DNA from: Actinacidiphila yeochonensis CN732
GTDB lineage: Bacteria > Actinomycetota > Actinomycetes > Streptomycetales > Streptomycetaceae
Direction: 5' to 3'
NCBI RefSeq assembly: GCF_000745345.1
Contig: NZ_JQNR01000005.1
Coordinates: forward strand, 744,001 to 808,000
DNA: 64,000 nt
Shown piece after piece: positions 1-64,000 of this stretch; position 1 is the first letter of the stretch; each line of letters opens with the position of its first letter. A program made the position numbers and the translations under genes. The notes below the pieces were generated by a model. It was given only the letters and a program-made list of their open reading frames with translations, did no database searches and was not told where the DNA came from.

Positions 1-398
1 GCGACCAGCCGCCGGATACGGGTGTGGACGGGCGCCTCCAGGTCCAGCAGACCGTTGCCGTTGAGGGTGGTGAACGGCTCGTGCCCGGCCGGCGGCGGGG
101 TCTGCCCGAACTCCTCGTGGCTGAAGCGGTGCTGGTAGGAGCGGCCCAGCCGGCGGTCCCGCAGCAGGGCGCTGACGTCGTCGTGGTGGGGTATCAGCCA
201 CTGCCGGCTGGGCTCGTACCAGAGCGCGCGGCCGGCCGCGCGCAGCTCGGCGTAGGCGGGGTACGGGTCGGCGACGAAGGCCGGCGACCAGGGGTCGAAG
301 CCGGTGCCGGCGGGCACGGCGGTGCCGGCGGGTGCCGTGGCGTCGGCGGCCGCTCCGGAGGAGGGTGCTTCAGAGGAGGGGGCGGGTGCGTGGTTCAT
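1..398 (-). CDS. Cytochrome P450, N-terminal part (runs off the window)
   Basis: The reverse strand reads from ATG at 398 to the window edge with no stop (about 132 residues). After a low-complexity Ala/Pro/Ser lead, residues 30-50 read FDPWSPAFVADPYPAYAELR, a typical start of actinobacterial P450s. A later segment, GLLDLEAPVHTRIRRLV, matches the conserved D-P-x-x-H-T-R-x-R-R region before and in helix C. The heme-binding Cys region lies outside the window. The ATG overlaps the TGA of the upstream MBL hydrolase (ATGA), so the two are probably co-transcribed. P450s hydroxylate or epoxidise small molecules with electrons from a ferredoxin; the substrate cannot be inferred. The family call is firm; the extent is not known. 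Confidence 0.9.
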   Translation of the reverse strand, partial: MNHAPAPSSEAPSSGAAADATAPAGTAVPAGTGFDPWSPAFVADPYPAYAELRAAGRALWYEPSRQWLIPHHDDVSALLRDRRLGRSYQHRFSHEEFGQTPPPAGHEPFTTLNGNGLLDLEAPVHTRIRRLV

Positions 399-1156
399 TG
401 CAGGTCGATGATCCCGTGTTCGTGCAGGTAGTCGAGCTGGGCGCGGACCGAGAGCTCGGCGGCCGGCCACAGCGCGGGGTCGGTGTCGGCGTAGACGCGG
501 GCGACCACCTCGGCGGGGCCGCGCAGCCCCGACTCGACGGCGGTCTCGACCTGCGCCAGCCGGTGCGCGCGGTGCGCGAGGTAGAACTCGACGGCGCCCC
601 GGGCGTCGGCCAGCACCGGGCCGTGGCCGGGCAGCACGGTGTCCACCTCGGCCTCCACCGTCAGGGCCTGGAGCCGCCGCAGCGTGTCGAGGTAGTCGCC
701 CAGCCGGCCGTCCGGGTGCGCGATGACGGTGGTGCCGCGGCCCAGCACGGTGTCGCCGGTCAGCACGGCGCCGTCGGCCGGCAGGTGGAAGGAGAGCGAG
801 TCGGCGGTGTGCCCGGGGGTCGCCACCACCCGCAGCTCCAGCCCGCCGGTGGTGACCGTGTCGCCGGCGGCCAGGCCCTCGTCGCCCAGCCGCAGCGCGG
901 GGTCCAGGGCCCGCACCGGTGTGCCGGTCAGCTCGGCGAAGCGGGCCGCGCCCTCGGCGTGGTCGGGGTGGCCGTGGGTGAGGAGGGTCAGGGCCGTGCG
1001 CCGGCCCTGCCGCTCGACCGCGGCGGCCACCCGCGCCAGGTGCGCCTCGTCCAGCGGCCCCGGGTCGATGACGACGGCCAGCCCGGAGTCCGGCTCCGCA
1101 ACGATCCAGGTGTTGGTGCCGTCCAGCGTCATCGGCGACGGGTTCGGCGCCAGCAC
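395..1156 (-). CDS. MBL-fold metallo-hydrolase (LACTB2/RNase-like hydrolase)
   Basis: A 253-residue metallo-beta-lactamase-fold protein. The metal-binding motif LTHGHPDHAEG supplies the H-x-H-x-D-H ligands, followed by TPGHTADS (third His) and VLPGHGP. The GTG at 1156 opens directly on VLAPNPSPMTLDGTNTW, which in family members is preceded by about 30 residues. That missing leader is readable just upstream (GTG at 1239, reading VSGTSDAAVPPAGRAP, then TVGGPATARATC in the next frame), but it is one base out of frame at a run of four C. So either the start is 1156 and the protein is short, or there is a one-base deletion near 1200. It sits between a Nudix gene and a P450 in a tight minus-strand run and overlaps the P450 start by four bases. 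Confidence 0.85.
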   Translation of the reverse strand: MLAPNPSPMTLDGTNTWIVAEPDSGLAVVIDPGPLDEAHLARVAAAVERQGRRTALTLLTHGHPDHAEGAARFAELTGTPVRALDPALRLGDEGLAAGDTVTTGGLELRVVATPGHTADSLSFHLPADGAVLTGDTVLGRGTTVIAHPDGRLGDYLDTLRRLQALTVEAEVDTVLPGHGPVLADARGAVEFYLAHRAHRLAQVETAVESGLRGPAEVVARVYADTDPALWPAAELSVRAQLDYLHEHGIIDLQ

Positions 1157-1246
1157 GCACGTCGCGCGGGCGGTGGCCGGCCCGCCGACCGTGGGGCGCG
1201 GCCGGCCGGGGGCACCGCGGCGTCGCTCGTCCCGCTCACGTCCGGC

Positions 1247-2182
1247 TCACCGGACCTCCCGGCCCAGGTCGTCGCGGCCCGGCCAGGTCAGCACGACCCG
1301 TCCGTCGCCGTCCAGGTCGGCACGGGCGAGCACCGGCGCGAGGTCCCGCCCGGGTGCCGCGGCCAGCGCCTCGGCGGCGGAGCCGTACGGCAGCAGCGCC
1401 CGCAGCGTGGCACGGGTCGGCGGCAGCATCGCGAGCTCGCCGCGGGCGTGGCCGGCCAGCGCGTCGGCCGGGCGCAGCCACACCGTGCGGTCCGCCTCGC
1501 CCGACACGTCGCGGGCGTCCTGGCCGGGCGGCAGGACGGCGAGGAAGAACCACGTGTCGTAGCGGCGCTCCTCGAACTCGGGGGTGACCCAGCGGGCCCA
1601 GGGCGCCAGCAGGTCCGAGCGCAGCACCAGGCCGCGGCGGGCCAGCAGGTCGGCGAAGCCGAGCTCGTGCGCGACGAGGGCGGCGCGGTCGGCCTCCCAG
1701 GCCGCGCCGGAGGTGTCCCCCGCCACCCGGCCGGGCAGCGCGCCTGCCACGGTGCCGTGGCCCGGGGCCGTTCCGGCGCCGGGGCCGGAGCCCTGTCCTG
1801 TTCCGGGACCGGCCAGCAGCACGCCGGCCTCCTCGAACGTCTCGCGGACCGCCGCGCACACCACCGCCTGGGCGCGGGCCTCGGGGAGGCCGAGCAGCGC
1901 GGCCCACCGCTCCAGCGGCGGCCCGGCCCAGCCCACCGGGCGCTCGTCGCGCGGGTCGACGCCGCCGCCGGGGTAGGCGTACATGCCGCCGGCGAAGGCC
2001 ATCGAGCCGCGCCGCCGCAGCAGGTGCACCTCGGGTCCGGGCGGCCCGCCGGGGACGGCGTCCCGCAGCAGCAGCACGGTGGCCGCGGGCCGGGGCACGG
2101 CGGGGGCCAGCTGGCCCGCGGCCAGCGCCCTCACCCGTTCGGCCCAGCCGGCGGCGGGGTCGGCGCCCTTCATCGACGTCAT
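1247..2182 (-). CDS. Nudix hydrolase
   Basis: A 311-residue protein with a split Nudix box: the Gly-rich part (AYPGGGVDPRDERPVGW) is followed after an insertion of about 25 residues by AAVRETFEEAGVLLAG, which holds the catalytic R-E-x-x-E-E-x-G core. This long type of Nudix hydrolase is often annotated as CoA-diphosphatase-like or simply NUDIX; it cleaves nucleoside-diphosphate-linked compounds with Mg2+. A Gly/Pro/Ala-rich insert (around residues 125-150) follows the box and is probably disordered. Two in-frame ATG codons (2182 and 2173) compete for the start. The gene lies 8 bp upstream of the likely true start (GTG 1239) of the MBL hydrolase, with which it is probably transcribed. Confidence 0.88.
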   Translation of the reverse strand: MTSMKGADPAAGWAERVRALAAGQLAPAVPRPAATVLLLRDAVPGGPPGPEVHLLRRRGSMAFAGGMYAYPGGGVDPRDERPVGWAGPPLERWAALLGLPEARAQAVVCAAVRETFEEAGVLLAGPGTGQGSGPGAGTAPGHGTVAGALPGRVAGDTSGAAWEADRAALVAHELGFADLLARRGLVLRSDLLAPWARWVTPEFEERRYDTWFFLAVLPPGQDARDVSGEADRTVWLRPADALAGHARGELAMLPPTRATLRALLPYGSAAEALAAAPGRDLAPVLARADLDGDGRVVLTWPGRDDLGREVR

Positions 2183-2247
2183 GGCCGGAGCCTACGTGGC
2201 ACCGCCGATTTGTTCGAGAGGATGGCCGGACGGGAGCCCGTCCAGGA

Positions 2248-2721
2248 TCAGGACGAGGACCAGGGCCAGGGCCGGACCTCGACCACGGCCTCGGTCCGCA
2301 GCGGCCCGTAGATGTGCGGGAAGTCCTCCGCCCCCGGCACCGGCGGCTCGAAGCGGAGCGGCACGTCCAGCAGCGCGGGGTCGATCACCAGGACGACCAG
2401 GTCGTCGCGGACGGGCGGGTCCCCGTAGAGCAGCGCGGCCACGGCGGGCAGCTGGTGCGGCAGGGAGCAGTGGATGAACCCGACGTCGCCGAGGGTACGG
2501 CCGCGGGTGGAGCTCTCGTAGACGCCGCTCGCCCTGGCCTCGTCCCACAGGGCGCGCTCGGTCACATGGAGCAGCGGGCCCTGGGGCGGCTCCTGATGCT
2601 CCCCGGGCTCCCCCGGCTCCCCGGGCTTCTGCGGCTTCTGCGGCTTCTGCGGCTTCTGCGGCGCCCTCGGCTCCTCCGGCCCGGGGGTTCCGGCGCGCCG
2701 GGCGCTCTCGTCGTCGGCCAT
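2248..2721 (-). CDS. DUF952 domain protein
   Basis: 157 residues. From about residue 50 the sequence (LLHVTERALWDEARASG, then RTLGDVGFIHCSLPHQL) matches the DUF952 family, small alpha/beta proteins of unknown biochemical role that are sometimes described as glutathione S-transferase-like. The first 45 residues are an unusual tandem run of Pro-Gln-Lys and Gly-Glu-Pro triplets encoded by short DNA repeats (about 2600-2670). This is atypical for the family and may be a disordered tail or an over-extended start. It is separated from the Nudix gene by 65 bp and lies downstream of ridA and its terminator-like hairpin. Confidence 0.8.
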   Translation of the reverse strand: MADDESARRAGTPGPEEPRAPQKPQKPQKPQKPGEPGEPGEHQEPPQGPLLHVTERALWDEARASGVYESSTRGRTLGDVGFIHCSLPHQLPAVAALLYGDPPVRDDLVVLVIDPALLDVPLRFEPPVPGAEDFPHIYGPLRTEAVVEVRPWPWSSS

Positions 2722-2771
2722 ACGGCCACGCTACGGCTCCGCGCGCCGGGTGGCACACCCGTTTCCCGCCA

Positions 2772-2811
2772 GGACGGACGGGCCGGGCGGTGCCGCCCGG
2801 CCCGTCCGTCC
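2772..2811 (-). terminator. Hairpin terminator after the RidA gene
   Basis: A 17-bp perfect inverted repeat (arms 2772-2788 and 2795-2811) with a 6-base loop starts 5 bp past the RidA stop codon. There is no T-run, as is common for actinobacterial terminators. It probably ends the DUF4177-RidA transcript. Confidence 0.65.
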
Positions 2812-2816
2812 CACGG

Positions 2817-3284
2817 TCACTCCGACAGTTCGACGATCATCTCGACCTCGACCGGCGCGTCCATGGGCAGCACGGCCACCCCGACCGCGCTGCGGGCGTG
2901 CACGCCCCGGTCGCCGAAGACGGCGCCGAGCAGCTCGCTCGCGCCGTTGACGACGCCCGGCTGCCCGGTGAAGTCGGGCGCGGAGGCCACGAAGCCGACG
3001 ACCTTGACCACCCGGACCACCCGGTCCAGGTCGCCGGCCACCGAGCGGACCGCGGCGAGCGCGTTGAGCGCGCAGGTGGCGGCCAGCTCCTTGGCGCGCT
3101 CCGGGGAGATCTCGGCGCCGACCTTGCCCGTGGCGGCCAGCCGGCCCTCCACGATGGGCAGCTGGCCGGAGGTGTGGACGTAGGCGCCGGAGCGCACCGC
3201 GGGCTGGTACGAGGCGAGCGGCGGGACCACCTCGGGCACCACCAGGCCCAGCTCGGCCAGGCGCGCGGAGACGGTGCCGCTCAC
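2817..3284 (-). CDS. RidA family protein
   Basis: 155 residues from a GTG at 3284. The sequence shows RidA/YjgF/UK114 family features: [18 protein letters not shown] near residue 45, and [20 protein letters not shown] at the C-terminus, the stretch before the final strand of the trimer-forming fold. In archetypal RidA an Arg near that strand binds imine/enamine intermediates. Here the class is the longer actinobacterial type, so deaminase activity should not be assumed. The start GTG overlaps the stop of the 54-residue DUF4177 gene upstream (GTGA), indicating translational coupling. A longer open frame extends to 3734 but covers the DUF4177 gene and a promoter region and is not supported. Confidence 0.85.
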
Positions 3285-3445
3285 GCGGCCTTCTCCCGCT
3301 TGAGGTACGCCACCAGCTGCTCCGGGTTGTTCGGGCCGGGCACCACCTGGACCAGCTCCCAGCCGTCCTCGCCCCAGGTGTCGAGGATCTGCTTCGTCGC
3401 GTGCACCAGCAGCGGCACGGTCGCGTATTCCCACTTCTTCGCCAT
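3281..3445 (-). CDS. DUF4177 small protein
   Basis: A 54-residue gene from ATG 3445, short but clearly conserved in style: [20 protein letters not shown] followed by [20 protein letters not shown] and a Lys/Arg/Glu C-terminus. The pattern K-W-E-Y-x-x-V-P ... L-x-x-x-G-x-D-G-W-E-L-V is that of DUF4177, small beta-rich proteins of unknown function. In Streptomyces it commonly precedes ridA in this neighbourhood, and here its TGA overlaps the ridA GTG. It diverges from the first ArsA ATPase gene across 277 bp that should hold both promoters. Confidence 0.85.
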
Positions 3446-3722
3446 GGCGCGACTCTAGTGCCTCTCCCGGCAAGGTCTGCCCCGGTCGCGGCACTGGCGC
3501 CCCCGCCCGCCCCCACCCGCCCCGGCCCGCGCCGCCCGCCGTCCGCCCGCCCGCCGCCAGCCCGGCGCGCCCGCGCCTCACCCGCCCCGGCCGTCCCGCG
3601 CCACGCCCGCCCGGCGCCCTCGGGTGGACGCGCCGTACCGTTCCTTCCGCCGCGCCACCACGTCCGGGCGGCAACAGGCGGCCGGGGCGGTGGGCGGGCC
3701 GCCGAATGGTTAGGCTCGCAAG

Positions 3723-5036
3723 GTGAGCCCTCAACAGTCATCAGCCGTCCGGCTCCATGTGGTGACCGGCAAGGGCGGCACAGGCAAGACGACGGTCGCC
3801 GCCGCGCTGGCGCTCGCCCTGGCGGCGGAGGGCCGCCGGGTGCTGCTGTGCGAGGTCGAGGAGCGGCAGGGCATCGCCCAGCTCTTCGAGACCGAGGCGC
3901 TGCCGTACGAGGAGCGGCGGATCGCCTCGGCCTCCGGCGGTGGCGAGGTGCACGCGCTGGCCATCGACGCCGAGCTGGCGATGCTCGACTACCTCGACAT
4001 GTTCTACAAGCTCGGCCGGGCCGGGCGGGCGCTGCGCAAGCTCGGCGCGATCGACTTCGCCACCACCGTCGCCCCCGGCCTGCGCGACGTGCTGCTCACC
4101 GGCAAGGTCTGCGAGGCGGTGCGGCGCAAGGACAGTGCGGGCTGGCCGGTGTACGACGCGGTGGTCCTCGACGCCCCGCCGACCGGCCGGATCACCCGCT
4201 TCCTCAACGTCAACGACGAGGTGGCCGGGCTGGCCCGGGTGGGCCCGATACACAACCAGGCGCAGGCGGTGATGCGGGTGCTGAAGTCCGCGCAGACCGC
4301 GATCCACCTGGTGACGCTGCTGGAGGAGATGCCGGTCCAGGAGACCGTCGACGGGGTGGCCGAGCTGCGGGCGGCCGGCCTGCCGGTGGGAGCGGTGATC
4401 GTCAACATGGTCCGGCCGGTGCTGCTGGGCGACGGCGAGCTGTCCGAGGTCGCCGAGGCGGGCGGCGCCGCGGTGGGCCGGCGGCGGGCCGCGGTGGCCC
4501 GCGCCCTGTCGCAGGCCGGCCTGGGCGGCGCGCGGCGCGGCGGGGTGGCCGAGCGGCTGGTCGACCCGCTGCTGGCGCAGGCCCACGAGCACGCCCAGCG
4601 GGTGGTGCTGGAGCGCGACCAGCGCGCCGAGATCCTCGGCCTGGGCCTGCCGGTGCGGGAGCTGGAGCTGCTGGGCGACGGGGTCGACCTCGGCGGCCTG
4701 TACCGGCTGGCGGAGAGCCTGCGCAAGCAGGCGGCGGCCGCGGCCGGCCCGGGTGGCGGCTACGGGGGCACGGCCGCGGCGGACGGCGGCGCCGGCGGCC
4801 TGGACCCGGTCGCGTCCACCCCGCCCGCCGCGCACAGCGACGACCCGGCGGACGGTACCGACGACGCCTGGGTCGAGGAGACCGCCGACGGCGTCGAAGA
4901 CACGGGAGACGTGGAAGGCGCCGAAGGCGCGGAAGGCGTAGAAGAGGACGGCCCGGGGAACGAAGGCCGAGGCGGCGCCGGGACCGGCTCCGGGGTCCCC
5001 CGAGGCGCGGCGCCCGATGGAGGGTCGGACGGATGA
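3723..5036 (+). CDS. ArsA/Get3-family ATPase, first copy
   Basis: 437 residues from GTG 3723. A deviant Walker A loop (GKGGTGKTT, residues 16-24) with the signature Lys, and the [10 protein letters not shown] motif, place it in the ArsA/Get3 (anion-transporting ATPase-like) family. These proteins couple ATP hydrolysis to conformational change in a dimer. There is no arsenical-resistance gene nearby and the metal-binding Cys residues of ArsA are not evident, so arsenite pumping is unlikely. The last 100 residues are an acidic, low-complexity tail (Asp/Glu/Gly/Ala). Its TGA overlaps the ATG of the second ATPase, suggesting that the pair forms a heterodimer. The gene pair directly upstream of wblA is a conserved Streptomyces arrangement. 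Confidence 0.88.
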
Positions 5037-6412
5037 GCCTGCAAAGCCCCCTGCTGGAGGTCGATCCCCTGCTGGACGACCCCAAGACCCGCATCATCGT
5101 CTGCTGCGGTTCCGGCGGTGTCGGCAAGACCACGACCGCGGCCGCGCTCGGGGTGCGCGCCGCCGAGCGGGGGCGCACGGCGGTGGTGCTCACCATCGAT
5201 CCCGCGCGCCGGCTCGCCCAGTCGATGGGTCTGAGCGAACTCGACAACACCCCGCGCGAGGTGGCCGGAATCGATCGGTCGGCCGGCGGCTCGCTGCACG
5301 CGATGATGCTGGACATGAAGCGGACGTTCGACGAGGTCGTCGTCCAGCACTCCGACCCCGAGCGGGCGCGGGCGATCCTGGAGAACCCCTTCTACCAGTC
5401 CCTGTCGGCCGGTTTCGCGGGCACGCAGGAGTACATGGCGATGGAGAAGCTCGGGCAGCTGCGGGCCCAGGACGCCTGGGACCTGATCGTCGTCGACACC
5501 CCGCCCAGCCGCAGCGCCCTGGACTTCCTGGACGCGCCCAAGCGGCTCGGCTCGTTCCTCGACGGGCGGTTCATCAAGCTGCTCATGGCCCCGGCGAAGG
5601 TCGGCGGCCGGGCCGGGGTGAAGTTCCTCAACATGGGGATGTCGATGATGACCGGCACCCTGAGCAAGGTGATGGGCGCCGGGCTGCTGCGGGACGTGCA
5701 GACCTTCGTGGCCGCCATGGACACCATGTTCGGCGGCTTCCGCAGCCGGGCCGACGCCACCTACCGGCTGCTCCAGGCGCCCGGGACGGCGTTCCTGGTG
5801 GTGGCCGCTCCGGAGCGGGACGCGCTGCGGGAGGCCGCGTACTTCGTGGACCGGCTGGCAGCCGAGGACATGCCGCTGGCCGGCATGGTGCTGAACAGGG
5901 TGCACGGCAGCGGGGCGGACCAGCTCACGTCCGAACGGGCCCTGGCGGCGGCGGAGGCGCTTGAGGACGTGCGGGCGGAGGCGCGCGCGGCGGCGGAGGG
6001 GGCCGCGGAAGGCGGCACAGCGGGTGCGGAGGGCACGGCGCGTACGGCAGCCACGGCGGGCACCGGGAAGGCGTCCGGCGCCGGGCGCGGCGCGGGCAGG
6101 GCCGGAAAGTCCGGGCGGGGCCGCATGGTGGATCAGCCGGACGGGCAGACTGACGGGGGCGGCGGAGGCAGCGCGGACAGCGCGCCGGACCCCGGGGACA
6201 GCGCGGAGCTGCTCGCCGCGGGTCTGCTGCGGCTGCACGCCGAACGGATGCAGGTGGTCGCGCGCGAGCGGCGCACCCGCGACCGCTTCGTCTCCGTGCA
6301 CCCCGAAGTGCCCATGGTCGACGTCACGGCGCTACCCGGCGACGTACACGACCTGGAGGGGCTGCGGGCGATCGGCCTGCGTCTGGGCGGCGGTCAGCCG
6401 GCCGCGGCGTAG
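5033..6412 (+). CDS. ArsA/Get3-family ATPase, second copy
   Basis: 459 residues from ATG 5033, overlapping the previous stop (ATGA). The deviant Walker A loop GSGGVGKTT (residues 26-34), [14 protein letters not shown] and [19 protein letters not shown] are diagnostic of the ArsA/Get3 family. An Ala/Gly/Arg-rich insertion (about residues 310-390) interrupts the C-terminal part before the conserved end ([20 protein letters not shown]), so the insert is probably a disordered loop. It is translationally coupled to the first copy and likely works with it as a heteromer. Its 3' end overlaps the convergent wblA gene by 19 bp. The larger open frame starting at 3401 is an artefact of GC-rich coding. 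Confidence 0.88.
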
Positions 6413-6726
6413 TCCTCGTCGTCCCCGAGCGGAAGCATTCCGGTGCTCCGCTCGTACTCCGTGCGCGCGGTCTCCAGGAGCCGGCGCCATGAGGTCACTG
6501 TCGGGCGGCGGCGCAGCAGGGCCCGCCGTTCACGCTCGGTCATCCCACCCCATACGCCGAACTCGACGTGGTTGTCGAGCGCGTCCGCCAGGCACTCGGT
6601 CCGCACCGGGCAGCCGGTGCACACCGCCTTCGCCCGGTTCTGGGCCGCGCCCTGGACGAACAGTTCGTCCGGATCAGTCGTCTTGCACGCTGCCTGCGTG
6701 CTCCAGTCGGTTACCCAGCTACTCAT
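6394..6726 (-). CDS. wblA: WblA, WhiB-family iron-sulfur regulator
   Basis: 110 residues from ATG 6726 ([17 protein letters not shown]). Four Cys ligands for a [4Fe-4S] cluster are at C14, C36, C39 and C45 (C-x21-C-x2-C-x5-C), followed by the WhiB turn [19 protein letters not shown] and a basic tail. The sequence matches my recollection of S. coelicolor WblA (SCO3579) almost residue for residue in the core. WblA is a pleiotropic regulator needed for switching from aerial growth to sporulation and represses many antibiotic clusters. The 15 codons upstream of 6726 lack family similarity, so 6726 is chosen. The 634-bp region before it carries two matching palindromes that may be operators. Confidence 0.95.
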
Positions 6727-6882
6727 GCTGGCGCCGTCCTCTCCCGAATCGAGGCTCCCCCACGGCGGCAACCGGCATATTCACCGGTGCCAGTTGAGGA
6801 CGTTACGGAAGGTAGGCGCGGCGCAACAGCCCTTTCAGGCCCAATCTTGCATGGCCCGAATGGACTATGTGTGCGCGGTAGA

Positions 6883-6898
6883 TCACTCATCGGAGTGA
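6883..6898. promoter_or_regulatory. Palindrome upstream of wblA, copy 1
   Basis: TCACTC-ATCG-GAGTGA, a perfect 6-bp inverted repeat with a 4-base centre, 157 bp upstream of the wblA start. It shares the exact core arms and spacing with the second copy. Possible operator for a dimeric regulator; the factor is not identified. Confidence 0.45.
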
Positions 6899-6990
6899 GG
6901 GCGCCTTCGCCGCACGGAATCGGCGAAAAAGCGACGATCCACCCTCGGAGATCCCGAAGATCCCCGGCAAAAGTGCGAATTCGGGCAGTT

Positions 6991-7014
6991 CTCATCACTC
7001 ACAAGAGTGATGAG
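6991..7014. promoter_or_regulatory. Palindrome upstream of wblA, copy 2
   Basis: A perfect 10-bp inverted repeat (CTCATCACTC, 4-base centre ACAA, GAGTGATGAG). Its inner arms TCACTC-N4-GAGTGA equal those of copy 1; the two centres are 112 bp apart. It could be an operator or a hairpin in an untranslated leader. Confidence 0.5.
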
Positions 7015-7360
7015 ACGCGACAGGCGTCGAGCGCGACCCGTCCGTTACACAGTAGGGGATGGGGTCCCCGCGCGTCCGGCAATTCACAACGTTCGCGCCC
7101 CCGCGCGCCCCCCGCCGTCGAACTTGGGTTCGGACTTGTTCGAACCGAGGGCCGGCCCGGGTCCCCACCCCGCGTCCGTCCCGGGACCATCCCGCATCAG
7201 TCCCGGGCTCGTCCCGCGTCACCCGCGAGCCGCTCCGCGGGGTCGGCCCCCGCGCGCGGCGGCCGGAGCGCACGCCGGAATGTCACGGTCTCGTACGCGT
7301 CCGGCCGGAAGCCCTCCCAGCCCTCCGTAACTCCCAGGTTGACGGTTTAGGCTGCCTTCC

Positions 7361-9760
7361 ATGGCTCACAAGCGTTCCGGCGGGGGGCTGTCCTCGGCCC
7401 AGCAGGCCGCCAAGTTCCTCGGTGTCAGCGTGCTGGCCGGCGTGGTGCTCGCGGGTATCGCGCTGCCCGCGGCCGGCGCTCTCGGCCTGTCCGCGAAGGG
7501 CACCGTCAAGGGGTTCGACCACCTGCCCGGTGAGCTGAAGCAGCCTCCGCTGAGTCAGGCGTCCAAGATCCTCGACGCCAACGGCGGCCTCATCGCCACC
7601 GTCTACTCGCGCGACCGCACCGTGATCCCGATCACGCAGATGAGCCCGAACGTCCTCAACGCCATCGTCGACATCGAGGACTCGCGCTACTACCAGCACG
7701 GCGCGATCGACCTCAAGGGCATCCTCCGGGCACTGAGCCACAACGCCTCCGACGGCGGCACCCAGGGCGCCTCCACGCTCACCCAGCAGTACGTGAAGAA
7801 CGTCTTCGTGGAGGAGGCCGGCGACGACGCCGACAAGGTCGCGCAGGCCACCGAGCAGACCGCGGGCCGCAAGATCAAGGAGATGAAGTACGCGATCCAG
7901 GTGGAGAAGGAGCTGGGGAAGAAGCAGATCCTCCAGAACTACCTGAACATCACCTTCTTCGGTGAGCAGGCGTACGGCATCGAGGCCGCCTCGGAGCGCT
8001 ACTTCAGCGTCCACGCCAAGGACCTGAACCTCCAGCAGGCGGCCCTGCTGGCCGGCATGGTGCAGTCGCCGACCGGGTACGACCCGATCACCGACCCGAA
8101 GGCCGCCATCGACCGCCGCGACACCGTCCTGGCGCGGATGGCCCAGCTCAAGGACATCACCCCGGCGCAGGCCGCGGCCGCCGAGAAGGCGCCGCTCGCC
8201 CTGAAGCCCAGCACCCCCAAGAACGGCTGCATCACCGCCGTCGACGGGGCCGGGTTTTTCTGCGACTACGTCCGGGAAACGTTCCTGCAGAACGCCGCCT
8301 TCGGCGCCACCAAGGAGGACCGCCAGAAGCTCTGGAACACCGGCGGCCTGACCATCCGCACCACGCTCGAACCGAAGGCGCAGAAGTCGCTGCTCAGCGG
8401 GATCAGCGCGCACGTCTACCAGAGCGACACGATCGCCGCCGCGATGACGATGGTCCAGCCGGGCACCGGCAAGGTGATCGCCATGGGCCAGAGCAAGCCG
8501 TACGGCCTGGGCAAGAACGAGACCCAGATCAACTACTCCGTCAACCAGGACATGGACGGCGGCGTCGGCTTCCAGAACGGTTCGACGTTCAAGCCGATCA
8601 CGGCCGCCGCGGCCCTGGAGGCCGGCTACAAGCCCTCGCAGACCTACCCGGCGCCGTACAAGATCCCCTACCCGGACGTCACCACGTGCGGCGGCTCCAC
8701 GCTGCACAGCGACAAGACCACGCAGAACGAGTTGACCTCCGAGGTCGGACCGTTCTCGATGCCGGAAGCGCTCAAGCGGTCGATCAACACGTACTTCGTC
8801 GCGCTGGAGGCCGACGTCGGCCTCTGCCCGGTCCTGAAGATGGCGGACAAGCTGGGCCTGGTCCGGGCCGACGGCAAGCCGATGGTGGAGGGCGCGTCCA
8901 TGACCCTGGGCACCAACGAGGTCTCGCCGCTGAACGTGGCCGCCGCGTACGCCGCCTTCGCCGACCGGGGCGTCTACTGCACGCCGATAGTGATCAACTC
9001 GGTCACCAACACCCAGGGCAAGCACCTGAAGGTGCCCCAGTCGATCTGCAACCGCGCGATGTCGGAGAAGACCGCGGACACCCTCAACACCATGCTGAAG
9101 GGCGTGGTCGACGACGGTACGGGTACCTCCGCCGACCTTCCCAACCGGGACACGGCCGGTAAGACCGGTACCACCGACAACCGCTACGCCGCCTGGTTCG
9201 CCGGCTTCACCCCCCAGCTGGCCTCCGCGGTGTGGATGGGCGACCCGGCCCACAGCCGCCAGATGATCGACGTCACGATCGGCCCCACCACCTACGCCAA
9301 GGTAGAGGGCGCCACCGGCCCCGCACCGATCTGGAAGGACGCCATGGAGGGCGCCCTGGACGGCCAGCCGAGCGTGCCCTTCAACACCGTGACGCTGGAC
9401 GTCCCGGACCCGACGAAGACCGACCAGCCGCAGGACGGCGGCCAGGGTGGCCAAGGCGGCAACCAGGGCGGCGACGGCACCACCGGCTACTCCAACGGCA
9501 ACGGCAAGGGCAAGGGCCACGGCGGCGGCCACGGCGGGTTCTCGGTGATGGGCGCCACCACGGGCGCGATCACCGCCGGCACCACGGGCGCCACCGGAGG
9601 CACCACGGCGGGCGACACGGTCGCCGGCACGACCGCGGGGACGACGACGGGCACGGTCGCCGGCGCGGCCGGCGGTACGACGGCGGGCGACGGGACGACC
9701 ACGGGGGCGGCCGGCGGCATCCTCTCCCCGTCCGGCGGCACCACGGTGATCAGCCCGTGA
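7361..9760 (+). CDS. Class A penicillin-binding protein (transglycosylase/transpeptidase)
   Basis: 799 residues, with a short cytoplasmic N-terminus and one membrane helix (about residues 18-45). The GT51 glycosyltransferase domain follows, with catalytic Glu in VDIEDSRYYQHGAID (near residue 105) and the downstream KELGKKQILQNYLN motif. The transpeptidase domain has the nucleophile Ser in GSTFK (near 407), SINT (near 473) and KTGTT (near 600). The tail after about residue 690 is Gly/Thr/Ala-rich low complexity. It polymerises and crosslinks lipid II-derived peptidoglycan outside the membrane. It diverges from wblA, as at the S. coelicolor wblA locus (from memory), and is followed by a very strong hairpin terminator. 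Confidence 0.95.
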   Translation: MAHKRSGGGLSSAQQAAKFLGVSVLAGVVLAGIALPAAGALGLSAKGTVKGFDHLPGELKQPPLSQASKILDANGGLIATVYSRDRTVIPITQMSPNVLNAIVDIEDSRYYQHGAIDLKGILRALSHNASDGGTQGASTLTQQYVKNVFVEEAGDDADKVAQATEQTAGRKIKEMKYAIQVEKELGKKQILQNYLNITFFGEQAYGIEAASERYFSVHAKDLNLQQAALLAGMVQSPTGYDPITDPKAAIDRRDTVLARMAQLKDITPAQAAAAEKAPLALKPSTPKNGCITAVDGAGFFCDYVRETFLQNAAFGATKEDRQKLWNTGGLTIRTTLEPKAQKSLLSGISAHVYQSDTIAAAMTMVQPGTGKVIAMGQSKPYGLGKNETQINYSVNQDMDGGVGFQNGSTFKPITAAAALEAGYKPSQTYPAPYKIPYPDVTTCGGSTLHSDKTTQNELTSEVGPFSMPEALKRSINTYFVALEADVGLCPVLKMADKLGLVRADGKPMVEGASMTLGTNEVSPLNVAAAYAAFADRGVYCTPIVINSVTNTQGKHLKVPQSICNRAMSEKTADTLNTMLKGVVDDGTGTSADLPNRDTAGKTGTTDNRYAAWFAGFTPQLASAVWMGDPAHSRQMIDVTIGPTTYAKVEGATGPAPIWKDAMEGALDGQPSVPFNTVTLDVPDPTKTDQPQDGGQGGQGGNQGGDGTTGYSNGNGKGKGHGGGHGGFSVMGATTGAITAGTTGATGGTTAGDTVAGTTAGTTTGTVAGAAGGTTAGDGTTTGAAGGILSPSGGTTVISP

Positions 9761-9796
9761 GGCCCGCGACCTGAGGCCAAGAGGCCAAGAGGCCAT

Positions 9797-9838
9797 GTGA
9801 AAGGGGGCACCTCGCTTCGGCGAGGTGCCCCCTTTCAC
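9797..9838. terminator. Strong bidirectional hairpin terminator
   Basis: A perfect 19-bp stem (9797-9815 with 9820-9838) closed by a TTCG tetraloop, 37 bp after the PBP stop. The stem begins GTGAAAG and ends CTTTCAC, so it supplies A/T-rich stem bases in both directions. It separates the PBP gene from the convergent YqeY-like gene. Confidence 0.88.
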
Positions 9839-9844
9839 GTACCC

Positions 9845-9911
9845 GCCGGAGGGTGCCGGCACCCTCCGGCGCAGGCCGGCACACGACGGCACAGGCCGGC
9901 ACACGACGGCG
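9845..9911. repeat. 26-bp perfect palindrome plus 20-bp tandem repeat
   Basis: 9845-9870 is a perfect 26-bp palindrome (half-site GCCGGAGGGTGCC). It is followed by two copies of a 20-bp unit beginning CAGGCCGGCACACGACGG (about 9872-9911). It lies in the 3' region between convergent genes, so it is probably a second terminator structure rather than an operator. Confidence 0.6.
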
Positions 9912-9983
9912 CCCACCGGCCTTCCGCGGAGCCGCGTCCAGCCGGCTGGCCCAGGCAGGGCGGTTCCGCCGGACCAGGCGGCG

Positions 9984-10445
9984 TCAGCCCGCGAGCTGGC
10001 GCTTGACCTCGGCGGCCACCCGGCCGCCCTCGGCCAGACCGGCCACCTTCGGGTTGACGACCTTCATCACGGCGCCCATGGCCTTGGGCCCGGCCGCGCC
10101 GGACTCGGCGATCGCGGCCCGCACCAGGTCGGCCAGCTCCTCGTCCGACAGCTGCCGCGGCAGGTACGCGGCCAGCACCTCGCCCTCGGCCAGCTCCCGC
10201 TCGGCCGACTCCGCACGGCCGCCCTGCGCGAACGCCTCGGCCGCCTCGCGCCGCTTCTTGGCCTCGCGGGCGATCACCTTCAGCACCTCGTCGTCGGAGA
10301 GCTGCCGGGCCGTGTCGCCCGCCACCTCCTCCTTGGTGATCGCGCTGAGGGTGAGCCGGATGGTGGCCGAGCGCAGCTCGTCGCGGCTCTTCATCGCCGT
10401 GGTGAGGTCGTCCTTGAGCCGCTGCTTGAGGGTCGTGGTGGTCAT
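9984..10445 (-). CDS. GatB/YqeY domain protein
   Basis: 153 residues: MTTTTLKQRLKDDLTTAMKS, LSAITKEEVAG, YLPRQLSDEELADLV and a C-terminal GAVMKVVNPKVAGLAEGGRV. This is the stand-alone YqeY fold, related to the tRNA-binding tail of the GatB amidotransferase subunit. It is two helical subdomains; the role is unproven, with tRNA interaction as the usual guess. Length matches the family (about 150). It is convergent with the PBP gene and separated from it by strong hairpins, and 164 bp from the divergent metallophosphoesterase. Confidence 0.92.
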   Translation of the reverse strand: MTTTTLKQRLKDDLTTAMKSRDELRSATIRLTLSAITKEEVAGDTARQLSDDEVLKVIAREAKKRREAAEAFAQGGRAESAERELAEGEVLAAYLPRQLSDEELADLVRAAIAESGAAGPKAMGAVMKVVNPKVAGLAEGGRVAAEVKRQLAG

Positions 10446-10609
10446 GAGCCGATTTTCGCACCCCGGCCGGGCGAGTGCGCCGCATTAACGCCCCCGAGGC
10501 CCGACGCCGAGGTGCCGGCACGGGCCGTCCCGCGGCCAACACCCGTCACAGGACGGCTGAACGGCCACCGCGAGGCCCGTTCGCACAGCGGCTCTGACAC
10601 GATGGACGC

Positions 10610-11533
10610 ATGCTCGCGCGATACGGAATTCCCCTGGGTGTGACAGCGGCCGGCGCGGCCTGCGTGGCCTACGCGGCCGGTATCGAGGTGCGGTCCTTCC
10701 GCCTGCGCCGGGTGGAGGTGCCGGTTCTGCCGGCGGGTATGCGGCCGATCCGCATCCTCCAGATCTCGGACATCCACATGGTCTCGGGCCAGAACAAGAA
10801 GCGCCGCTGGCTCCAGTCGCTGGCGGGCCTGCGCCCGGACCTGGTGGTGAACACGGGCGACAACCTCTCCGACCCCACCGCGGTGCCGGAGGTGCTGGAC
10901 GCGCTGGGGCCGCTGCTGGAGTTCCCGGGCGCGTACGTCTTCGGCTCCAACGACTACTACGCCCCCAAGTTCCGCAACCCCGGCCGCTACCTGGTGGAGA
11001 AGGCCCGGGGCCAGCACGGGCTGAACGGCAAGGAGCACGGCGCCCACGGCGTGGACCGCAACCCCTGGGGCGACCTGCGGGACGCGTTCGACGCGGCCGG
11101 CTGGGTGGGCGTGAACAACGCCCGCGGCCAGGTCAAACTGGCCCACGGCGAGGTCCTGGGCCTGACCGGCCTGGACGACCCGCACATCAAGCGCGACCGC
11201 TACGGCACGGTGGCAGGCGGCCCGGACACCGACTCGGACTTCACCCTGGCCGTGGTGCACGCCCCCTACCTGCGCGTGCTGGACGCCTTCACCTCGGACC
11301 GCTACCCGCTGATCCTGGCCGGCCACACCCACGGCGGCCAGCTGTGCGTCCCCTTCTACGGTGCGCTGGTCACCAACTGCGACATCGACCCGGGCCGGGT
11401 CAAGGGCCTCTCCACCCACACGGCCACCGGCCACACCTCGTACCTCCACGTCTCGGCCGGCTGCGGCACCAACCGCTACACCCCGGTCCGCTTCGCCTGC
11501 CCCCCGGAGGCCACCCTCCTCACCCTCACCTGA
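10610..11533 (+). CDS. Membrane-anchored metallophosphoesterase
   Basis: 307 residues. A hydrophobic N-terminus (residues 5-25) is followed by the calcineurin-like phosphoesterase motifs: RILQISDIHMVSG (D-x-H), VVNTGDNLSD (GDxx), FGSNDYYAP (GNHD variant, G-S-N-D), and AGHTHGGQLCVPF (GHxH). These bind two metal ions and hydrolyse phosphoesters, often membrane lipid precursors (YkuE/LpxH-like). The substrate is unknown. It is the last core gene before the tRNA-Pro integration site. Confidence 0.92.
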   Translation: MLARYGIPLGVTAAGAACVAYAAGIEVRSFRLRRVEVPVLPAGMRPIRILQISDIHMVSGQNKKRRWLQSLAGLRPDLVVNTGDNLSDPTAVPEVLDALGPLLEFPGAYVFGSNDYYAPKFRNPGRYLVEKARGQHGLNGKEHGAHGVDRNPWGDLRDAFDAAGWVGVNNARGQVKLAHGEVLGLTGLDDPHIKRDRYGTVAGGPDTDSDFTLAVVHAPYLRVLDAFTSDRYPLILAGHTHGGQLCVPFYGALVTNCDIDPGRVKGLSTHTATGHTSYLHVSAGCGTNRYTPVRFACPPEATLLTLT

Positions 11534-11618
11534 CCCCACCCCCGAGCCCCGCCCGCCCCTCCCCCGATACCGGATTTCGTCTCTGGCCCCGGCTCCGCTA
11601 GAGTAATCCTCGTTGCAC

Positions 11619-11692
<74 letters not shown>

Positions 11693-11706
11693 CTCCAAAG
11701 CAGCAG

Positions 11707-11744
11707 ATCAGGGCCCTGATCCTTCCGAGGATCGGGGCCCTGAT
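11707..11744. terminator. Hairpin between tRNA-Pro and the integrase gene
   Basis: ATCAGGGCCC pairs with GGGCCCTGAT, with a T/G mismatch and an inner GATCC/GGATC helix around a 6-base loop. It lies 15 bp after the tRNA and 26 bp from the 3' end of the convergent integrase, so it probably terminates both. Confidence 0.7.
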
Positions 11745-11769
11745 TCGTGCTGCGCGACCAACTGCGTGA

Positions 11770-12620
11770 CTACGGGTTCGGATCGTCTCCGAAGAGGCCG
11801 TCCATGACCGTGGCACCGGTCTGGATCACCGGGCGGATCTGCTTGCGGTAGACCTCCTCGGTGACAGCCGTGCTGGAGTGCCCCACCAGCCGGGAGATCT
11901 CCTCCAGCGGCACCCAGCGATCCGACAGGATCGACACAAAGCTGTGTCGCAGCTCACGCGGAGTCCACTCGGCCGGATCGATCCCCGGAGCGGCGGCGAG
12001 GGCAGTACGGAGGGCCCGGCGGACGTGTGACGAGTCGAGCTGCCTGCCCACGGCGGAGTGGAAGACCAAGCCGTTCTCCTCCCACCTGTCGCCGGCCGCG
12101 TAGCGGTCCCAGCCCTGATCGACCCAATGATCTTTCAGTGCCTCGACGCACCGCGCCGGCAGGGCGAGGGTCCCGCGGGACTTCCGGGTCTTCGTGTCGC
12201 CGCTGGTTCGCACCGAGCGCCACACGGCGATGTGCGGCGGGACCGGCGGGTTCGTACTCGGACTGCCGTCGAGGAAGACGTGGTCCCAGGTGAGCGCCCG
12301 CAGCTCCTCGGTCCGGGCGCCGGTCAGAAGCGACACGACGATGTAGGCCCGCATCGGCGACTTCTCCGCCGCCAGGAGCACCGCCTCAGCCTGAGCGAAG
12401 GTCAGCGCCTTGGACGGTCTGCTGGGCTGCCCGGCGGGTACCGAGCAGAGCTCGACCACGTTGCGCTTCACCTCGTCCCGCGCCATGGCCCGCTTCACCG
12501 AGCGGTTCAGGCACGAGTGCAGCCCCTCCAGCATCCGCGTGCTCAACGTCTTCGCCTTCACCGCAAGCCACTTGTCCACGTCCTCGGCGCCGAGGTCCCG
12601 CAGCTTCCGGGCACCCGGGT
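11770..12620 (-). pseudogene. Tyrosine integrase, N-terminus removed by an IS insertion
   Basis: About 283 C-terminal codons of a phage/AICE-type tyrosine recombinase. GARTEELRAL carries the first catalytic Arg, TPRELRHSFVSILSD the second Arg region, RLVGHSSTAVTEEVYRKQI the His and nucleophile Tyr. Intact relatives are about 400-450 residues; here the reading frame enters the left end of an IS256-like element at 12621, so the arm-binding domain and part of the core-binding domain are gone. The missing N-terminal codons are not found on the other side of the IS. An in-frame TTG within the IS end could start translation but would give a protein without DNA-arm binding. The location next to tRNA-Pro is typical of an integrated island. 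Confidence 0.88.
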
Positions 12621-13982
12621 GTGTCAATTTAACGGCTGATCTTGGTTGTTGGGGTTCAGTTGTTGGCCGGGGTGAGCCTGCCTTCGAAAGCGATCTGGAA
12701 GGCGTTCAAGGGTGCCTTCCAGCGCATGGTCCAGCGCTTGCGGCCCTTGCCGGTCGGATCCAGGCTCATCAGTGCCATGTAGACGCACTTCGAGGCGGCG
12801 GCCTCGGTGGGGAAGTGGCCGCGGGCACGGACGGCCTTGCGTATGCGGGCGTTGACGGACTCGATGGCGTTCGTCGAGCAGATGACGGTGCGGATCTCGA
12901 CGTCGAAGGAGAGGAAGAGCACGAACTCCGCCCAGGCGCTCCCCCAGAGCCTGATGATCGCCGGGTACTTCTTCCCCCAGGCGTCCTGGAACTCTCCGAA
13001 GCGTTCGGCCGCAGCGCTCTCGTTCGACGCGGTGTAGACGGGCTTGAGCGCCTTGGCGATCTTGTCCCAGTCCGCGCGCGAGGCGTATCGGATGCTGTTG
13101 CGCAGGAGGTGAACGATGCACGTCTGCACCATGGTGCGGGGCCAGACCGTCTCGACGGCGTCCGGCAGGCCCTTGAGTCCGTCGCAGACCAGCATCAGCA
13201 CGTCGTCCAGGCCGCGGCTTTTCAGCTCGGTGAAGACCTGCAGCCAGTACTTCGCGCCCTCGCCGCCGTCGCCGGCCCAGATGCCCAGGATGTCCCGGGT
13301 GCCCTCGGTCGTGACGGCCATGACGACGTAGACGGGCCGGTTGGCGACCTTCCCGTCCCTGATCTCGACGTTGATGGCGTCCACGAACAAAACGGGATAG
13401 ACGCGGTCCAGCGGCCGGTTCTGCCATTCGGCCATGCCGTCCATCACCTGGTCGGTGATGGTGGAGATGGTCTGCTGGGAGACCTCGGCGCCGTAGACCT
13501 CGGCCAGGTGCGCGGAGATCTCCCCGTGGGTGAGGCCCTTCGCGGACAGCGACAGCACCCTCTCGTCCACGCCCGTCAGCCGACGCTGCCGCTTCCTGAC
13601 GATCTGCGGCTCGAAACTGCCCTCCACATCCCGGGGCACCTTGACCTCGACCGGCCCGACATCCGTCAGCACGGTCTTCCCCCGGCTGCCGTTGCGGCTG
13701 TTGCCGCTGTTCCTCCCCACCGGATCGTGCCTCGTCATAGCCGAGGTGATCGGTGATCTCGCCCTCCAGGACGGACTCCAGCACCCGCTTGGCCAACTAC
13801 TGCAGCAGCCCACCGGCACCGGTCAGCTGCAAGCCCTCACCCCGAGCCCGCTCGACCAACATCGCGATCAACTGCTCGTCCGACGTGGCCGCACCAGCCA
13901 GCTCAGGCACCGACTCCGGCTCGATCGACATCTCACTCACTTGACGTCTCTATGAGAGACAGATCCACCGTTGATTAGACAC
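12621..13982 (-). mobile_element. IS256-family insertion sequence, degenerate
   Basis: A 1362-bp element bounded by imperfect inverted repeats. The left end starts GTGTCAATTTAACGGCTGATC and the right end, on the opposite strand, GTGTCTAATCAACGGTGGATC, about 16 matches over the first 22 bases. The flanking 8 bp differ (ACCCGGGT on the left, TCCCGATC on the right), so there is no target-site duplication, and the two flanks belong to different broken genes. This suggests a deletion adjoining the IS or recombination between two copies. Confidence 0.85.
12656..13940 (-). pseudogene. IS256-family transposase, disrupted by a stop and a frameshift
   Basis: Reading starts at GTG 13940 (VSEMSIEPESVPELAGAATS) and meets a TAG at about 13797-13799 where relatives have Gln (GLLQ-stop-LAKRVLES). 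The frame then shifts at about 13735, where HLGYDEA should become HLGYDKHDPVGRNSG. After the shift it is open to 12656 with the DDE residues in VLFVDAINVEIRDG, LVCDGLKGLPDA and STNAIESVNARIR. Two independent lesions mean it is inactive. The ORF beginning at 13819 is only the post-shift part with an artefactual N-terminus. Confidence 0.88.
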
Positions 13983-14181
13983 TCCCGATCCGCGCAAAGG
14001 GTCGCCGCTCGATACGCACCCACGAACCGCGATCCGACCGCGCCCCGATTGTGCGGCGCTTCAGGACGAGAGTGCCCCGGTCCAAGCAGGTCCGCAGCCC
14101 TCGCTCAAACCGCTCAAGAGCCTCGTCCACAGGTTCCTTGCGCAGGTCGATTGCACGAGCCGAAGACGCTGAAAGGGCCAT
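13983..14181 (-). pseudogene. Truncated gene fragment at the right side of the IS
   Basis: The reverse frame from ATG 14181 reads MALSASSARAIDLRKEPVDE, then ALERFERGLRTCLDRGTLVL and GSWVRIERRPFARIG, and is cut by the IS at 13982. The sequence looks like a genuine protein start (balanced composition, helical, good third-position GC) and is faintly reminiscent of actinobacterial phosphotransferase-like proteins. The family is not certain. Its missing C-terminus is not found left of the IS, where the integrase is instead. Confidence 0.5.
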
Positions 14182-14306
14182 AGGCGCGAACGTAGCGCCG
14201 CCGCGCATTCTCGGGGTGCACATGACACCGGAGGCAGGGGCTCCGACGCTACCGGTGGCAGTGGAGCCGCTGTCGCTCCGAGATGGTCGCCTTGATCACT
14301 CCGCCA

Positions 14307-14558
14307 CTACCCGGCGGCAGACGATCCGTGACTACGCCGCCACCGCCCGTGAACAGAAGAAGAGCTGTCGCCTCGCGTGCAGTGCTCGAGCAAATCACGC
14401 ATGGCGTCACTGTGGCGCTGCAGCACCAGCCGACCGTCTCCGTCGCTGAAGGCGACGATGTCGCTGCCCGGATCCAGTCCCGCTTCGGCCAGCGGCCCCA
14501 GGGGGATGGACACCCGCCCCTCATCGTCGATCACCAGTTCCGCGGGGGTCCTCGTCAC
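14307..14558 (-). CDS. AbrB/MazE/SpoVT-like DNA-binding protein
   Basis: 83 residues from GTG 14558. The N-terminal 45 residues (TRTPAELVIDDEGRVSIPLG, then AEAGLDPGSDIVAF and GRLVLQR) have the swapped-hairpin AbrB/MazE pattern: short strand, D-x-x-G-R-V-x-I-P, then G-L-x-P-G-x-x-I. Such proteins are transition-state regulators or antitoxins. No toxin is recognisable next to it; the following gene remnant is cut by the IS. It diverges from the Vsr gene across 52 bp, so it may autoregulate and control the defence operon. The last 20 residues are low complexity. Upstream codons to 14651 are unsupported. Confidence 0.7.
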   Translation of the reverse strand: MTRTPAELVIDDEGRVSIPLGPLAEAGLDPGSDIVAFSDGDGRLVLQRHSDAMRDLLEHCTRGDSSSSVHGRWRRSHGSSAAG

Positions 14559-14610
14559 ACGGCCATTGCGCCCTTCCGGACCCGTGTTCCGCCGGTGGGA
14601 GGATGGAGAA

Positions 14611-15045
14611 ATGTCCCCGACAGCATCGTCACCAGTCGTCGCAGCACGCATGAGCCGTCAGTCGTCCCGCGATACGGCCCAAGAACTGGCTGTTCGCCGA
14701 CTGCTGCACGGCAGTGGGCTCCGCTATCGAGTGCACGTGCGCATTCCAGGCATGCCACGGCGTTCCATGGACGTCGCTTTTGGTGGACTTAAGATAGCGA
14801 TCTTCTTCGACGGCTGCTTCTGGCACGGCTGCCCCGTACATGCCACACATCCCAAAGCGAACGCCGAGTGGTGGCGGACAAAGCTGGACCGGAACATGGC
14901 TCGAGATCAAGAGACGACGCAACACCTGCGCTCCGACGGTTGGGTCGTCCTGCGTTTCTGGGAGCACGAGGCGGCGGAGGATGTCGTGCGCCGCGTCGTG
15001 CTGGCCGTCGAGGCGAGGCGCTCGTCTCCCCCCGGCAGATCCTGA
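14611..15045 (+). CDS. vsr: Very short patch repair endonuclease (Vsr)
   Basis: 144 residues from ATG 14611, preceded by a GGAGG-like site. Vsr motifs are clear: SMDVAFGGLKIAIFFDGCFW (catalytic Asp near 54) and HGCPVH with the Zn/active-site His near 72, then WWRTKLDRNMARD and GWVVLRFWEHE. Vsr nicks 5' of the T in T:G mismatches that arise from deamination of 5-methylcytosine. Its presence argues that the methyltransferase 9 kb downstream makes 5-methylcytosine. It stands 275 bp upstream of the Z1 gene, so it may be transcribed separately. Confidence 0.93.
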   Translation: MSPTASSPVVAARMSRQSSRDTAQELAVRRLLHGSGLRYRVHVRIPGMPRRSMDVAFGGLKIAIFFDGCFWHGCPVHATHPKANAEWWRTKLDRNMARDQETTQHLRSDGWVVLRFWEHEAAEDVVRRVVLAVEARRSSPPGRS

Positions 15046-15320
15046 CCGGGCACTCTGTGCAGCTCACGGTCCTGCTCGGAGCTTCCTCGTGGGACGGCTC
15101 CGGTCCTCGCTCGTCCGCCCCGCCCTTCCCGAAGCCTGCTGTGCAAGCATCGTACCGATTCATACATCGCCGTTCGGCTCACCCGAAAACCTCTCGACGT
15201 TGTATAAGTGACGCGTGTCCGTGGAGCTGAGGGGGCCGACCGGCACAGCGCCCAGGAGCGGGCGCAGGGGGCCGGATCCGAGCGGGAGCCGGCGCACGAG
15301 AGTGGGGGAAGCCGCATCCC
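15046..15320 (+). promoter_or_regulatory. Leader region of the defence operon
   Basis: 275 bp without a supported gene. A TATAAG at 15203-15208 could be a -10 element, but no clear -35 hexamer is seen at the right distance. The purine-rich stretch GTGGGGGAAG about 10 bp before the Z1 start may act as the ribosome binding site. Confidence 0.3.
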
Positions 15321-17873
15321 ATGGTGGACGAGTTCGACGACAACTACGACACGTTCAAGGCATTCTTGGATCTGTTCGCCCCGCCGGAGGCGGTCAAGCG
15401 CCTCGAACGTCTGGGCATCCCGCAGGACACCATCGAGCGCATCCGTGAGCGGCACGAGAAGGAGACCGTCCGGATCAAGGAGCTCGAGGAGCCGCACGCC
15501 GTAATACTCGGCAACCGGGACACCTGGTACACCGGACCGCAGACCAAGGACAAGTGCTGGCCGGCGATCGTCACGGAACTCATCAAGGACGGTTGGCCAC
15601 AGACTCCCGCGATCGACGACCTGGACAATTCCTCGACCCGTGTCGTATCGCTGTTGAACCACCCCAAGGAGAGGTCATTCGCCACGCGTGGGCTGGTGGT
15701 CGGCTACGTCCAGTCCGGGAAGACGACCAACTTCACGTCCGTCATGGCCAAGGCCGCCGATCGTGGCTACAAGCTCTTCATCGTCCTGGCAGGCATCCAC
15801 AACGGGCTGCGGCGCCAGACCCAGGCCCGTCTGGTGCAGCAGCTTGTGGAGCCGAATCCCGCGATGTGGTCGCAGTTGACGGGTCTGGACAAGGACTTCA
15901 CCCCGACGGAAAATCCGGCTTCCTACTTCGGCAAGAGCAATCGGACGCACGTGCTGTGCGTGGTGAAGAAGAACGCCACGGTCCTGCGCAAGCTCGCCCA
16001 GTGGCTGGAGAAGGCGTCCGACTACCTCGGGGACTGCCCCGCGCTGATCATCGACGACGAGGCCGACCAGGCCACCGTGGCGACGAAGTCGATCAACCCC
16101 CTGATCCTCAGGATCATGAGCAGCCTGCCGAAAAGCGCCTACGTCGGGTACACGGCCTCCCCCTTCGCCAATCTGTTGATCGACCCGAGCGCCGAGGACC
16201 TGTACCCCAAGGACTTCGTCGTCAATCTGCCCAAGCCAGCCGGCCACTTCGGTACCGAGGTGCTGTTCGGACGCTACGCGCTGGACGGTGAGGACCCAGA
16301 GCAGGTCGATGACGGCCACGACATGATCCGGTCGATCCCCGAGGACGACGTTTCGTGTGTACGTCCCGAGACGAAGGCGGATGTCGACGGCTTCGAGCCC
16401 GTCATGATCGACACGCTCCGGTCTGCCGTCGAGTACTTCTGGCTGGTCACGGCCGCTCGGCGGGTTCGCGGGAACGGAAATCCGCACAACACGATGCTGA
16501 TCCACACCAGCGTCAACACTGCGGTTCACAACAGCTTCAAGAGGCCGCTGGAGTTCCTGCGCGAAAGGGCTGCCCGTACCGTCGACGACCCCGGCTTCAT
16601 CGCCCGACTGCGTGATCTGTGGGACCAGGAGACCGCTCGTGTCCCCGCTGCGGACTTCGGTGAGACCAAGGTGGAGTTCGAACAGCTGCTGGTCGAGCTG
16701 CCGGGAATTCTCCGCAGCTGTCGCGTCATCATGGACAACTCCAGCAGTGAGGATCGTCTGGACTACGAGAACGGCCCTGTCGTGGCCATCGCTGTAGGCG
16801 GCAACACTCTGTCCCGGGGGCTGACGCTGGAGGGCCTGTCGGTCAGCTACTTCGTCCGTGCCGTCTCCGCGTACGACACGCTGCTGCAGATGGGACGTTG
16901 GTTCGGCTTCCGGAACGGCTATGCCGACCTGCCCCGCATCTGGATGACCGATGAGCTGGCGGAGTGGTTCCGGCACCTGGCGACGGTCGAGACCGAGATG
17001 CGCCGCGACATCGACGTCTATATGACCGAGGACGAGGACCCGCTCACCTTTGCCGTACGCCTGCGCACGCATCCCGCCCTACGCGTGACCGCTGCGGCCA
17101 AGATGCGCGACGCTGTCACGGCAGCCTCGTCGTACGGTGGCAAGCGGGTCCAGACACACTACTTCCGCACCGATGCGGACTGGCTGCGCGGGAACATCGA
17201 TGCCGCACGCACTTTGATCAAGGCATCCGCCGCGCACGGGAGCCGGGTGGACGAGCGCCCCGCCGAAGGACGGTACGTCTTCCACCAGGTGCCCCACGAC
17301 CTCGTGATCGACTTCCTGTCGGACTACCGGTTCCACGAGAAATCACCCGAGAACGATGCGGACCTGATCAAGGGCTACATCCGCAAGCGCGTCTCCGCAG
17401 CCGGCTCGTTGCAGCGATGGAACGTCGCAATCGTGGGCAGCCCCCAGGGGGAGGACTTCACTTTCGCACCCGGCGTGACCGTCGGTCGGAACACCCGTGC
17501 GCGACTCGCCGTCACCAGCCCGACGCCGGGCTTCGCGGACATCAAGACCCTGATGAGCCGCCGCGACGCAGGTGTGGATCTGTCCGGGGATGTGGGCAGA
17601 CTGACCGACAAGGCGATCATGGAACTGCGGCAGTCCGAATTCCCGGACACCGGCCTCCTCGTCCTCTACCCCATCGACAAGCTCTCGACCCCGAGCCCCT
17701 CGAAGAAGTTGCGTGACCCGCTGGACGCCGAGGAGCACGTCATCGGTGTCGGTCTGGTCTTCCCCGTGCCCGCGAACAGGGACAGCACGGTGGAGAAGTA
17801 CATCTCCGCGAACCTTGCCAATGTACGGATCGAGGAAGAGGACTACAGCCTCCTCGACAGCGAGGAGGCATGA
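15321..17873 (+). CDS. Z1-domain P-loop ATPase (helicase-like), defence operon
   Basis: 850 residues. The P-loop GYVQSGKTTN is near residue 128-137 and the Walker B DDEAD near 245-249. A superfamily 2-like YTASPFAN is near 277 and an arginine-finger-type motif QMGRWFGFRNGY near 523. These match the Z1 domain family (PF10593), which is typically found with restriction-modification genes, MORC/MutL-like ATPases and PD-(D/E)XK nucleases; this association was described by Iyer, Abhiman and Aravind (2008), from memory. Likely role: ATP-driven translocation or remodelling of target DNA for the nuclease. Its stop overlaps the start of the next gene (ATGA). The N-terminal 100 residues look like a helical adaptor. 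ATG 15321 is used; GTG 15324 is possible. Confidence 0.92.
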   Translation: MVDEFDDNYDTFKAFLDLFAPPEAVKRLERLGIPQDTIERIRERHEKETVRIKELEEPHAVILGNRDTWYTGPQTKDKCWPAIVTELIKDGWPQTPAIDDLDNSSTRVVSLLNHPKERSFATRGLVVGYVQSGKTTNFTSVMAKAADRGYKLFIVLAGIHNGLRRQTQARLVQQLVEPNPAMWSQLTGLDKDFTPTENPASYFGKSNRTHVLCVVKKNATVLRKLAQWLEKASDYLGDCPALIIDDEADQATVATKSINPLILRIMSSLPKSAYVGYTASPFANLLIDPSAEDLYPKDFVVNLPKPAGHFGTEVLFGRYALDGEDPEQVDDGHDMIRSIPEDDVSCVRPETKADVDGFEPVMIDTLRSAVEYFWLVTAARRVRGNGNPHNTMLIHTSVNTAVHNSFKRPLEFLRERAARTVDDPGFIARLRDLWDQETARVPAADFGETKVEFEQLLVELPGILRSCRVIMDNSSSEDRLDYENGPVVAIAVGGNTLSRGLTLEGLSVSYFVRAVSAYDTLLQMGRWFGFRNGYADLPRIWMTDELAEWFRHLATVETEMRRDIDVYMTEDEDPLTFAVRLRTHPALRVTAAAKMRDAVTAASSYGGKRVQTHYFRTDADWLRGNIDAARTLIKASAAHGSRVDERPAEGRYVFHQVPHDLVIDFLSDYRFHEKSPENDADLIKGYIRKRVSAAGSLQRWNVAIVGSPQGEDFTFAPGVTVGRNTRARLAVTSPTPGFADIKTLMSRRDAGVDLSGDVGRLTDKAIMELRQSEFPDTGLLVLYPIDKLSTPSPSKKLRDPLDAEEHVIGVGLVFPVPANRDSTVEKYISANLANVRIEEEDYSLLDSEEA

Positions 17874-18895
17874 ACGAGAACACTCTCCGTCGGCTTCTCG
17901 ATGACAACTGGACCGCGCTCGACGCCGAGCCCGTATCGGGTGAACGCCGTCTCAGGGTGTCCCGACTGCCCGTTGTCGCGGATCAGGGTCCACTTGCCGT
18001 GGCGGTCGATCACGACGGTCACCGTCATCTTTTGGTGCCGATCCATGCTCACCGCAAGGTGCGCCAGGGGCTGGACGGCCCCGTCCTGCAAATGCGCAAG
18101 CGGCCCCTGGAAGACGCGGACACCTACCAGAACTACGTGGACCTCGGGTGCTTGCGGACCGACCTCGATGACCTGTTCACGAACCTGTGCATCGACGTAC
18201 TCGATGCGGTCGAGGGACTCCCCGAGAACCCGGTCAAGGCTCTCTACGGAGTTCTCGATCGATGGAAGGCCCTTTTCCAGACGCAGAGCGCCCCGCTGGG
18301 CAGCGAACAGCTCGCCGGGCTCTTCGGTGAGCTGTCGCTGCTCAATCGCCTGCTCCTGAGCGACCCCAGCGCCCATCGACTCTGGCGGGGCCCCCGCGGG
18401 GACCGACACGACTTCTCTGCCGGGACCACTGCCGTCGAGGTCAAAGCAAGCATGGCCGGCGAGGGACGACGGCCGCGGATCCACGGCCTCGACCAACTCG
18501 AAGCACCTGCGGGCGGCGCACTCGGGCTCGTCTGGTTCCGGCTGCAACGCACCGGAGTGAACGGTCCCGGAGCTGCGTTCACGGATGCGGTGGACCTGGC
18601 GCGTCGCCTGTGCGACGACGAATTCGCGCTGCTCGGACTGCTCGCATCGGCCGGGTACCACCCCTCCGACGCGGACCGCTATCAGGATGTGCACTTCGTG
18701 ATCGTCGAAGAGCGGTGGTACCGGGTGGACGAGACGTTCCCAGGTCTGACGAACCGGATACTCAAGGAAGCAGGCGTACCGGTGTCGGTGCTGGACGTCG
18801 AATACACCGTCGACCTGTCCGGCGAGATCCCGGCGCCCCTGTCGCATGACCAGGTGTCACAGATGATCGACGCGCTGATTCGGGAGCCCATGTGA
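17870..18895 (+). CDS. PD-(D/E)XK nuclease (DUF4420-like), defence operon
   Basis: 341 residues. The nuclease core is seen as GLFGELSLLNRLL (Glu near 153), HDFSAGTTAVEVKAS with D181, E190 and K192 (the D...E-x-K triad), and a C-terminal extension of about 140 residues. It matches the DUF4420 'PD-(D/E)XK motif protein' family that accompanies Z1 genes. It is the probable restriction nuclease of the system. It overlaps the Z1 stop by four bases and the GHKL ATPase start by four (GTGA), so the three are translationally coupled and likely made in fixed proportion. Confidence 0.88.
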   Translation: MNENTLRRLLDDNWTALDAEPVSGERRLRVSRLPVVADQGPLAVAVDHDGHRHLLVPIHAHRKVRQGLDGPVLQMRKRPLEDADTYQNYVDLGCLRTDLDDLFTNLCIDVLDAVEGLPENPVKALYGVLDRWKALFQTQSAPLGSEQLAGLFGELSLLNRLLLSDPSAHRLWRGPRGDRHDFSAGTTAVEVKASMAGEGRRPRIHGLDQLEAPAGGALGLVWFRLQRTGVNGPGAAFTDAVDLARRLCDDEFALLGLLASAGYHPSDADRYQDVHFVIVEERWYRVDETFPGLTNRILKEAGVPVSVLDVEYTVDLSGEIPAPLSHDQVSQMIDALIREPM

Positions 18896-20856
18896 TCACG
18901 CCCGGCTGGTTCTCCCAGCCTTATCCGCCGGAGGGTGCGAGTGCGGCCGAGGGCATCCGCAATCAGCTCGGCCGCCCGGAGCTCGACCTGCTCACCATCC
19001 TGGTGCGGGAGTCCGCCCAGAACAGTTGGGACGCCCGGCTCCCTCATGCATCCGGCCCGGTCGATTACAGCCTCGACATGTGGACAGTGGGCGCGGGACA
19101 CACCAACGCGTGGCGCGACATGCTGCTCAACGGTGCGCCGTCGGCTTCGGGAAATTTCCCCCTCCGCGATTGCCTCAAGCAAGCGACGATCCAGCTGCTC
19201 GCCGTCTCCGACCGCGGCACGCGGGGACTCGGTGGCCCGACCAGGGCCGACACCGCAGTCGGTCCCGATCGGGACTTCGTCTCCTTCATCCGCAACATCG
19301 GCGAGCCTCGGGAAACACCCTTGGGCGGTGGTACATACGGCTTCGGCAAGGGCATCTTCTACCTTCTGTCCAAGTCCGGAACGGTGCTCGTGCACTCTCG
19401 TTGCCGGACCGCGCAGGGCCACGAGACGCGACTCATCGGCTGCAGCCTGTGGAAGAGCTACGTCGCGAAGGAAGCAGACGACGGCCGGCGTTACACGGGC
19501 CGGCACTGGTGGGGTGACACGTCGGGCAGCGTGGTGGAGCCCTTGGTGGGTCATGCCGCCGAAGCAGCGGCTCAACGTCTCGGGCTCAGACCCTTCGGCC
19601 CCGAGGAGACCGGGACGACCGTCGTGGTCGTCGACCCCTTTCTCGACGGGATGGAACCACACGCAGCGGCCGAATACCTTGCCGAGACCATTTCCTGGCA
19701 TCTCTGGCCGAAGATGATCTCCCGTGCCGACGCACCGCCCGCGATGCGCTTTTCCGTGCGCTGCAACGGTATTGCCCATCCGGTGCCCGACCCGCGCGAG
19801 ACCCGGCCGCTCAGCTTGTTCGTCGCCGCCTACGAGAAGATGGCGGGCCAGGAGGGCAGCGACGTGGCGTGCCGAAACCCCAAACGCCACTTGGGTCGTC
19901 TCGGTCTGGTGAAACGGATCATGCCTGCGCTGGTGCCGACCCACGCATCCCGCATGCTGGGCATCGAGGACCTCGTCCATCACGTCTGCCTGATGCGGCC
20001 GGCCGAGCTGGTCGTCACGTACTTCACGGGACCGAAGCCTCCGAGTGAGAATCTTGGCTACGCAGGGGTGTTCCGGGCCGACGAAGCCATGGACGAGGTC
20101 TACGCCAAGGCCGAACCGCCCACGCACGACGCATGGAATCCGCAGTCGCTCGAAAGACCGGAAAGTACGTTCGTGCAGGTGACCTTCCGACGCATCACGG
20201 AAGCCTCGGAGGGCCTTCTCTCCCTCGGAGGAGTCGCTCGTTCCGGTAGCAGCAATGTCGCGCTGGGAGCAGCTAGCTCACTCTTCTCCGGCCTGGTCGG
20301 CGGCGCGTGGGGAATCGGCGGGGACACGGCGTACTCCAAACCCGGCAGCACCATCACGCGCAGCAGCCGGGCTGCCCGTGAGGAGGACGGCTCGGAAAGC
20401 TCGCCCGAACCTCGTCCCGGTGCAGGGGGAGCGTCCCGGGTTCGGGGCGAGTCCGACACGGGCGAGGCGTATCCGTACCAGGGCAACACCGACCACGACC
20501 GTTCGAGCACCCCACGACGTCGTCCGCGCGTGCAGTACGTGGGTGAGCCCTACTTCGACGACCGGGGTGACGACGCCGTGCTCGTCCAGGAGTTCCTGCT
20601 GCCGGTACCCGGGAGTCAGCGGGTGCGGATCGAACTCGCCGTCACCCTTCCCGGTACCGGAGGCCGGGAGACAGATCCTCCCGTGGGGGCCAGCATGCCC
20701 ACGCTCATAGGTTGGGAGAGCGCCGATGGCATGGTAGATGCATCCGAGGCCTACGTGATCGAGGGAGGCGAGTCCGTCTGGCGTGCCCTGGTGCGCCCGG
20801 CTCCCGACACCATGACCGAGATAGCCGTCAAGGTCGAGGCGGTGCAAGCTCCGTGA
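18892..20856 (+). CDS. MORC/MutL-like GHKL ATPase, defence operon
   Basis: 654 residues from GTG 18892. The Bergerat ATP-binding fold is clear: motif N LVRESAQNSWDA (E40, N44), motif G1 SDRGTRGLGG (D107, G109) and motif G2 GGGTYGFGKGIFYLLS (near 145-160). Residues 160-430 should form the transducer and strap regions of a GHKL machine; about 450-560 is Ser/Gly-rich and probably flexible, with a beta-rich end. This architecture fits the bacterial MORC/MutL homologues found in restriction-modification systems. ATP-gated dimer closure on DNA is the expected mechanism. It is not a histidine kinase: no H-box or response regulator is present. Confidence 0.88.
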   Translation: MITPGWFSQPYPPEGASAAEGIRNQLGRPELDLLTILVRESAQNSWDARLPHASGPVDYSLDMWTVGAGHTNAWRDMLLNGAPSASGNFPLRDCLKQATIQLLAVSDRGTRGLGGPTRADTAVGPDRDFVSFIRNIGEPRETPLGGGTYGFGKGIFYLLSKSGTVLVHSRCRTAQGHETRLIGCSLWKSYVAKEADDGRRYTGRHWWGDTSGSVVEPLVGHAAEAAAQRLGLRPFGPEETGTTVVVVDPFLDGMEPHAAAEYLAETISWHLWPKMISRADAPPAMRFSVRCNGIAHPVPDPRETRPLSLFVAAYEKMAGQEGSDVACRNPKRHLGRLGLVKRIMPALVPTHASRMLGIEDLVHHVCLMRPAELVVTYFTGPKPPSENLGYAGVFRADEAMDEVYAKAEPPTHDAWNPQSLERPESTFVQVTFRRITEASEGLLSLGGVARSGSSNVALGAASSLFSGLVGGAWGIGGDTAYSKPGSTITRSSRAAREEDGSESSPEPRPGAGGASRVRGESDTGEAYPYQGNTDHDRSSTPRRRPRVQYVGEPYFDDRGDDAVLVQEFLLPVPGSQRVRIELAVTLPGTGGRETDPPVGASMPTLIGWESADGMVDASEAYVIEGGESVWRALVRPAPDTMTEIAVKVEAVQAP

Positions 20857-21752
20857 CCAAGCGGGTTCTTCCCTATCGGATTCCGTCGGAGGACGTCGTC
20901 ACCGCCGGGTACTGGTCGCTGGTGACCGAGGACGGGGAAATGCTCCTGCCGGAAGCACTTCCGGACTGGGATTACCACATGGACCTGCACCTGCGCAGGA
21001 GCGTCCGGGTCGATCTCGACGGAGCACGCTCACAATCGGGGCTCCCGCCCGACGCGGCCCTCCAGCTTGCCGCCATGTGGACGGCCACCGGCTCCAATCT
21101 CAGCGGACCGGCCCAACACCTCCGTCTGGCAGGTGTCGGTACGACCGAGGTCGTTCTCGATTTCACGCTCCGAGCAGCGGACCTGGGTGGGCTCCTCCTG
21201 CTCGACACCGCGCTGTTGCTTGCCGAGCGACGTGTCGACGCCCGCCCGTCGTCGCCCCGAAGAGCAGGCTCGGTCCTGTGGAGCCGGCGCGACTCCCTAC
21301 GCCTCCAGGGCGATGCTCCTCAGTTCCCCATGGCCGTGATCGACTTCTCCCTCACGTCCTTCCCGGATGACGCCGCCTGGCATCTTCAGATCAGCGGCAG
21401 TCTGGAGAGCGCGACCATGGGCTCGCTGCTCCTCCTGGTCAATGAGCGGAACACCGTCACTGCGGCGGCATTCCAGAATGCGGGCAAGCCTCGACCGATC
21501 GACCGGATCGTCCTGTCCGCCGTGTACGCCGACGCTGCCCGAAGCATGATCGAACACGCCCTCGGCATAGACGAGTTCGTCGAGGACGCAGACTTTCCCG
21601 AAGGATCTCTCGGCGCCACCTTGGTGAGCCTGTTCGACCGACTCCTTCCAGGACAGTCGATCACCGACATCCGCCTTCGCCGGAGACATTCGCCCGCCCT
21701 GTTCGCCTCCGACCTCCAGGCCGCGGTCAAGATATTCGAGGTGCCACGATGA
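20853..21752 (+). CDS. Uncharacterised component of the defence operon
   Basis: 299 residues from GTG 20853, which overlaps the ATPase stop (GTGA); the stop overlaps the next start (ATGA). I do not recognise a family. The protein is acidic, with no signal or membrane segment. It starts KRVLPYRIPSEDVVTAGYWS and has repeated amphipathic strands (DFTLRAADLGGLLLLDTALL, ending FASDLQAAVKIFEVPR), suggesting a mixed alpha/beta fold. No Cys/His cluster, P-loop or nuclease triad is visible. Tight coupling on both sides implies an obligate subunit, possibly a scaffold between the GHKL ATPase and the methyltransferase subunits. Confidence 0.8.
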   Translation: MTKRVLPYRIPSEDVVTAGYWSLVTEDGEMLLPEALPDWDYHMDLHLRRSVRVDLDGARSQSGLPPDAALQLAAMWTATGSNLSGPAQHLRLAGVGTTEVVLDFTLRAADLGGLLLLDTALLLAERRVDARPSSPRRAGSVLWSRRDSLRLQGDAPQFPMAVIDFSLTSFPDDAAWHLQISGSLESATMGSLLLLVNERNTVTAAAFQNAGKPRPIDRIVLSAVYADAARSMIEHALGIDEFVEDADFPEGSLGATLVSLFDRLLPGQSITDIRLRRRHSPALFASDLQAAVKIFEVPR

Positions 21753-23593
21753 GCTTTCTGTACCCCCGGCTCCTCGCCGCTCAGGCCCGCCCGCTCTACG
21801 AGGAATATCAATACCTCTCACCCATCGACCTCACCGGTCGGGTGGCCACCGCCCACGACTCCGCCGTGTATGTGGCAACCGGCGGCGATCGGGTCTCCAC
21901 CGACCAGCTGATGGAATTGCGTGCCGCCGTCGTAGATCTCGCCAGGAGCGCCGGTTTCCCCTTCGAGTCCGACCGTGCCCGGAACGCCGAATTCGACCTT
22001 CGCATTGCTGCCCTGCTGCACGACCGGACGGGCATGGTCCCGGCCGAAGCAGCCTCCCGGGACGTCTGGGCATTCCTGGCGCTCGTGCTGCTCCCGGACG
22101 TCGCCTACTGGCGCTACCCGAACCCACCCAAAGACCGTGTCCTGGCCACGGACCTCACCCGACACGTCTTCGGACGACTGTGGTGGCGCGCACAACTCGT
22201 CCGGTCCCCCGACAGCACCGACCCCTACAGTGCCCTCAACATTCTGGGCGAGGCCGCCTTCGACCAGATCTACGCACGCCGCGCCGCACTCGGCGGCAGC
22301 CCCCACGTCGTACGCGCGATCCTGCGCGTGTGGAACGAACTCGATCTCACCGGCCTCAGAGAACGTGAGGCACTCCAGGACTTCCTCAAGCGACTGCTGC
22401 GCCTGGCGCCCTTCGTACTCTTCGACGGAGTGGAGGAGCAGCAACTCGACGAGGAAATGAGGGCGGTCGCCCAGGAATCGCTGGACGCCCAGCGCCGTGC
22501 CCAGTCCCCCACCGGCGAGGCCGGCTCGGAACCCCGCCAGGACACGTCGATCGGCAACACACCCGCCGCCGGCACACTCTCGACGGCATGGCCTGTCGAG
22601 GACGCGGTTCAGCCGAGGCGGAATGCTGAGCCTCTGGGCACTCGGCGGTTCCGGTCGGTCGAAATCTGCGCGGGTGGTGGGGCGCAGGCGCTCGGCCTGG
22701 AACGGGCCGGCTTCGATCCCGTCCTGTTGATCGACAGCAAGGCCGACGCGTGCTTCAGCATCGACCTCAACCGGCCGGACTGGGAGGTGGTCTGCATGGA
22801 CGTGATGCAGTTCCGACCCGACATGCGCCCCGAAGCGCTCGGAGTGGATCTGCTCAGCGGTGGTCTGCCTCGTGTGGCTTCCGTGGCCGCGGCCGGGCGG
22901 ACCGAAGACACGGAGGAGCGCAGAGTGCTCATGGCGGCTGTCGAGCTGGCCTGCAGCATGCAGCCGCGCGCTCTGCTGCTCGAGAACCTTCCGGATCTCG
23001 TTGAAAGCCCCCAGTTCGCCGCGGATCGCGCGATCATCGAAGCGCGACTCGGGGAAGTCGGATATCAGGTTCAGTGGAGAGTCCTCAACGCAGTCGATTT
23101 CGGGGTGCCGCAGAACCGGAAGAGCGGCTTCATGGTGGCCCTGCGGGACCCCTGGTCGCGCAGATTCTCCTGGCCCCAGCCGGCTGGCCTGCCGGCTCCG
23201 ACTGTCGGCGAAGTCCTCGGCCCCTCGATGTCCTCACAGGGCTGGCCCGGCGCGGAACATTGGATCAAGAACGCCGACCATGTGGCGCCTCCCCTCGTCG
23301 GGGGGTCGGACCGGCGTGGGGGGGCTGACCTCGGTCCCACCGGCAGCAAGAGAGCATGGGCGGCCCTCGGCGTGAACGGGATAAGCCTCGGCGACACACC
23401 ACCGGATGCGCTTTTCCCCGTGGACGGGGTTCCCAGACTGACCGTCGAGCAGGCTGCGATGATCCAGATGATCCCCGAGGACTGGAGGTTCTTCGGTGGC
23501 AAAACGTCCCGGTATCGTCAGATCGGACACGCAATGCCCCCACCTCTGGCGACTGCTGTCGGCCAGGCCCTCGCATCAGCTCTCGCCGGATAA
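21749..23593 (+). CDS. DUF6339-like domain fused to a catalytically altered C5-methyltransferase
   Basis: 614 residues. Residues 1-250 (MSFLYPRLLAAQARPLYEEY...) form a helical domain that resembles DUF6339 proteins (from memory). Residues 290-614 are a C5 cytosine methyltransferase fold: motif I VEICAGGGAQALGLERAG, motif VI LENLPDL, motif VIII FGVPQNRKSGFMVAL, motif X RQIGHAMPPPLATAVG. In motif IV the normal P-C-x-x-S reads SGGLPRVASVAAAG: the catalytic Cys is Arg375 (codon CGT, 22871-22873). The AdoMet pocket appears kept, so the protein probably binds cofactor and DNA but cannot methylate. It is coupled to the upstream subunit and lies 9 bp before a canonical methyltransferase, suggesting a heteromeric enzyme or a recognition subunit. 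Confidence 0.85.
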   Translation: MSFLYPRLLAAQARPLYEEYQYLSPIDLTGRVATAHDSAVYVATGGDRVSTDQLMELRAAVVDLARSAGFPFESDRARNAEFDLRIAALLHDRTGMVPAEAASRDVWAFLALVLLPDVAYWRYPNPPKDRVLATDLTRHVFGRLWWRAQLVRSPDSTDPYSALNILGEAAFDQIYARRAALGGSPHVVRAILRVWNELDLTGLREREALQDFLKRLLRLAPFVLFDGVEEQQLDEEMRAVAQESLDAQRRAQSPTGEAGSEPRQDTSIGNTPAAGTLSTAWPVEDAVQPRRNAEPLGTRRFRSVEICAGGGAQALGLERAGFDPVLLIDSKADACFSIDLNRPDWEVVCMDVMQFRPDMRPEALGVDLLSGGLPRVASVAAAGRTEDTEERRVLMAAVELACSMQPRALLLENLPDLVESPQFAADRAIIEARLGEVGYQVQWRVLNAVDFGVPQNRKSGFMVALRDPWSRRFSWPQPAGLPAPTVGEVLGPSMSSQGWPGAEHWIKNADHVAPPLVGGSDRRGGADLGPTGSKRAWAALGVNGISLGDTPPDALFPVDGVPRLTVEQAAMIQMIPEDWRFFGGKTSRYRQIGHAMPPPLATAVGQALASALAG

Positions 23594-23602
23594 GATCGCC
23601 CC

Positions 23603-24961
23603 ATGCGCGCGCCAGGCCCCCTCGCCTCCGATCCCATCACAGTGGTCGATCTTTTCAGCGGCTGCGGCGGCTTCACGCAAGGGTTCCACGAGTTCCGGCT
23701 GGCAGGCGCCGACGAAGCCGGCCCCGTCTTCCAGAGCGTCGCCGCCGTCGAGCACAACCTGGCGGCCGCAGCCACATACGCGATGAACTTCGGAAGTGGC
23801 CGCCTCGACAAGGACTTTCCAGCCGCCCGTGTCCACTTCGGCGACATCGAGGAGTGGGAGCCGACTCCCGAAGCCCTCCACGCCGACGTCGTGGTCGGTG
23901 GGCCGCCCTGCCAGGGGTTTTCCGCTCTGAACCGTAACAAGAAAGGCACTGAGCGCAATCGCCTGTGGGAGGAGTACGTCCGCATCGTCGCCGGCGTCCG
24001 TCCCAAGGTCTTCGTGATCGAGAACGTCGATCGTTTCCTCAAGTCGGACGAGTTCCGGAACCTTCTCAACGAAGTCGAAGAGGGCGGCCTTCTGGCCGAG
24101 TACCGGCTCGTCGATCCTCCTGGCCATCAGCCGACGGACACGCACGAGACCAAGGTCAAGCGCTACCTCCTGAACTCGGCGAACTACGGAGCCGTGCAGG
24201 CCCGTCGGCGGGCCATCGTCATCGGAATACGCCGTGATGTCGACACCGGCCGCGCGATGGCGTATCCGGTAGCAACTCATGCCAGACGCCCTCCGTCCAA
24301 GCAGACCTCGGTCATCCCGGCCCAGCCGCTGGACGGGGTTCCCGCGGAACCTGCGTATTGGCAGGCCGTGGACAGTGTCTTCGAGGAGTCCTCTCGACTC
24401 ACGATCCGGGGAACGGAGCTTCCCGACGACAAGGAGCACGTCGCCGCGGTGAATGCCGTGCTCCCCGGCGCGTTCACCACTGAGCAACTCCATATCGGAC
24501 GCAACCCGGAACCGATCTCCCAGGCCCGCTACCAGGTGATTCCCAGGGGTGGGAACCGCAAGGACCTCCGCCGGAAGTGGTTCACGGTCACCGAACGCGG
24601 TGACATCAGGATCTTCGATGTCGAGAAGCCTGCCGGCGTGACCACCACGGTGAGGTATCTGTCCACCGCGAGCTGGGACAATCACACAACCGGCACGGGC
24701 GATGTCATGGGCCGACTCCGCCTCGGCGAGCCCTCCGTCACCATCCGAACCGAGTTCTTCAAGCCGGAGAAGGGCCGCTACCTCCATCCCACGGAGCCCC
24801 GCCCGATCACCCACTTCGAGGCAGCCCGCATCCAGGGCTTCCCTCTCGATTTCCGCTGGTGCGGCTCGAAGACCGACATCGCCCGCCAAATCGGCAACGC
24901 CGTCCCCATCCCCCTGGGGAAGGCGATTGCCTCGGCAATCCACGCGTACCTGCGTGGCTGA
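23603..24961 (+). CDS. DNA (cytosine-5-)-methyltransferase
   Basis: 452 residues with all expected C5-methyltransferase motifs in order: I VVDLFSGCGGFTQG (residues 13-26), IV GGPPCQGFS with catalytic C103, VI FVIENVDRF (E140), VIII QARRRAIVIGI, then a target-recognition region (about 225-385), and IX/X FEAARIQGFP and QIGNAVPIPLGKAIA. It makes 5-methylcytosine in a sequence that cannot be predicted from here. It protects host DNA from the nuclease of the same operon. It starts 9 bp after the pseudo-methyltransferase and ends the operon. Vsr at the operon head fits 5-methylcytosine production. Confidence 0.95.
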   Translation: MRAPGPLASDPITVVDLFSGCGGFTQGFHEFRLAGADEAGPVFQSVAAVEHNLAAAATYAMNFGSGRLDKDFPAARVHFGDIEEWEPTPEALHADVVVGGPPCQGFSALNRNKKGTERNRLWEEYVRIVAGVRPKVFVIENVDRFLKSDEFRNLLNEVEEGGLLAEYRLVDPPGHQPTDTHETKVKRYLLNSANYGAVQARRRAIVIGIRRDVDTGRAMAYPVATHARRPPSKQTSVIPAQPLDGVPAEPAYWQAVDSVFEESSRLTIRGTELPDDKEHVAAVNAVLPGAFTTEQLHIGRNPEPISQARYQVIPRGGNRKDLRRKWFTVTERGDIRIFDVEKPAGVTTTVRYLSTASWDNHTTGTGDVMGRLRLGEPSVTIRTEFFKPEKGRYLHPTEPRPITHFEAARIQGFPLDFRWCGSKTDIARQIGNAVPIPLGKAIASAIHAYLRG

Positions 24962-25282
24962 CCCGATCCGCACAGGGAATCGTGTCCCCACCTGAAAAAA
25001 ATAATGTAAGCGTAGAGCCGGTGGTGGCAGTTGATGGGGACGCTCCGACAGGGTCAGCGACAGTCGAGTTCTCGCGGGTCTTGTGCCTTCAGGTGCGTGC
25101 AGCGAAATCGGGCAAATGCTACTTTTTGCCACGAGTTGAGACAGGGGGTGGTTTCACGCCTGGGGGACTGGTCCCACCTCTCCGGGCCGATCCCCCCTGA
25201 GACATTTTGGACTGCTGATGAGCTAGATCTCGATGGCCTCGTGCGTGCGTTTGGCGGGAGCTGAGTTCACCATCGCCCCTGT
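24962..25282. other. Non-coding or relic stretch after the defence operon
   Basis: 321 bp with no supported gene. It begins with an A-rich run (CTGAAAAAAATAATG) unlike the surrounding GC-rich DNA. A short frame ending FWTADELDLDGLVRAFGGS (to 25264) looks protein-like but has no identifiable start or family, so it may be a gene relic. Confidence 0.5.
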
Positions 25283-25505
25283 ACAGCTCGTAGTGCTGCC
25301 GAGCCCGAGCTGACCCAGAACGCGCTCCTGGAGCGGTTGTTGCCGCGGCATGAGCGCAGATCCCGGTATCCGGGTTCCAAGTCGATGCCAGGCCGGCACG
25401 TGCCGTACGGGACCCTGTACGTCTAACGCATCGGGATCCAGTGGGAGTACACGCCCGAAGAACTCAGCCCCGGATCGGGCATGACCTGCGTGCGACTCGT
25501 CACAT
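25283..25505 (+). pseudogene. IS5-family transposase remnant
   Basis: One frame reads LTQNALLERLLPRHERRSRY, PGSKSMPGRHVPYGTLYV, a TAA stop (near 25425), then RIGIQWEYTPEELSPGSGMT, matching the N-terminal third of IS5-family transposases (R-R-x-R-x-P-G-R-K ... T-G-I-Q-W-E-Y-L-P-x-E-L-G-x-G-S-G-M-T-C). The in-frame stop and loss of everything after about 70 residues show decay. It marks recombination at the distal part of the island. Confidence 0.75.
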
Positions 25506-25962
25506 TAGGACCACCAAGTCGACACTGGAGAAAACTCCGTCGGCGGCGATCCTCCCAGCGGTGAGCGTCGCCTGCCCAAGCGAGCTTCCAATCGATTGGG
25601 ATGGCCAAGACCGTGACATGCGACGTTGACTGCACGCGCCCTGAAAATTGACCGCAATACCCGATCGGGCGTCGCCATTCCCTCCATGAGGACTTCGGCG
25701 TTATCATGAAAACTAGCGATCAAGTCTGCTTCGACGAGCGGGCCCGATGTCGGATTAACGGCCGGGACATCTTCCCCACTATGAGAGACTACAAGAACAT
25801 CAAAGAAAGCCGTATTTCACGGCGAGCGCTCGATAGTCGTCAACAGGCCGACTGTGGGCGGATCAAGTGGAGGCTGTGACTCGCCGGGCCACCGTGGCGT
25901 CACCCAAGATCCGCCGGACGGATCCACGAGCGCGGCGGAACACGGGTGAGTTCTGTGGTGCC
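25506..25962. other. Lower-GC stretch without genes
   Basis: 457 bp, visibly richer in A/T between about 25690 and 25830 than the flanks (for example CATGAAAACTAGCGATCAAG and ACTACAAGAACATCAAAG). No start with a ribosome binding site and no recognisable protein. Likely island relic sequence. Confidence 0.5.
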
Positions 25963-26013
25963 CACGTTCCCGGGCCCGCCGCCTGTGGGATCGGCGGCGG
26001 GCCCGGGAACGTG
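25963..26013 (-). terminator. 21-bp-stem hairpin directly after the small membrane-protein gene
   Basis: A perfect 21-bp stem (25963-25983 with 25993-26013) and a 9-base loop. The stem begins at the base immediately after the TAG of the minus-strand gene, so it is very probably that gene's terminator. Confidence 0.8.
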
Positions 26014-26184
26014 CTACCGGCGACGGCGGCGCAGGAGGACGCCGCTCATGCGGGTGAGTTCGCGTACGACGTCGGGAACGGTGACGGCGTCGGTGCGGCA
26101 CAGCGCGAAGACGGCGACGACGATGAAGCCGATGAGTCGGACGAGAAGGATCGTGAGGGCGAAGAGCAAGGCGTAGCGGGTCAT
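26014..26184 (-). CDS. Small membrane protein of the island
   Basis: 56 residues from ATG 26184, with a strong GGAGG site 4 bases upstream. MTRYALLFALTILLVRLIGF and then IVVAVFALCR form one transmembrane helix (about residues 5-29). A short middle reads TDAVTVPDVVRELTRMSG, and the end is five Arg residues. Similar small hydrophobic proteins are common near integrases in actinobacterial integrative elements; the function is unknown. The precise hairpin after the stop and the good ribosome binding site support it as a real gene. Confidence 0.72.
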   Translation of the reverse strand: MTRYALLFALTILLVRLIGFIVVAVFALCRTDAVTVPDVVRELTRMSGVLLRRRRR

Positions 26185-26620
26185 TGGTCCTCCAAGGGAA
26201 CGGGCACACAGCAGGCGGCGCCCAGGGTGGTGGGACAGTCCCGGCCGGGATGTCCCGAAGCTTGGAGGAGCCGGGGGTTAGACCCGCAAGTCGTACATCT
26301 CCGCAGGTGGAGAAGGTTGGATTGGTCCGAGCGCGCGTCCGCACCGTTGTCTGGCTGGTCGCGAAGCCCCTGCGCATTCTCCAAGGACCCGCGCCGCCGG
26401 AGCCGATCTCTTCGAGCGGCTTCCAAGCCTGCACGGCCGCCGATCTTCAAGTGCCTGAGCCCACGCCTCTGTGTCCGCCGTCGCTGTTCACCGTTGACGC
26501 CCTCGGCTGTCGGTGCCGTGTCCCGGTGTGGGATCGCAGCGATCGGGTGAAGAGCGCCGGAGTCATGGTCGAGCGCTGGGACCCGTCTCTATGGCGTCGA
26601 CCGTGTCGGCGGCGGTGCGG
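26185..26620. other. No supported gene; probable distal edge of the island
   Basis: 436 bp between the small membrane-protein gene and the end of the SWIM gene. It should contain the membrane gene's promoter and possibly the island's right attachment site. I searched it for the 3' part of tRNA-Pro and found no match. Confidence 0.5.
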
Positions 26621-27976
26621 TCAGGGCTGGAGGAGGGCCGTCAGGATGACGGCGGGGTCCGCGTCCGGGGGCCGGCGGGGTACCAGGTGGCGCGGTCCCT
26701 GGTGTACGGGTACCACAGGCCCTCGCGGCTGAGGCGGAGTTGGGCGTTGTGGCCGTCGACGGTCCAGCGGTTGCGCCAGGTGCGGAGCCGGGGTGGGGTG
26801 GTGCCGGACCAGTCGGCTCGGAGTGCCTCACGGTCGCGTTCCAGGCGGCCGGCCGGCGGGTTCCAGGCGTTCTCCAGGACGTCGAGGGAGGCGGCTCCGC
26901 CGTAGCGCCAGGCGCGGGTGGCGGCGGCGAGTTCGTCGGGGGTGCGGTCGCAGTTCGCCGCGATACGGGCGAAGACCTCCACCGTGGGATGGGTGGCGGC
27001 CAGGCGGACGGCGTCACGCCACTCGGTGAGCGGGGCGGGTGGCGTGGTCGCGGCGTGGCGGGGGATGTCGAGGGCCGCGGCGAGCAGGTGGTGGGCGCGG
27101 GTCGCGGCGTCGGCGGCGAGGAGTTCGAGCCCGGCCGGGTCCACACCGGGCTCGGGGACGGCCGATTCCGCCAGCGCGGGGCCGCGGCCGGCCTGTGCGG
27201 GCAGCGGCGGTGCGGCTGGCAGGGGCGGCAGTGCGGAGCGGGCGGAGAACACCTGGCCGGCCGGGTCGCCGTTCCGGGGCGGCGGGACGACCGCGGCGGC
27301 GGCCCCGGTCGCCTGGGAGGTACCGGCCCCGGTCGCCGAGGAGGCGAGGGCGGCGGCTTCGGCGGCGGCGCGGGCGGTGTTGCGGCGGGTCAGTTCGTCG
27401 GTCAACTCGTGCTCGCCGCGCCCCCGGAGGAGCAGCAGCACGAAGGGGTCCCGGTCCAGCAGCCGGGCGACCTGGTAGCAGAGGGCCGCGGCGTGCTTGC
27501 ACGGGTAGCCCCAGTCGGGGCAGTCGCATTCCGGGTCGAGGTCCCGGGGGCCGGGCAGCAGCGTGACGCCTGCGGCTTCGGCGTCGTCGGCGAGTCCGGG
27601 CGGCATCTCGCCGTCGAGGAGGGCCGCGATGTGGGCGGCCCGCTCGGCGATCACGTCGAGGAGGTGGTCCCACTGCTGGTCGGTGAGCTGCCGCACCCGG
27701 GCCGCGCTGCGGTAGGGGGTGGGGCTGCTGCCCCGCACGCGGGCCGTGGCGGAGCCGGCGGAGATGGTGACCGGGCCGACCGCGCCCCGTCGCGCGTACG
27801 TGCGTCCCCGTTGGAGGCGGCCGGAGTCCAGCGAGGACTCCTCCAGCGAGGTCACCCACGCCCTGCCCCACCAGGTCTCGGCGAACGGGGCGCGACTGCC
27901 CTTGGCGGGCGGGAGCGTCGAAGGTGAGGACGGTCTTCTGCCGTGCGGAAGCGCGCTTCCCCGTCGGCCGGGTCAT
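26621..27976 (-). pseudogene. SWIM zinc-finger protein gene, frameshifted at both ends as read
   Basis: The central open frame (26641-27855) has the SWIM zinc motif CDCPDWGYPCKH (C-x-C-x7-C-x-H) near its residue 110. The expected N-terminus starts at ATG 27976 (MTRPTGKRASARQKTVLTFD), overlapping the SNF2 stop (ATGA). It leaves frame at a GGGG run near 27886-27889, after which FAETWWGRAWVTSLEESS follows. At the C-terminus the natural end (PDADPAVILTALLQP, stop at 26621) is out of frame because of a five-G run near 26667. Correcting one base at each run restores a full gene of about 450 residues. SWIM proteins paired with SNF2 ATPases bind nucleic acid or partners. Both lesions are homopolymer-length differences, so sequencing error is as likely as gene decay. 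Confidence 0.78.
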
Positions 27977-30900
27977 CGCCGCGTCCCGCGCAGGGTGACC
28001 AGTTCGGCCAGTTCGCCGTCGCTCAGCTCGCTGAACGCCGCCTCGCCCGAGCCGAGGACCGAGTCGGCCAGTTCCCGCTTCTGCCGGAGCATGTCGGCGA
28101 CCTTCTCCTCCACCGTCCCCTCCGCGATCAGCTTGTGCACCTGGACGGGCTGGGTCTGGCCGATCCGGTAGGCGCGGTCGGTGGCCTGGTCCTCCACCGC
28201 CGGGTTCCACCAGCGGTCGTAGTGGACGACGTGACCGGCGCGGGTCAGGTTCAGGCCGGTTCCGGCCGCCTTCAGGGACAGCAGGAACACACGTTTCTCA
28301 CCGGCCTGGAAGGCGTCGACCATCTCCTCGCGGCGGCCGACCGGAGTGCCTCCGTGGAGGAACAGGGTCTCCACGCCCCGCTCCGCCAGGCGGCGTTCGA
28401 TCAGCCGGCCCATCGCCACGTACTGGGTGAAGACCAGGACCGAGCCGTCCTCGGCGAGGACGGTGTCGAGGAGTTCGTCCAGCAGCTCCAGCTTCCCCGA
28501 CCGGCCCGGCAGCCGCGCGTCCCCCGGCTCCTTCAGGTACTGCGCGGGGTGGTTGCACACCTGCTTCAGGCCGGTGAGCAGCTTCATCACCAGCCCGCGC
28601 CGGGCCATGCCGTCCGTCCCCGCGATCTCCGCCATCAGCTCACGGACCAGCGCCTCGTAGAGGGAGACCTGCTCCTTCGTCAGCGACACCGGCCGGTCGG
28701 TCTCGGTCTTGGGCGGGAGTTCGGGGGCGATACCGGGGTCGGACTTGCGGCGCCGGAGCAGGAAGGGGCGGATCAGCGCGGCCAGTCGGCGGGCGGTCGG
28801 CTCGTCCCGGTCGCCTTCGACGGCCTTGGCGTAGCGGTCCCGGAAGGACGTCAGGGTGCCGAGCAGTCCGGGAGTGGTCCAGTCGAGCAGGGACCAGAGT
28901 TCGGACAGGTTGTTCTCCACCGGGGTTCCGGTCAGCGCGACCCGTGCCCGGGAGGGAATCCGGCGCAGCGCCTGGGCGGTGTGCGCGTGCGGGTTCTTGA
29001 CGTGCTGGGCCTCGTCGGCGACGAGCAGGCCCCAGGGCTGCTCAGCGAGGCGTTCGACGTCGCGGCGCAGGGTGCCGTACGTGGTCAGGACGAAGTCGCC
29101 GCCGCTTCCGTCGTCGACCCCACTTCCGTCTCCGCCGTCTCCGCCGTCTCGACCGCCCCCGTCTCCGCCGTCTCGACCGCCCCCGCCGTCGAGGCCGGCC
29201 AGGTCGCGGCCGGGGCCGTGGAAGCGGCGTACGGAGGCGGTGGGGGCGAAGCGCCGGATCTCGCGCTCCCAGTTGCCCAGCAGGGAGGCGGGGCAGACCA
29301 CCAGGGTCGGGCCCTTGGTGGCCTTCCGTTCCTGGCGTCGCAGGTGGAGGGCGATCAGCGTCACGGTCTTGCCCAGGCCCATGTCGTCCGCGAGGCAGCC
29401 GCCCAGGCCGAGCGAGGTCATCCGGTGCAGCCAGTTCAGGCCGCGCAGCTGGTAGTCGCGCAGGGTCGCCGCGAGGGCCTTCGGCGGTCCCTTGGGTTCG
29501 CGTGCGGCGCATGCCTCGGGGTCCGCGATCCGGGCGCGGACCTCCTCCAGTACGCCGCCGGCGGTGACCGCGACCTGTTCGCCGTCCACCTCGACGCTGC
29601 CGGTCAGCGCGGCGCCCAGCGCGTCGATCGCGGTCAGCGACCGCTTCCCGGACCGGGCGGCCCGGCGCAGGCGGCGCACCAGTTCGGGGTCCACGACCAC
29701 CCACTGGTCGCGCAGCCGCACGACCGGCTGGTGCGTCTCGACCAGCCGTTCCAGCTCCTCCGGGGTGAGTTCCTGGTCCCCGAGCGCGACGCGCCAGCGG
29801 AAGTCCAGCAGGCTGTCGGAGCCGAGGAAGGACGCGGCCGAGGACGTCGTCCCCTTGCGGGCGGGTTCCAGGACCCCGGACGCGGTCAGGCCGCGCACCA
29901 GCTCCTTGGGCCAGTGGACGGCCACTCCGGCCCCGCTGAGGCTCTCGGCCGCGTCGCCCAGCAGCGCCAGGGCCTCGTCGCCGGACAGCTCCAGGCCGGT
30001 CGGCGCGGCCGCGTCCAGCAGTCGGGCGGCCGGCGGCCAGGCACGCGCGGCCCGGCGCAAGGTGAGCAGGGTGTCCACGCGGGCCCGCGGGCCGAACAGT
30101 TCGGGCGCGGCGGCCCTTCCGGCCCACAGGTCCGCGGCGTCGGCGAGCACCGTCGGATCGGCCAGGCTGCGCAGCTGGACGACGGCCCGCAACGCGTCCT
30201 CCCCGTCGGACTCCCCGTCGAACTCCCCGTCGAACTCCAGCCGCAGCGAGACCTGGAGGCCCGCGTCCCGGCCGGCGGCGACCTCGGCCGCCCAGGCGCG
30301 CTGCTCCGGTACGGGCTGCGGCGCGCGGGCCGCGAAGGCGGGTCCGCCTGCCAGGTGGCGGGCGGCGGGGGTACGGGTGAGGGAGTCGGCGACGGCGTCC
30401 AGGAACGCCCGCAGCAGCGGCTCGGCCAGTGGAAGGGTGAGCGGCGAGAGGCCGGGCACCGCGACGGAACGGGCCTCGGGCGGCATGGCGGCGGCGAGGG
30501 AGGCCAGCCGTTCCTGATCCGCGACGTCGAGCGGGCCCACCCGCCACGCGTCGAAGCCCTCCGGCGACACTCCGGGCAGCACGCGGCCCCGGGCCAGCAG
30601 GTTCAGGCCCAGCACCGCCGCCGCACCCCAGAACGCCGTACTGGCCGACGCCCGACCGCCGCCCCCTGACGCCCCACCCTCGCCACCCGACGCCCGACCG
30701 CCGCCGCCCGCGCCGAGTGCCCGGCAGCGGGTCAGCAGCGCCATCGCCTGCTCCACCGGCACCAGCACGGCCGGCACCCGCGCCCGGCGCACGGACGACC
30801 CGTGCGGGCGGACCACCGTGAGCTCCTCCGGTTCCACCCCGATGTCCGGCGGCTCGCCGTCGGGCGCCCAGAACGCCACCCGGCCCAGCCGGGGCGGGTC

Positions 30901-31053
30901 CGCCGGAAGGAACACCGCCTCCCCCGCGGCCAGCCGCGGCAACGCCGCGAGCAGCCGGTCCCGGTCCACGACGGCCGAGCCGGACGGCAGGACGTCGTCC
31001 GAGCCACCCGAGCCGGCAGCAGAGCTCACCGCCGAAACCTGGACCCTCGCCAC
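27973..31053 (-). CDS. SNF2-family DNA-dependent ATPase/helicase
   Basis: 1026 residues from GTG 31053, chosen because AGGAG lies 8 bases upstream; the open frame reaches 31215. An N-terminal region of about 500 residues precedes the motor: DDMGLGKTVTLIAL (Walker A near 556), VADEAQHVKN (DEAQ box near 679), LTGTPVENNL, SLLDWTTPGLLG, and the C-terminal lobe with VFTQYVAMG, SLKAAGTGLNLT and AYRIGQTQPVQVH (motif VI). A Gly/Asp-rich insert (about residues 610-640) sits in the first lobe. It is an HepA/RapA-type translocase acting on DNA or protein-DNA complexes. Its stop overlaps the SWIM gene start, a common actinobacterial pair. Confidence 0.93.
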   Translation of the reverse strand: MARVQVSAVSSAAGSGGSDDVLPSGSAVVDRDRLLAALPRLAAGEAVFLPADPPRLGRVAFWAPDGEPPDIGVEPEELTVVRPHGSSVRRARVPAVLVPVEQAMALLTRCRALGAGGGGRASGGEGGASGGGGRASASTAFWGAAAVLGLNLLARGRVLPGVSPEGFDAWRVGPLDVADQERLASLAAAMPPEARSVAVPGLSPLTLPLAEPLLRAFLDAVADSLTRTPAARHLAGGPAFAARAPQPVPEQRAWAAEVAAGRDAGLQVSLRLEFDGEFDGESDGEDALRAVVQLRSLADPTVLADAADLWAGRAAAPELFGPRARVDTLLTLRRAARAWPPAARLLDAAAPTGLELSGDEALALLGDAAESLSGAGVAVHWPKELVRGLTASGVLEPARKGTTSSAASFLGSDSLLDFRWRVALGDQELTPEELERLVETHQPVVRLRDQWVVVDPELVRRLRRAARSGKRSLTAIDALGAALTGSVEVDGEQVAVTAGGVLEEVRARIADPEACAAREPKGPPKALAATLRDYQLRGLNWLHRMTSLGLGGCLADDMGLGKTVTLIALHLRRQERKATKGPTLVVCPASLLGNWEREIRRFAPTASVRRFHGPGRDLAGLDGGGGRDGGDGGGRDGGDGGDGSGVDDGSGGDFVLTTYGTLRRDVERLAEQPWGLLVADEAQHVKNPHAHTAQALRRIPSRARVALTGTPVENNLSELWSLLDWTTPGLLGTLTSFRDRYAKAVEGDRDEPTARRLAALIRPFLLRRRKSDPGIAPELPPKTETDRPVSLTKEQVSLYEALVRELMAEIAGTDGMARRGLVMKLLTGLKQVCNHPAQYLKEPGDARLPGRSGKLELLDELLDTVLAEDGSVLVFTQYVAMGRLIERRLAERGVETLFLHGGTPVGRREEMVDAFQAGEKRVFLLSLKAAGTGLNLTRAGHVVHYDRWWNPAVEDQATDRAYRIGQTQPVQVHKLIAEGTVEEKVADMLRQKRELADSVLGSGEAAFSELSDGELAELVTLRGTRR

Positions 31054-31266
31054 CGCACCCACTCCTGGAACCTGTGACCTCCGGCGGCCCGAGGTCCTCC
31101 CGGACGACGCACGCACCCTCAGCTGCCCAAGGCTATCCGCCCGCGTCGGCACGGCGCGGGCGCCGGCTTCCCGCACCCGTGGCCAGTATCGGGCTGGAAT
31201 CCACGGGCCGCGCACGTGCCCGACGCGCAGGGGTCAGAGCGAGCCGGCGTTTTCCGCCTCCGCCAC

Positions 31267-33822
31267 CTACCGGCGGTTGGTCAGGGCGACCGTATGCGCG
31301 AACCATTCCAGCACCGCGCGCAGCTCCTCGCCGTGCTCCGCGAAGACCTCCAGCGGGAAGGACGGGCGCAGGTCCAGTTTGGCCTCCGCGAGGCCGATGC
31401 CGTCGATGGCGTTGAGCCGGTCCAGCAGCTCGCGCCGCAGCGCCTCGTCGTCGAAGGGCGGCCGCCGCTTCAAGTACTGGAAGACGACCTCCACGGTCCC
31501 GGACACCGGGTAGATGCCCAGAGGCCAGGTCGTGCGGAGACCAGGTGCACCGTCCAACGGCGCGGTAGGGAAGCAACTCGTCTCGTTTGCACGGCCGTAG
31601 GCGAGGTCACCGCCCTGCCCCTCCCAGAAGCGCAACGCGCTCAGGACACCGTTCACGCTCTCCGCGGTCTGGTTGTCGCGCAGCTGCGTCTCGAAGCGGG
31701 CCGCCGCCGACTGCTGCCCCGCGCCGTCCCCCGGAGTGGGCGGCGCGGACTCCTCGTCGAGATCCCTGCCCAGGAGGGCCGCGAGGTCGGCGCTGGTCAG
31801 CCGGTGCGAACGCCGGGCTCGGCCGGCCGCGTCGAAGGGAACGCCCTCCGCTTCCAGGCGCGTGCGGGCGTCCCCTGACTCCGTTCCGGCGGGCCACCGG
31901 AAGCCCGGCGCAACGCGGCCGTCCGCCGTCAGCACCCGATAGGCGCCGTGCACTCCGGCCTTGGCCGCCAGATGCTGGCCGACCGGCATCGCGTGGGTGC
32001 CGATGAGCGCCGCGACATCGCCGTACGTCGTCCAGGTGCCGGCCGGCATCGCGAGGAGGGCGGCGCGCAGTTCCTTCCAGCCGGTCCACTCGTCGTCGGC
32101 GGGGACTGTCCCGGCGACCGGTCCGGGCCACAGCCGTACCGCCCGCGCGGCAAGGTCGTCGGCGCGATCCAGGATCTCTGCCCGTCCCCACCGCTCCCGT
32201 CCGGCGATGGCCTGGTTCATGCGCAGGGCGCTGGAGTCCAGGATCTCCTGCTTGCGGCGGAACGGATGGTTGGACAGCTTCGCGTTGTCCGCCGACAGCG
32301 TGAGGTTGCCGAGCGTGTGCACCAGCGAGGTGTGGAGCTCTTCCGGGGTCTGTCCGTCCTCGGCCTCCTCAGCGAGCAGGTCCAGCCACTGGTGGGCGGG
32401 GCGCTGCGGCAGAACGTGCTCGACCGTGAGGTGCGCCTTGGCGTAGTCGACCGGTTCGCTGCCCCCGTAGCTCTCCTCCAGCCTGCGCAGCACCTGGAAA
32501 CGCTGGGTGCCGCGCCCCGCCTTGTAGAAGGGCCGGGCGCGGATCGCCTCGCGGACGGCGTCGTCATCGGGCCAGGCTCGGGCGCCGGTCCTGTTCTTCG
32601 ACAGGAAGCGGCGCACTGCCTCCGCGGGGTCGTCGTCCTTCTCCAGTTCCTTGGCGATCTCCATGAACACCCTGTTGCTGCCCATCGTGGAGAGGCCGGC
32701 CAACAGCCTCCGCACCATGTAGCTCTCGGCGTAGATGAGCGCCTGGGCGGCCTGGCGAGCCGTGGCCTGACCGGTGTCCACACGGTCGAGCAGGTGGAGA
32801 GCCAGGGGATAGTGCGTCTGGCCTCCCCAGCGCGACAGCCGCTCCAGGACCTCGCGCAGATCCGGGTCCAGTTCCCGCTCGGGCCGCAGGATGCGGACGA
32901 GACGCTCGGCGCGTCGAGCGAGGGCCGCGATCTCGTTCTCGAGTGCCGCCTCGTCCGTGCTGATGGGTTCCAGGCGTCTCTTCTGGTCGCGGTAGATCTC
33001 GCTCTGCTTGGCGCGGCTGTTGCCGGCCACGATCAGGTCGAGCCACACCAGCAGTTCGAGGTTGGCGGGGCCGAGAAGCTCCTGCATGGGCAGCCAGAGG
33101 TTGCGGTAGACCGACTCGCCGCGGGTCCGCAGACACATGAAGACGTAGTTGCGCAGCAGATCGCTCTGGCTGAGCCCCACACCGGTGTTGTTGATCGACT
33201 CGAAGATCCGGTAGACGTTGTCGGCCTCGGCCGCGGTGATCTCGACGATCGACAGCAGATCGCTGAGAACGGTCTCCACTGCGTCCGTCCATGCCTCGCC
33301 CCCGCTCTCCTCGCCCTCGGTCAGCACCGTCAGGAAGAAGCGGTAGGCGGCGCCTACGTTGCCGGGGCCGCCCGCCTTGGGTGAGGTCTCGACGCAGGCG
33401 ATGAACGCGTCGCGGTCCGCCTGCGTCGGCAGGAGGCGGTAGTGGTCCTCACCGCTCCGGTACTTGTTGACGAGTACCAGGTCGTGGATGCGGTCGGCCT
33501 TCTGTTCCGCTCCGCGGGCACGGTGGCGGTCACGCAGGGCGGTGAACGCGAGCATGAGGGTGGTCAGCCTCTGCTGCCCGTCGACCACGAGCCAACGCTG
33601 CATCCCGCCCGCCGTGATCCGACCGGGCGCCAGGACGACCGAGCCGAGGAAGTGCGCTGCAGGGGAACGGCCTTCGGAATGCTCCTCGACCAACTCCTGT
33701 ACGTCGTACCAGAGCTGCTGGAGCTGCTCCCGCTCCCAGCTGTACGTACGCTGGTACAAGGGAACTTGGTATTGCTTCTCGCCCTGGACGAGCTTCGTGA
33801 ACGTGGTCTCCTGAGCGTGCAC
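31267..33822 (-). CDS. DUF262/DUF1524 (GmrSD-like) protein with alkyltransferase-like domain
   Basis: 851 residues from GTG 33822, chosen for the GGAGAGG site 5 bases upstream and because family members start at HAQETTFTKLVQG. DUF262 (residues 3-230): VPLYQRTYSWEREQLQQLW and LVVDGQQRLTTLML. DUF1524 (about 440-540): LTVEHVLPQRP and LGNLTLSADNAKLSNHPF, an HNH-like His-Me finger with E-H-V-L-P. Together these form GmrSD-type modification-dependent restriction enzymes. Residues about 575-680 (MPAGTWTTYGDVAALIG, GAYRVLTADGRVAPGFRWP, RLEAEGVPF) match O6-alkylguanine alkyltransferase-like proteins but lack the P-C-H-R acceptor Cys. An uncharacterised domain of about 160 residues ends the protein. 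Probably reads modified bases in invading DNA and cleaves. Confidence 0.88.
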   Translation of the reverse strand: MHAQETTFTKLVQGEKQYQVPLYQRTYSWEREQLQQLWYDVQELVEEHSEGRSPAAHFLGSVVLAPGRITAGGMQRWLVVDGQQRLTTLMLAFTALRDRHRARGAEQKADRIHDLVLVNKYRSGEDHYRLLPTQADRDAFIACVETSPKAGGPGNVGAAYRFFLTVLTEGEESGGEAWTDAVETVLSDLLSIVEITAAEADNVYRIFESINNTGVGLSQSDLLRNYVFMCLRTRGESVYRNLWLPMQELLGPANLELLVWLDLIVAGNSRAKQSEIYRDQKRRLEPISTDEAALENEIAALARRAERLVRILRPERELDPDLREVLERLSRWGGQTHYPLALHLLDRVDTGQATARQAAQALIYAESYMVRRLLAGLSTMGSNRVFMEIAKELEKDDDPAEAVRRFLSKNRTGARAWPDDDAVREAIRARPFYKAGRGTQRFQVLRRLEESYGGSEPVDYAKAHLTVEHVLPQRPAHQWLDLLAEEAEDGQTPEELHTSLVHTLGNLTLSADNAKLSNHPFRRKQEILDSSALRMNQAIAGRERWGRAEILDRADDLAARAVRLWPGPVAGTVPADDEWTGWKELRAALLAMPAGTWTTYGDVAALIGTHAMPVGQHLAAKAGVHGAYRVLTADGRVAPGFRWPAGTESGDARTRLEAEGVPFDAAGRARRSHRLTSADLAALLGRDLDEESAPPTPGDGAGQQSAAARFETQLRDNQTAESVNGVLSALRFWEGQGGDLAYGRANETSCFPTAPLDGAPGLRTTWPLGIYPVSGTVEVVFQYLKRRPPFDDEALRRELLDRLNAIDGIGLAEAKLDLRPSFPLEVFAEHGEELRAVLEWFAHTVALTNRR

Positions 33823-34007
33823 GCGTGCCTCTCCCCGAGGTGTGTCGATCATCCCCATCGTTCCACCAGCGATGACCCTCACGGGCGCGTTCGGAACGTC
33901 GCGAGACCCGCCCGAGCCAGCTCGACGAGCCCCGCCCCGGCCCGGTCAGCGGTTCAGCGGAGCGCCCGGCCAGCGGCACCGAGCCGGCGGCCGGACGCCC
34001 CGTTCAG

Positions 34008-37000
34008 TCATTCGGCGGACCGCGGTGGCAGCGCGAAGCCGCCGGCAGTCTCGATGAGGGCGCCCTGTGCGAGCAGCGCGGCTATGTCCGCGTCCAGGGC
34101 CGACCGGATGTCCGGGCCCAGCCGCTTCCAGCCGAAGTAGTCACTGGTCTGACGGACGAGCTCGTCGCGGGACATGCCCGGGGACTCCGCGGTGAGCTCC
34201 CGCAGGGCGAGTCGGCGCTCGGTTGCCGGAAGATGCGCGCACTTGCGCGTCACGTCGGCCGCGGGACGGCGCGCGCGCAGCACCTGTCGACCGACGGCGT
34301 CGAGGAAGTCTCCGTCCGCGACGACGAGCCCCGCCTCGACCAAAGAGCGGACGACCTGGTGGATGTTGTCGCGGATACGGGCACCAGCGCGCCCGACGCC
34401 CCACGCCTCGCGGACCCGCAGCACGAGCAGCTCCTCGTGGACGGGGCCCTCCGTCTCGATCACCCGGGTGAGCAGCTTGCGCAAGGTGGGACGGGCTTCG
34501 GCGGTGTGCAGCTCGTGCCTCGGGTTGACTTCCAGCAGGCAGACCTCGTAAGCAGCGCTCCACGGCCGTTCCGGGGCGGTGTCGATCAGGACGCGCTCCG
34601 CCGCGGGAGCCGGTTCGGCAGCTGCTGGCACGGGCGCCGCGGGGGCGGCGGGCGCCTGACCCGCCCAGGCCGTGCGCGGGTCGACCGCCACCGCCCGCTC
34701 GACGGCGTCGCGCAGCCGCTGCTCAGCCGCCGTGCGGTCGCGGTACCAGTCCGTCCCCCAGATACGGTGCAGTGTCCAGCCCAGGCCGACGAGGACCTCC
34801 TCGCGCAACCGGTCGCGGTCGCGGGCCGCCTGGGAGGAGTGGTACATCGCGCCGTCGCACTCGATGCCGAGAGCGTAGGAACCCGGGACTGTCGGGTGCC
34901 GTAGGCCGAGGTCGATGCGGTAGCCCGCGACGCCCACCTGAGGCCGTACCTCGTAGCCCCATTCCCGGAGCACGTCGAGGACGGAGACCTCGAAGGGACT
35001 CTCCGGTTCGGCGTCGGGCTGCACCATGTCGAGAGCCAGCGACGCGGGGCCCTTCTGCGCGTACTCCAGATACCGCTTGAGGTGCTGGACACTGGGGTTG
35101 GTGCTCTCCCCGAGGCTGCCTGCCGAGAAGGAGGCGATGACCTCCATGCGGTAACGCGCCCGGGTGACGGCGACGTTGAGGCGCCGCCACCCCGCCTCCT
35201 TGTTGATCGGCCCGAAGTTGAGTCCGAGCCGGCCGTGTTCGTCCGGGCCGTAGCCGATCGACATGATCATCACATCGCGCTCGTCGCCCTGCACCGACTC
35301 CAGGTTCTTGACGAAGAAGCCGCCGAGACGGTCCTCGGTGAAGCAGTGGTCGAGGTCGGGGCGCATCAACCGCGCCTGCTGAACCTCCTGGTCGATGGCC
35401 GCCGCCTGGGCCTGCGAGAGGGCCACGACACCGAGCGTCCGTCCGGGACGGGTGTCGAAGTGGTGGATGACCCGCTCCGCGACGAGTGCCGCCTCCTTCC
35501 GGTTGTCCCGGCGGCCGCCGCGGTCGTAGACGCCGTCGGCGAGGAAGTAGGCGACCCCGACGTCGTTGCCCTCGTCCGTGGCACCGGGGAAGGTCACCAT
35601 GGAGTTGCCGTAGAAGGAGCGGTTGCTGAAGGTGATCAGATCCTCGTGACGGCTGCGGTAGTGCCAGCGCAGGGGCAACTCGCGCAGCGCGCCGGCCTTG
35701 CACGCCTGGAGGAGCGACTCGAACGAATCCGGTGTGTCCTCGTCGTAGTCCTCGCTGTCTTCCTCCACCGAGGAGTCGAAGAACGACGTCGGGGGCAGCT
35801 GCTTCTCGTCGCCGGCGACGATGAGGCTGCGGCCGCGGTAGACGCAGTTCACGGCGTCCGCCGGCCGCACCTGGGAGGCCTCGTCGAAGATCACCACGTC
35901 GAAGGTGAAGTCCGAAGGGAGGAACTGGCTCACCGTGAGCGGACTCATCATGAAGCACGGCTTGATGCGGTGGACCACGTCCTTGGTCCGGGCGAGGAGC
36001 TCGCGCACAGGCATGTGCCGCCGTTGCAGCTCGGCCTGGCGCTTGATGACCGCGGCGGCGCCCACACCGAGGTTCCTCGGCCGGCGCTTGTTGCACGCCT
36101 CGACCACGGCGCCGCCCGCGGCCGCGATCAGGCGCCGGTCGGCCGTCTGGAAGTCAGCGACTCGAATGTCCAGTTCGGCGGAGCGCGTCGAGCGCAGCCG
36201 GGAGTCGGCTGCCAACTGGTGGTCGGCCCACGCGCGGAGGAGGGTGTACTCGACTGCGGACGGGAGCAGTTCGGGAGCGACACCGCGCTCGGCGGCCAGC
36301 GGCACGAGCTCCGCCACGCCGTGGCGCGCGAACACCGCCACGCCGTCCTGGTACGCCCGCCACTCCTCCGGCCCTCGCGGGTCGGCCAGGAGCAGGTCCA
36401 CGGCTTGCCGGGCCTGCTCGAACGTACCGCGAACCGCAGCGGAGAGCTGTCCCCGCCGGGTGGCGCCGAAGAGGTCGAGGACGCTGTCCGCGGCGGACGT
36501 CCAGTTCGCGGCGCGCTGTTCCGCGGCTCGGCACCACTGGGCGAACGCGGCGCGCACACTCTCGGTCAGCAGGCCGGGCAGGGTGTCCGGCTCGGCGCCG
36601 TCCGCCAGGAGCGCCGCGAGCACGTCACGGCGCTCCACCTGGCGGCCGAGCGCGGCGACGCGGTCCGCCACGGCGAGCGCCTCGTCGAGCGCGCCGAGGT
36701 CCTCATTCGTCCGCGGGGTGTAACGCCCCAGCAAGGGGGCGCTACCGTTGATGTGACGCGCCACCTCGGCCGCGGCCTTCTGCCACGTGAGCGCCTGCTC
36801 CAGCCGCCCGGGCAGACTCTTGTGCCACACACCGTCCCGCGTGAGCAGCACTACCGCCTGCCGGTCCGCCTTGTAGACGCCCGAGAAACGGGCGGTGAGC
36901 CCCCGGTGCTCCTCAGCGAACCGTCTTACGAGTTCGGGCAGCTGCGGCGCTGTGAGGACCTGCTCGCCGAAAGCATCCGACGCCGCGGCCCGTGCGCGCG

Positions 37001-38933
37001 CTTCCTCGTCCAGCAGCACCCGTATCCGCTCGGCCGCAGCATGGGCGTTCTTCAGCCCCACCGGGTCGAACCAGCCGTCCGCCGGACGGTTGGGCACGCC
37101 GGTCAGGTCGGCCAGCGCGAGCAGTGCGTGCGCGTCAGTCGGCGTCTCCGGCTTGCGGGCGCCGAGGAGGTCGGCGAGCTGCGCGAGGCCGGCGGTCACG
37201 TCCTCGGGCAGCGAGGGCCCGCGCACGGTGTCGGCGGAGGCGACGCGGTCCTTCTCCGGGAGTCCTTCGCGGAGGGAGGCGACGACACGCAGCAGCTCCG
37301 GAACGGTGCGCGGCTCGGCGCCGTCGGTGAAGGGGCGCCGCTCGACTGCCTTCCGCAGCGCGTGGAGCGTGTCGTCCGCTTCCTCCACGGTGGCGACAGG
37401 CGAATCCCCCTCCAGGCCGCGCCACACGAACGTGTCCCCCTCCGCGACCGGCCGCCACGCGCGTCCGACAACGCCGGCAGCGGTGGTCAGGTCGAGGAGG
37501 GTCGCCTCGGTCAGCTCCCGCTCCGAGGCTCCCCGGGCCCGGCGCACGGTCAACTGCGGTGTGCCAGCGCGGTCGAGGAGGGAAAGGGCGCCCAGGACAT
37601 CGTGCAGGGTACGGCCAAGGGGCTCGCGAGGCTGGTTCATCGCCGCCGCGTATCCCGTCAGCTCCTCGCGCAGCCGACGTGCCTGGTCAAGCTCGTGGTG
37701 CGCGGCACCCGTGCTGCGCACCTCGGTGGAGAGCACCCGGTGCAGCTCAGTCGCCACGGCCTTTTTCGAGGTGTCGCCGCTGTGCAGCGCCAGGACGAAG
37801 TCCCCCAGGCCCACGGAACCCAGGCGGTTGCGCACCACATCGAGTGCCGCGGCCTTCTCACTGACGAACAGGACGGTCCGTCCCGCGTGCATGAGCGCGG
37901 CGATCATGTTGGTGATCGTCTGGCTCTTGCCCGTTCCGGGCGGCCCGCTCACCACGAACGAGCGTCCGTCCAGCGCGGCGGCCACGCTCTGGCGCTGCGA
38001 GGCGTCGGCGTCCAGTACCAGGGGTGTGCTTTCGGGCAGTTGGATCTCGTCGATCCGATCGAGCGCCGGAGGCTCGAAGTCAAGAGCTCCCTCGGGCAGT
38101 CCGGCGTCAGGGCCGAGCGCCACGGCGCGCACCAGGGGGTGGGCCGCGATCAGCTCCTCGTTGTTGAAGAGGTCCTGGTACATGGCCTCCTTGTACGAGG
38201 CGAAGAGCGCCAGCACCACGCGCTCCTCGACCGACCAGCCCTCCTGCCTGGCGGCCACCCGGCGGGCCGCCGCCAGAACGGCCTGGGCGTCTGCCGGATC
38301 GGCCTCCGCGACGGGTGTCCAGTCCAGGCCCATCCGGGTCGCCTTCACCGCCAACGCGGCGTTCAGGGTGCGCTCCTGGCCTTCGGCGACGTGCAGCCGA
38401 AGGTGGCCGCCGCCGTCCCGGCGCAACTCGACAGGGACGAGGAGGAGAGGCGCGGCGCTCACCTCCTGCGCGCCGGGCTCGCGCCAGTTGATCATCCCGA
38501 CTCCCAGCCACAGCACCCAGAGGCCGTAGTCGTTGAACGTCTGCGCGGTACGGCTGCGCAGCGTACGGAGCGCCGCGTCCAGCGACGCCTGCTTGACCTT
38601 CTGCGTGACGAGGCCCTGCGTGCCTGTCTCCGCTGTGGAGGCGGGCTGCACGGTCTCCTTGCGCAGGTCCACAGCGCCCCCGCTGCCAGGCTCGCGGACA
38701 GGTGCGAACTGCCACCCCCGCCCGAGGCGTTCCAGGACCGGCGCGTATCCGGGCGCAGCGATCTCCAGGGTGGCGGTCCTGGTGTGGCGGAAGTTCAGCA
38801 GCCGGTTGCGCCCGCCGAGGTCGAGGAGCGAGTCACGCCACTCGCCGAGAACCTTCTGCAGCTTGCCGTGCGCGTGACGGCCGTCTCCCTCTTCTTGCGC
38901 GGGGCCGGGACCGCTCGTGTACCGATCGGACAT
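34008..38933 (-). CDS. DUF4011 superfamily 1 helicase with Vsr-like nuclease and DUF3320
   Basis: 1641 residues from ATG 38933 (GGAGG 10 bases upstream). Order: DUF4011 (LQKVLGEWRDSLLDLGGRNR, residues 25-180); Walker A VSGPPGTGKSQT (near 331); a long helical insert; Walker B IFDEASQVRPAD (near 1016) and GDEKQLPPTSFF; motifs V/VI ESVQGDERDVMIMS and LNVAVTRARYRMEV; then a Vsr/MTES_1575-type nuclease (GYRIDLGLRHP, IECDGAMYH near 1358, WTLHRIWGTDWYRD); and DUF3320 near the C-terminus (ETEGPVHEELLVLRVREAWG). COG1112-type helicase-nuclease fusions recur in bacterial defence islands. It is 185 bp upstream of the GmrSD-like gene in the same direction and may share its expression. Confidence 0.92.
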   Translation of the reverse strand: MSDRYTSGPGPAQEEGDGRHAHGKLQKVLGEWRDSLLDLGGRNRLLNFRHTRTATLEIAAPGYAPVLERLGRGWQFAPVREPGSGGAVDLRKETVQPASTAETGTQGLVTQKVKQASLDAALRTLRSRTAQTFNDYGLWVLWLGVGMINWREPGAQEVSAAPLLLVPVELRRDGGGHLRLHVAEGQERTLNAALAVKATRMGLDWTPVAEADPADAQAVLAAARRVAARQEGWSVEERVVLALFASYKEAMYQDLFNNEELIAAHPLVRAVALGPDAGLPEGALDFEPPALDRIDEIQLPESTPLVLDADASQRQSVAAALDGRSFVVSGPPGTGKSQTITNMIAALMHAGRTVLFVSEKAAALDVVRNRLGSVGLGDFVLALHSGDTSKKAVATELHRVLSTEVRSTGAAHHELDQARRLREELTGYAAAMNQPREPLGRTLHDVLGALSLLDRAGTPQLTVRRARGASERELTEATLLDLTTAAGVVGRAWRPVAEGDTFVWRGLEGDSPVATVEEADDTLHALRKAVERRPFTDGAEPRTVPELLRVVASLREGLPEKDRVASADTVRGPSLPEDVTAGLAQLADLLGARKPETPTDAHALLALADLTGVPNRPADGWFDPVGLKNAHAAAERIRVLLDEEARARAAASDAFGEQVLTAPQLPELVRRFAEEHRGLTARFSGVYKADRQAVVLLTRDGVWHKSLPGRLEQALTWQKAAAEVARHINGSAPLLGRYTPRTNEDLGALDEALAVADRVAALGRQVERRDVLAALLADGAEPDTLPGLLTESVRAAFAQWCRAAEQRAANWTSAADSVLDLFGATRRGQLSAAVRGTFEQARQAVDLLLADPRGPEEWRAYQDGVAVFARHGVAELVPLAAERGVAPELLPSAVEYTLLRAWADHQLAADSRLRSTRSAELDIRVADFQTADRRLIAAAGGAVVEACNKRRPRNLGVGAAAVIKRQAELQRRHMPVRELLARTKDVVHRIKPCFMMSPLTVSQFLPSDFTFDVVIFDEASQVRPADAVNCVYRGRSLIVAGDEKQLPPTSFFDSSVEEDSEDYDEDTPDSFESLLQACKAGALRELPLRWHYRSRHEDLITFSNRSFYGNSMVTFPGATDEGNDVGVAYFLADGVYDRGGRRDNRKEAALVAERVIHHFDTRPGRTLGVVALSQAQAAAIDQEVQQARLMRPDLDHCFTEDRLGGFFVKNLESVQGDERDVMIMSIGYGPDEHGRLGLNFGPINKEAGWRRLNVAVTRARYRMEVIASFSAGSLGESTNPSVQHLKRYLEYAQKGPASLALDMVQPDAEPESPFEVSVLDVLREWGYEVRPQVGVAGYRIDLGLRHPTVPGSYALGIECDGAMYHSSQAARDRDRLREEVLVGLGWTLHRIWGTDWYRDRTAAEQRLRDAVERAVAVDPRTAWAGQAPAAPAAPVPAAAEPAPAAERVLIDTAPERPWSAAYEVCLLEVNPRHELHTAEARPTLRKLLTRVIETEGPVHEELLVLRVREAWGVGRAGARIRDNIHQVVRSLVEAGLVVADGDFLDAVGRQVLRARRPAADVTRKCAHLPATERRLALRELTAESPGMSRDELVRQTSDYFGWKRLGPDIRSALDADIAALLAQGALIETAGGFALPPRSAE

Positions 38934-39344
38934 CACAGGGGCACCTCCGGGCGGGATCAGCGCACAGCACATGGGGCATCCCCGAAGACCCCCCAACGCG
39001 TACCTATCATCCCGGGCCGCACAAGACCCGAAATAGCGGCGTACTGTTGCGTGACATCGCGCACAACCGGAGCACCTTTGTCACGTTGAGTATCCGAGAT
39101 CTCGCGAAGTCACCACGTCTGCGGGGGCCGACGAAGGCCGTGGGGACCATGCCGCATGGGCTCGGCGAGATGGCGGAGGCTGTTTCCCGGCGTGTTCGGC
39201 CCGGGACGACGGTGGAGGAGCGTCGCCTCTCGGACTCGGCCGACCGCCACCAACTACTCCCTCGGCCCGGCGCCACCGAAGCGCTCCGCGCCGAAACGGC
39301 ACCGCTGGTGGCTCAGCTCCGTAGCTCGCCGAGCCCGCCCGGTG
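38934..39344. other. No supported gene; promoter region of the helicase gene
   Basis: 411 bp between the helicase start and the 3' end of the aldo/keto reductase. It includes a less GC-rich stretch near 39020-39110 that should contain the minus-strand promoter, but no confident -35/-10 pair was found. Confidence 0.5.
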
Positions 39345-40208
39345 TCAGGCGGCCTGGGCCAGAGCGTCGGCGTCGGCGTCCGACAGGTCGAGGCCGGCGG
39401 CTTCGAGGTTCTCCTCCAGGTGCGCGACGGACGAGGTCCCCGGGATCGGCAGCACGGCCGGCGAGCGCTTCAGCAGCCAGGCCAGGGCGAGCTGCGACGG
39501 GGTGGCGCCGAGGCGTCGTGCCAGGCCGTCGAGCGGGCCGTCGGGCCGCGACAGCTTGCCGGTGGCCAGCGGGAACCAGGGGATGAAGCCGATGCCGTGG
39601 TCCGTCGCGTACTCCAGCAAGGGCTCGGACTTGCGGTCGGCGAGGTTGAAGAGGTTCTGCACCGACACGATGGAGGTGCTCTCCGTCGCCCTCCGGAGGT
39701 CCTCGACGGAGACCTCGGACAGTCCGATGTGCCGGATCTTGCCCTCCTGCTGGAGGAGCCGCAGCTCACCGAGCTGCTCCTCCAGGGGCACCTGGGGATC
39801 GATCCGGTGGAGCTGGAAGAGGTCGATACGCTCCAGGCCCAGGTGGCGCAGGCTCATCTCGGCCTGCTGGCGCAGGTACTCGGGCCGGCCCACCGGGAGC
39901 CACCGGTCGGGGCCCTGCCGGGTCAGCCCGGCCTTGGTGGCGATGACGAGGTCGTCCGGGTAGGGGTGCAGGGCCTTCCTGATGAGCGGTTCGGCGACGA
40001 CGGGGCCGTAGGAGTCGGCCGTGTCGATGAGGTTGACGCCGAGGTCGACGGCGCGGCGCAGGACGCGGACGGCCTCCTCCGGGTCCTTCGGGTCGCCCCA
40101 GATCCCAGGGCCGGTCAGCTGCATCGTGCCGAAGCCGAGGCGGACGACGGGGAGGTCGCCGCCGAGGGTGAAGGTGCCTGCCGCTTCCGCGGGCTGGTTC
40201 GTTCCCAT
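39345..40208 (-). CDS. Aldo/keto reductase
   Basis: 287 residues. The AKR tetrad is visible: D62/D65 region with Y67 ([10 protein letters not shown]), K92 (VIATKAG) and H134 (DLFQLHRID), and the NADPH-binding end [16 protein letters not shown]. It has the length and pattern of the oxidoreductases of the AKR superfamily related to YajO/pyridoxal reductases. It reduces aldehydes or ketones with NADPH; the substrate is unknown. It is the last gene of a minus-strand run (MFS, hydroxyacid dehydrogenase, MBL hydrolase, AKR). Confidence 0.95.
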
Positions 40209-40286
40209 CTCAGTTCTCCGTGGTGATGGTGGCGGATGTGGTGGATGTGGTGGTCAGGCGGGCTGACCGGCGGGCGGGCCGAGGGC

Positions 40287-41198
40287 TCACCGCGCGTCCG
40301 TCGCGTCGTTCCAGGGGCGCCAGCGGCCGGAGCCGTCGACGGTTCCGAGCTGCTGGTCCGCGAAGTGGACGCCGTAGCCGAAGACCCCGTCCTGGGAGAG
40401 GAGTTCGACGAGTCGGCGGCGCGAGCGCTCGGCCTCGGCGCGGTCCTGGTCGAGGACGACGTCCCAGTCGGGGTGCTCGACCTGGACGGGTGAGTGCATG
40501 GCGTCGCCGAAGGCCACGATCCGGCGGCCGTCGCCGGTGTCGAGGATCCAGGCCGTGTGCCCGGTGGTGTGTCCGGGCAGGGCCCAGGCGCGGACGCCCT
40601 CGGCGATCTCCGTCCCGTCGGCCACGGCGGTGGTCCGCTCGCCCTGTCCGGCGAGCCGCGGGCCGGCCGCCGGGTCCAGGCCCTCCAGTTCGCCCTCCCC
40701 GACGATCCACCGTGCGTGGGGGAAGAAGCTGCGCGGGTCGTCGACCGCGTCGGGCCGGGCCCAGCCGGTGTGGTCGTCGTGCAGGTGGGTGAAGGCGACC
40801 GTCTCCAGGGTCGCCGGGTCGACGCCGAGGCGCGCCAGACCGTCGGGCAGGTCCTGCACGTGGTCGAAGCGGTGCTGGAAGTGCTCCAGCTCCTCGCCCG
40901 AGATGCGGCCGTGGCCGGCGTCGAGGAGCAGGCGGGTGCCGCGGCGCTCGACCAGCAGCGCGCCGCAGCTCATGGCCAGATGGCCCCTGTCCGTCATGTG
41001 CGGACGGTGCGGCGTCCAGTGTCCGTCCTCGGTGGCGGGGTAGACGCGCGTGGGGATCATGTGGACGCCGGCGTCGGGAAGGTAGCTCAGGGTGAGCTCC
41101 CCGACGGTACGGGTCCAGGGGCCCGGCATCCGGTACCCCGAGGGGTCGGTGCCGTCTTCCCGAGGGGTGCCTGTGGTGGTCGGCGGGTACGTGGCCAT
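40287..41198 (-). CDS. MBL-fold metallo-hydrolase
   Basis: 303 residues from ATG 41198. Metal ligands: FTHLHDDHTGW (H-x-H-x-D-H), LPGHTTGHTAW, and AFGDAMHSPVQVEHPDWDV, with VHFADQQLG at the C-terminus. This is the lactonase/AidC-like group of the metallo-beta-lactamase fold that often hydrolyses lactones or esters. The open frame extends to 41288, but that adds a run of His-Pro dipeptides encoded by a C/A-rich repeat, so 41198 is preferred. It lies between the AKR and the D-2-hydroxyacid dehydrogenase genes and is probably co-expressed with them. Confidence 0.9.
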   Translation of the reverse strand: MATYPPTTTGTPREDGTDPSGYRMPGPWTRTVGELTLSYLPDAGVHMIPTRVYPATEDGHWTPHRPHMTDRGHLAMSCGALLVERRGTRLLLDAGHGRISGEELEHFQHRFDHVQDLPDGLARLGVDPATLETVAFTHLHDDHTGWARPDAVDDPRSFFPHARWIVGEGELEGLDPAAGPRLAGQGERTTAVADGTEIAEGVRAWALPGHTTGHTAWILDTGDGRRIVAFGDAMHSPVQVEHPDWDVVLDQDRAEAERSRRRLVELLSQDGVFGYGVHFADQQLGTVDGSGRWRPWNDATDAR

Positions 41199-41228
41199 GG
41201 GGAGTTGGCTTCTCCGGTCTTGTTCCGA

Positions 41229-41276
41229 TGGGTGGGGGTGGGGGTGGGGATGGGAGTGGAGGTGGGGGTGGGGATG
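41229..41276. repeat. G-rich repeat able to form a G-quadruplex
   Basis: The plus strand carries GGGTGGGGGTGGGGGTGGGG followed by GATGGGAGTGGAGG and GGGGGTGGGG, many G-tracts separated by one or two bases. It lies 30-80 bp upstream of the MBL gene start, so the mRNA of that gene would be C-rich here. Confidence 0.75.
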
Positions 41277-41284
41277 CGGCGTGG

Positions 41285-42250
41285 TCACCGCGTGATGACG
41301 CGTATCGGGGTGCCCGCGGCGTGGGCGAGGACGTCGTCGAGCGCGTCGCGGTAGAAGGTCTCGTAGGTCCCGGCGCTGACGTAGCCGAGATGCGGGGTGA
41401 GCACCGTCCGCGGCACGTCCCGCCAGGCGGAGGCGGCAGGCAGCGGTTCGGTCCAGTGGACGTCCAGAGCGGCTCCGCCCAGGCGCCCGGCTTCCAGGGC
41501 GGCGCGCAGCGCCGGCTCGTCGACCAGGCGGGCCCGCGAGGTGTTGACCAGGAGCGCGTCCGGCCGCATGAGGGCGAGTTCGTCCGGCCCGATGAGCCCG
41601 GCGGTGCGCGGCGAGAGCTGGAGGTGGAGCGTCACCACGTCCGAGGTGGCGAGCAGTTCCCGCTTGCCGACGGGGGCGACGCCCAGGGCCTGCGCGTGCT
41701 GGACGTCGAGGTGGGCGCTCCAGGCGACGACGTCCATGCCGAACGCGAGCCCGACCTGGGCCACGCGGCTTCCCACGTTCCCCAGCCCGATGACTCCGAG
41801 GCGGGCCCCGTGCAGGTCGCGTCCGACGGTCTGCTGCCAGGCGCCGCCGCGCAGGCCGGAGTCCTCGGCGGGGATGGAGCGGGCCAGGGCGTGGATCAGG
41901 CCCCAGGTGAGCTCGGCTGTCGGGGTCAGCCCTGCCGCCCGCGTACCCGACACCACGATTCCCCCGCGCGCGGCGGCGTCCAGGTCGATGGCCGCGTTGC
42001 TCTGGCCGGTGGTGACCAGCAGGCGCAGGTTCGGCAGCGCGTCGAGCACCTCGGCCGGGAAGGCGGTGCGTTCACGCATGGCCACGACGACGTCGAACGG
42101 CCGCAGCGCGGCGACCACCTCCGCCGGGCCGCCCAGGTGCTCGGTGAAGACGGTGAGGCGGGCGCCGTCGGGCAGGGCGCTCCAGTCGGCGTACCGGTGG
42201 GCGGCCTGCTGGTAGTCGTCCAGGATTGCCACGCGGTGGATCTCAGGCAC
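41285..42250 (-). CDS. D-2-hydroxyacid dehydrogenase family protein
   Basis: 321 residues from GTG 42250 (VPEIHRVAILDDYQQAAHRY). The NAD-binding Rossmann motif is GARLGVIGLGNVGSRVA. Catalytic residues: Arg in VNTSRARLVDE, Glu in WTEPLP, and His in TPHLGYVSAG. This is the D-isomer-specific 2-hydroxyacid dehydrogenase family (glyoxylate reductase, phosphoglycerate dehydrogenase and others). It overlaps the MFS gene by 8 bp, indicating an operon. The longer frame to 42508 is out-of-frame reading of the MFS gene tail. Confidence 0.93.
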   Translation of the reverse strand: MPEIHRVAILDDYQQAAHRYADWSALPDGARLTVFTEHLGGPAEVVAALRPFDVVVAMRERTAFPAEVLDALPNLRLLVTTGQSNAAIDLDAAARGGIVVSGTRAAGLTPTAELTWGLIHALARSIPAEDSGLRGGAWQQTVGRDLHGARLGVIGLGNVGSRVAQVGLAFGMDVVAWSAHLDVQHAQALGVAPVGKRELLATSDVVTLHLQLSPRTAGLIGPDELALMRPDALLVNTSRARLVDEPALRAALEAGRLGGAALDVHWTEPLPAASAWRDVPRTVLTPHLGYVSAGTYETFYRDALDDVLAHAAGTPIRVITR

Positions 42251-43661
42251 GAGCGGTCTCCTTCGAAGACGGGTTCTCCCGGTCGGCGCCCGCAGGGGTC
42301 TCGCCGGTTGTGGTCCCGCCGATGGCGGTCCCGTGGGCGGCGGTCTCGCGGACGTCGGACCCGTGGGCGGAAGTCCCGTCCGCGGGGGGCTCGTCCGCGG
42401 GGGTGCGGACGCTCTCGTCGGCCGACGGGTCGGCGAGCGGTTCCTGGGGGCTGGGGCTGCGGAGTTCGAGCACCCAGATCCCGACGCCGACCAGCGCGAC
42501 CACGGCACCGAGCGCGCACACGCCTCCCCAGCCGACGAGCGAGTACAGCGTCGACGCCAGCGCGGAGGAGACGGTGCTCCCGGCGAACGAGGCGACCATG
42601 AGGGCCGTGGTCACCCGGCTGCGCGCGTGCGGGACCCGGCGGTAGAGGGCGCTCTGGTGGCTGATCAGCAGGGTCTGCTGGGCGAGGTTGAGCGCCATGA
42701 TGCCGACGATCAGCGCGATCACGCCGCCCGCGCCGCCGGTGCCGGCGATGGCGAGCACGCCCCAGCTGGCCGTCAGCAGGACGAGTCCGCCGGTCGCCAG
42801 CTGACGGCCGCGGCCGCGGTCCGCCAGCCGGCCGGCCACCACCGCTCCGGCGGCTCCGGCCACTCCGGCCAGGCCGAACAGGCCGATGACGGCGGGGCCG
42901 AATCCGTAGCGCGGGCCGGCGAGCAGGAAGGACGACGCGGTCCACAGGATGGTGAAGCAGCCCATGCCGACCGCGGCCAGGCCCATGCGCCGGCGCAGCA
43001 GCGACTCGGTCCGCACCAGCGTCAGCACCGAGCGCAGCAGTTGGGGGTAGGGGGTGGTCACCGTCGGCGGCACCGGGCGCAGGACCACCCGCAGGATGAC
43101 CGCCAGCGCCACCATCAGGACCGCCGCGAAGACGAACACCAGCCGCCAGCTGCCGTACTGGGCGAGGACTCCGGCGACGGTACGCGCGAGCATGATGCCG
43201 ACGAGCAGCCCGCTCATCACCGTGCCCACCACCGACCCGCGATTGTGGTCGGAGGCCAGCGACGCGGCCATCGGTACCACGATCTGCGAGACGGCGGAGG
43301 TCACGCCGACCAGCGCGGCCGCGACGTACAGCGGGCCCAGCGAGGGCGACACGGCGGCTCCGACGAGGGCGAGGGCGCTCAGACCGAGGAGCACGCTCAC
43401 CAGTCGGCGCCGTTCGAGCACGTCGCCCAGCGGCACGAGCAGCGCCAGCGAGACGGCGTAACCGATCTGGGAAGCGGTGACGACCAGCCCGCCCGCACCC
43501 TCCGAGACCCCCAACGCGCGGGAGATGACTGGCAGCAGCGGCTGCGCGTAGTAGATGTTGGCCACCGCTGCGCCACAGACGACCGCCAGCAGCAGCACGG
43601 TGGTGCGGCGCAGCGGGGGCTGGACGGCGGAACCGTCCCGCCCGAGTTGTGGATTGTTCAT
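42243..43661 (-). CDS. MFS transporter
   Basis: 472 residues from ATG 43661. Twelve predicted membrane helices between about residues 20 and 400, with the MFS loop 2-3 signature LVPLGDVLERRRLV. A hydrophilic Asp/Glu/Gly/Thr-rich tail covers the last 65 residues. The NIYYAQPLLPVISRALGV start is typical of drug-efflux MFS proteins related to YnfM/EmrB-like exporters. An 8-bp inverted repeat (43652-43673) covers the start codon, and a TetR-family gene diverges 189 bp away, so it is probably repressed by that regulator and induced by its substrate. No Shine-Dalgarno is evident; the mRNA may be leaderless. Confidence 0.93.
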   Translation of the reverse strand: MNNPQLGRDGSAVQPPLRRTTVLLLAVVCGAAVANIYYAQPLLPVISRALGVSEGAGGLVVTASQIGYAVSLALLVPLGDVLERRRLVSVLLGLSALALVGAAVSPSLGPLYVAAALVGVTSAVSQIVVPMAASLASDHNRGSVVGTVMSGLLVGIMLARTVAGVLAQYGSWRLVFVFAAVLMVALAVILRVVLRPVPPTVTTPYPQLLRSVLTLVRTESLLRRRMGLAAVGMGCFTILWTASSFLLAGPRYGFGPAVIGLFGLAGVAGAAGAVVAGRLADRGRGRQLATGGLVLLTASWGVLAIAGTGGAGGVIALIVGIMALNLAQQTLLISHQSALYRRVPHARSRVTTALMVASFAGSTVSSALASTLYSLVGWGGVCALGAVVALVGVGIWVLELRSPSPQEPLADPSADESVRTPADEPPADGTSAHGSDVRETAAHGTAIGGTTTGETPAGADRENPSSKETARA

Positions 43662-43673
43662 ACCAGAACAATC
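43652..43673. promoter_or_regulatory. Probable TetR operator over the MFS start
   Basis: GATTGTTC-ATACCA-GAACAATC: 8-bp perfect arms, 6-bp spacer, overlapping the MFS ATG. On the minus strand a TTGACG at about 43692-43697 could be a -35 with the right arm of the palindrome near the -10, so binding would block transcription. Confidence 0.55.
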
Positions 43674-43850
43674 ACTCCACCCCCCGGGGCCCGTCAAGGA
43701 CTTCCAGAAAGATCGATCCATAAGTGGCGCGCGTCACAGGCCGGAGGGGGTGGACCGCAGGTGAGACGGCGGGGCGGGCGGATCGAGGGGCATCGCCAAC
43801 GACTTCCAGATCGGTTATTCTCGAATGCCACGCCATGAAGGAGGTCACCA

Positions 43851-44474
43851 ATGCCCCGGACCGGAAGGCCGCGCGAATTCGACCTCGACGAGGCCCTGGA
43901 CGCCGCACTCCTGGTGTTCTGGGAGCACGGCTACGAGGCGACGTCGGTGGGCCAGCTGCGGGAGGCCACGGGCTTGTCCTCGGGGAGCATCTACGGGGCC
44001 TTCTCCTCCAAGCAGGGCCTGTTCGAGGCCGTCGTGGAGCGCTACGCCACGACGTTCGGGCAGGTCACGGGTCCGGCGTCGTGTCCGGACCTGGCGCCGC
44101 GGGAGGCCGTCGAGCTGACCTTGCGCCAGTCGGTCCTGATGCAGACCGACACCGCCCACCCGCGCGGCTGCCTCCTCGTGTCGTCCGGCGCGCCGGCGCG
44201 GCCGGAGGACCGCCAGATCCGGGAACTGCTCAGCGAACGGCGGTCGAGGGACCGGCGCAACCTGATCGCGTGCGTGCGGCGTGGCATCGACCTCGGCGAG
44301 CTTCCCGCCGACCTGGACGCCGAGGCGCTGGGATCGGCGTTCCACACGTTCCTCGTCGGTATCTCGACGCAGGCGCTGGACGGCGTGCAGCCCGAAACGC
44401 TCGACACGGCCGTCGGCTACCTGATGGGCCTGTGGGACCTCCTCGCCGAACCCCAGCGATCAGCGGAAGCCTGA
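43851..44474 (+). CDS. TetR/AcrR family transcriptional regulator
   Basis: 207 residues with a GGAGG site before the ATG. The N-terminal helix-turn-helix (RPREFDLDEALDAALLVFWE, YEATSVGQLREATGLSSGSI, YGAFSSKQGLFEAVVERY) is classic TetR; the C-terminal part (TAHPRGCLLVSSGAPARP) fits the TetR C-terminal ligand domain seen in NemR/YcdC-like regulators that respond to electrophiles. It diverges from the MFS-dehydrogenase-hydrolase-AKR run, which it probably represses. An electrophile or aldehyde as the inducer would fit the formaldehyde genes next door, but that is inference. Confidence 0.94.
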   Translation: MPRTGRPREFDLDEALDAALLVFWEHGYEATSVGQLREATGLSSGSIYGAFSSKQGLFEAVVERYATTFGQVTGPASCPDLAPREAVELTLRQSVLMQTDTAHPRGCLLVSSGAPARPEDRQIRELLSERRSRDRRNLIACVRRGIDLGELPADLDAEALGSAFHTFLVGISTQALDGVQPETLDTAVGYLMGLWDLLAEPQRSAEA

Positions 44475-44476
44475 GA

Positions 44477-44512
<36 letters not shown>

Positions 44513-44710
44513 GGCACCGGGCACCGCCCACCGAGGCGCCGAGGCACCGGGGCGCCGGCTGCCGGCTCCGCTTGAGCGGGCGCCGGTGATGGGTGTTCGC
44601 TGGAAGGGACCGGTGGTGCGACGACGGAAGCCCCCGGACCCGTGGCACCCTGCCGCCGTACCGCGCCCCGCCCCACCGCGCCCCAGACGGACGTCACGGA
44701 AGTGGTGAAG

Positions 44711-45856
44711 ATGAAAGCCGTCGTGTACGAGAAACCCTTCGCCGTCAGGGTGGCGGAGGTCGATGACCCCTCCGTCCAGCACCCGAACGACGTCGTCGTC
44801 CGCGTCACGTCCAGCGCGATCTGCGGCTCCGACCTGCACATGTACGAGGGCCGCACGGCCGCCGAGGCCGGCATCGTGTTCGGCCACGAGAACCTGGGCG
44901 TCATCGAGGAGACCGGCCCCGGCGTTGCCTCCCTGAAGGTGGGCGACCGGGTGGTCATGCCCTTCAACGTCGCCTGCGGCTTCTGCAAGAACTGCCTGGC
45001 CGGCAACACCGGCTTCTGCCTGACCGTGAACCCCGGGTTCGCCGGGGGCGCCTACGGCTACGTGGCGATGGGCCCGTACCGGGGCGGCCAGGCCGAGCGG
45101 CTGCGGGTGCCGTTCGCCGACTTCAACTGCCTCACGCTGCCCCCGGGCGAGCAGTTCGAGACCGACTTCGTGCTGCTGGCCGACATCTTCCCGACCGGCT
45201 ACCACGGCTGCGAGCTGGCCGGAGTGGCGCCCGGCGAGAGCGTGGCCGTCTACGGCGCCGGGCCGGTCGGCCTGATGGCCGCGTACTCGGCGCTGCTGCG
45301 CGGCGCGGCGAAGGTCTTCGTCGTCGACCGGGTGCCCGAGCGGCTGGCCAAGGCCGAGCAGATCGGGGCCGTGCCGGTCGACTTCACGGCCGGCGACCCG
45401 GCCGGGCAGATCCGCGACCTGACCGGCGACGAGGGCACCGACAAGGGCGTCGACGCGGTCGGCTACCAGGCCCAGGGCCACGAGGGCGGCCGCGAGGAGC
45501 CCGCCGTGGTGCTCAACGCGCTGGTCGACACGGTCCGTCCCACCGGCCGGCTCGGCGTGCCCGGCCTGTACGTGCCCTCCGACCCCGGCGGACCGGACGA
45601 GCACGCCAAGCACGGCCGGCTCCTCGTCTCCATCGGCAAGATGTTCGAGAAGGGCCAGCAGGTGGGCACCGGCCAGTGCAACGTCAAGCGCTACAACCGG
45701 CAGCTGCGCGACCTGATCACCGCCGGCCGGGCCCGGCCCAGCTTCGTGGTCTCCCACGAACTGCCGCTGGAGCAGGCGCCGATGGCGTACGAGAAGTTCG
45801 ACCAGCGGATCGAGGGCTACACCAAGGTGGTGCTGCACCCGGCCCTCGCCGCGTAG
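44711..45856 (+). CDS. fdhA: Glutathione-independent formaldehyde dehydrogenase (Zn-dependent)
   Basis: 381 residues from ATG 44711 (MKAVVYEKPFAVRVAEVDDP). Catalytic zinc ligands in SAICGSDLHMYEGR and FGHENLGV, structural zinc Cys in ACGFCKNCLAGNTGFC, NAD site AVYGAGPVGLMAAYSA. The DIFPTGYHGCELAGV segment and the C-terminal KRYNRQLRDLITAGRA are characteristic of the FdhA group that oxidises formaldehyde with tightly bound NAD and without a thiol cofactor. It is convergent with a mycothiol-linked formaldehyde pathway. Its regulation is not evident. Confidence 0.92.
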   Translation: MKAVVYEKPFAVRVAEVDDPSVQHPNDVVVRVTSSAICGSDLHMYEGRTAAEAGIVFGHENLGVIEETGPGVASLKVGDRVVMPFNVACGFCKNCLAGNTGFCLTVNPGFAGGAYGYVAMGPYRGGQAERLRVPFADFNCLTLPPGEQFETDFVLLADIFPTGYHGCELAGVAPGESVAVYGAGPVGLMAAYSALLRGAAKVFVVDRVPERLAKAEQIGAVPVDFTAGDPAGQIRDLTGDEGTDKGVDAVGYQAQGHEGGREEPAVVLNALVDTVRPTGRLGVPGLYVPSDPGGPDEHAKHGRLLVSIGKMFEKGQQVGTGQCNVKRYNRQLRDLITAGRARPSFVVSHELPLEQAPMAYEKFDQRIEGYTKVVLHPALAA

Positions 45857-45998
45857 CCGGCACCCCGGCACCCCCGGTGCCCCCGACAGGTGGGGGCGGG
45901 CCGGAGCCGTCGGGGACGGCCCGGCCCGTACCGCTCAGCGGCCGTGTCAGCGGCTGCGTCAAGCAACCGCGTTCAGTGGCCGCGTTCAGTGGCCGCGT

Positions 45999-46628
45999 TC
46001 AGTGGCCGCGGGCGATCCACTCCTCCAGGTGCGGAGCCTCCGCGCCGATGGTGGTGGTCTCGCCGTGCCCGGTGCGCACCACCGTCTCCGGGGGCAGCGT
46101 CAGCAGCCGGTCCCGGATCGAGGCGGTGATCGTCGGGAAGTCGCTGAACGACCGGCCCGTGGCGCCCGGCCCGCCGGCGAAGAGGGTGTCACCGGTGAAG
46201 ACGGAGTTCAGGCCCGGCGCGTACAGGCTCACGGCGCCCGGGGTGTGGCCGGGCGTGTGCAGCACGGTCAGCTCCTGACCGGCCACCGTGATCACCTGCC
46301 CGTCGTGCAGCTCGCCGTCGGGGACCACGCCCCGGTTGGTGAGCCGCCACACCTCCAGGTCGGCCGGGTGCATCAGGACGGGCGCGCCGGTCAGCTCGGC
46401 GAGCGCCGGCGCGGCGCCCACGTGGTCGTCGTGGGCGTGGGTGCACACGATCGCCAGCAGCTCGCGGTCGCCGACGGCGGCGGCGATGGCCTCGGCGTCG
46501 TGCGGCGCGTCCAGGACGACGGCCTCGCGGTCGTCGCCGATGATCCACACGTTGTTGTCGACGTCCCAGGAGCCGCCGTCCAGCGAGAACGTGCCCGAGG
46601 TGACCAGCAGGTCGATCGCGGCGCTCAC
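45999..46628 (-). CDS. MBL-fold hydrolase linked to mycothiol-dependent formaldehyde oxidation
   Basis: 209 residues from GTG 46628, overlapping the stop of the upstream dehydrogenase (GTGA). The glyoxalase II-like motif [13 protein letters not shown] (H-x-H-x-D-H), TPGHTPGAV and [12 protein letters not shown] are complete. In actinobacteria this gene is conserved next to S-(hydroxymethyl)mycothiol dehydrogenase and is expected to hydrolyse S-formylmycothiol to formate and mycothiol. The coupling makes that assignment probable. The gene ends within a run of 13-bp repeats (CCGCGTTCAGTGG). Confidence 0.9.
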
Positions 46629-47710
46629 AGCTGCACCACCGAACGCAGCACGTCGCCACCGGCCATCCGCCCGAAGGCCGCTTCCACGTCGCCCAGACCG
46701 ATCGTCTCGCTGACGAAGGCGTCGAGGTCGAGCCGGCCCTGCAGGTAGAGGTCGATCAGCATCGGGAAGTCCCGGGAGGGCAGGCAGTCGCCGTACCAGG
46801 ACGACTTCAGCGCGCCGCCCCGTCCGAAGACGTCCAGCAGCGGCAGTTCGAGCTTCATCTCCGGCGTCGGCACCCCCACCAGCACCACCGTGCCGGCCAG
46901 GTCGCGGGCGTAGAACGCCTGCTTGTACGTCTCCGGGCGGCCCACCGCGTCGATCACCACGTCGGCGCCGAAGCCCTCGGTCAGCTCGCGGATCGCCTCG
47001 ACCGGATCGCCCGCGCCCGCGTCCACCGTGTGGGTGGCGCCCAGGCCGCGCGCGCCGGCGAGCTTGCGCTCGTCGAGGTCGACGGCGATGATCCGGGACG
47101 CGCCCGCCAGCCGCGCGCCGAGCACCGCCGCGCTGCCGACACCGCCGCAGCCGATCACCGCGACGGAGTCGCCGCGGCCCACGTTGCCGGTGTTCAGCGC
47201 CGCGCCCAGACCCGCCATCACACCGCAGCCGAGCAGCCCGGCCGCCGCCGGCGAGGCCGCCGGGTCGACCTTCGTGCACTGGCCGGCCGCCACCAGCGTC
47301 TTCTCCGCGAACGCGCCGATGCCGAGCGCCGGGGACAGCTCCGTGCCGTCGAGCAGCGTCATCTTCTGCGTGGCGTTGTGGGTGGCGAAGCAGTACCACG
47401 GCCGTCCGCGCCGGCAGGCCCGGCAGGTGCCGCACACCGCACGCCAGTTGAGCACCACGAAATCGCCGGGCGCCACCTCGTCCACGCCCTCGCCGACCGA
47501 CTCCACCACACCGGCCGCCTCATGGCCGAGCAGGAACGGGAACTCGTCGTTGATCCCGCCCTCCCGGTAGTGCAGGTCGGTGTGGCACACCCCGCACGCC
47601 TGCACCCGCACCACCGCCTCCCCGGGGCCGGGGTCGGGCACCACGATCGTCTCGATCCCGACCGGCTGCCCCTTGCCGCGGGCGACCACCCCGGCGACCT
47701 GCTGTGCCAT
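46625..47710 (-). CDS. S-(hydroxymethyl)mycothiol dehydrogenase
   Basis: 361 residues from ATG 47710 ([20 protein letters not shown]). Catalytic Zn: [15 protein letters not shown] and [14 protein letters not shown]. Structural Zn: [20 protein letters not shown], a feature of the mycothiol-linked class. NAD site [16 protein letters not shown]. It oxidises the formaldehyde-mycothiol adduct to S-formylmycothiol, the actinobacterial counterpart of glutathione-dependent ADH3. It forms an operon with the MBL hydrolase. Mycothiol is the low-molecular-weight thiol of actinobacteria, consistent with the organism assignment. Confidence 0.93.
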
Positions 47711-48135
47711 GTCCGTTTGCCTCTCCGTCGCTTGCTTCGTCGCATCTTTCCAGCTTCCTCCGCATCCTCCCTCCGGACGGTCCGCCCGCGCGACTCCGCC
47801 CCGCCGCACGGCGCCTCGGGCTCCTCCCCGCGGGGTTCCGCAAGCCGAATGCCGCCACCGAGGTCCGCCGCCGCGTGCCGCCGCCGAATGCCGCCACCGA
47901 GGCGCACCGCCGCGTGCCGCCGCCGCGCCGCGTGCCACGCGTGCCACGCGTGCCACGCGTGCCACGCGTGCCGCCGCCGTGTACGCCCAGCGCCCGGCTG
48001 GAGACGCCCGGAACCCGGGCGTACGCGGCGGGGCGCGCGGGGAGACACGAGGAGAGCGGGCGCGCGCCGGGACCGGGGCACGCCGCCGGTGTCGGAGGCG
48101 GGTCCCGGAGGACCGGCCGCGAAGGAGGTGTCACC
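47711..48135. repeat. Intergenic repeats between divergent genes
   Basis: 425 bp without a gene. It holds two copies of a 39-bp direct repeat beginning GCCGAATGCCGCCACCGAGG (near 47844 and 47883) and four exact tandem copies of the 9-bp unit GTGCCACGC (47932-47967), each junction creating an ACGCGT site. Open frames through here are repeat artefacts. The promoters of the dehydrogenase (minus) and the SpoIIE fusion (plus) must lie in this stretch. Confidence 0.75.
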
Positions 48136-49989
48136 GTGGTGGAAGACCCGCTGCTCAGGGTGTGCGGGGTCGCCAAGCGCTTCGGCGCCGTACAGGCTCT
48201 CACCGGGGTGGATCTGGAGGTCGGCGCCGGCGAGGTGGTCGGCCTGGTCGGTGCCAACGGCGCCGGGAAGTCGACGCTGGTCAAGGCGGTCGCCGGGGTG
48301 CACCGCCCGGACGACGGCAGGATCGAGTGGAAGGGCCGGCGGGTCGACCTGCGGCACCCGCGTGACGCGCAGCGGCTCGGCATCGCCACCGTCCACCAGG
48401 ACCAGTCGCTGTGCGGCAACCTCGACACCGTCGAGAACCTCTTCCTCGGCCGCCCGCTGCGCCGCTTCGGCCTGGTCGACACGGTGGAGATGGAGCGCCG
48501 TTCCCGGGCACTGCTGGACTCCCTCGGTGTGCCGGTGCCCAGCCTGCGGGTGCCGGTCGCCTCGCTCTCCGGGGAGCAGCGGCAGGGCGTGGCCGTCGCC
48601 AAGGCGCTGGTCGGCCGGCCCGAGCTGGTGGTCCTGGACGAGCCCACCGCGGGGCTCGGCCCGGACCAGGCCGCGCAGGTCCTCGACCTGATCCGGCGGC
48701 TGCGCGAGCGGCGGCTCGGGGTGCTGCTGGTCAGTCACGAGATGGACGAGGTACGGGCGGTCTGCGACCGGATCGCGGCGCTGCGGCTCGGCCGCAACAC
48801 GGGCGTGTTCGAGCCCCGGTACAGCACCCAGGAGCAGCTGGACGCGGCCGTCACCGGCAGCCAGGCGATGGCCGTCAGCCTCCAGCGGAGCCTGCTGCCG
48901 CACGGCCTGCCGGAGCAGAGCGCGCTGGAGGTCGCCCACCGCTACCTGCCGGCGCGGGCGGGGGTGGGCGGCGACTGGTTCGACGTGGTGCCGCTGCCCG
49001 GGACGCGGGTGGCGCTGGTGGTCGGGGACGTCGTCGGGCACGGCCTGCACGCGGCGGCCACGATGGGGCGGCTGCGTACGGCCGTCCACAACTTCTCGAT
49101 GCTCGACCTGCCGCCGGACGAGTTGCTGGCGCACCTCTCGGAGCTGGCCGGCCGGATCGACGCGGACGCGACGGCCGGCGCCGGCAGCGTTCCGGTCACC
49201 GGCGCGACCTGCCTGTACGCGATCTACGACCCGGTCTCGCGGATCTGCCAGATGGCCCGCGCCGGCCACCTGCCGCCGGTCCTGGTCCGCCCCGACGGCA
49301 CCGCGGAGATCCTCGACCTGCCGGCCGGGCCGCCGCTCGGCCTGGGCAGCCTGCCGTTCGAGGCGGCCGAGTTCGAGCTGCCCGAGGACAGCAGGCTGGT
49401 GCTCTACACCGACGGCCTGGTCGAGGACCGCCGCCGGGACATCGACGTCGGCATGGAGCTGCTGCGCGCCGCGGTGTCCGGTCCGGGCCGCGACCCCGGG
49501 GAGACCTGCGACGCCGTCCTGGGCGCCCTGCTGCCGGAGGTGCCGCGTGACGACGTGGCGCTGCTGGTGGCCAGGACCCGCGCGCTGCCGGCGCGGGACG
49601 TGGTGCGGTGGCGGGCGCCGGCCGACCCGGCGGCGGTCGCCGAGGTGCGCGACCGGGCCAGCCGGCAGCTGGCCGCGTGGCGGCTGGAGGAGCTGGCGTT
49701 CACCACGGAGCTGCTGCTCAGCGAGCTCGTCACCAACGCGATCCGCTACGCCTCGGGGCCGATAGAGGTGCGGATGCTGCGCGACACCGCGCTGGTCTGC
49801 GAGGTCTCCGACACCTCCAGCACCTCGCCGCACCTGCGGTACGCCGCCACCACCGACGAGGGCGGCCGCGGCCTCTTCCTGGTCGCCCAGCTCGCCGAGC
49901 ACTGGGGGACGCGCTACACGCCCGGCGGCAAGATCGTCTGGGCCGAGCAGCGCATCCCGGTCCCTCGCGCGGAGCGGGCCGCCGGCTGA
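48136..49989 (+). CDS. ABC ATPase fused to SpoIIE phosphatase and a histidine-kinase-like ATPase
   Basis: 617 residues from GTG 48136 with a GGAGG site 7 bases upstream. Residues 1-255: a sugar-importer type ABC nucleotide-binding domain (VGANGAGKST near 39, SLSGEQRQGVAVAKAL signature near 143, VVLDEPTAGL Walker B, VSHEMDEV). Residues 275-480: PP2C/SpoIIE serine phosphatase (GVGGDWFDVVPL, VGDVVGHGLHAA, YTDGLVEDRR). Residues 490-605: HATPase of the anti-sigma kinase type (LSELVTNAIRYASG, DEGGRGLFLVAQLAEHWG). No membrane or binding-protein partner is adjacent. The last two domains suggest control of an anti-sigma/anti-anti-sigma switch; the ABC domain may act as a nucleotide-dependent sensor. 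The three-domain order is unusual. Confidence 0.9.
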   Translation: MVEDPLLRVCGVAKRFGAVQALTGVDLEVGAGEVVGLVGANGAGKSTLVKAVAGVHRPDDGRIEWKGRRVDLRHPRDAQRLGIATVHQDQSLCGNLDTVENLFLGRPLRRFGLVDTVEMERRSRALLDSLGVPVPSLRVPVASLSGEQRQGVAVAKALVGRPELVVLDEPTAGLGPDQAAQVLDLIRRLRERRLGVLLVSHEMDEVRAVCDRIAALRLGRNTGVFEPRYSTQEQLDAAVTGSQAMAVSLQRSLLPHGLPEQSALEVAHRYLPARAGVGGDWFDVVPLPGTRVALVVGDVVGHGLHAAATMGRLRTAVHNFSMLDLPPDELLAHLSELAGRIDADATAGAGSVPVTGATCLYAIYDPVSRICQMARAGHLPPVLVRPDGTAEILDLPAGPPLGLGSLPFEAAEFELPEDSRLVLYTDGLVEDRRRDIDVGMELLRAAVSGPGRDPGETCDAVLGALLPEVPRDDVALLVARTRALPARDVVRWRAPADPAAVAEVRDRASRQLAAWRLEELAFTTELLLSELVTNAIRYASGPIEVRMLRDTALVCEVSDTSSTSPHLRYAATTDEGGRGLFLVAQLAEHWGTRYTPGGKIVWAEQRIPVPRAERAAG

Positions 49990-50315
49990 TCGGGCCGTCG
50001 GCTGATCGGACCGTCGGCTGATCAGGCCGTCGGCCAAGAAGTCCCCCTGCCGATCGCACTCGGCCGTCCGACCGCTGATCGCCCTGGGTCGGCCACCGAT
50101 GATCGCCCTGGGTCGGCCGACCGCCGGCCGAGCGGCGCCTTTCGTGGCGGAGGGCGTCCGGACCGCCACGCGGAGTGGGGTGCCGGGCGGGGTTCCGGGC
50201 GGCGTTCCGGTCCGGCGGGGGCTCCGGCGCGCGTTCGGGCCGCCGACTGACTACGTTGGGAGTACGGACGGATGTGACCGTGGTCACACCCACTGTCGAG
50301 CAACGGAGCTTGATC
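49990..50315. repeat. Intergenic tandem repeats with TGATC cores
   Basis: 326 bp. Three copies of a 16-bp unit CGGCTGATCGGGCCGT (about 49984-50032) and two copies of a 19-bp unit TGATCGCCCTGGGTCGGCC (near 50077 and 50100). The promoter of the VOC gene should lie after 50230. No gene is supported. Confidence 0.65.
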
Positions 50316-51116
50316 ATGACCGAGTTCGCAGAGGGCCGGCCTTGCTGGGCTGTCGCGACCTTCCCCGACGTGGAAGCCGGCAAGCGCTTCTACTCGGACG
50401 TCCTCGGCTGGAGCTGGGGGGAGCCGGCGAGCGAGTACGGCGGCTACACGGAGGCCAGGTCCGACGGCAAGGCGGTCGCGGCCGTCACCCCGCCGATGCC
50501 GGGGGAGGAGGTCAACGCGGCGTGGTGCCTCTACCTGGCGACCCCGGACGCGGCGGCGAGCGCGGCCAAGGCGAAGGACGCGGGCGGCGAACTGGTGCTG
50601 GAGCCCATGCGGGTCGGCCCGTTCGGCACGATGGCGCTGGTGAAGGAGCCGGGCGGCGCGGGCTTCGGGCTCTGGCAGGCGGACCAGCACCACGGGTTCG
50701 AGAAGCAGGCGGAGGACGGCGCCTACGGCTGGGCGGAGTTCTTCACCCGCGACCCCAAGGCCACCGACTCCTTCCTCACCTCGGTGTTCCCGTACCGGGG
50801 CCAGAAGATGGCCGACGAGCACGTGGACTTCGCGGTGTTCAGCGTCGGCGACCCGGGCGAGCCGGTGGTCGGGCGGATGCGCATGGGCGAGGAGTTCCCG
50901 GCGGAGGTACCCGCCTACGTCAACGTGTACTTCGTCGTGCCGGACTGCGACGCCGCCGTGAAGACCGCCCAAGGGGCCGGCGCCGCCCTCCGCTTCGGGC
51001 CGATGACCAGCCCGTTCGGCCGGTTCGCGGCACTCTCCGACCCGCAGGGCGCCAACTTCACGGTGATCGACGTGAGCACGAAGGAAGGCGCGATGCCCGA
51101 GCTGAACGACCTCTGA
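50316..51116 (+). CDS. VOC family protein (two glyoxalase-like modules)
   Basis: 266 residues from ATG 50316 (MTEFAEGRPCWAVATFPDVE). Two tandem vicinal-oxygen-chelate modules: residues 1-125 (KRFYSDVLGWSWGEPASEYG, ending EPGGAGFGLWQ) and 135-260 (WAEFFTRDPKATDSFLTSVF, ending DPQGANFTVID). Such didomain proteins (CFP32/hydroxylase-like) are frequent in actinobacteria; metal ligands are not certain and the function is unknown. ATG 50316 fits the family start; the longer frame to 50175 is low-complexity. Confidence 0.9.
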   Translation: MTEFAEGRPCWAVATFPDVEAGKRFYSDVLGWSWGEPASEYGGYTEARSDGKAVAAVTPPMPGEEVNAAWCLYLATPDAAASAAKAKDAGGELVLEPMRVGPFGTMALVKEPGGAGFGLWQADQHHGFEKQAEDGAYGWAEFFTRDPKATDSFLTSVFPYRGQKMADEHVDFAVFSVGDPGEPVVGRMRMGEEFPAEVPAYVNVYFVVPDCDAAVKTAQGAGAALRFGPMTSPFGRFAALSDPQGANFTVIDVSTKEGAMPELNDL

Positions 51117-51204
51117 GCCGACCGGCCGCTGAGCCGAACAGCCTCTGCGCCGGGGCTGAGGCTTAGCTGGGACTGAGGCTGAGCGCGCGGGAGCCGTCAC
51201 CCGC

Positions 51205-51292
51205 ACCCGCTGCCACCGGCGCCGGTAGCGGGTGAGGCTCCCCCCTTTGGACCTCCTGCGGCCCGTTGGCGCCTCCTTACGCGGGCCGCAGG
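51205..51292. terminator. Two hairpins between convergent genes
   Basis: Stem 1: ACCCGCT (51205-51211) with AGCGGGT (51227-51233), enclosing ACCGGCGCCGGT. Stem 2: CCTGCGGCCCG (51255-51265) with CGGGCCGCAGG (51282-51292). They lie between the convergent VOC gene and the secreted protein gene, so one probably serves each direction. Confidence 0.6.
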
Positions 51293-51379
51293 GGCCGATG
51301 CCGCGCGGGTCGGGGGCACGCCCCTTGACCCGCACGGACGTTGGCGAACGTTGCTGCCCCGCAACGGAGTTCGGCGACC

Positions 51380-52894
51380 TCAGACCGCGGACGTGAGCGT
51401 GAGGCGGTAGAGCGCGGCGCCGCCGGCCGCCAGGCGCACGGTCACCTGACCCGCCGGGAGAGCCCCGTACGTCCCCTTGCCCGGGTCGAAGCCCGCGACC
51501 GCGGCGACGTTGCCGGCGTCGGGCGTGACGCGCACGGTGGCAGACCGGTCCGGGTCACGGTTGGTGACCAGCAGATACCGGACCTCGGAGTCCCGGGGAT
51601 CACTGAACAGACCGACGATCGCCGCATCCCCCGCAACCGCCGAAAGGTAAGCACCAGGCGCGAACGCCGTGGTCCCGACAGGCAACGGCGCGTCGTTGGC
51701 ATGCTGCACCGACTCCGAGACCAGCGGCTTGAGTTGCCGCCCCACCGGCTGCAACCACCCCGTATTCAGCACCGTCGCGGCATCGTAAAGCGGCGTACGA
51801 CGACCGTCCGTCGTGATCAACGCCTCCGTATACCCCTCACCCCGAGCCGGATCAGGCGTCCAGTACGTGAAGTACTGGATACCCTTGCAGCCATACGCCA
51901 AGCTCGTGTTGACCTGCCACGCCAACTGCGAGGCCGTGGGAACCGGATGGTTGCTGAACCCGGTCGACTGGATGTACGTCCACGCCGGAATCCCGGCCTG
52001 CAGAGCCGCGGCACGCACGATCGCCCACGTCTCGAAGTACGCCGAGTCCAGACCCGTAGTGAGGAACGGATACCGGTCGAACGAGACCATGGACGGCTGA
52101 GCCGCGTCCAGGTAGTTCCGCACGAAGGTGCGGTAGGTGTCGCCGTTGCCGCGGTTGATGTTCGCGTACGGCAGCAGTGCGGGCGCCGCCGAGCGCATGA
52201 GCGCGGTCAGCGCGCCCACGTTCGCGAAGCGTGCCGGGGCGGGTTCGTCGTAGAGGTTGAACCCGGCGAAGGACGGGTGCGCGGTGTAGCCGTCGAGCGC
52301 GGCCCGCACCCAGGCGGTGGCGTCGGCGGTGGTGATGGACGAGGCGACGGAGCGGTCGTCGGTCACCGTGAGGTAGTGGGCCAGCGCCAGCATGCGCGGA
52401 TCGGCGGCCACGAGGGCCTTGAGGCCCACCTGGTCGGCCAGGCCCAGCGCGTAGGCGGCCGAGCGGGCGTCGGAGAGGTAGTCGCCGGTGATGAAGAAGG
52501 TGAAGCCGGCGTCGGCGAGTTCCTGGTAGCGCTCCAGCGTGCTCGCGAAGGGGTGCGGTGGCCAGAAGGCGCCGATCGGGAAGTCGGGGCCGTCGACGAG
52601 CGGGAGGTCGGGGCCGCCGGCGGCGCGGGCGCCGGCGCCGGTCGCGTGGCCGGGTCCGGCCGCCGTGGCCGGTGTCCCGCGGGCCGCTCGCGCCGCGCCC
52701 GTGGCACCCGTGGCAGTCGAGGCCCCCGCCGCTTCCGCCGCTCCCGATGTTCCGGCTGCTCCTGCCGCGAGTACCCCCGCGCCCAGGCCCGCGGCCCGCA
52801 GCAGCGCCCGGCGGCCCAGCCCGCGAGCCGCCGCGTCCTCCGGCCGGCCCGGCTCCGGCGCCTCCACCCGTTCCCGTCGCTCCACGCGCTCCAC
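51380..52894 (-). CDS. Tat-exported TIM-barrel-like protein, copy 1
   Basis: 504 residues if started at GTG 52894 (start uncertain; the frame is open to 53245). A twin-arginine signal GRRALLRAAGLGAGVLAAG begins near residue 27 and is followed by an Ala/Gly/Thr-rich linker. The mature part starts DFPIGAFWPPHPF and includes AGFNLYDEPAPARFANVGAL, a strand-end Glu of the kind used as acid/base in glycoside hydrolases, and YPFLTTGLDSAYFETWAIVR. A C-terminal beta domain of about 90 residues follows. This resembles secreted glycoside-hydrolase-like proteins; the activity is not established. Its 3' 688 bp appear identical to those of the adjacent copy 2. Confidence 0.82.
   Translation of the reverse strand: MERVERRERVEAPEPGRPEDAAARGLGRRALLRAAGLGAGVLAAGAAGTSGAAEAAGASTATGATGAARAARGTPATAAGPGHATGAGARAAGGPDLPLVDGPDFPIGAFWPPHPFASTLERYQELADAGFTFFITGDYLSDARSAAYALGLADQVGLKALVAADPRMLALAHYLTVTDDRSVASSITTADATAWVRAALDGYTAHPSFAGFNLYDEPAPARFANVGALTALMRSAAPALLPYANINRGNGDTYRTFVRNYLDAAQPSMVSFDRYPFLTTGLDSAYFETWAIVRAAALQAGIPAWTYIQSTGFSNHPVPTASQLAWQVNTSLAYGCKGIQYFTYWTPDPARGEGYTEALITTDGRRTPLYDAATVLNTGWLQPVGRQLKPLVSESVQHANDAPLPVGTTAFAPGAYLSAVAGDAAIVGLFSDPRDSEVRYLLVTNRDPDRSATVRVTPDAGNVAAVAGFDPGKGTYGALPAGQVTVRLAAGGAALYRLTLTSAV
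51399..52086. repeat. 688-bp exact direct repeat, copy A
   Basis: Every 60-base line compared between 51399-52086 and 53269-53956 is the same (constant offset 1870). The block covers the C-terminal 229 codons or so of both secreted-protein genes and stops abruptly inside them. Confidence 0.88.
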
Positions 52895-53258
52895 CCGGTT
52901 CCACCCCGCTTCGTCGCCGGGTGCGGGCGTGCCGCCGTCCGCGCGTCCGGCCGAGCGGGGCGCGGGCACCGGCCCGCCCTGGAGTGCCGGTGCCCGGCCG
53001 CCGCCCGCCCTGCCCGGTCCACGTCGGTCCGCGCCCGATCCGCCCCGGTTCGTCTGGCAAGTCTGACGACGCCATGATCGGAGCCCGGCCCCGTTTCCGG
53101 CCGTCCGCCACGCGCGCCGCCGCCGCGCTTCCACCCGGGTGTGCTCTTCCGCCACCCACCCGGGGCAACACTGTCTCCGGCGTGACCGTACGACCGCGCC
53201 CGGCCCCCGACAGCGGCCCGGCGTCGAGCGTCCGGCATCCGGCATCCGGCGTCAGGCG
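52895..53258. other. Spacer between the two secreted-protein genes
   Basis: 364 bp with no supported gene. It includes the promoter of copy 1 and near 53228-53258 a short repeat (GGCATCCGGC twice). The longer open frames here are GC-rich shadows. Confidence 0.5.
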
Positions 53259-54665
53259 TCAGCGCGAGGTGAGGCGGTAGAGCGCGGCGCCGCCGGCCGC
53301 CAGGCGCACGGTCACCTGACCCGCCGGGAGAGCCCCGTACGTCCCCTTGCCCGGGTCGAAGCCCGCGACCGCGGCGACGTTGCCGGCGTCGGGCGTGACG
53401 CGCACGGTGGCAGACCGGTCCGGGTCACGGTTGGTGACCAGCAGATACCGGACCTCGGAGTCCCGGGGATCACTGAACAGACCGACGATCGCCGCATCCC
53501 CCGCAACCGCCGAAAGGTAAGCACCAGGCGCGAACGCCGTGGTCCCGACAGGCAACGGCGCGTCGTTGGCATGCTGCACCGACTCCGAGACCAGCGGCTT
53601 GAGTTGCCGCCCCACCGGCTGCAACCACCCCGTATTCAGCACCGTCGCGGCATCGTAAAGCGGCGTACGACGACCGTCCGTCGTGATCAACGCCTCCGTA
53701 TACCCCTCACCCCGAGCCGGATCAGGCGTCCAGTACGTGAAGTACTGGATACCCTTGCAGCCATACGCCAAGCTCGTGTTGACCTGCCACGCCAACTGCG
53801 AGGCCGTGGGAACCGGATGGTTGCTGAACCCGGTCGACTGGATGTACGTCCACGCCGGAATCCCGGCCTGCAGAGCCGCGGCACGCACGATCGCCCACGT
53901 CTCGAAGTACGCCGAGTCCAGACCCGTAGTGAGGAACGGATACCGGTCGAACGAGAGCACCGAGGGGCGCGCGGCGGCGACGTACGACCGGACGAAGTCG
54001 CGGTAGGCAGCGCCGTTGCCGCGGTTGATGTTCGCGTACGGCAGCAGCGTCGGCGCGGTCGAGCGGACCACGCCGTTGACGGCGCCGACGTTCGCGAAGC
54101 GCGAACGGGCCGGCTCGTCGTACACGTTGAAGCCGGCGAACGAGGCGTAGGAGGAGTACGCCGCCACCGAGTCGCGCACCCAGGAGGCTGCGTCGGCGGT
54201 GGTGATGGACGAGGCGACGGAGCGGTCGTCCGTCACGGTCAGGTGCTGGGCCAGCGCGTTGACCCGCGGGTCCCCGGCGACCAGCACCTTCAGTCCGACC
54301 TGGTCGGCGAGGCTCAGCGCCTGCCGGGTACTGGCCTCGTCCAGCTGGTAGTTGCCGGTGATCATGAAGGTGAAGCCGGCGTCGGTGATCTCGCGGTAGC
54401 GCGCCTCGCTGGCCTGGAAGGGGTGCGGCGGCCAGAAGATCCCGATCGGGAAGTCGACCCCGCCGAGCAGCGGCATCCGCGCGCTGTCGGCGACGTCCGT
54501 GACGTCCGCGGCCCCGGCCGTACCACTTCCACGGGTGGCCGCGGCCACTCCTCCGGCAGAGGCCCCGACGGCGACGACGCCGGCCCCGAGCCCGGCGGCC
54601 CGGAGCAGGCTGCGCCGGTCCATGCCCTGCGGGGCGCCGGGCGGCGGGATGCTCCGTTCCGACAC
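53259..54665 (-). CDS. Tat-exported TIM-barrel-like protein, copy 2
   Basis: 468 residues from GTG 54665, chosen for AGGAG 6-7 bases upstream. The twin-arginine signal MDRRSLLRAAGLGAGVVAVG begins at residue 15. The mature part starts DFPIGIFWPPHPFQASEARY, and SFAGFNVYDEPARSRF carries the same conserved Y-D-E-P. The N-terminal halves of the two copies are clearly related but diverged, while the C-terminal portion is identical to copy 1 at the DNA level. Function is inferred only from the fold: possible secreted glycoside hydrolase. Tandem copies suggest duplication followed by gene conversion. Confidence 0.84.
   Translation of the reverse strand: MSERSIPPPGAPQGMDRRSLLRAAGLGAGVVAVGASAGGVAAATRGSGTAGAADVTDVADSARMPLLGGVDFPIGIFWPPHPFQASEARYREITDAGFTFMITGNYQLDEASTRQALSLADQVGLKVLVAGDPRVNALAQHLTVTDDRSVASSITTADAASWVRDSVAAYSSYASFAGFNVYDEPARSRFANVGAVNGVVRSTAPTLLPYANINRGNGAAYRDFVRSYVAAARPSVLSFDRYPFLTTGLDSAYFETWAIVRAAALQAGIPAWTYIQSTGFSNHPVPTASQLAWQVNTSLAYGCKGIQYFTYWTPDPARGEGYTEALITTDGRRTPLYDAATVLNTGWLQPVGRQLKPLVSESVQHANDAPLPVGTTAFAPGAYLSAVAGDAAIVGLFSDPRDSEVRYLLVTNRDPDRSATVRVTPDAGNVAAVAGFDPGKGTYGALPAGQVTVRLAAGGAALYRLTSR
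53269..53956. repeat. 688-bp exact direct repeat, copy B
   Basis: Partner of 51399-52086; see copy A. The last shared bases are ACGAGA at 53951-53956, after which ACGAGAGCACCG differs from ACGAGACCATGG. Confidence 0.88.
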
Positions 54666-55184
54666 GGTCCACTCCTTCCAGGAACCCCGAGCGGCGGTGC
54701 ACGGACGTGCGGAGGCCGGACCGGGCCGGCTCGGGGGAGCCGCACCGGGCGCGGGGCCCGCGCGGACGGCCACGGTGTGGGAGGGCGCGCTCGACCCTGG
54801 GCCGGCCCGTCACGGACCACCCGGAAAGGTGCTTTCAGCGCACTTCGAGCAAGGTACGACAGTCCGGTAACAACTCCATAAACCCGGCGGTTGACCGAGG
54901 GGCCGCCCAGCCCGTCCGCCCTTCATGCCCCCGCACCGCCGTACCCGAAGTCCCCGCCGATCAGGCCGCCTTCAGGAGCCGCGAGGGCATCCCGCCTCCC
55001 GTCGACGGGTGACCGATCCCACAGGCGGGCAGAGCGGAGAAGGGCGGTCGAAGGTGGCAGACGTCACATAACGGGCAGGGCTGTGGGCGGACGGACGAGC
55101 AGGCGGACGTACGGACGGACGAGCGGACGGACGGACGAGCGGACGGACGGACGAGCGGACGGACGAGCGGACGGACGGACGAGG
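54666..55184. repeat. Promoter region and 12-bp tandem repeat array
   Basis: 519 bp without a gene. 54820-54890 is less GC-rich and upstream of copy 2, so probably its promoter. From about 55088 to 55183 there is an array of CGGACGGACGAG and CGGACGGACGGACGAG units ending at the stop codon of the HNH gene. The array is simple sequence, without CRISPR-like spacers. Confidence 0.75.
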
Positions 55185-56081
55185 TCAGAGCGCCGCGGCC
55201 GACCTCGGTTCACCGTGGAAGACCTGCGCGGTGTGCCAGGCGCGGTGCCTGTCGGCCACGGGCGGTGAGCCCGGCTGCGGGCCGAGCAGCGGGCCGCCCG
55301 CGAGGTCGATGACGTTCGCCCGCGCCGCCGCGCCCCGCCCGACGAAGCTCCGGGAGACCATCACCCGGTGCCCCTCCGCCACCCCGAGGACACCCTTGTC
55401 GAAGAGCTTGTGGTGGAGGGAGCAGAGGCACAGCCCGTTGTCGACCTCGTCCGGCCCGTCCAGCGCCCACCACCGCACGTGCGCCGCCTCCAGCCCGACC
55501 GGCACCATGCCGACCGCGCCGTCGTACCCGCAGAACGCGCACCGGAACTCGTAGGCGGTCAGCACGATCTCCCGCATCCTGCGGTCCCGCTGCCGGCGCT
55601 TCCGGCCCACCACCGTCTCCAGCTCGGCGTATTCCAGCTCCAGACCGACGGCCTCGCACAACTCCCCGTGCAGCGACGGCGGGAAGTGCAGGTCGAGCAG
55701 CTTCCGGGCCATCAGCACCAGCAGTTCGGGCTCGCGACCCAGCGCCCCTCTGAGCTCCGGCACCAGCCGCCCGGCCGCGCCCGACTCCCGCAGCGCCCCC
55801 ACCGCCGGGCCCGGACTACCCGGCCCCCGGTGGGTGCGCACCTCCCAGACCCCGTCGTTCACCAGGTGGTGGAAGGGGTAAGCGGGCGTCGTACGGCGGC
55901 CGGGTCCGTACTCGGCGAGCAGCCGCTTCAGGTCCGCCTCGACAGCGCTGTACGCCAACTCGCCCTCGGCGTCGCGCTGGAAGCAGCCGAGCGCGTACAG
56001 CAGCAACAGGGGCTTGTGGGGCGCGCGTTCACCGTTCGCCGCCCACTGCCGCAGCGCCCCCGCCCGCTCCAGCCAGTCCAT
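55185..56081 (-). CDS. HNH endonuclease with sulfur-binding-like domain (type IV restriction)
   Basis: 298 residues from ATG 56081 (MDWLERAGALRQWAANGERA). The N-terminal 170 residues (PHKPLLLLYALGCFQRDAEG, TTPAYPFHHLVNDGVWEV) match the sulfur-binding domain of ScoMcrA-type enzymes, annotated as phosphorothioated-DNA-binding restriction endonucleases. The C-terminal HNH/zinc module is FRCAFCGYDGAVG, LEAAHVRWWALDGPDEVDNG and LCSLHHKLFDKGVLGV, with C-x2-C and A-H-V...N...H. Such enzymes cut DNA bearing phosphorothioate (and in ScoMcrA also 5-methylcytosine) marks. No dnd genes are in the window. Note that a 5mC-reading enzyme would have to tolerate the methyltransferase in the island. Confidence 0.88.
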   Translation of the reverse strand: MDWLERAGALRQWAANGERAPHKPLLLLYALGCFQRDAEGELAYSAVEADLKRLLAEYGPGRRTTPAYPFHHLVNDGVWEVRTHRGPGSPGPAVGALRESGAAGRLVPELRGALGREPELLVLMARKLLDLHFPPSLHGELCEAVGLELEYAELETVVGRKRRQRDRRMREIVLTAYEFRCAFCGYDGAVGMVPVGLEAAHVRWWALDGPDEVDNGLCLCSLHHKLFDKGVLGVAEGHRVMVSRSFVGRGAAARANVIDLAGGPLLGPQPGSPPVADRHRAWHTAQVFHGEPRSAAAL

Positions 56082-56530
56082 GGGCCCGATCCTACGACCA
56101 GCCCCCGACAGCCCGGCCGGCGCGGCAACGGTCCGGTGCGCGGCCGTCGATCCCACCAGCTCTCCCCCGTCAGCCCCCGCCCCCTCGGCCCCGGCACCCA
56201 GGCCGCGCCGCACACCCGCTGCCCTTCCGCACGGATTCGGACGGACGCGCCACGGGTGAACCTGCGCCGATCACGGCGCGGCGGTGGCCCGGCCGGGGCA
56301 CGCTGCTGCACGGGTTCGGAATCGGCGTCCGTGGAGGGGATGGGACTGTGACGGCTCCCAGGAGCACCAGTGGCGGCTGACCGGACCGGCGGCGCGTCCG
56401 CCCTCCCCCGCCCGCCGCGCCCGCGCCGGATCCCGCCGGTGGGAGCGGGCCCGCGAGCACCGCCGGGGGCAACGCCGCGCGCACCGTCCAGCCCCGGGCC
56501 CGGCGGCCCGTACCGCGCCACGTCGCGTGC
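56082..56530. other. Region upstream of the cis-prenyltransferase, possible lost N-terminus
   Basis: 449 bp. The frame of the prenyltransferase continues upstream from 56531 as AARTVQPRARRPVPRHVACV, typical of the family's leader, back to a TGA at 56378. A GTG at 56348 in the same frame (VTAPRSTSGG then stop) could be the original start. No other gene is supported. Confidence 0.5.
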
Positions 56531-57225
56531 GTGATGGACGGCAACGGCCGCTGGGCGGCGATGCGTTCACTACCGCGCACGTCGGGGCACCGCGCGGCGG
56601 AGGCGACGGTGATCGACGTCATCGAAGCCGCCAGGTCCGCCGGTGTGGAGTGGCTGAGCCTCTACGCCTTCTCCACCGAGAACTGGGGGCGGCCGAGCGA
56701 CGAGGTCGACTACCTCATGCACCTGGTGCGCCGCGTGGTGCGCAAGCACGCCCCGCTGCTGCACGCGCGCGGCATCCGCTGCGGGTCCTCGGCTCCGCGG
56801 ACGCCAGGATCCCCGCGCCGCTGGCCCGGAGCCTCGCCGACCTGATGACGCTGACCGGCGAGAACCGCGGCATGACGCTGACGGTGGCGTTCGACCACGG
56901 CGGCCGCCGCGACATCGTGGCGGCGGCGCGCTCCCTCATCCGCAGCGGGGTGGCGGCCGACGCCGTCGACGAGGAGAGCTTCGCCGCACACCTGCCCTTC
57001 CCCGACACGCCGGACGTGGACCTCGTCATCCGGACCTCGGGCGAACAGCGCATCTCCAACTTCATGCTCTGGCAGGTGGCCTACGCCGAGTGGGTCTTCC
57101 CGCCGGTGCTCTGGCCCGACTTCCGCGCGCCGCACTTCCTGGAGTGCCTACGCGCCTACCAGCGCCGCGACCGCCGCTTCGGCGGCGTGGCAGCCCAGCA
57201 GGCGAACGGAGAACCCCGACCGTGA
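56531..57225 (+). pseudogene. uppS: Isoprenyl (cis-prenyl) transferase, frameshifted as read
   Basis: UppS family motifs appear in two frames. The first part has VMDGNGRWAAMRSLPRTSGH (catalytic Asp and P-binding Gly-x-Gly-Arg) and LSLYAFSTENWGRPSDEVD. After ARGIRCG near 56783 the frame must shift by one, where a GGG run should be GGGG. Then LGSADARIPAPLARSLADL, VDLVIRTSGEQRISNFMLWQ and AYAEWVFPPVLWPDF follow, to the TGA at 57223-57225. There is also an in-frame TGA in the likely leader at 56378. With one added G the core enzyme is complete. It would make a cis-polyprenyl diphosphate from IPP and FPP. It is coupled to the MpaB-like gene (GTGA). Confidence 0.82.
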
Positions 57226-58889
57226 CGGACACCGGCAGTACCCGCCCCCGACGCACCCGGCCGCCGGCCGCCGACCTCAACGCCGACACCGACGCCGCGA
57301 AGGCCCGACCGGATGGCCGAGCCGAGGCCGTAGCCGGGGACCGGCCGGAAACTGGCCCGGGAACGGGAACGGGACAGGGAACGGGACCAGGGCCGGCGGC
57401 CCCCGCGCCCGGCACCCTCTTCGGCGAGAACTCGCAGTTCAACCGCTTCGCCGACGACCCGCGCTGGGCGCTGGCCCTGATCCGGGCCCTGGTGCTGGAG
57501 GCCGCCCATCCGCAGGTCGGCGGAGCCCTGATGGACAACTCGACGTTCGTCGCGCACCCCTGGCGCCGGCTGCGCAACACCCTGGTGAGCCTCCAGCGCA
57601 TGTTCGGCCCCGACGAGCACGCGCGGCAGCGGGAGGCGGCCCGGCTCAACCGGCTGCACACGCGGCTGAGCGGTACCGACGAGCGCGCCCGCCCCTACGA
57701 CGCGATGGACCCCGAGGTCCGGGCCTGGGTGGTGGCGACCCTGTTCGACAGCGCGGTCACCATGTGCCGACTGAGCGGACAGCCCTTCGACCAGGACGCG
57801 ATGGAGCACCTCTACGCGGAATTCCGCGCCTTCCTGGCAGCGTTGGCGGGCGACGAGAGCTACCTGCCGCCCACCGTCACGGAGTTCTGGCCGTACTACG
57901 ACCGGGTGGTGGCGGAGGAGCTGGAGAACACCGAGGCGGTGCGGATCATCCTCTACCGCCTCTTCGACCACCTTCCGGCGCCGCCGCTGCTCTCCGGCCT
58001 GCCCACGGTGTGGGCGGCGGGCCGCGCGCTCGCCGGGCCGGTCATCGGGACGATCACCGTGGCGTCCCTGCCCGAGCCGTTCCGGCGCAAGTCCGGGCTG
58101 CCGGAGGTCCCCGGCGCCCAGACGCTGATGCAGAGCGCCTACGTCGCCGCCGGTCTGGCCCGTTTCCTGCCCGAGGGCTGGCTGCGGGCGGAGACCGTCA
58201 CGGACCTGCTCTACCTCTCCCCCGACAGCGACGACCCGCGCGCCGCGCCGCTCGCGGCGCTGCGGGGCCGGATGCAGCGGGCCGGCGCGCTCTTCCGGCT
58301 GGTCGCGCCGCTGCCGACGCAGCGCGGCCCGGCCGAGGACACGGCGGGGGCCGCCGGAGCCACCAGGGCTGCCAGGGCCACCGGGGCGGCTGGGGCTGCC
58401 GGGGACGAACCACCGCGTGCCGCTGGTGAGTTCTTCACCTCGGTGCTGGACCAGACCGGCGACGGCTACCTGGACTGGCCCGACCTCGCGGCGATGGCAC
58501 GGGAGATCTCCTCCCGCCTGGACCTCGACGAGCCCGCCGAGACCAGGCTCTACACCGCCTGCGCCGACTGGTGGCGGGAGCTCCAGACGGCGCTCGACAC
58601 CGACGGCGACGGCCGCGTCAGCAAGGACGAGTACGCCGCCGCCGTGCCCTCTCTCGCCGGCCCGGCGCTGATCCGGTTCGCCGAGGTGCTCTTCGACGCG
58701 ACCGACGCGGACGGCGACCAGTCCATCGACGCGGACGAGTACCGCGCCCTGTTCCGTACCGGCTTCCGCCGCGCCGTCGACACCGCCGGCGGCCGCTACT
58801 CCCGCAGCGCCTTCGTGAACGACTTCCTCTCCTTCATGTCGGCCCGCCGCCCCTCCACCCCCTTCGAGCCGCTCCTCACCGAGCCGTAA
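57222..58889 (+). CDS. MpaB/Lcp-like oxygenase domain (DUF2236) with three EF-hands
   Basis: 555 residues from GTG 57222, overlapping the prenyltransferase stop. After a low-complexity lead (1-65), residues 75-370 match DUF2236/oxygenase MpaB family: ALIRALVLEAAHPQVGGALM, HPWRRLRNTLVSLQRMFG and FWPYYDRVVAEELENTEAVR, with His residues that would ligate heme or metal. An Ala/Gly/Thr hinge follows, then a calcium-sensor part with EF-hand loops DQTGDGYLDWPD (near 409), DTDGDGRVSKDE (near 458) and DADGDQSIDADE (near 494). Family members oxidise isoprenoid double bonds (latex-clearing protein, MpaB). Coupling to a polyprenyl synthase suggests oxidation of its product under calcium control. Confidence 0.88.
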   Translation: MTDTGSTRPRRTRPPAADLNADTDAAKARPDGRAEAVAGDRPETGPGTGTGQGTGPGPAAPAPGTLFGENSQFNRFADDPRWALALIRALVLEAAHPQVGGALMDNSTFVAHPWRRLRNTLVSLQRMFGPDEHARQREAARLNRLHTRLSGTDERARPYDAMDPEVRAWVVATLFDSAVTMCRLSGQPFDQDAMEHLYAEFRAFLAALAGDESYLPPTVTEFWPYYDRVVAEELENTEAVRIILYRLFDHLPAPPLLSGLPTVWAAGRALAGPVIGTITVASLPEPFRRKSGLPEVPGAQTLMQSAYVAAGLARFLPEGWLRAETVTDLLYLSPDSDDPRAAPLAALRGRMQRAGALFRLVAPLPTQRGPAEDTAGAAGATRAARATGAAGAAGDEPPRAAGEFFTSVLDQTGDGYLDWPDLAAMAREISSRLDLDEPAETRLYTACADWWRELQTALDTDGDGRVSKDEYAAAVPSLAGPALIRFAEVLFDATDADGDQSIDADEYRALFRTGFRRAVDTAGGRYSRSAFVNDFLSFMSARRPSTPFEPLLTEP

Positions 58890-59028
58890 CCGTCATCCCC
58901 CATCCCCCATCGCCCGTCCCCATCGCCCGTCCCTGTCCCCGTCCCCGTCCCCGTCCTTCAGCCTTCCGCCCTTCGCCGACCCGCGACAGCCGCAACCCCG
59001 CGGTTGCCGCGGGTACACGGGTCGGGCG

Positions 59029-62000
59029 TCACTCCGTCGCGGTCGCCACCGCCAGTGCCGCGTCCCGGACATCGGGGTGCGGGTGCCGGCGGAGGTCTCG
59101 CAGGCGGGTACGCCATCCCTGCGACCACGTGGTTCGGGAGCCCAGCGCCTGGGTGATGGAGACGGCGAAGAGCCCCCCGGCGTGCCCGCCGCCCGTGGCG
59201 AGCCGGTCGACCACGGCCAGCAGGGCGAGCGGGTCACCGGGCCGGCTGCGGCCGCTGAACCGCCCCTGGAGGGTCTGTGCGGTGCGGGCGGCCAGAACCG
59301 GACGGTCGTCGTGGAGGCCCGCCAGCCGCTCCAACGCATGAGTCAGCGGGACGGTGTCGGCGTCGAGGTCGAGGGCCGCGACGAGCAGTTGCGCACTCTG
59401 GGGCAGGAACCCGTCGCAGGTGCGCAGGAGTTCGGAGGCACGCAGGGCCGCGGCCCTGGGGGCGTCGGCCTGCGGCATCGCCACGGCGCGGGACAGCCGC
59501 GTGACGAGGCGGACGATCCGCTGCCGCGCGGGGCGGTCCCGGTCGGCCTCCGCGTCGGGGCGGAGTGCGCGCCCCTCGGCCTCCGCGTCGGGACGGAGTG
59601 CGCGCCCCTCGGCCTCCGCGGCGGCATCCGCCAACGCCTCGGTCCCGGCTTCCACGGCGGCCAACCGTGCCAGTGCCTCCAGCAGCGGTCCGGCGCCACC
59701 GGGTGAGGCCGCCAGTGCCACGAGTCCGTTCGCCGACGCCTGCCAGGACGAGCGGTTCTCCAGGTCGACGGTGTTCGCCAGCAGCAGCTCGGCCGCCTCG
59801 GGATACCAGGGCGACCAGCCCGCCAGCAGGCCCGTCGCCCTGTCGGCGGTCTCCGTGTGGCGACTGCCCGCCACCTGGCCGACCAGGCGCGCGTAGCGGG
59901 GCCGGTCGCCGTCCCCGAGCTCGTAGGGACGCACACCCAGCACGGCGGCCTGGGTGACCGGCGGGCCGTCGGCGGCGCGTTCCAGCAGTCGCCAGGCCGC
60001 CGGGGCGCGCAGCAGGGCGGCGGCGACGGAGACGCAGGCCGCCTGCACGTCGGGGTGCTGCCCGGGGAGGTCGAAGGCGTCAGCGACGATCGCCGCGGCG
60101 GTGTGGACGGGCAGCCGGGAGGCTGCCAGCCGGACGAGCTGTTTGCGGCTGGTGACTTTGGCTGCCGGGGCGGGCGTACCGTCGTCCGCGGGCAGCAGCG
60201 CGGCGCGCAGGATCGCCTCCAGCCGCGACGGGGCGAAGAACGCGGTCACCCGGGCCGCCGCGTAGAGCGCCACCCTCGCCCGGTCGTCCGACGCGTGCGC
60301 GAGCAGCAGCGGCAGCGCTTCGACGGGACGGTCCGTCCAGACCACGGCCCCCAGGGCGGCCTCGGCGAGGACCGTGTCCGGCGAGTCGAGGTAGCCGCGG
60401 ACGATCTCGAAGCCCACCTCGGGGAGGGCGGCCGCAGCGCGGATGTGCCCTGCCCGTGCGTACCCGGACAGCGAGGTGTCCGCCATCGCCTCGGCCAACA
60501 GGCTGGCGACTGCGCGCTGTTGACGCGGAAGCCAGCCTCGGGCGTCGTGAACGGGCGGCACCCAGCGGGACCCCGGGACGAGGAAGCGACCGTACGGCGG
60601 GGTGCCGGAGAGGACGGCGTCCAGCAGGTCGGTGCGGCGGCGCGTCAGGACCCGCAGGACCGGGTGGAGCACGGCGGCCGACGGTTCGAGCTCCAGCACC
60701 CTGGCGACGCGCTCGTCCCTCTTCGCGGGGTCGTCGAGCCACAGTTCGACGCCCCGGCGCACCGTGGCGCCGTCGCCGAACTGGATCGCCTGCCAGAGGA
60801 GTTCCTGGAGCTCCGACATGTGGCGGGCGCGACGCCCGAGCGCGCGGGCGAGGTCGAAGGTGAGGGAGTGGTCGACCCTGTCCGCACCTGCTTCCAGCCA
60901 CGGGCGGAGCGCCTCGAAGACCTGGAACTCCTGCCCTCGGCGCAAAGTGGCGTCCAAGCGCCCCAGAATGGCTCCTCCGGTGTGTCCGGACAACTGCGCC
61001 AGGGTCGCCAACGCCCATGCGATCAGTGGCGGTTCACCGCTCACAGCGTGCTCGCGCAGCACCGCGACGGCCAGGTCCGACAGGGCCTGCCGGGTCCGTC
61101 CGGAGCTGTCGCGCGCCTCGACGGCGTCGGTGGCTATGCGGCTGAGCAGGGTCGTGTCCGCTCCGGCGAAGAGCGCGGGCGGCACCTCGGCGAGGGCGGC
61201 GAGCGCGGGCGACCGGACGGGCTCCTGCTCGTTGCGCAGCCGCTGCAGGTCGTCGAGGAGGACGGCGACCGCGGCGGTGTCACCGGACCTGGCGACGTTG
61301 TGGATCAGCATGGGGTACGCCAGCGCCCGGTCCTCCGCCGCCGGACGGCGCGTCGCGCCCAGCAGCCGCACCCGCGCCTCGGCGACCGGCAGATGGGACA
61401 CGGCGGCCAGCACGGTGTTCCAAGGGCTCCCCCGCCCAGCGGCCTGTGCGGCCATCCGCCGTGCTTCCTCACGCGCCCGGCTGCGTGGCAGAGCGTCGAG
61501 GACGCTGCCGCTGAGCATGGTGTGGCCGAGGTCCTGGCCCGCGGTCACCGCGTCGTAGAAGGTGTTCCGCCGCGACGGCGGCAGGGCGCGGAGCAGCACC
61601 GCGAGGGAGGCCGGGTCATGGCTCCAGGCCCGGCCGAGGCCGGCGAACTCCTGCGGCGCGAGCCGCGCGAGCCGGCCCAGGGCCGAACGGGACACCAGAT
61701 CCCGTAGCTGGTGGACGGCGCGTTGCGGCGCTGTGATCAGGCGGATCGTCCTACCCGGAGCCGCCTTCAGCAGGTGGCCGAGGCAGTCGCGAACCGGCCC
61801 GGGGAGGGACGGCGGGCAGTGCCGCTCCAGCAGCTCCAGCACCCGCAGCGGCCGCGCTTCGGCGGTGTCCGCGAAGATGTCCGCGTTCCGCTGCCACCAG
61901 GATGTGCTGGACTGCTCCGGCAGCGCGGCGAGCCGGCGGGCGGCCTCGTCGAGCACCAGGTCCGGATGGCGGCGGCCGAGCGGCCGCCACCGGGCCACGG

Positions 62001-62529
62001 CTCGGAAGAGCCCCGGGAGCAACCGCTCCACCGCCTCGGCTCCGCACCCTGGCAGCAGCCGCACGGCCTCCTCGTCCCCCCACTGCTCCCGTACGCCGAC
62101 CATCAGCCGTTCCGCGAGGGCGGTGCGCCCACCGGCGACGACCACGGCGACGATCTGCCGCCGTACGACTTCGGGGGCGTCGTCCATCGCCCGTTCCAGG
62201 GCGGCGTCGCTGATCGGCAGGTGGAACGCGGACCTCAGCGCGTGGCCGCGGACGGTGCCGTCGGGGTCGGCGAGCCGGGCCTCAAGGAAGCCGGTGTCCC
62301 GTCCGATCGCCGCGGCGACCACGGCGAGCCGCCGTCCATGCCGGCCCCGCGTGTCCAACTCCGCCAGCAGGGCGGGCAGCCCACCGTCCGTGTCGCCGTG
62401 CCGGACCCGGTCCTTGGTCCACGCGGCCAGGGCGCGGGCCCGGGCGGGGTAGGCGAGCGGGTCGAGGTCGGCGTAGAGGTCGTCGACGGCGGCGCGGGCG
62501 GCGCGGAGGTCAGCGGGCATGCGCGTCAT
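59029..62529 (-). CDS. Large helical-repeat (HEAT-like) protein
   Basis: 1166 residues from ATG 62529 (an ATG at 62520 is also possible; no good ribosome binding site for either). The whole chain is alpha-helical with repeated pairs of amphipathic helices rich in Leu/Ala/Arg (for example EAALGAVVWTDRPVEALPLL and ADRATGLLAGWSPWYPEAAE), indicating an alpha-solenoid of HEAT/ARM type. No enzyme motif, membrane segment or signal is seen. Near residue 985 an 11-residue unit EAEGRALRPDA is repeated twice in tandem, encoded by a 33-bp duplication (about 59540-59610). Function unknown; protein-protein scaffold is the usual role. Confidence 0.85.
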   Translation of the reverse strand: MTRMPADLRAARAAVDDLYADLDPLAYPARARALAAWTKDRVRHGDTDGGLPALLAELDTRGRHGRRLAVVAAAIGRDTGFLEARLADPDGTVRGHALRSAFHLPISDAALERAMDDAPEVVRRQIVAVVVAGGRTALAERLMVGVREQWGDEEAVRLLPGCGAEAVERLLPGLFRAVARWRPLGRRHPDLVLDEAARRLAALPEQSSTSWWQRNADIFADTAEARPLRVLELLERHCPPSLPGPVRDCLGHLLKAAPGRTIRLITAPQRAVHQLRDLVSRSALGRLARLAPQEFAGLGRAWSHDPASLAVLLRALPPSRRNTFYDAVTAGQDLGHTMLSGSVLDALPRSRAREEARRMAAQAAGRGSPWNTVLAAVSHLPVAEARVRLLGATRRPAAEDRALAYPMLIHNVARSGDTAAVAVLLDDLQRLRNEQEPVRSPALAALAEVPPALFAGADTTLLSRIATDAVEARDSSGRTRQALSDLAVAVLREHAVSGEPPLIAWALATLAQLSGHTGGAILGRLDATLRRGQEFQVFEALRPWLEAGADRVDHSLTFDLARALGRRARHMSELQELLWQAIQFGDGATVRRGVELWLDDPAKRDERVARVLELEPSAAVLHPVLRVLTRRRTDLLDAVLSGTPPYGRFLVPGSRWVPPVHDARGWLPRQQRAVASLLAEAMADTSLSGYARAGHIRAAAALPEVGFEIVRGYLDSPDTVLAEAALGAVVWTDRPVEALPLLLAHASDDRARVALYAAARVTAFFAPSRLEAILRAALLPADDGTPAPAAKVTSRKQLVRLAASRLPVHTAAAIVADAFDLPGQHPDVQAACVSVAAALLRAPAAWRLLERAADGPPVTQAAVLGVRPYELGDGDRPRYARLVGQVAGSRHTETADRATGLLAGWSPWYPEAAELLLANTVDLENRSSWQASANGLVALAASPGGAGPLLEALARLAAVEAGTEALADAAAEAEGRALRPDAEAEGRALRPDAEADRDRPARQRIVRLVTRLSRAVAMPQADAPRAAALRASELLRTCDGFLPQSAQLLVAALDLDADTVPLTHALERLAGLHDDRPVLAARTAQTLQGRFSGRSRPGDPLALLAVVDRLATGGGHAGGLFAVSITQALGSRTTWSQGWRTRLRDLRRHPHPDVRDAALAVATATE

Positions 62530-63042
62530 TCTGCTGCCGCCGGGCCCGCGCTCGTACGGGTTTTCCACCCGGGCGCGACGCGGGTGCGCCGGCCGGCTGC
62601 GGGTGGAGCGGGGGCGCTGGTGGGGACAGGCGGGGCGGAGGTGCGGAGGTGCGGGGGCAGGAGGCGCGGAGGTGCGGGGGAACGGGCGGCACGAAGGGGC
62701 GGGAGGAACAGGCGGCACGAAGGTGCGGTGGGAACGGGCGGCGCGGACGGCCTCGCCGGCGGTGTGAAGTGGCTGGGCGGCCGGACGTCGTTGTCGGTGC
62801 CGTCGCCGTCCGGGCCGCCGGGTCGAACGTGTCCGTCCACCTGCCGCGCACAGGGCTGCGGCCCGGCAGGCGGTGTGTGGCAGGGGGTTGCGCCCGTGGT
62901 CACGGCACGCCTCGTCCGTCAGCGGCGCCGTGCCGGTCACCGTCTACGACCACGGGGGACGGCCTCCCGCCCGCGTCCCCCCTTCGCGGGAGCACGGAAC
63001 CGAGCCTGTTCCGTCGGGGAGCCGGGTGCCAGGATGGGCGTT
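62530..63042. other. Divergent intergenic region, GC-rich degenerate repeats
   Basis: 513 bp between the solenoid gene and the serine hydrolase. 62630-62750 holds irregular copies of GGAGGTGCGGGGG and GGCGGCACGAAGG. No gene is supported. The open frames through here are artefacts of the G-rich repeats. Confidence 0.55.
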
Positions 63043-64000
63043 ATGACGATGATCGACGGTATCGGTGGTGCCGACGGCACCCACGGCATCCACGGCATCC
63101 ACGGTGAGGTGGCGGCCGGGTTCGAGAACGTGCGCGACGCGTTCGCGGCGAACTTCGGCCGGGACGGGGACGACCGGGACAACGCGGACATCGGCGCCGC
63201 GCTGTGCGTGTACCGGAACGGTCGACCGGTGGTGGACCTGTGGGGCGGGGTGGCCGATCCCGAAACGGGGCGCCCGTGGGAGCGGGACACCCTGCAACTG
63301 GTCTACTCGGCGACGAAGGGGGTCACCGCCACCGCGGCCCACCTGCTGGTCCAGCGCGGCCTGCTGGACCCGGACGCTCCCGTCGCGCGGTACTGGCCCG
63401 AGTTCGCCGCGAACGGCAAGGCGGAGATCCCGGTGCGCTGGCTGCTGTCGCACCAGGCCGGCTTGGTCGCGGTGGACCGGCCCGTACCGGTGGCCGACGC
63501 GCTGGCCTGGCATCCGATGGTCGAGGCGCTGGCCGCGCAACGCCCGCAGTGGACACCAGGCACCGCGCACGGCTACCACGGCCGGACCTGGGGCTGGCTG
63601 GTCGGCGAGGTGATCCGCCGGGTGTCGGGCCGTACACCGGGCCGTTTCCTCGCCGAGGAGATCGCCGCGCCGCTGGACCTGGACTTCTTCATCGGTGTGC
63701 CCGCCGCCGAACGCGCCAGGGTCAGCCGTATGGCGTACTGGCAGCCGGCGGTGGACCCCGCCTCCGTGCCCCTCGAATCCGTCCCGGAGCAGTTCCGCGA
63801 CGCCGTCGCCGCATGGCGCGACCCGGACTCGCTCAGCAACCGGGCGTTCGCCGTCACCGACCCGGCCCAGATCGACTTCAACTCGCCCGAGGTGCAGGCC
63901 GCGGAGCTGCCCGCCTCCAACGGCGTCGGCACCGCACGCGCGCTGGCCCGCATGTACGCCGCACTGATCGGTGAGGTGGACGGCGTACGCCTCCTCACCC
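63043..64000 (+). CDS. Serine hydrolase (beta-lactamase/EstB-like), cut by the window end
   Basis: Starts at ATG 63043 (63034 and 63049 are alternatives) and stays open for 319 residues to the end of the window; relatives are about 380-400. The nucleophile motif SATK (S89, K92; LVYSATKGVTATAAHLL) and the Tyr motif in GYHGRTWGWLVGEVIRR are those of class C beta-lactamase-fold esterases such as EstB. Upstream VYRNGRPVVDLWGGVADPET is characteristic. Near the N-terminus a DNA repeat gives HGIHGIHG. No signal peptide is seen, so it is probably a cytoplasmic esterase rather than a resistance beta-lactamase. Confidence 0.9.
   Translation, partial: MTMIDGIGGADGTHGIHGIHGEVAAGFENVRDAFAANFGRDGDDRDNADIGAALCVYRNGRPVVDLWGGVADPETGRPWERDTLQLVYSATKGVTATAAHLLVQRGLLDPDAPVARYWPEFAANGKAEIPVRWLLSHQAGLVAVDRPVPVADALAWHPMVEALAAQRPQWTPGTAHGYHGRTWGWLVGEVIRRVSGRTPGRFLAEEIAAPLDLDFFIGVPAAERARVSRMAYWQPAVDPASVPLESVPEQFRDAVAAWRDPDSLSNRAFAVTDPAQIDFNSPEVQAAELPASNGVGTARALARMYAALIGEVDGVRLLT

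What the first reader, a model, noticed from the sequence alone, without database searches (positions are those of the whole stretch)
14307..24961. Defence locus combining Z1, PD-(D/E)XK, MORC-like ATPase and paired methyltransferase subunits
Seen directly: six genes in one direction (15321-24961), the first five joined by 4-bp ATGA/GTGA overlaps and the sixth 9 bp on, preceded by vsr and a divergent AbrB-like gene. Motifs identify an ATP-dependent Z1 motor, a D...E-x-K nuclease, a GHKL ATPase, a dead C5-methyltransferase and an active one. From memory, Iyer, Abhiman and Aravind (2008) described bacterial MORC/MutL homologues next to Z1 and REase-fold genes, so the association is known in outline. 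The mechanism, and the roles of the 299-aa and DUF6339-like parts, appear uncharacterised to me. Inference: an ATP-driven restriction-modification system in which the GHKL clamp and the Z1 motor license cleavage of DNA lacking 5mC.
Basis: partly seen in the sequence, partly recalled or inferred. Interest (0 to 1): 0.88.

Follow-up and report, generated by a model that had tools for sequence, protein, structure and literature searches.

The report
Dead methyltransferase in a defence operon
A predicted bacterial DNA-defence operon pairs a working DNA-marking enzyme with a long-conserved broken copy of one, which probably reads the same DNA word (GCCGGC) to tell own from foreign DNA; the operon type was already predicted, the conserved broken reader and the DNA word look new.

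Summary
In detail: vsr plus six co-directional genes (Z1 motor, DUF4420 nuclease, GHKL ATPase, 299-aa protein, DUF6339 fused to a dead C5-methyltransferase, intact C5-methyltransferase). The gene set is already in print as a prediction (Iyer 2008; Miller 2022, Type I). It is not MZA.

What appears new is the dead methyltransferase (dMT). It is no local accident: 98 of 98 distinct homologues in such loci lack the catalytic Cys (97 Arg, 1 Ser), form one clade, evolve under purifying selection, and in 77 of 78 sampled loci occur with a PPCQ-bearing methyltransferase (the exception is cut by a contig end). All 23 relatives beside NaeI/NgoMIV nucleases keep the Cys. Its nearest active relative is M.NgoMIV (GCCGGC). 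The presumed target-recognition core is its best-kept stretch (20-25 of 32 residues shared with seven NgoMIV/NaeI-linked enzymes, 5-10 of 32 with five controls), the catalytic loop its worst. In 31 of 34 NaeI/NgoMIV regions the methyltransferase belongs to the dMT parent family or to the two writer families of these systems. I infer a GCCGGC-specific ATP-dependent restriction system with a pseudo-methyltransferase as reader. Specificity rests on homology and neighbourhood; reader role and phage defence are untested. "MORC" is not established beyond GHKL motifs.

The parts
14650..15045 (+). vsr, very-short-patch mismatch endonuclease (131 aa); expected to repair T:G arising from deaminated 5mC at the methylated site
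   Evidence: TIGR00632 108.6 bits over cut-off, PF03852 60.8; a vsr gene is present in 78 of 78 dMT-bearing sampled loci
15321..17873 (+). Z1-domain SF2-type motor (850 aa); GYVQSGKT res 128-135, IIDDEAD res 243-249, DTLLQMGRWFG res 519-529
   Evidence: PF10593 220.8 bits; the last motif fits Iyer's DThhQXuRhFG; NCBIfam MzaC 399.7 bits, below its 1500 cut-off
17870..18895 (+). DUF4420 PD-(D/E)XK nuclease (341 aa), D181...E190-V-K192
   Evidence: PF14390 167.6 bits; motif positions (reading these residues as catalytic is mine); MzaD 90.4 bits, below its 420 cut-off
18892..20856 (+). GHKL ATPase (654 aa) with RESAQNSWDA, DRGTRGLGG, GGGTYGFGKG and ETGTT motifs; resembles PADLOC candidate PDC-M33A
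   Evidence: E40, N44, D47, D107, G147, G150, G152, K153, G241 and T242 invariant in 13 aligned sequences; PDC-M33A 33.1 bits; no Pfam/NCBIfam/PDB hit
20853..21752 (+). p299: uncharacterised subunit of the GHKL-p299-DUF6339 triad; weak model with a beta-sandwich N-terminus and helical C-terminus
   Evidence: Present at this position in 30 of 30 relatives; no family hit; AF2 pLDDT 64.8; weak profile similarity to the type B equivalent (hhalign probability 64)
21749..22504 (+). DUF6339 domain (about residues 1-252) of the 614-aa fusion; stand-alone gene in most sampled loci
   Evidence: PF19866 45.6 bits, cut-off 23.2, residues 96-237; fused to dMT in 17 of 92 places
22631..23593 (+). dMT: pseudo C5-methyltransferase domain (residues 295-614); catalytic Cys replaced by Arg375 (GGLPRVAS 22859-22882); presumed target-recognition core 23285-23380 kept
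   Evidence: 98 of 98 distinct homologues over 350 bits in system loci lack the Cys; recognition core 68% dead-active identity, catalytic loop 25%; nearest active relative M.NgoMIV
23603..24961 (+). MT: intact C5-methyltransferase (452 aa), family MT-A, predicted GCCGGC writer
   Evidence: PF00145 172.1 bits; PPCQ, ENV, QARRR, GNAVP; MT-A family found beside NgoMIV/NaeI nucleases

Best explanation
This is an ATP-dependent 5mC restriction-modification type defence system aimed at GCCGGC. MT methylates the host's GCCGGC sites; Vsr repairs T:G mismatches arising there. At unmethylated GCCGGC the GHKL clamp closes and the Z1 motor plus DUF4420 nuclease are recruited to cleave; methylated host sites are passed over. 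Shown by sequence: gene set, conserved order, loss of the catalytic Cys across the family, kept recognition core, purifying selection, gene association with GCCGGC R-M systems. Inferred: binding, its dependence on methylation, complex formation, cleavage, phage defence.
For: 98 of 98 distinct dMT sequences lack the Cys (97 R, 1 S), one clade, support 0.937, whereas 23 of 23 methyltransferases of the same parent family beside NaeI/NgoMIV keep it. The motif VI Glu is kept in 97 of 98; dead-active identity is 0.68 in the recognition core against 0.25 in the catalytic loop. Core identity of the window dMT is 20-25 of 32 with 7 methyltransferases beside NgoMIV/NaeI nucleases and 5-10 of 32 with 5 less similar C5-methyltransferases. 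The nearest active relative lies beside NgoMIV itself (286 of 286 residues of PDB 1fiu, E 1e-188); NgoMIV cuts G|CCGGC (PMC4081073, passages). In 394 Actinomycete genomes, 34 regions around NaeI/NgoMIV: 22 hold the dMT parent family, 7 MT-A, 2 MT-B, 3 none. dMT co-occurs with a PPCQ methyltransferase in 77 of 78 loci and vsr in 78 of 78. The DUF6339-dMT fusion is a Rosetta-stone link; 36 of 37 fused sequences form one clade (support 0.65), L109 stands apart. Type A dN/dS of the dead domain 0.161, of MT 0.163. Z1 proteins act as DNA-dependent ATPases in the CglI/NgoAVII R-M enzymes (PMC4267653, passages).
Against: No methylome, binding, cleavage or phage data. Methyltransferase specificity can drift at 45% identity, and the position of the recognition core is my assignment from motif order. 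GCCGGC is over-represented in the window (183 against 114 +/- 9 in shuffles): no sign of avoidance. dMT is absent from 14 of 92 DUF6339 places, so the core can do without it. Nuclease families of other specificity (MvaI/BcnI, XhoI) matched in only 1 and 3 of 197 genomes and were not examined further, so no background rate exists. The five plasmid controls have lower overall identity too (0.30-0.35 against 0.43-0.47), so part of the core difference follows from that. The profiles that define the parent family, MT-A and MT-B are my own; the parent-family profile was built from NgoMIV/NaeI-linked enzymes. The 350-bit threshold also lets some intact parent-family enzymes through (up to 385 bits); within the system loci it excluded two cut or split Cys-bearing ORFs (L048 next to Z1, L163 at the stretch's edge).
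Confidence: 0.5

Rival explanations
1. dMT is an allosteric partner of the active methyltransferase, as DNMT3L is for DNMT3A or METTL14 for METTL3 (recalled), raising its activity or specificity at GCCGGC, and takes no direct part in restriction.
For: dMT occurs with a PPCQ methyltransferase in 77 of 78 loci and in the loci listed the two genes are mostly neighbours.
Against: The partner comes from two families while dMT stays in one: MT-A 23, MT-B 54 of 78 dMT loci, one cut off by a contig end. Where dMT is fused it is to DUF6339 (37 of 98 distinct sequences); no dMT ORF also holds a PPCQ methyltransferase. MT-A and MT-B enzymes occur without a dMT beside NaeI/NgoMIV (9 regions) and in dMT-less DUF6339 loci (10 of 14; one of these, L099, has a dMT fragment).
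Confidence: 0.2
2. dMT is a self-recognition brake: it binds methylated or hemimethylated GCCGGC on host DNA and holds the GHKL/Z1/nuclease machine inactive there, or marks loss of methylation for self-killing.
For: Kept recognition core; Cys-to-Arg and loss of the second Arg of QxRxR (kept in 1 of 98) would change the base pocket; the host has many sites (183 in 64 kb).
Against: Nothing measured separates this from reading unmethylated DNA.
Confidence: 0.15
3. dMT is a transcriptional autorepressor or site-shielding protein; restriction specificity comes from another subunit.
For: Some methyltransferases regulate their own operon (recalled); p299 and DUF6339 are uncharacterised and could carry specificity.
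Against: Fusion to the DUF6339 subunit of the triad; dMT present in 78 of 92 places in two different gene arrangements.
Confidence: 0.1
4. The target is not GCCGGC; the shared families reflect methyltransferase relatedness only.
For: Overall identity of dMT to GCCGGC-linked enzymes is only 43-47%; no methylation data; no background rate for the neighbourhood count.
Against: Three separate methyltransferase families of these systems all turn up beside NaeI/NgoMIV.
Confidence: 0.2

Closest known systems
MORC/paraMORC R-M operons, third type (Iyer, Abhiman and Aravind 2008, PMC2292703; abstract and first two of four parts of the main section read)
   Same: GHKL ATPase, SF2 helicase with DThhQXuRhFG motif, E-D-ExK nuclease, cytosine methylase, Vsr
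   Different: The parts read do not mention an inactivated methylase, DUF6339, a p299-like gene or a target site; the MORC family motif was not tested here
Candidate defence system of Miller et al. 2022 (PMC9523054; section 11 and passages read), Type I
   Same: Z1 protein, PD-(D/E)XK protein and C5-methyltransferase as core, six genes, strong link to DNA repair endonucleases
   Different: The text read does not name the other three genes, a dead methyltransferase or a target; figure and supplements not seen
MZA (mzaABCDE, Gao et al. 2020, recalled and as cited by Miller 2022; profiles in PADLOC and NCBIfam)
   Same: Z1 protein (MzaC 399.7 bits) and PD-(D/E)XK protein (MzaD 90.4 bits) are homologous
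   Different: Both far below NCBIfam cut-offs (1500, 420); no AIPR gene found in the operon; methyltransferases are not part of MZA as I recall it
PADLOC phage-defence candidate PDC-M33
   Same: PDC-M33A matches the GHKL protein (33.1 bits), PDC-M33C a type B DUF6339 protein (42 bits)
   Different: The window's own DUF6339 protein has no PDC-M33 match among the 25 rows shown and p299 has none; I found no paper naming PDC-M33 in the one search made
NgoMIV and NaeI type II R-M systems (GCCGGC)
   Same: Same methyltransferase families; a vsr gene in 22 of 34 regions
   Different: No NgoMIV/NaeI nuclease found in the 133 system loci searched; the parent-family methyltransferase is dead here; ATP-driven proteins added
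CglI/NgoAVII R-M enzymes (PMC4267653, passages)
   Same: DEAD-Z1 motor working with a nuclease and a methyltransferase
   Different: Three-gene system; PLD nuclease with B3 recognition domain; site GCCGC

Membership tests
Iyer 2008 type 3 MORC/paraMORC R-M operon | SF2 helicase with C-terminal DThhQXuRhFG | tested here: met
   DTLLQMGRWFG at residues 519-529 of the Z1 protein
Iyer 2008 type 3 MORC/paraMORC R-M operon | RE-fold nuclease gene | tested here: met
   PF14390 167.6 bits
Iyer 2008 type 3 MORC/paraMORC R-M operon | GHKL ATPase with intact ATP motifs | tested here: met
   Alignment A5, 13 sequences
Iyer 2008 type 3 MORC/paraMORC R-M operon | MORC-specific GhXhhpXXRhl motif in the S5 domain, or a named paraMORC family | not tested
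   No motif scan was run; profile A5 finds no solved structure at E 1 or better
Miller 2022 Type I system | Z1 + PD-(D/E)XK + C5-methyltransferase core with three more genes and a repair endonuclease | tested here: inconclusive
   Core, gene number and Vsr agree; identity of the three further genes could not be compared
MZA | MzaC and MzaD over curated cut-off | tested here: not met
   399.7 of 1500 and 90.4 of 420 bits
MZA | AIPR protein MzaE | tested here: not met
   No AIPR match in the rows shown for the ten proteins scanned (PADLOC lists for the two methyltransferases are cut at 25 rows)
PDC-M33 | GHKL (A) and DUF6339 (C) profile matches | tested here: inconclusive
   A matches at 33.1 bits; C seen only in homologues (L092, L181), not in the rows shown for the window protein
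NgoMIV/NaeI type II R-M | NgoMIV or NaeI nuclease | tested here: not met
   0 matches (E 1e-3, my own profiles) in ORFs of 80 aa or more of 133 loci incl. the window stretch
NgoMIV/NaeI type II R-M | Methyltransferase of the same family, intact | tested here: inconclusive
   MT belongs to a family also used by NgoMIV/NaeI systems; the closer relative of M.NgoMIV, dMT, is catalytically dead
Druantia / DISARM | Other Dru or Drm genes besides the methylase | tested here: not met
   In the rows shown only methylase profiles (DruM, DrmMII) match
CglI/NgoAVII | PLD nuclease with B3 domain | tested here: not met
   Nuclease is DUF4420; no PLD or B3 match in the proteins scanned
Functional anti-phage system | Protection in an assay | not testable with these tools
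   -

The most novel reading that the evidence does not exclude
A catalytically dead DNA cytosine methyltransferase, fixed once and present in about a fifth of the sampled Streptomycetales genomes (78 of 391), serves as the site- and methylation-reading subunit of an ATP-driven GHKL/Z1 restriction system for GCCGGC. It would be a bacterial counterpart of the eukaryotic use of dead methyltransferases, in which loss of catalysis made a modification enzyme into the sensor of that modification, while the writer is swapped between families that share the site.
Probability: 0.4. Interest if true: 0.85.

Novelty: new variant of a known kind. Interest (0 to 1): 0.7.

Why it matters
The operon class (GHKL + Z1 + nuclease + methylase + Vsr) has stood as a prediction since 2008 without, in what I read, a target site or a recognition subunit. 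The result here gives both as hypotheses that can be tested at once: GCCGGC, and a pseudo-methyltransferase tethered to DUF6339. If right, it explains how such systems choose sites, suggests that dead methyltransferases in genomes should be checked as readers before being dismissed as decayed, and gives a practical way to pass DNA into many Streptomyces strains (pre-methylate GCCGGC). It would also bear on how GHKL ATPases are coupled to DNA methylation.

Tried and rejected
Rejected: MZA membership; NgoMIV/NaeI nuclease hidden in the system loci (0 matches); AbrB gene as a part; a local decay of the methyltransferase (98 of 98 share it).

Foldseek of p299 gave weak matches (31 with E of 0.001 or better; query-normalised TM at most 0.29 in the 50 rows shown), among them immunoglobulin-like domains and glycosidases; the DUF6339 model was not searched. 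Controls with other nuclease families gave too few genomes and were not examined further. Copy of the tRNA 3' end as attR: none in the window. GCCGGC avoidance: none, the site is over-represented. Promoter/terminator scan no better than shuffles. Library searches for inactive cytosine methyltransferases in bacteria found no relevant paper (1 paper, 15 of 23 listed); the one for PDC-M33 listed 13 papers, none holding that term. No search asked for DUF6339 alone; (10 of 8,910 listed) no listed row holds it.

A first recount missed the intact methyltransferases of 24 separate-dMT loci because my pattern demanded a narrow form of motif VI; in the two MT-B sequences I read this motif is EQV. It was replaced by the PPCQ count, which asks for PPCQ only; other motifs were not found by my patterns in some rows there.
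Full report
WHAT IS THERE. Pfam names Z1, DUF4420, DUF6339 and two C5-methylase domains; the GHKL protein and the 299-aa protein (p299) have no Pfam match. The GHKL ATP motifs are invariant across 13 aligned sequences. PADLOC gives MzaC, MzaD and the candidate PDC-M33A for the first three genes, but MzaC/MzaD are far under NCBIfam cut-offs.

IN PRINT ALREADY. Iyer et al. 2008 (abstract and two of four parts of the main section read) describe operons of GHKL proteins with a distinct SF2 helicase (DThhQXuRhFG; here DTLLQMGRWFG), an E-D-ExK nuclease, cytosine methylases and Vsr. Miller et al. 2022 (section 11) propose a defence system whose core is a Z1 protein, a PD-(D/E)XK protein and a cytosine methyltransferase; their six-gene Type I is linked to DNA repair endonucleases. 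So the gene set is known as a prediction; no mechanism or target is given in the parts I read.

CONSERVATION. 30 of 30 genome-contig loci found with the GHKL protein keep Z1-DUF4420-GHKL-p299-DUF6339 in order and on one strand, 30 of 30 have a vsr gene in the stretch read, 29 of 30 have the DUF6339-dMT fusion. A sample not chosen by dMT was made by searching the DUF6339 family in 391 Streptomycetales genomes: 90 genomes, 92 places, all read with about 10 kb on each side where contigs allowed. The pseudo-methyltransferase (profile score 350 bits or more) is fused in 17, separate in 61 and absent in 14 of 92 (one of the 14, L099, has a fragment). Two layouts exist: type A as in the window, and type B with GHKL, a p299-sized gene and DUF6339 on one strand and methyltransferase, dMT and vsr (in part Z1 and DUF4420) on the other; many type B loci show no Z1 or DUF4420 in the stretch read. 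The type A and B versions of p299 are only weakly alike (hhalign probability 64).

THE DEAD METHYLTRANSFERASE. In 133 loci (some of them the same contig from two sources) 107 ORFs carry the domain; 98 are distinct (37 fused, 61 separate). In the column of the catalytic Cys 97 have Arg and 1 Ser; the seven active relatives aligned all have Cys, and so do 23 of 23 parent-family methyltransferases beside NaeI/NgoMIV. The 350-bit threshold does not itself separate dead from intact (intact ones reach 385 bits). It left out two Cys-bearing parent-family ORFs in the system loci, one split (L048, next to Z1) and one at the edge of a stretch (L163). Three outliers (L098, L161, L175) keep remnants of the ancestral loop (..AGKQ..), as in the active GGVPCPPFSxAGKQ. 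Other catalytic residues persist: the Glu of motif VI in 97 of 98, Q and R of QxR in 98 of 98; the second Arg of QxRxR is kept in 1 of 98 and the Asn of motif X is His in 86. The dead sequences form one clade in a tree with 30 active ones (support 0.937); 36 of 37 fused ones form one clade (0.65), L109 lies apart, so the fusion may have arisen twice or a domain was exchanged. Median dN/dS (Nei-Gojobori, pairs with dS 0.1-1.5): type A dMT 0.161, MT 0.163, DUF6339 0.119, GHKL 0.179; type B dMT 0.259, DUF6339 0.255, GHKL 0.272, MT-A 0.304 (9 sequences, 25 pairs) (pairs are not independent and median dS is 1.07-1.24). The dead domain is thus held about as tightly as its neighbours.

ITS SITE. tblastn against plasmid records found the nearest active relatives at 40-47% identity. 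Of the first 16 hits I examined 9: seven lie beside an NgoMIV- or NaeI-type nuclease (H2, H3, H4, H10, H12, H13, H14), H11 beside an HNH gene and H16 beside a gene without a Pfam match. H2 is taken as M.NgoMIV itself: the next gene matches PDB 1fiu (NgoMIV) over 286 of 286 residues, E 1e-188. Pfam confirms four NgoMIV and two NaeI nucleases among those scanned. NgoMIV cuts G|CCGGC (PMC4081073, passages; the review prints NaeI as GCC|CCG, which I take for a misprint of GCC|GGC, recalled). Segment by segment, dead-active identity is 0.68 in the presumed recognition core, 0.25 in the catalytic loop (where active ones are 0.82 alike), 0.36-0.50 in the other non-overlapping segments. The window dMT shares 20-25 of 32 core residues with the seven GCCGGC-linked enzymes and 5-10 of 32 with five less similar C5-methyltransferases, two of which lie beside Eco47II and PmeII nucleases and three beside no annotated nuclease.

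THE WRITER'S SITE. The two best plasmid relatives of MT (H61, H62) lie beside vsr and an NgoMIV nuclease; H63 is in another Z1/PD-(D/E)XK locus, H64 and H65 have a vsr gene nearby. To avoid picking, the NaeI (25 genomes) and NgoMIV (11 genomes) loci found in 394 Actinomycete genomes were taken, all 36 genome hits in 34 regions. Of the 34 regions, 22 hold a methyltransferase of the dMT parent family, 7 of MT-A, 2 of MT-B, and 3 none (L259, L260, L267); no C5-methyltransferase of another kind turned up there with my profiles. MT-A and MT-B are the writers of the sampled systems: fused 14 MT-A, 2 MT-B, 1 not found; separate 9 and 52; dMT-less 3 and 7, 4 neither. In L258 a NaeI/MT-A/vsr set and in L272 an NgoMIV/MT-A/vsr set stand next to GHKL (and in L258 DUF6339) genes, so the triad keeps company with GCCGGC modification with more than one nuclease.

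MECHANISM, SHOWN AND INFERRED. Shown: composition, order, loss of the nucleophile across the family with a kept recognition core, single origin, purifying selection, co-occurrence with a PPCQ methyltransferase (77 of 78; L165 ends at a contig edge, where the other copy of that contig, L020, shows the start of MT) and Vsr (78 of 78). Inferred: GCCGGC as target; binding by dMT; preference for unmethylated DNA; delivery of that signal through DUF6339/p299 to the GHKL ATPase, and cleavage by Z1-DUF4420. Precedent for the motor: CglI/NgoAVII, where a DEAD-Z1 protein hydrolyses ATP on DNA and activates a site-binding nuclease (PMC4267653, passages). A recalled analogy in eukaryotes is DNMT3L. A lead, not a test: the Caulobacter methylase ScmA marks YGCCGGCR and works with a Vsr-like protein (PMC12907096, passages); whether it belongs to any family here was not examined.

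AGAINST. No functional datum exists here. Specificity is argued from homology and neighbourhood. GCCGGC is over-represented in the window (183 against 114). The dMT is missing in 14 of 92 places; six loci seen (L048-L050, L154, L157, L174) have a DUF6339 protein without it, and in L048-L050, whose sequences I read, another C-terminal extension takes its place. The nuclease-family controls were too sparse to give a background. GHKL is not shown to be MORC.

VERDICT. Observation confirmed; interpretation partly right. The operon type is a known prediction; the conserved pseudo-methyltransferase and the GCCGGC assignment did not come up in the library searches, which are narrow and do not reach most subscription papers and preprints.

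Noticed in passing
window 11619-13819: tRNA-Pro(cgg), a 285-aa tyrosine integrase ORF (11770-12627, -) whose start abuts an IS256-family transposase gene (12656-13819, -): looks like the edge of an integrated island whose integrase was broken by an insertion sequence; no second copy of the tRNA end in the window.
   Followed up: partly
L098:6777, L161:11811, L175:7183: Pseudo-methyltransferases that keep part of the ancestral catalytic loop (AGKQ) but have Arg or Ser for Cys: intermediate fossils of the loss.
   Followed up: partly
L048:833-2162, L163:19099-19899: Cys-bearing relatives of the dead methyltransferase in system loci, one split over two frames next to Z1, one at the edge of a stretch that also holds a dead copy.
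   Followed up: no
L048, L049, L050 (also L154, L157, L174): DUF6339 proteins without the dead methyltransferase; in L048-L050 with another C-terminal extension and, next door, a ~1055-aa gene that in L048 matches UvrD helicase plus PD-(D/E)XK.
   Followed up: partly
L092:717-5576 and similar-sized genes in other type B loci: A ~1620-aa SF2 helicase with a sacsin/TmtA-like N-terminal part, divergent from the GHKL gene (scanned in L092 only); many type B loci show no Z1 or DUF4420 within 10 kb.
   Followed up: partly
L258, L272: NaeI or NgoMIV R-M sets with vsr standing beside GHKL (and in L258 DUF6339) genes.
   Followed up: no
L240, L247, L263: NaeI-type and NgoMIV-type nuclease genes close together, two different families for one site in one locus.
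   Followed up: no
L092 and L105, MT-B methyltransferase: Motif VI reads EQV instead of the usual ENV in these MT-B proteins, with PPCQ and QxRxR present.
   Followed up: no
L054:1892-3640: NERD nuclease-related domain with a protein-kinase-like domain, upstream of a Z1-GHKL-p299-DUF6339 locus in which my searches found no vsr, DUF4420 or methyltransferase.
   Followed up: no
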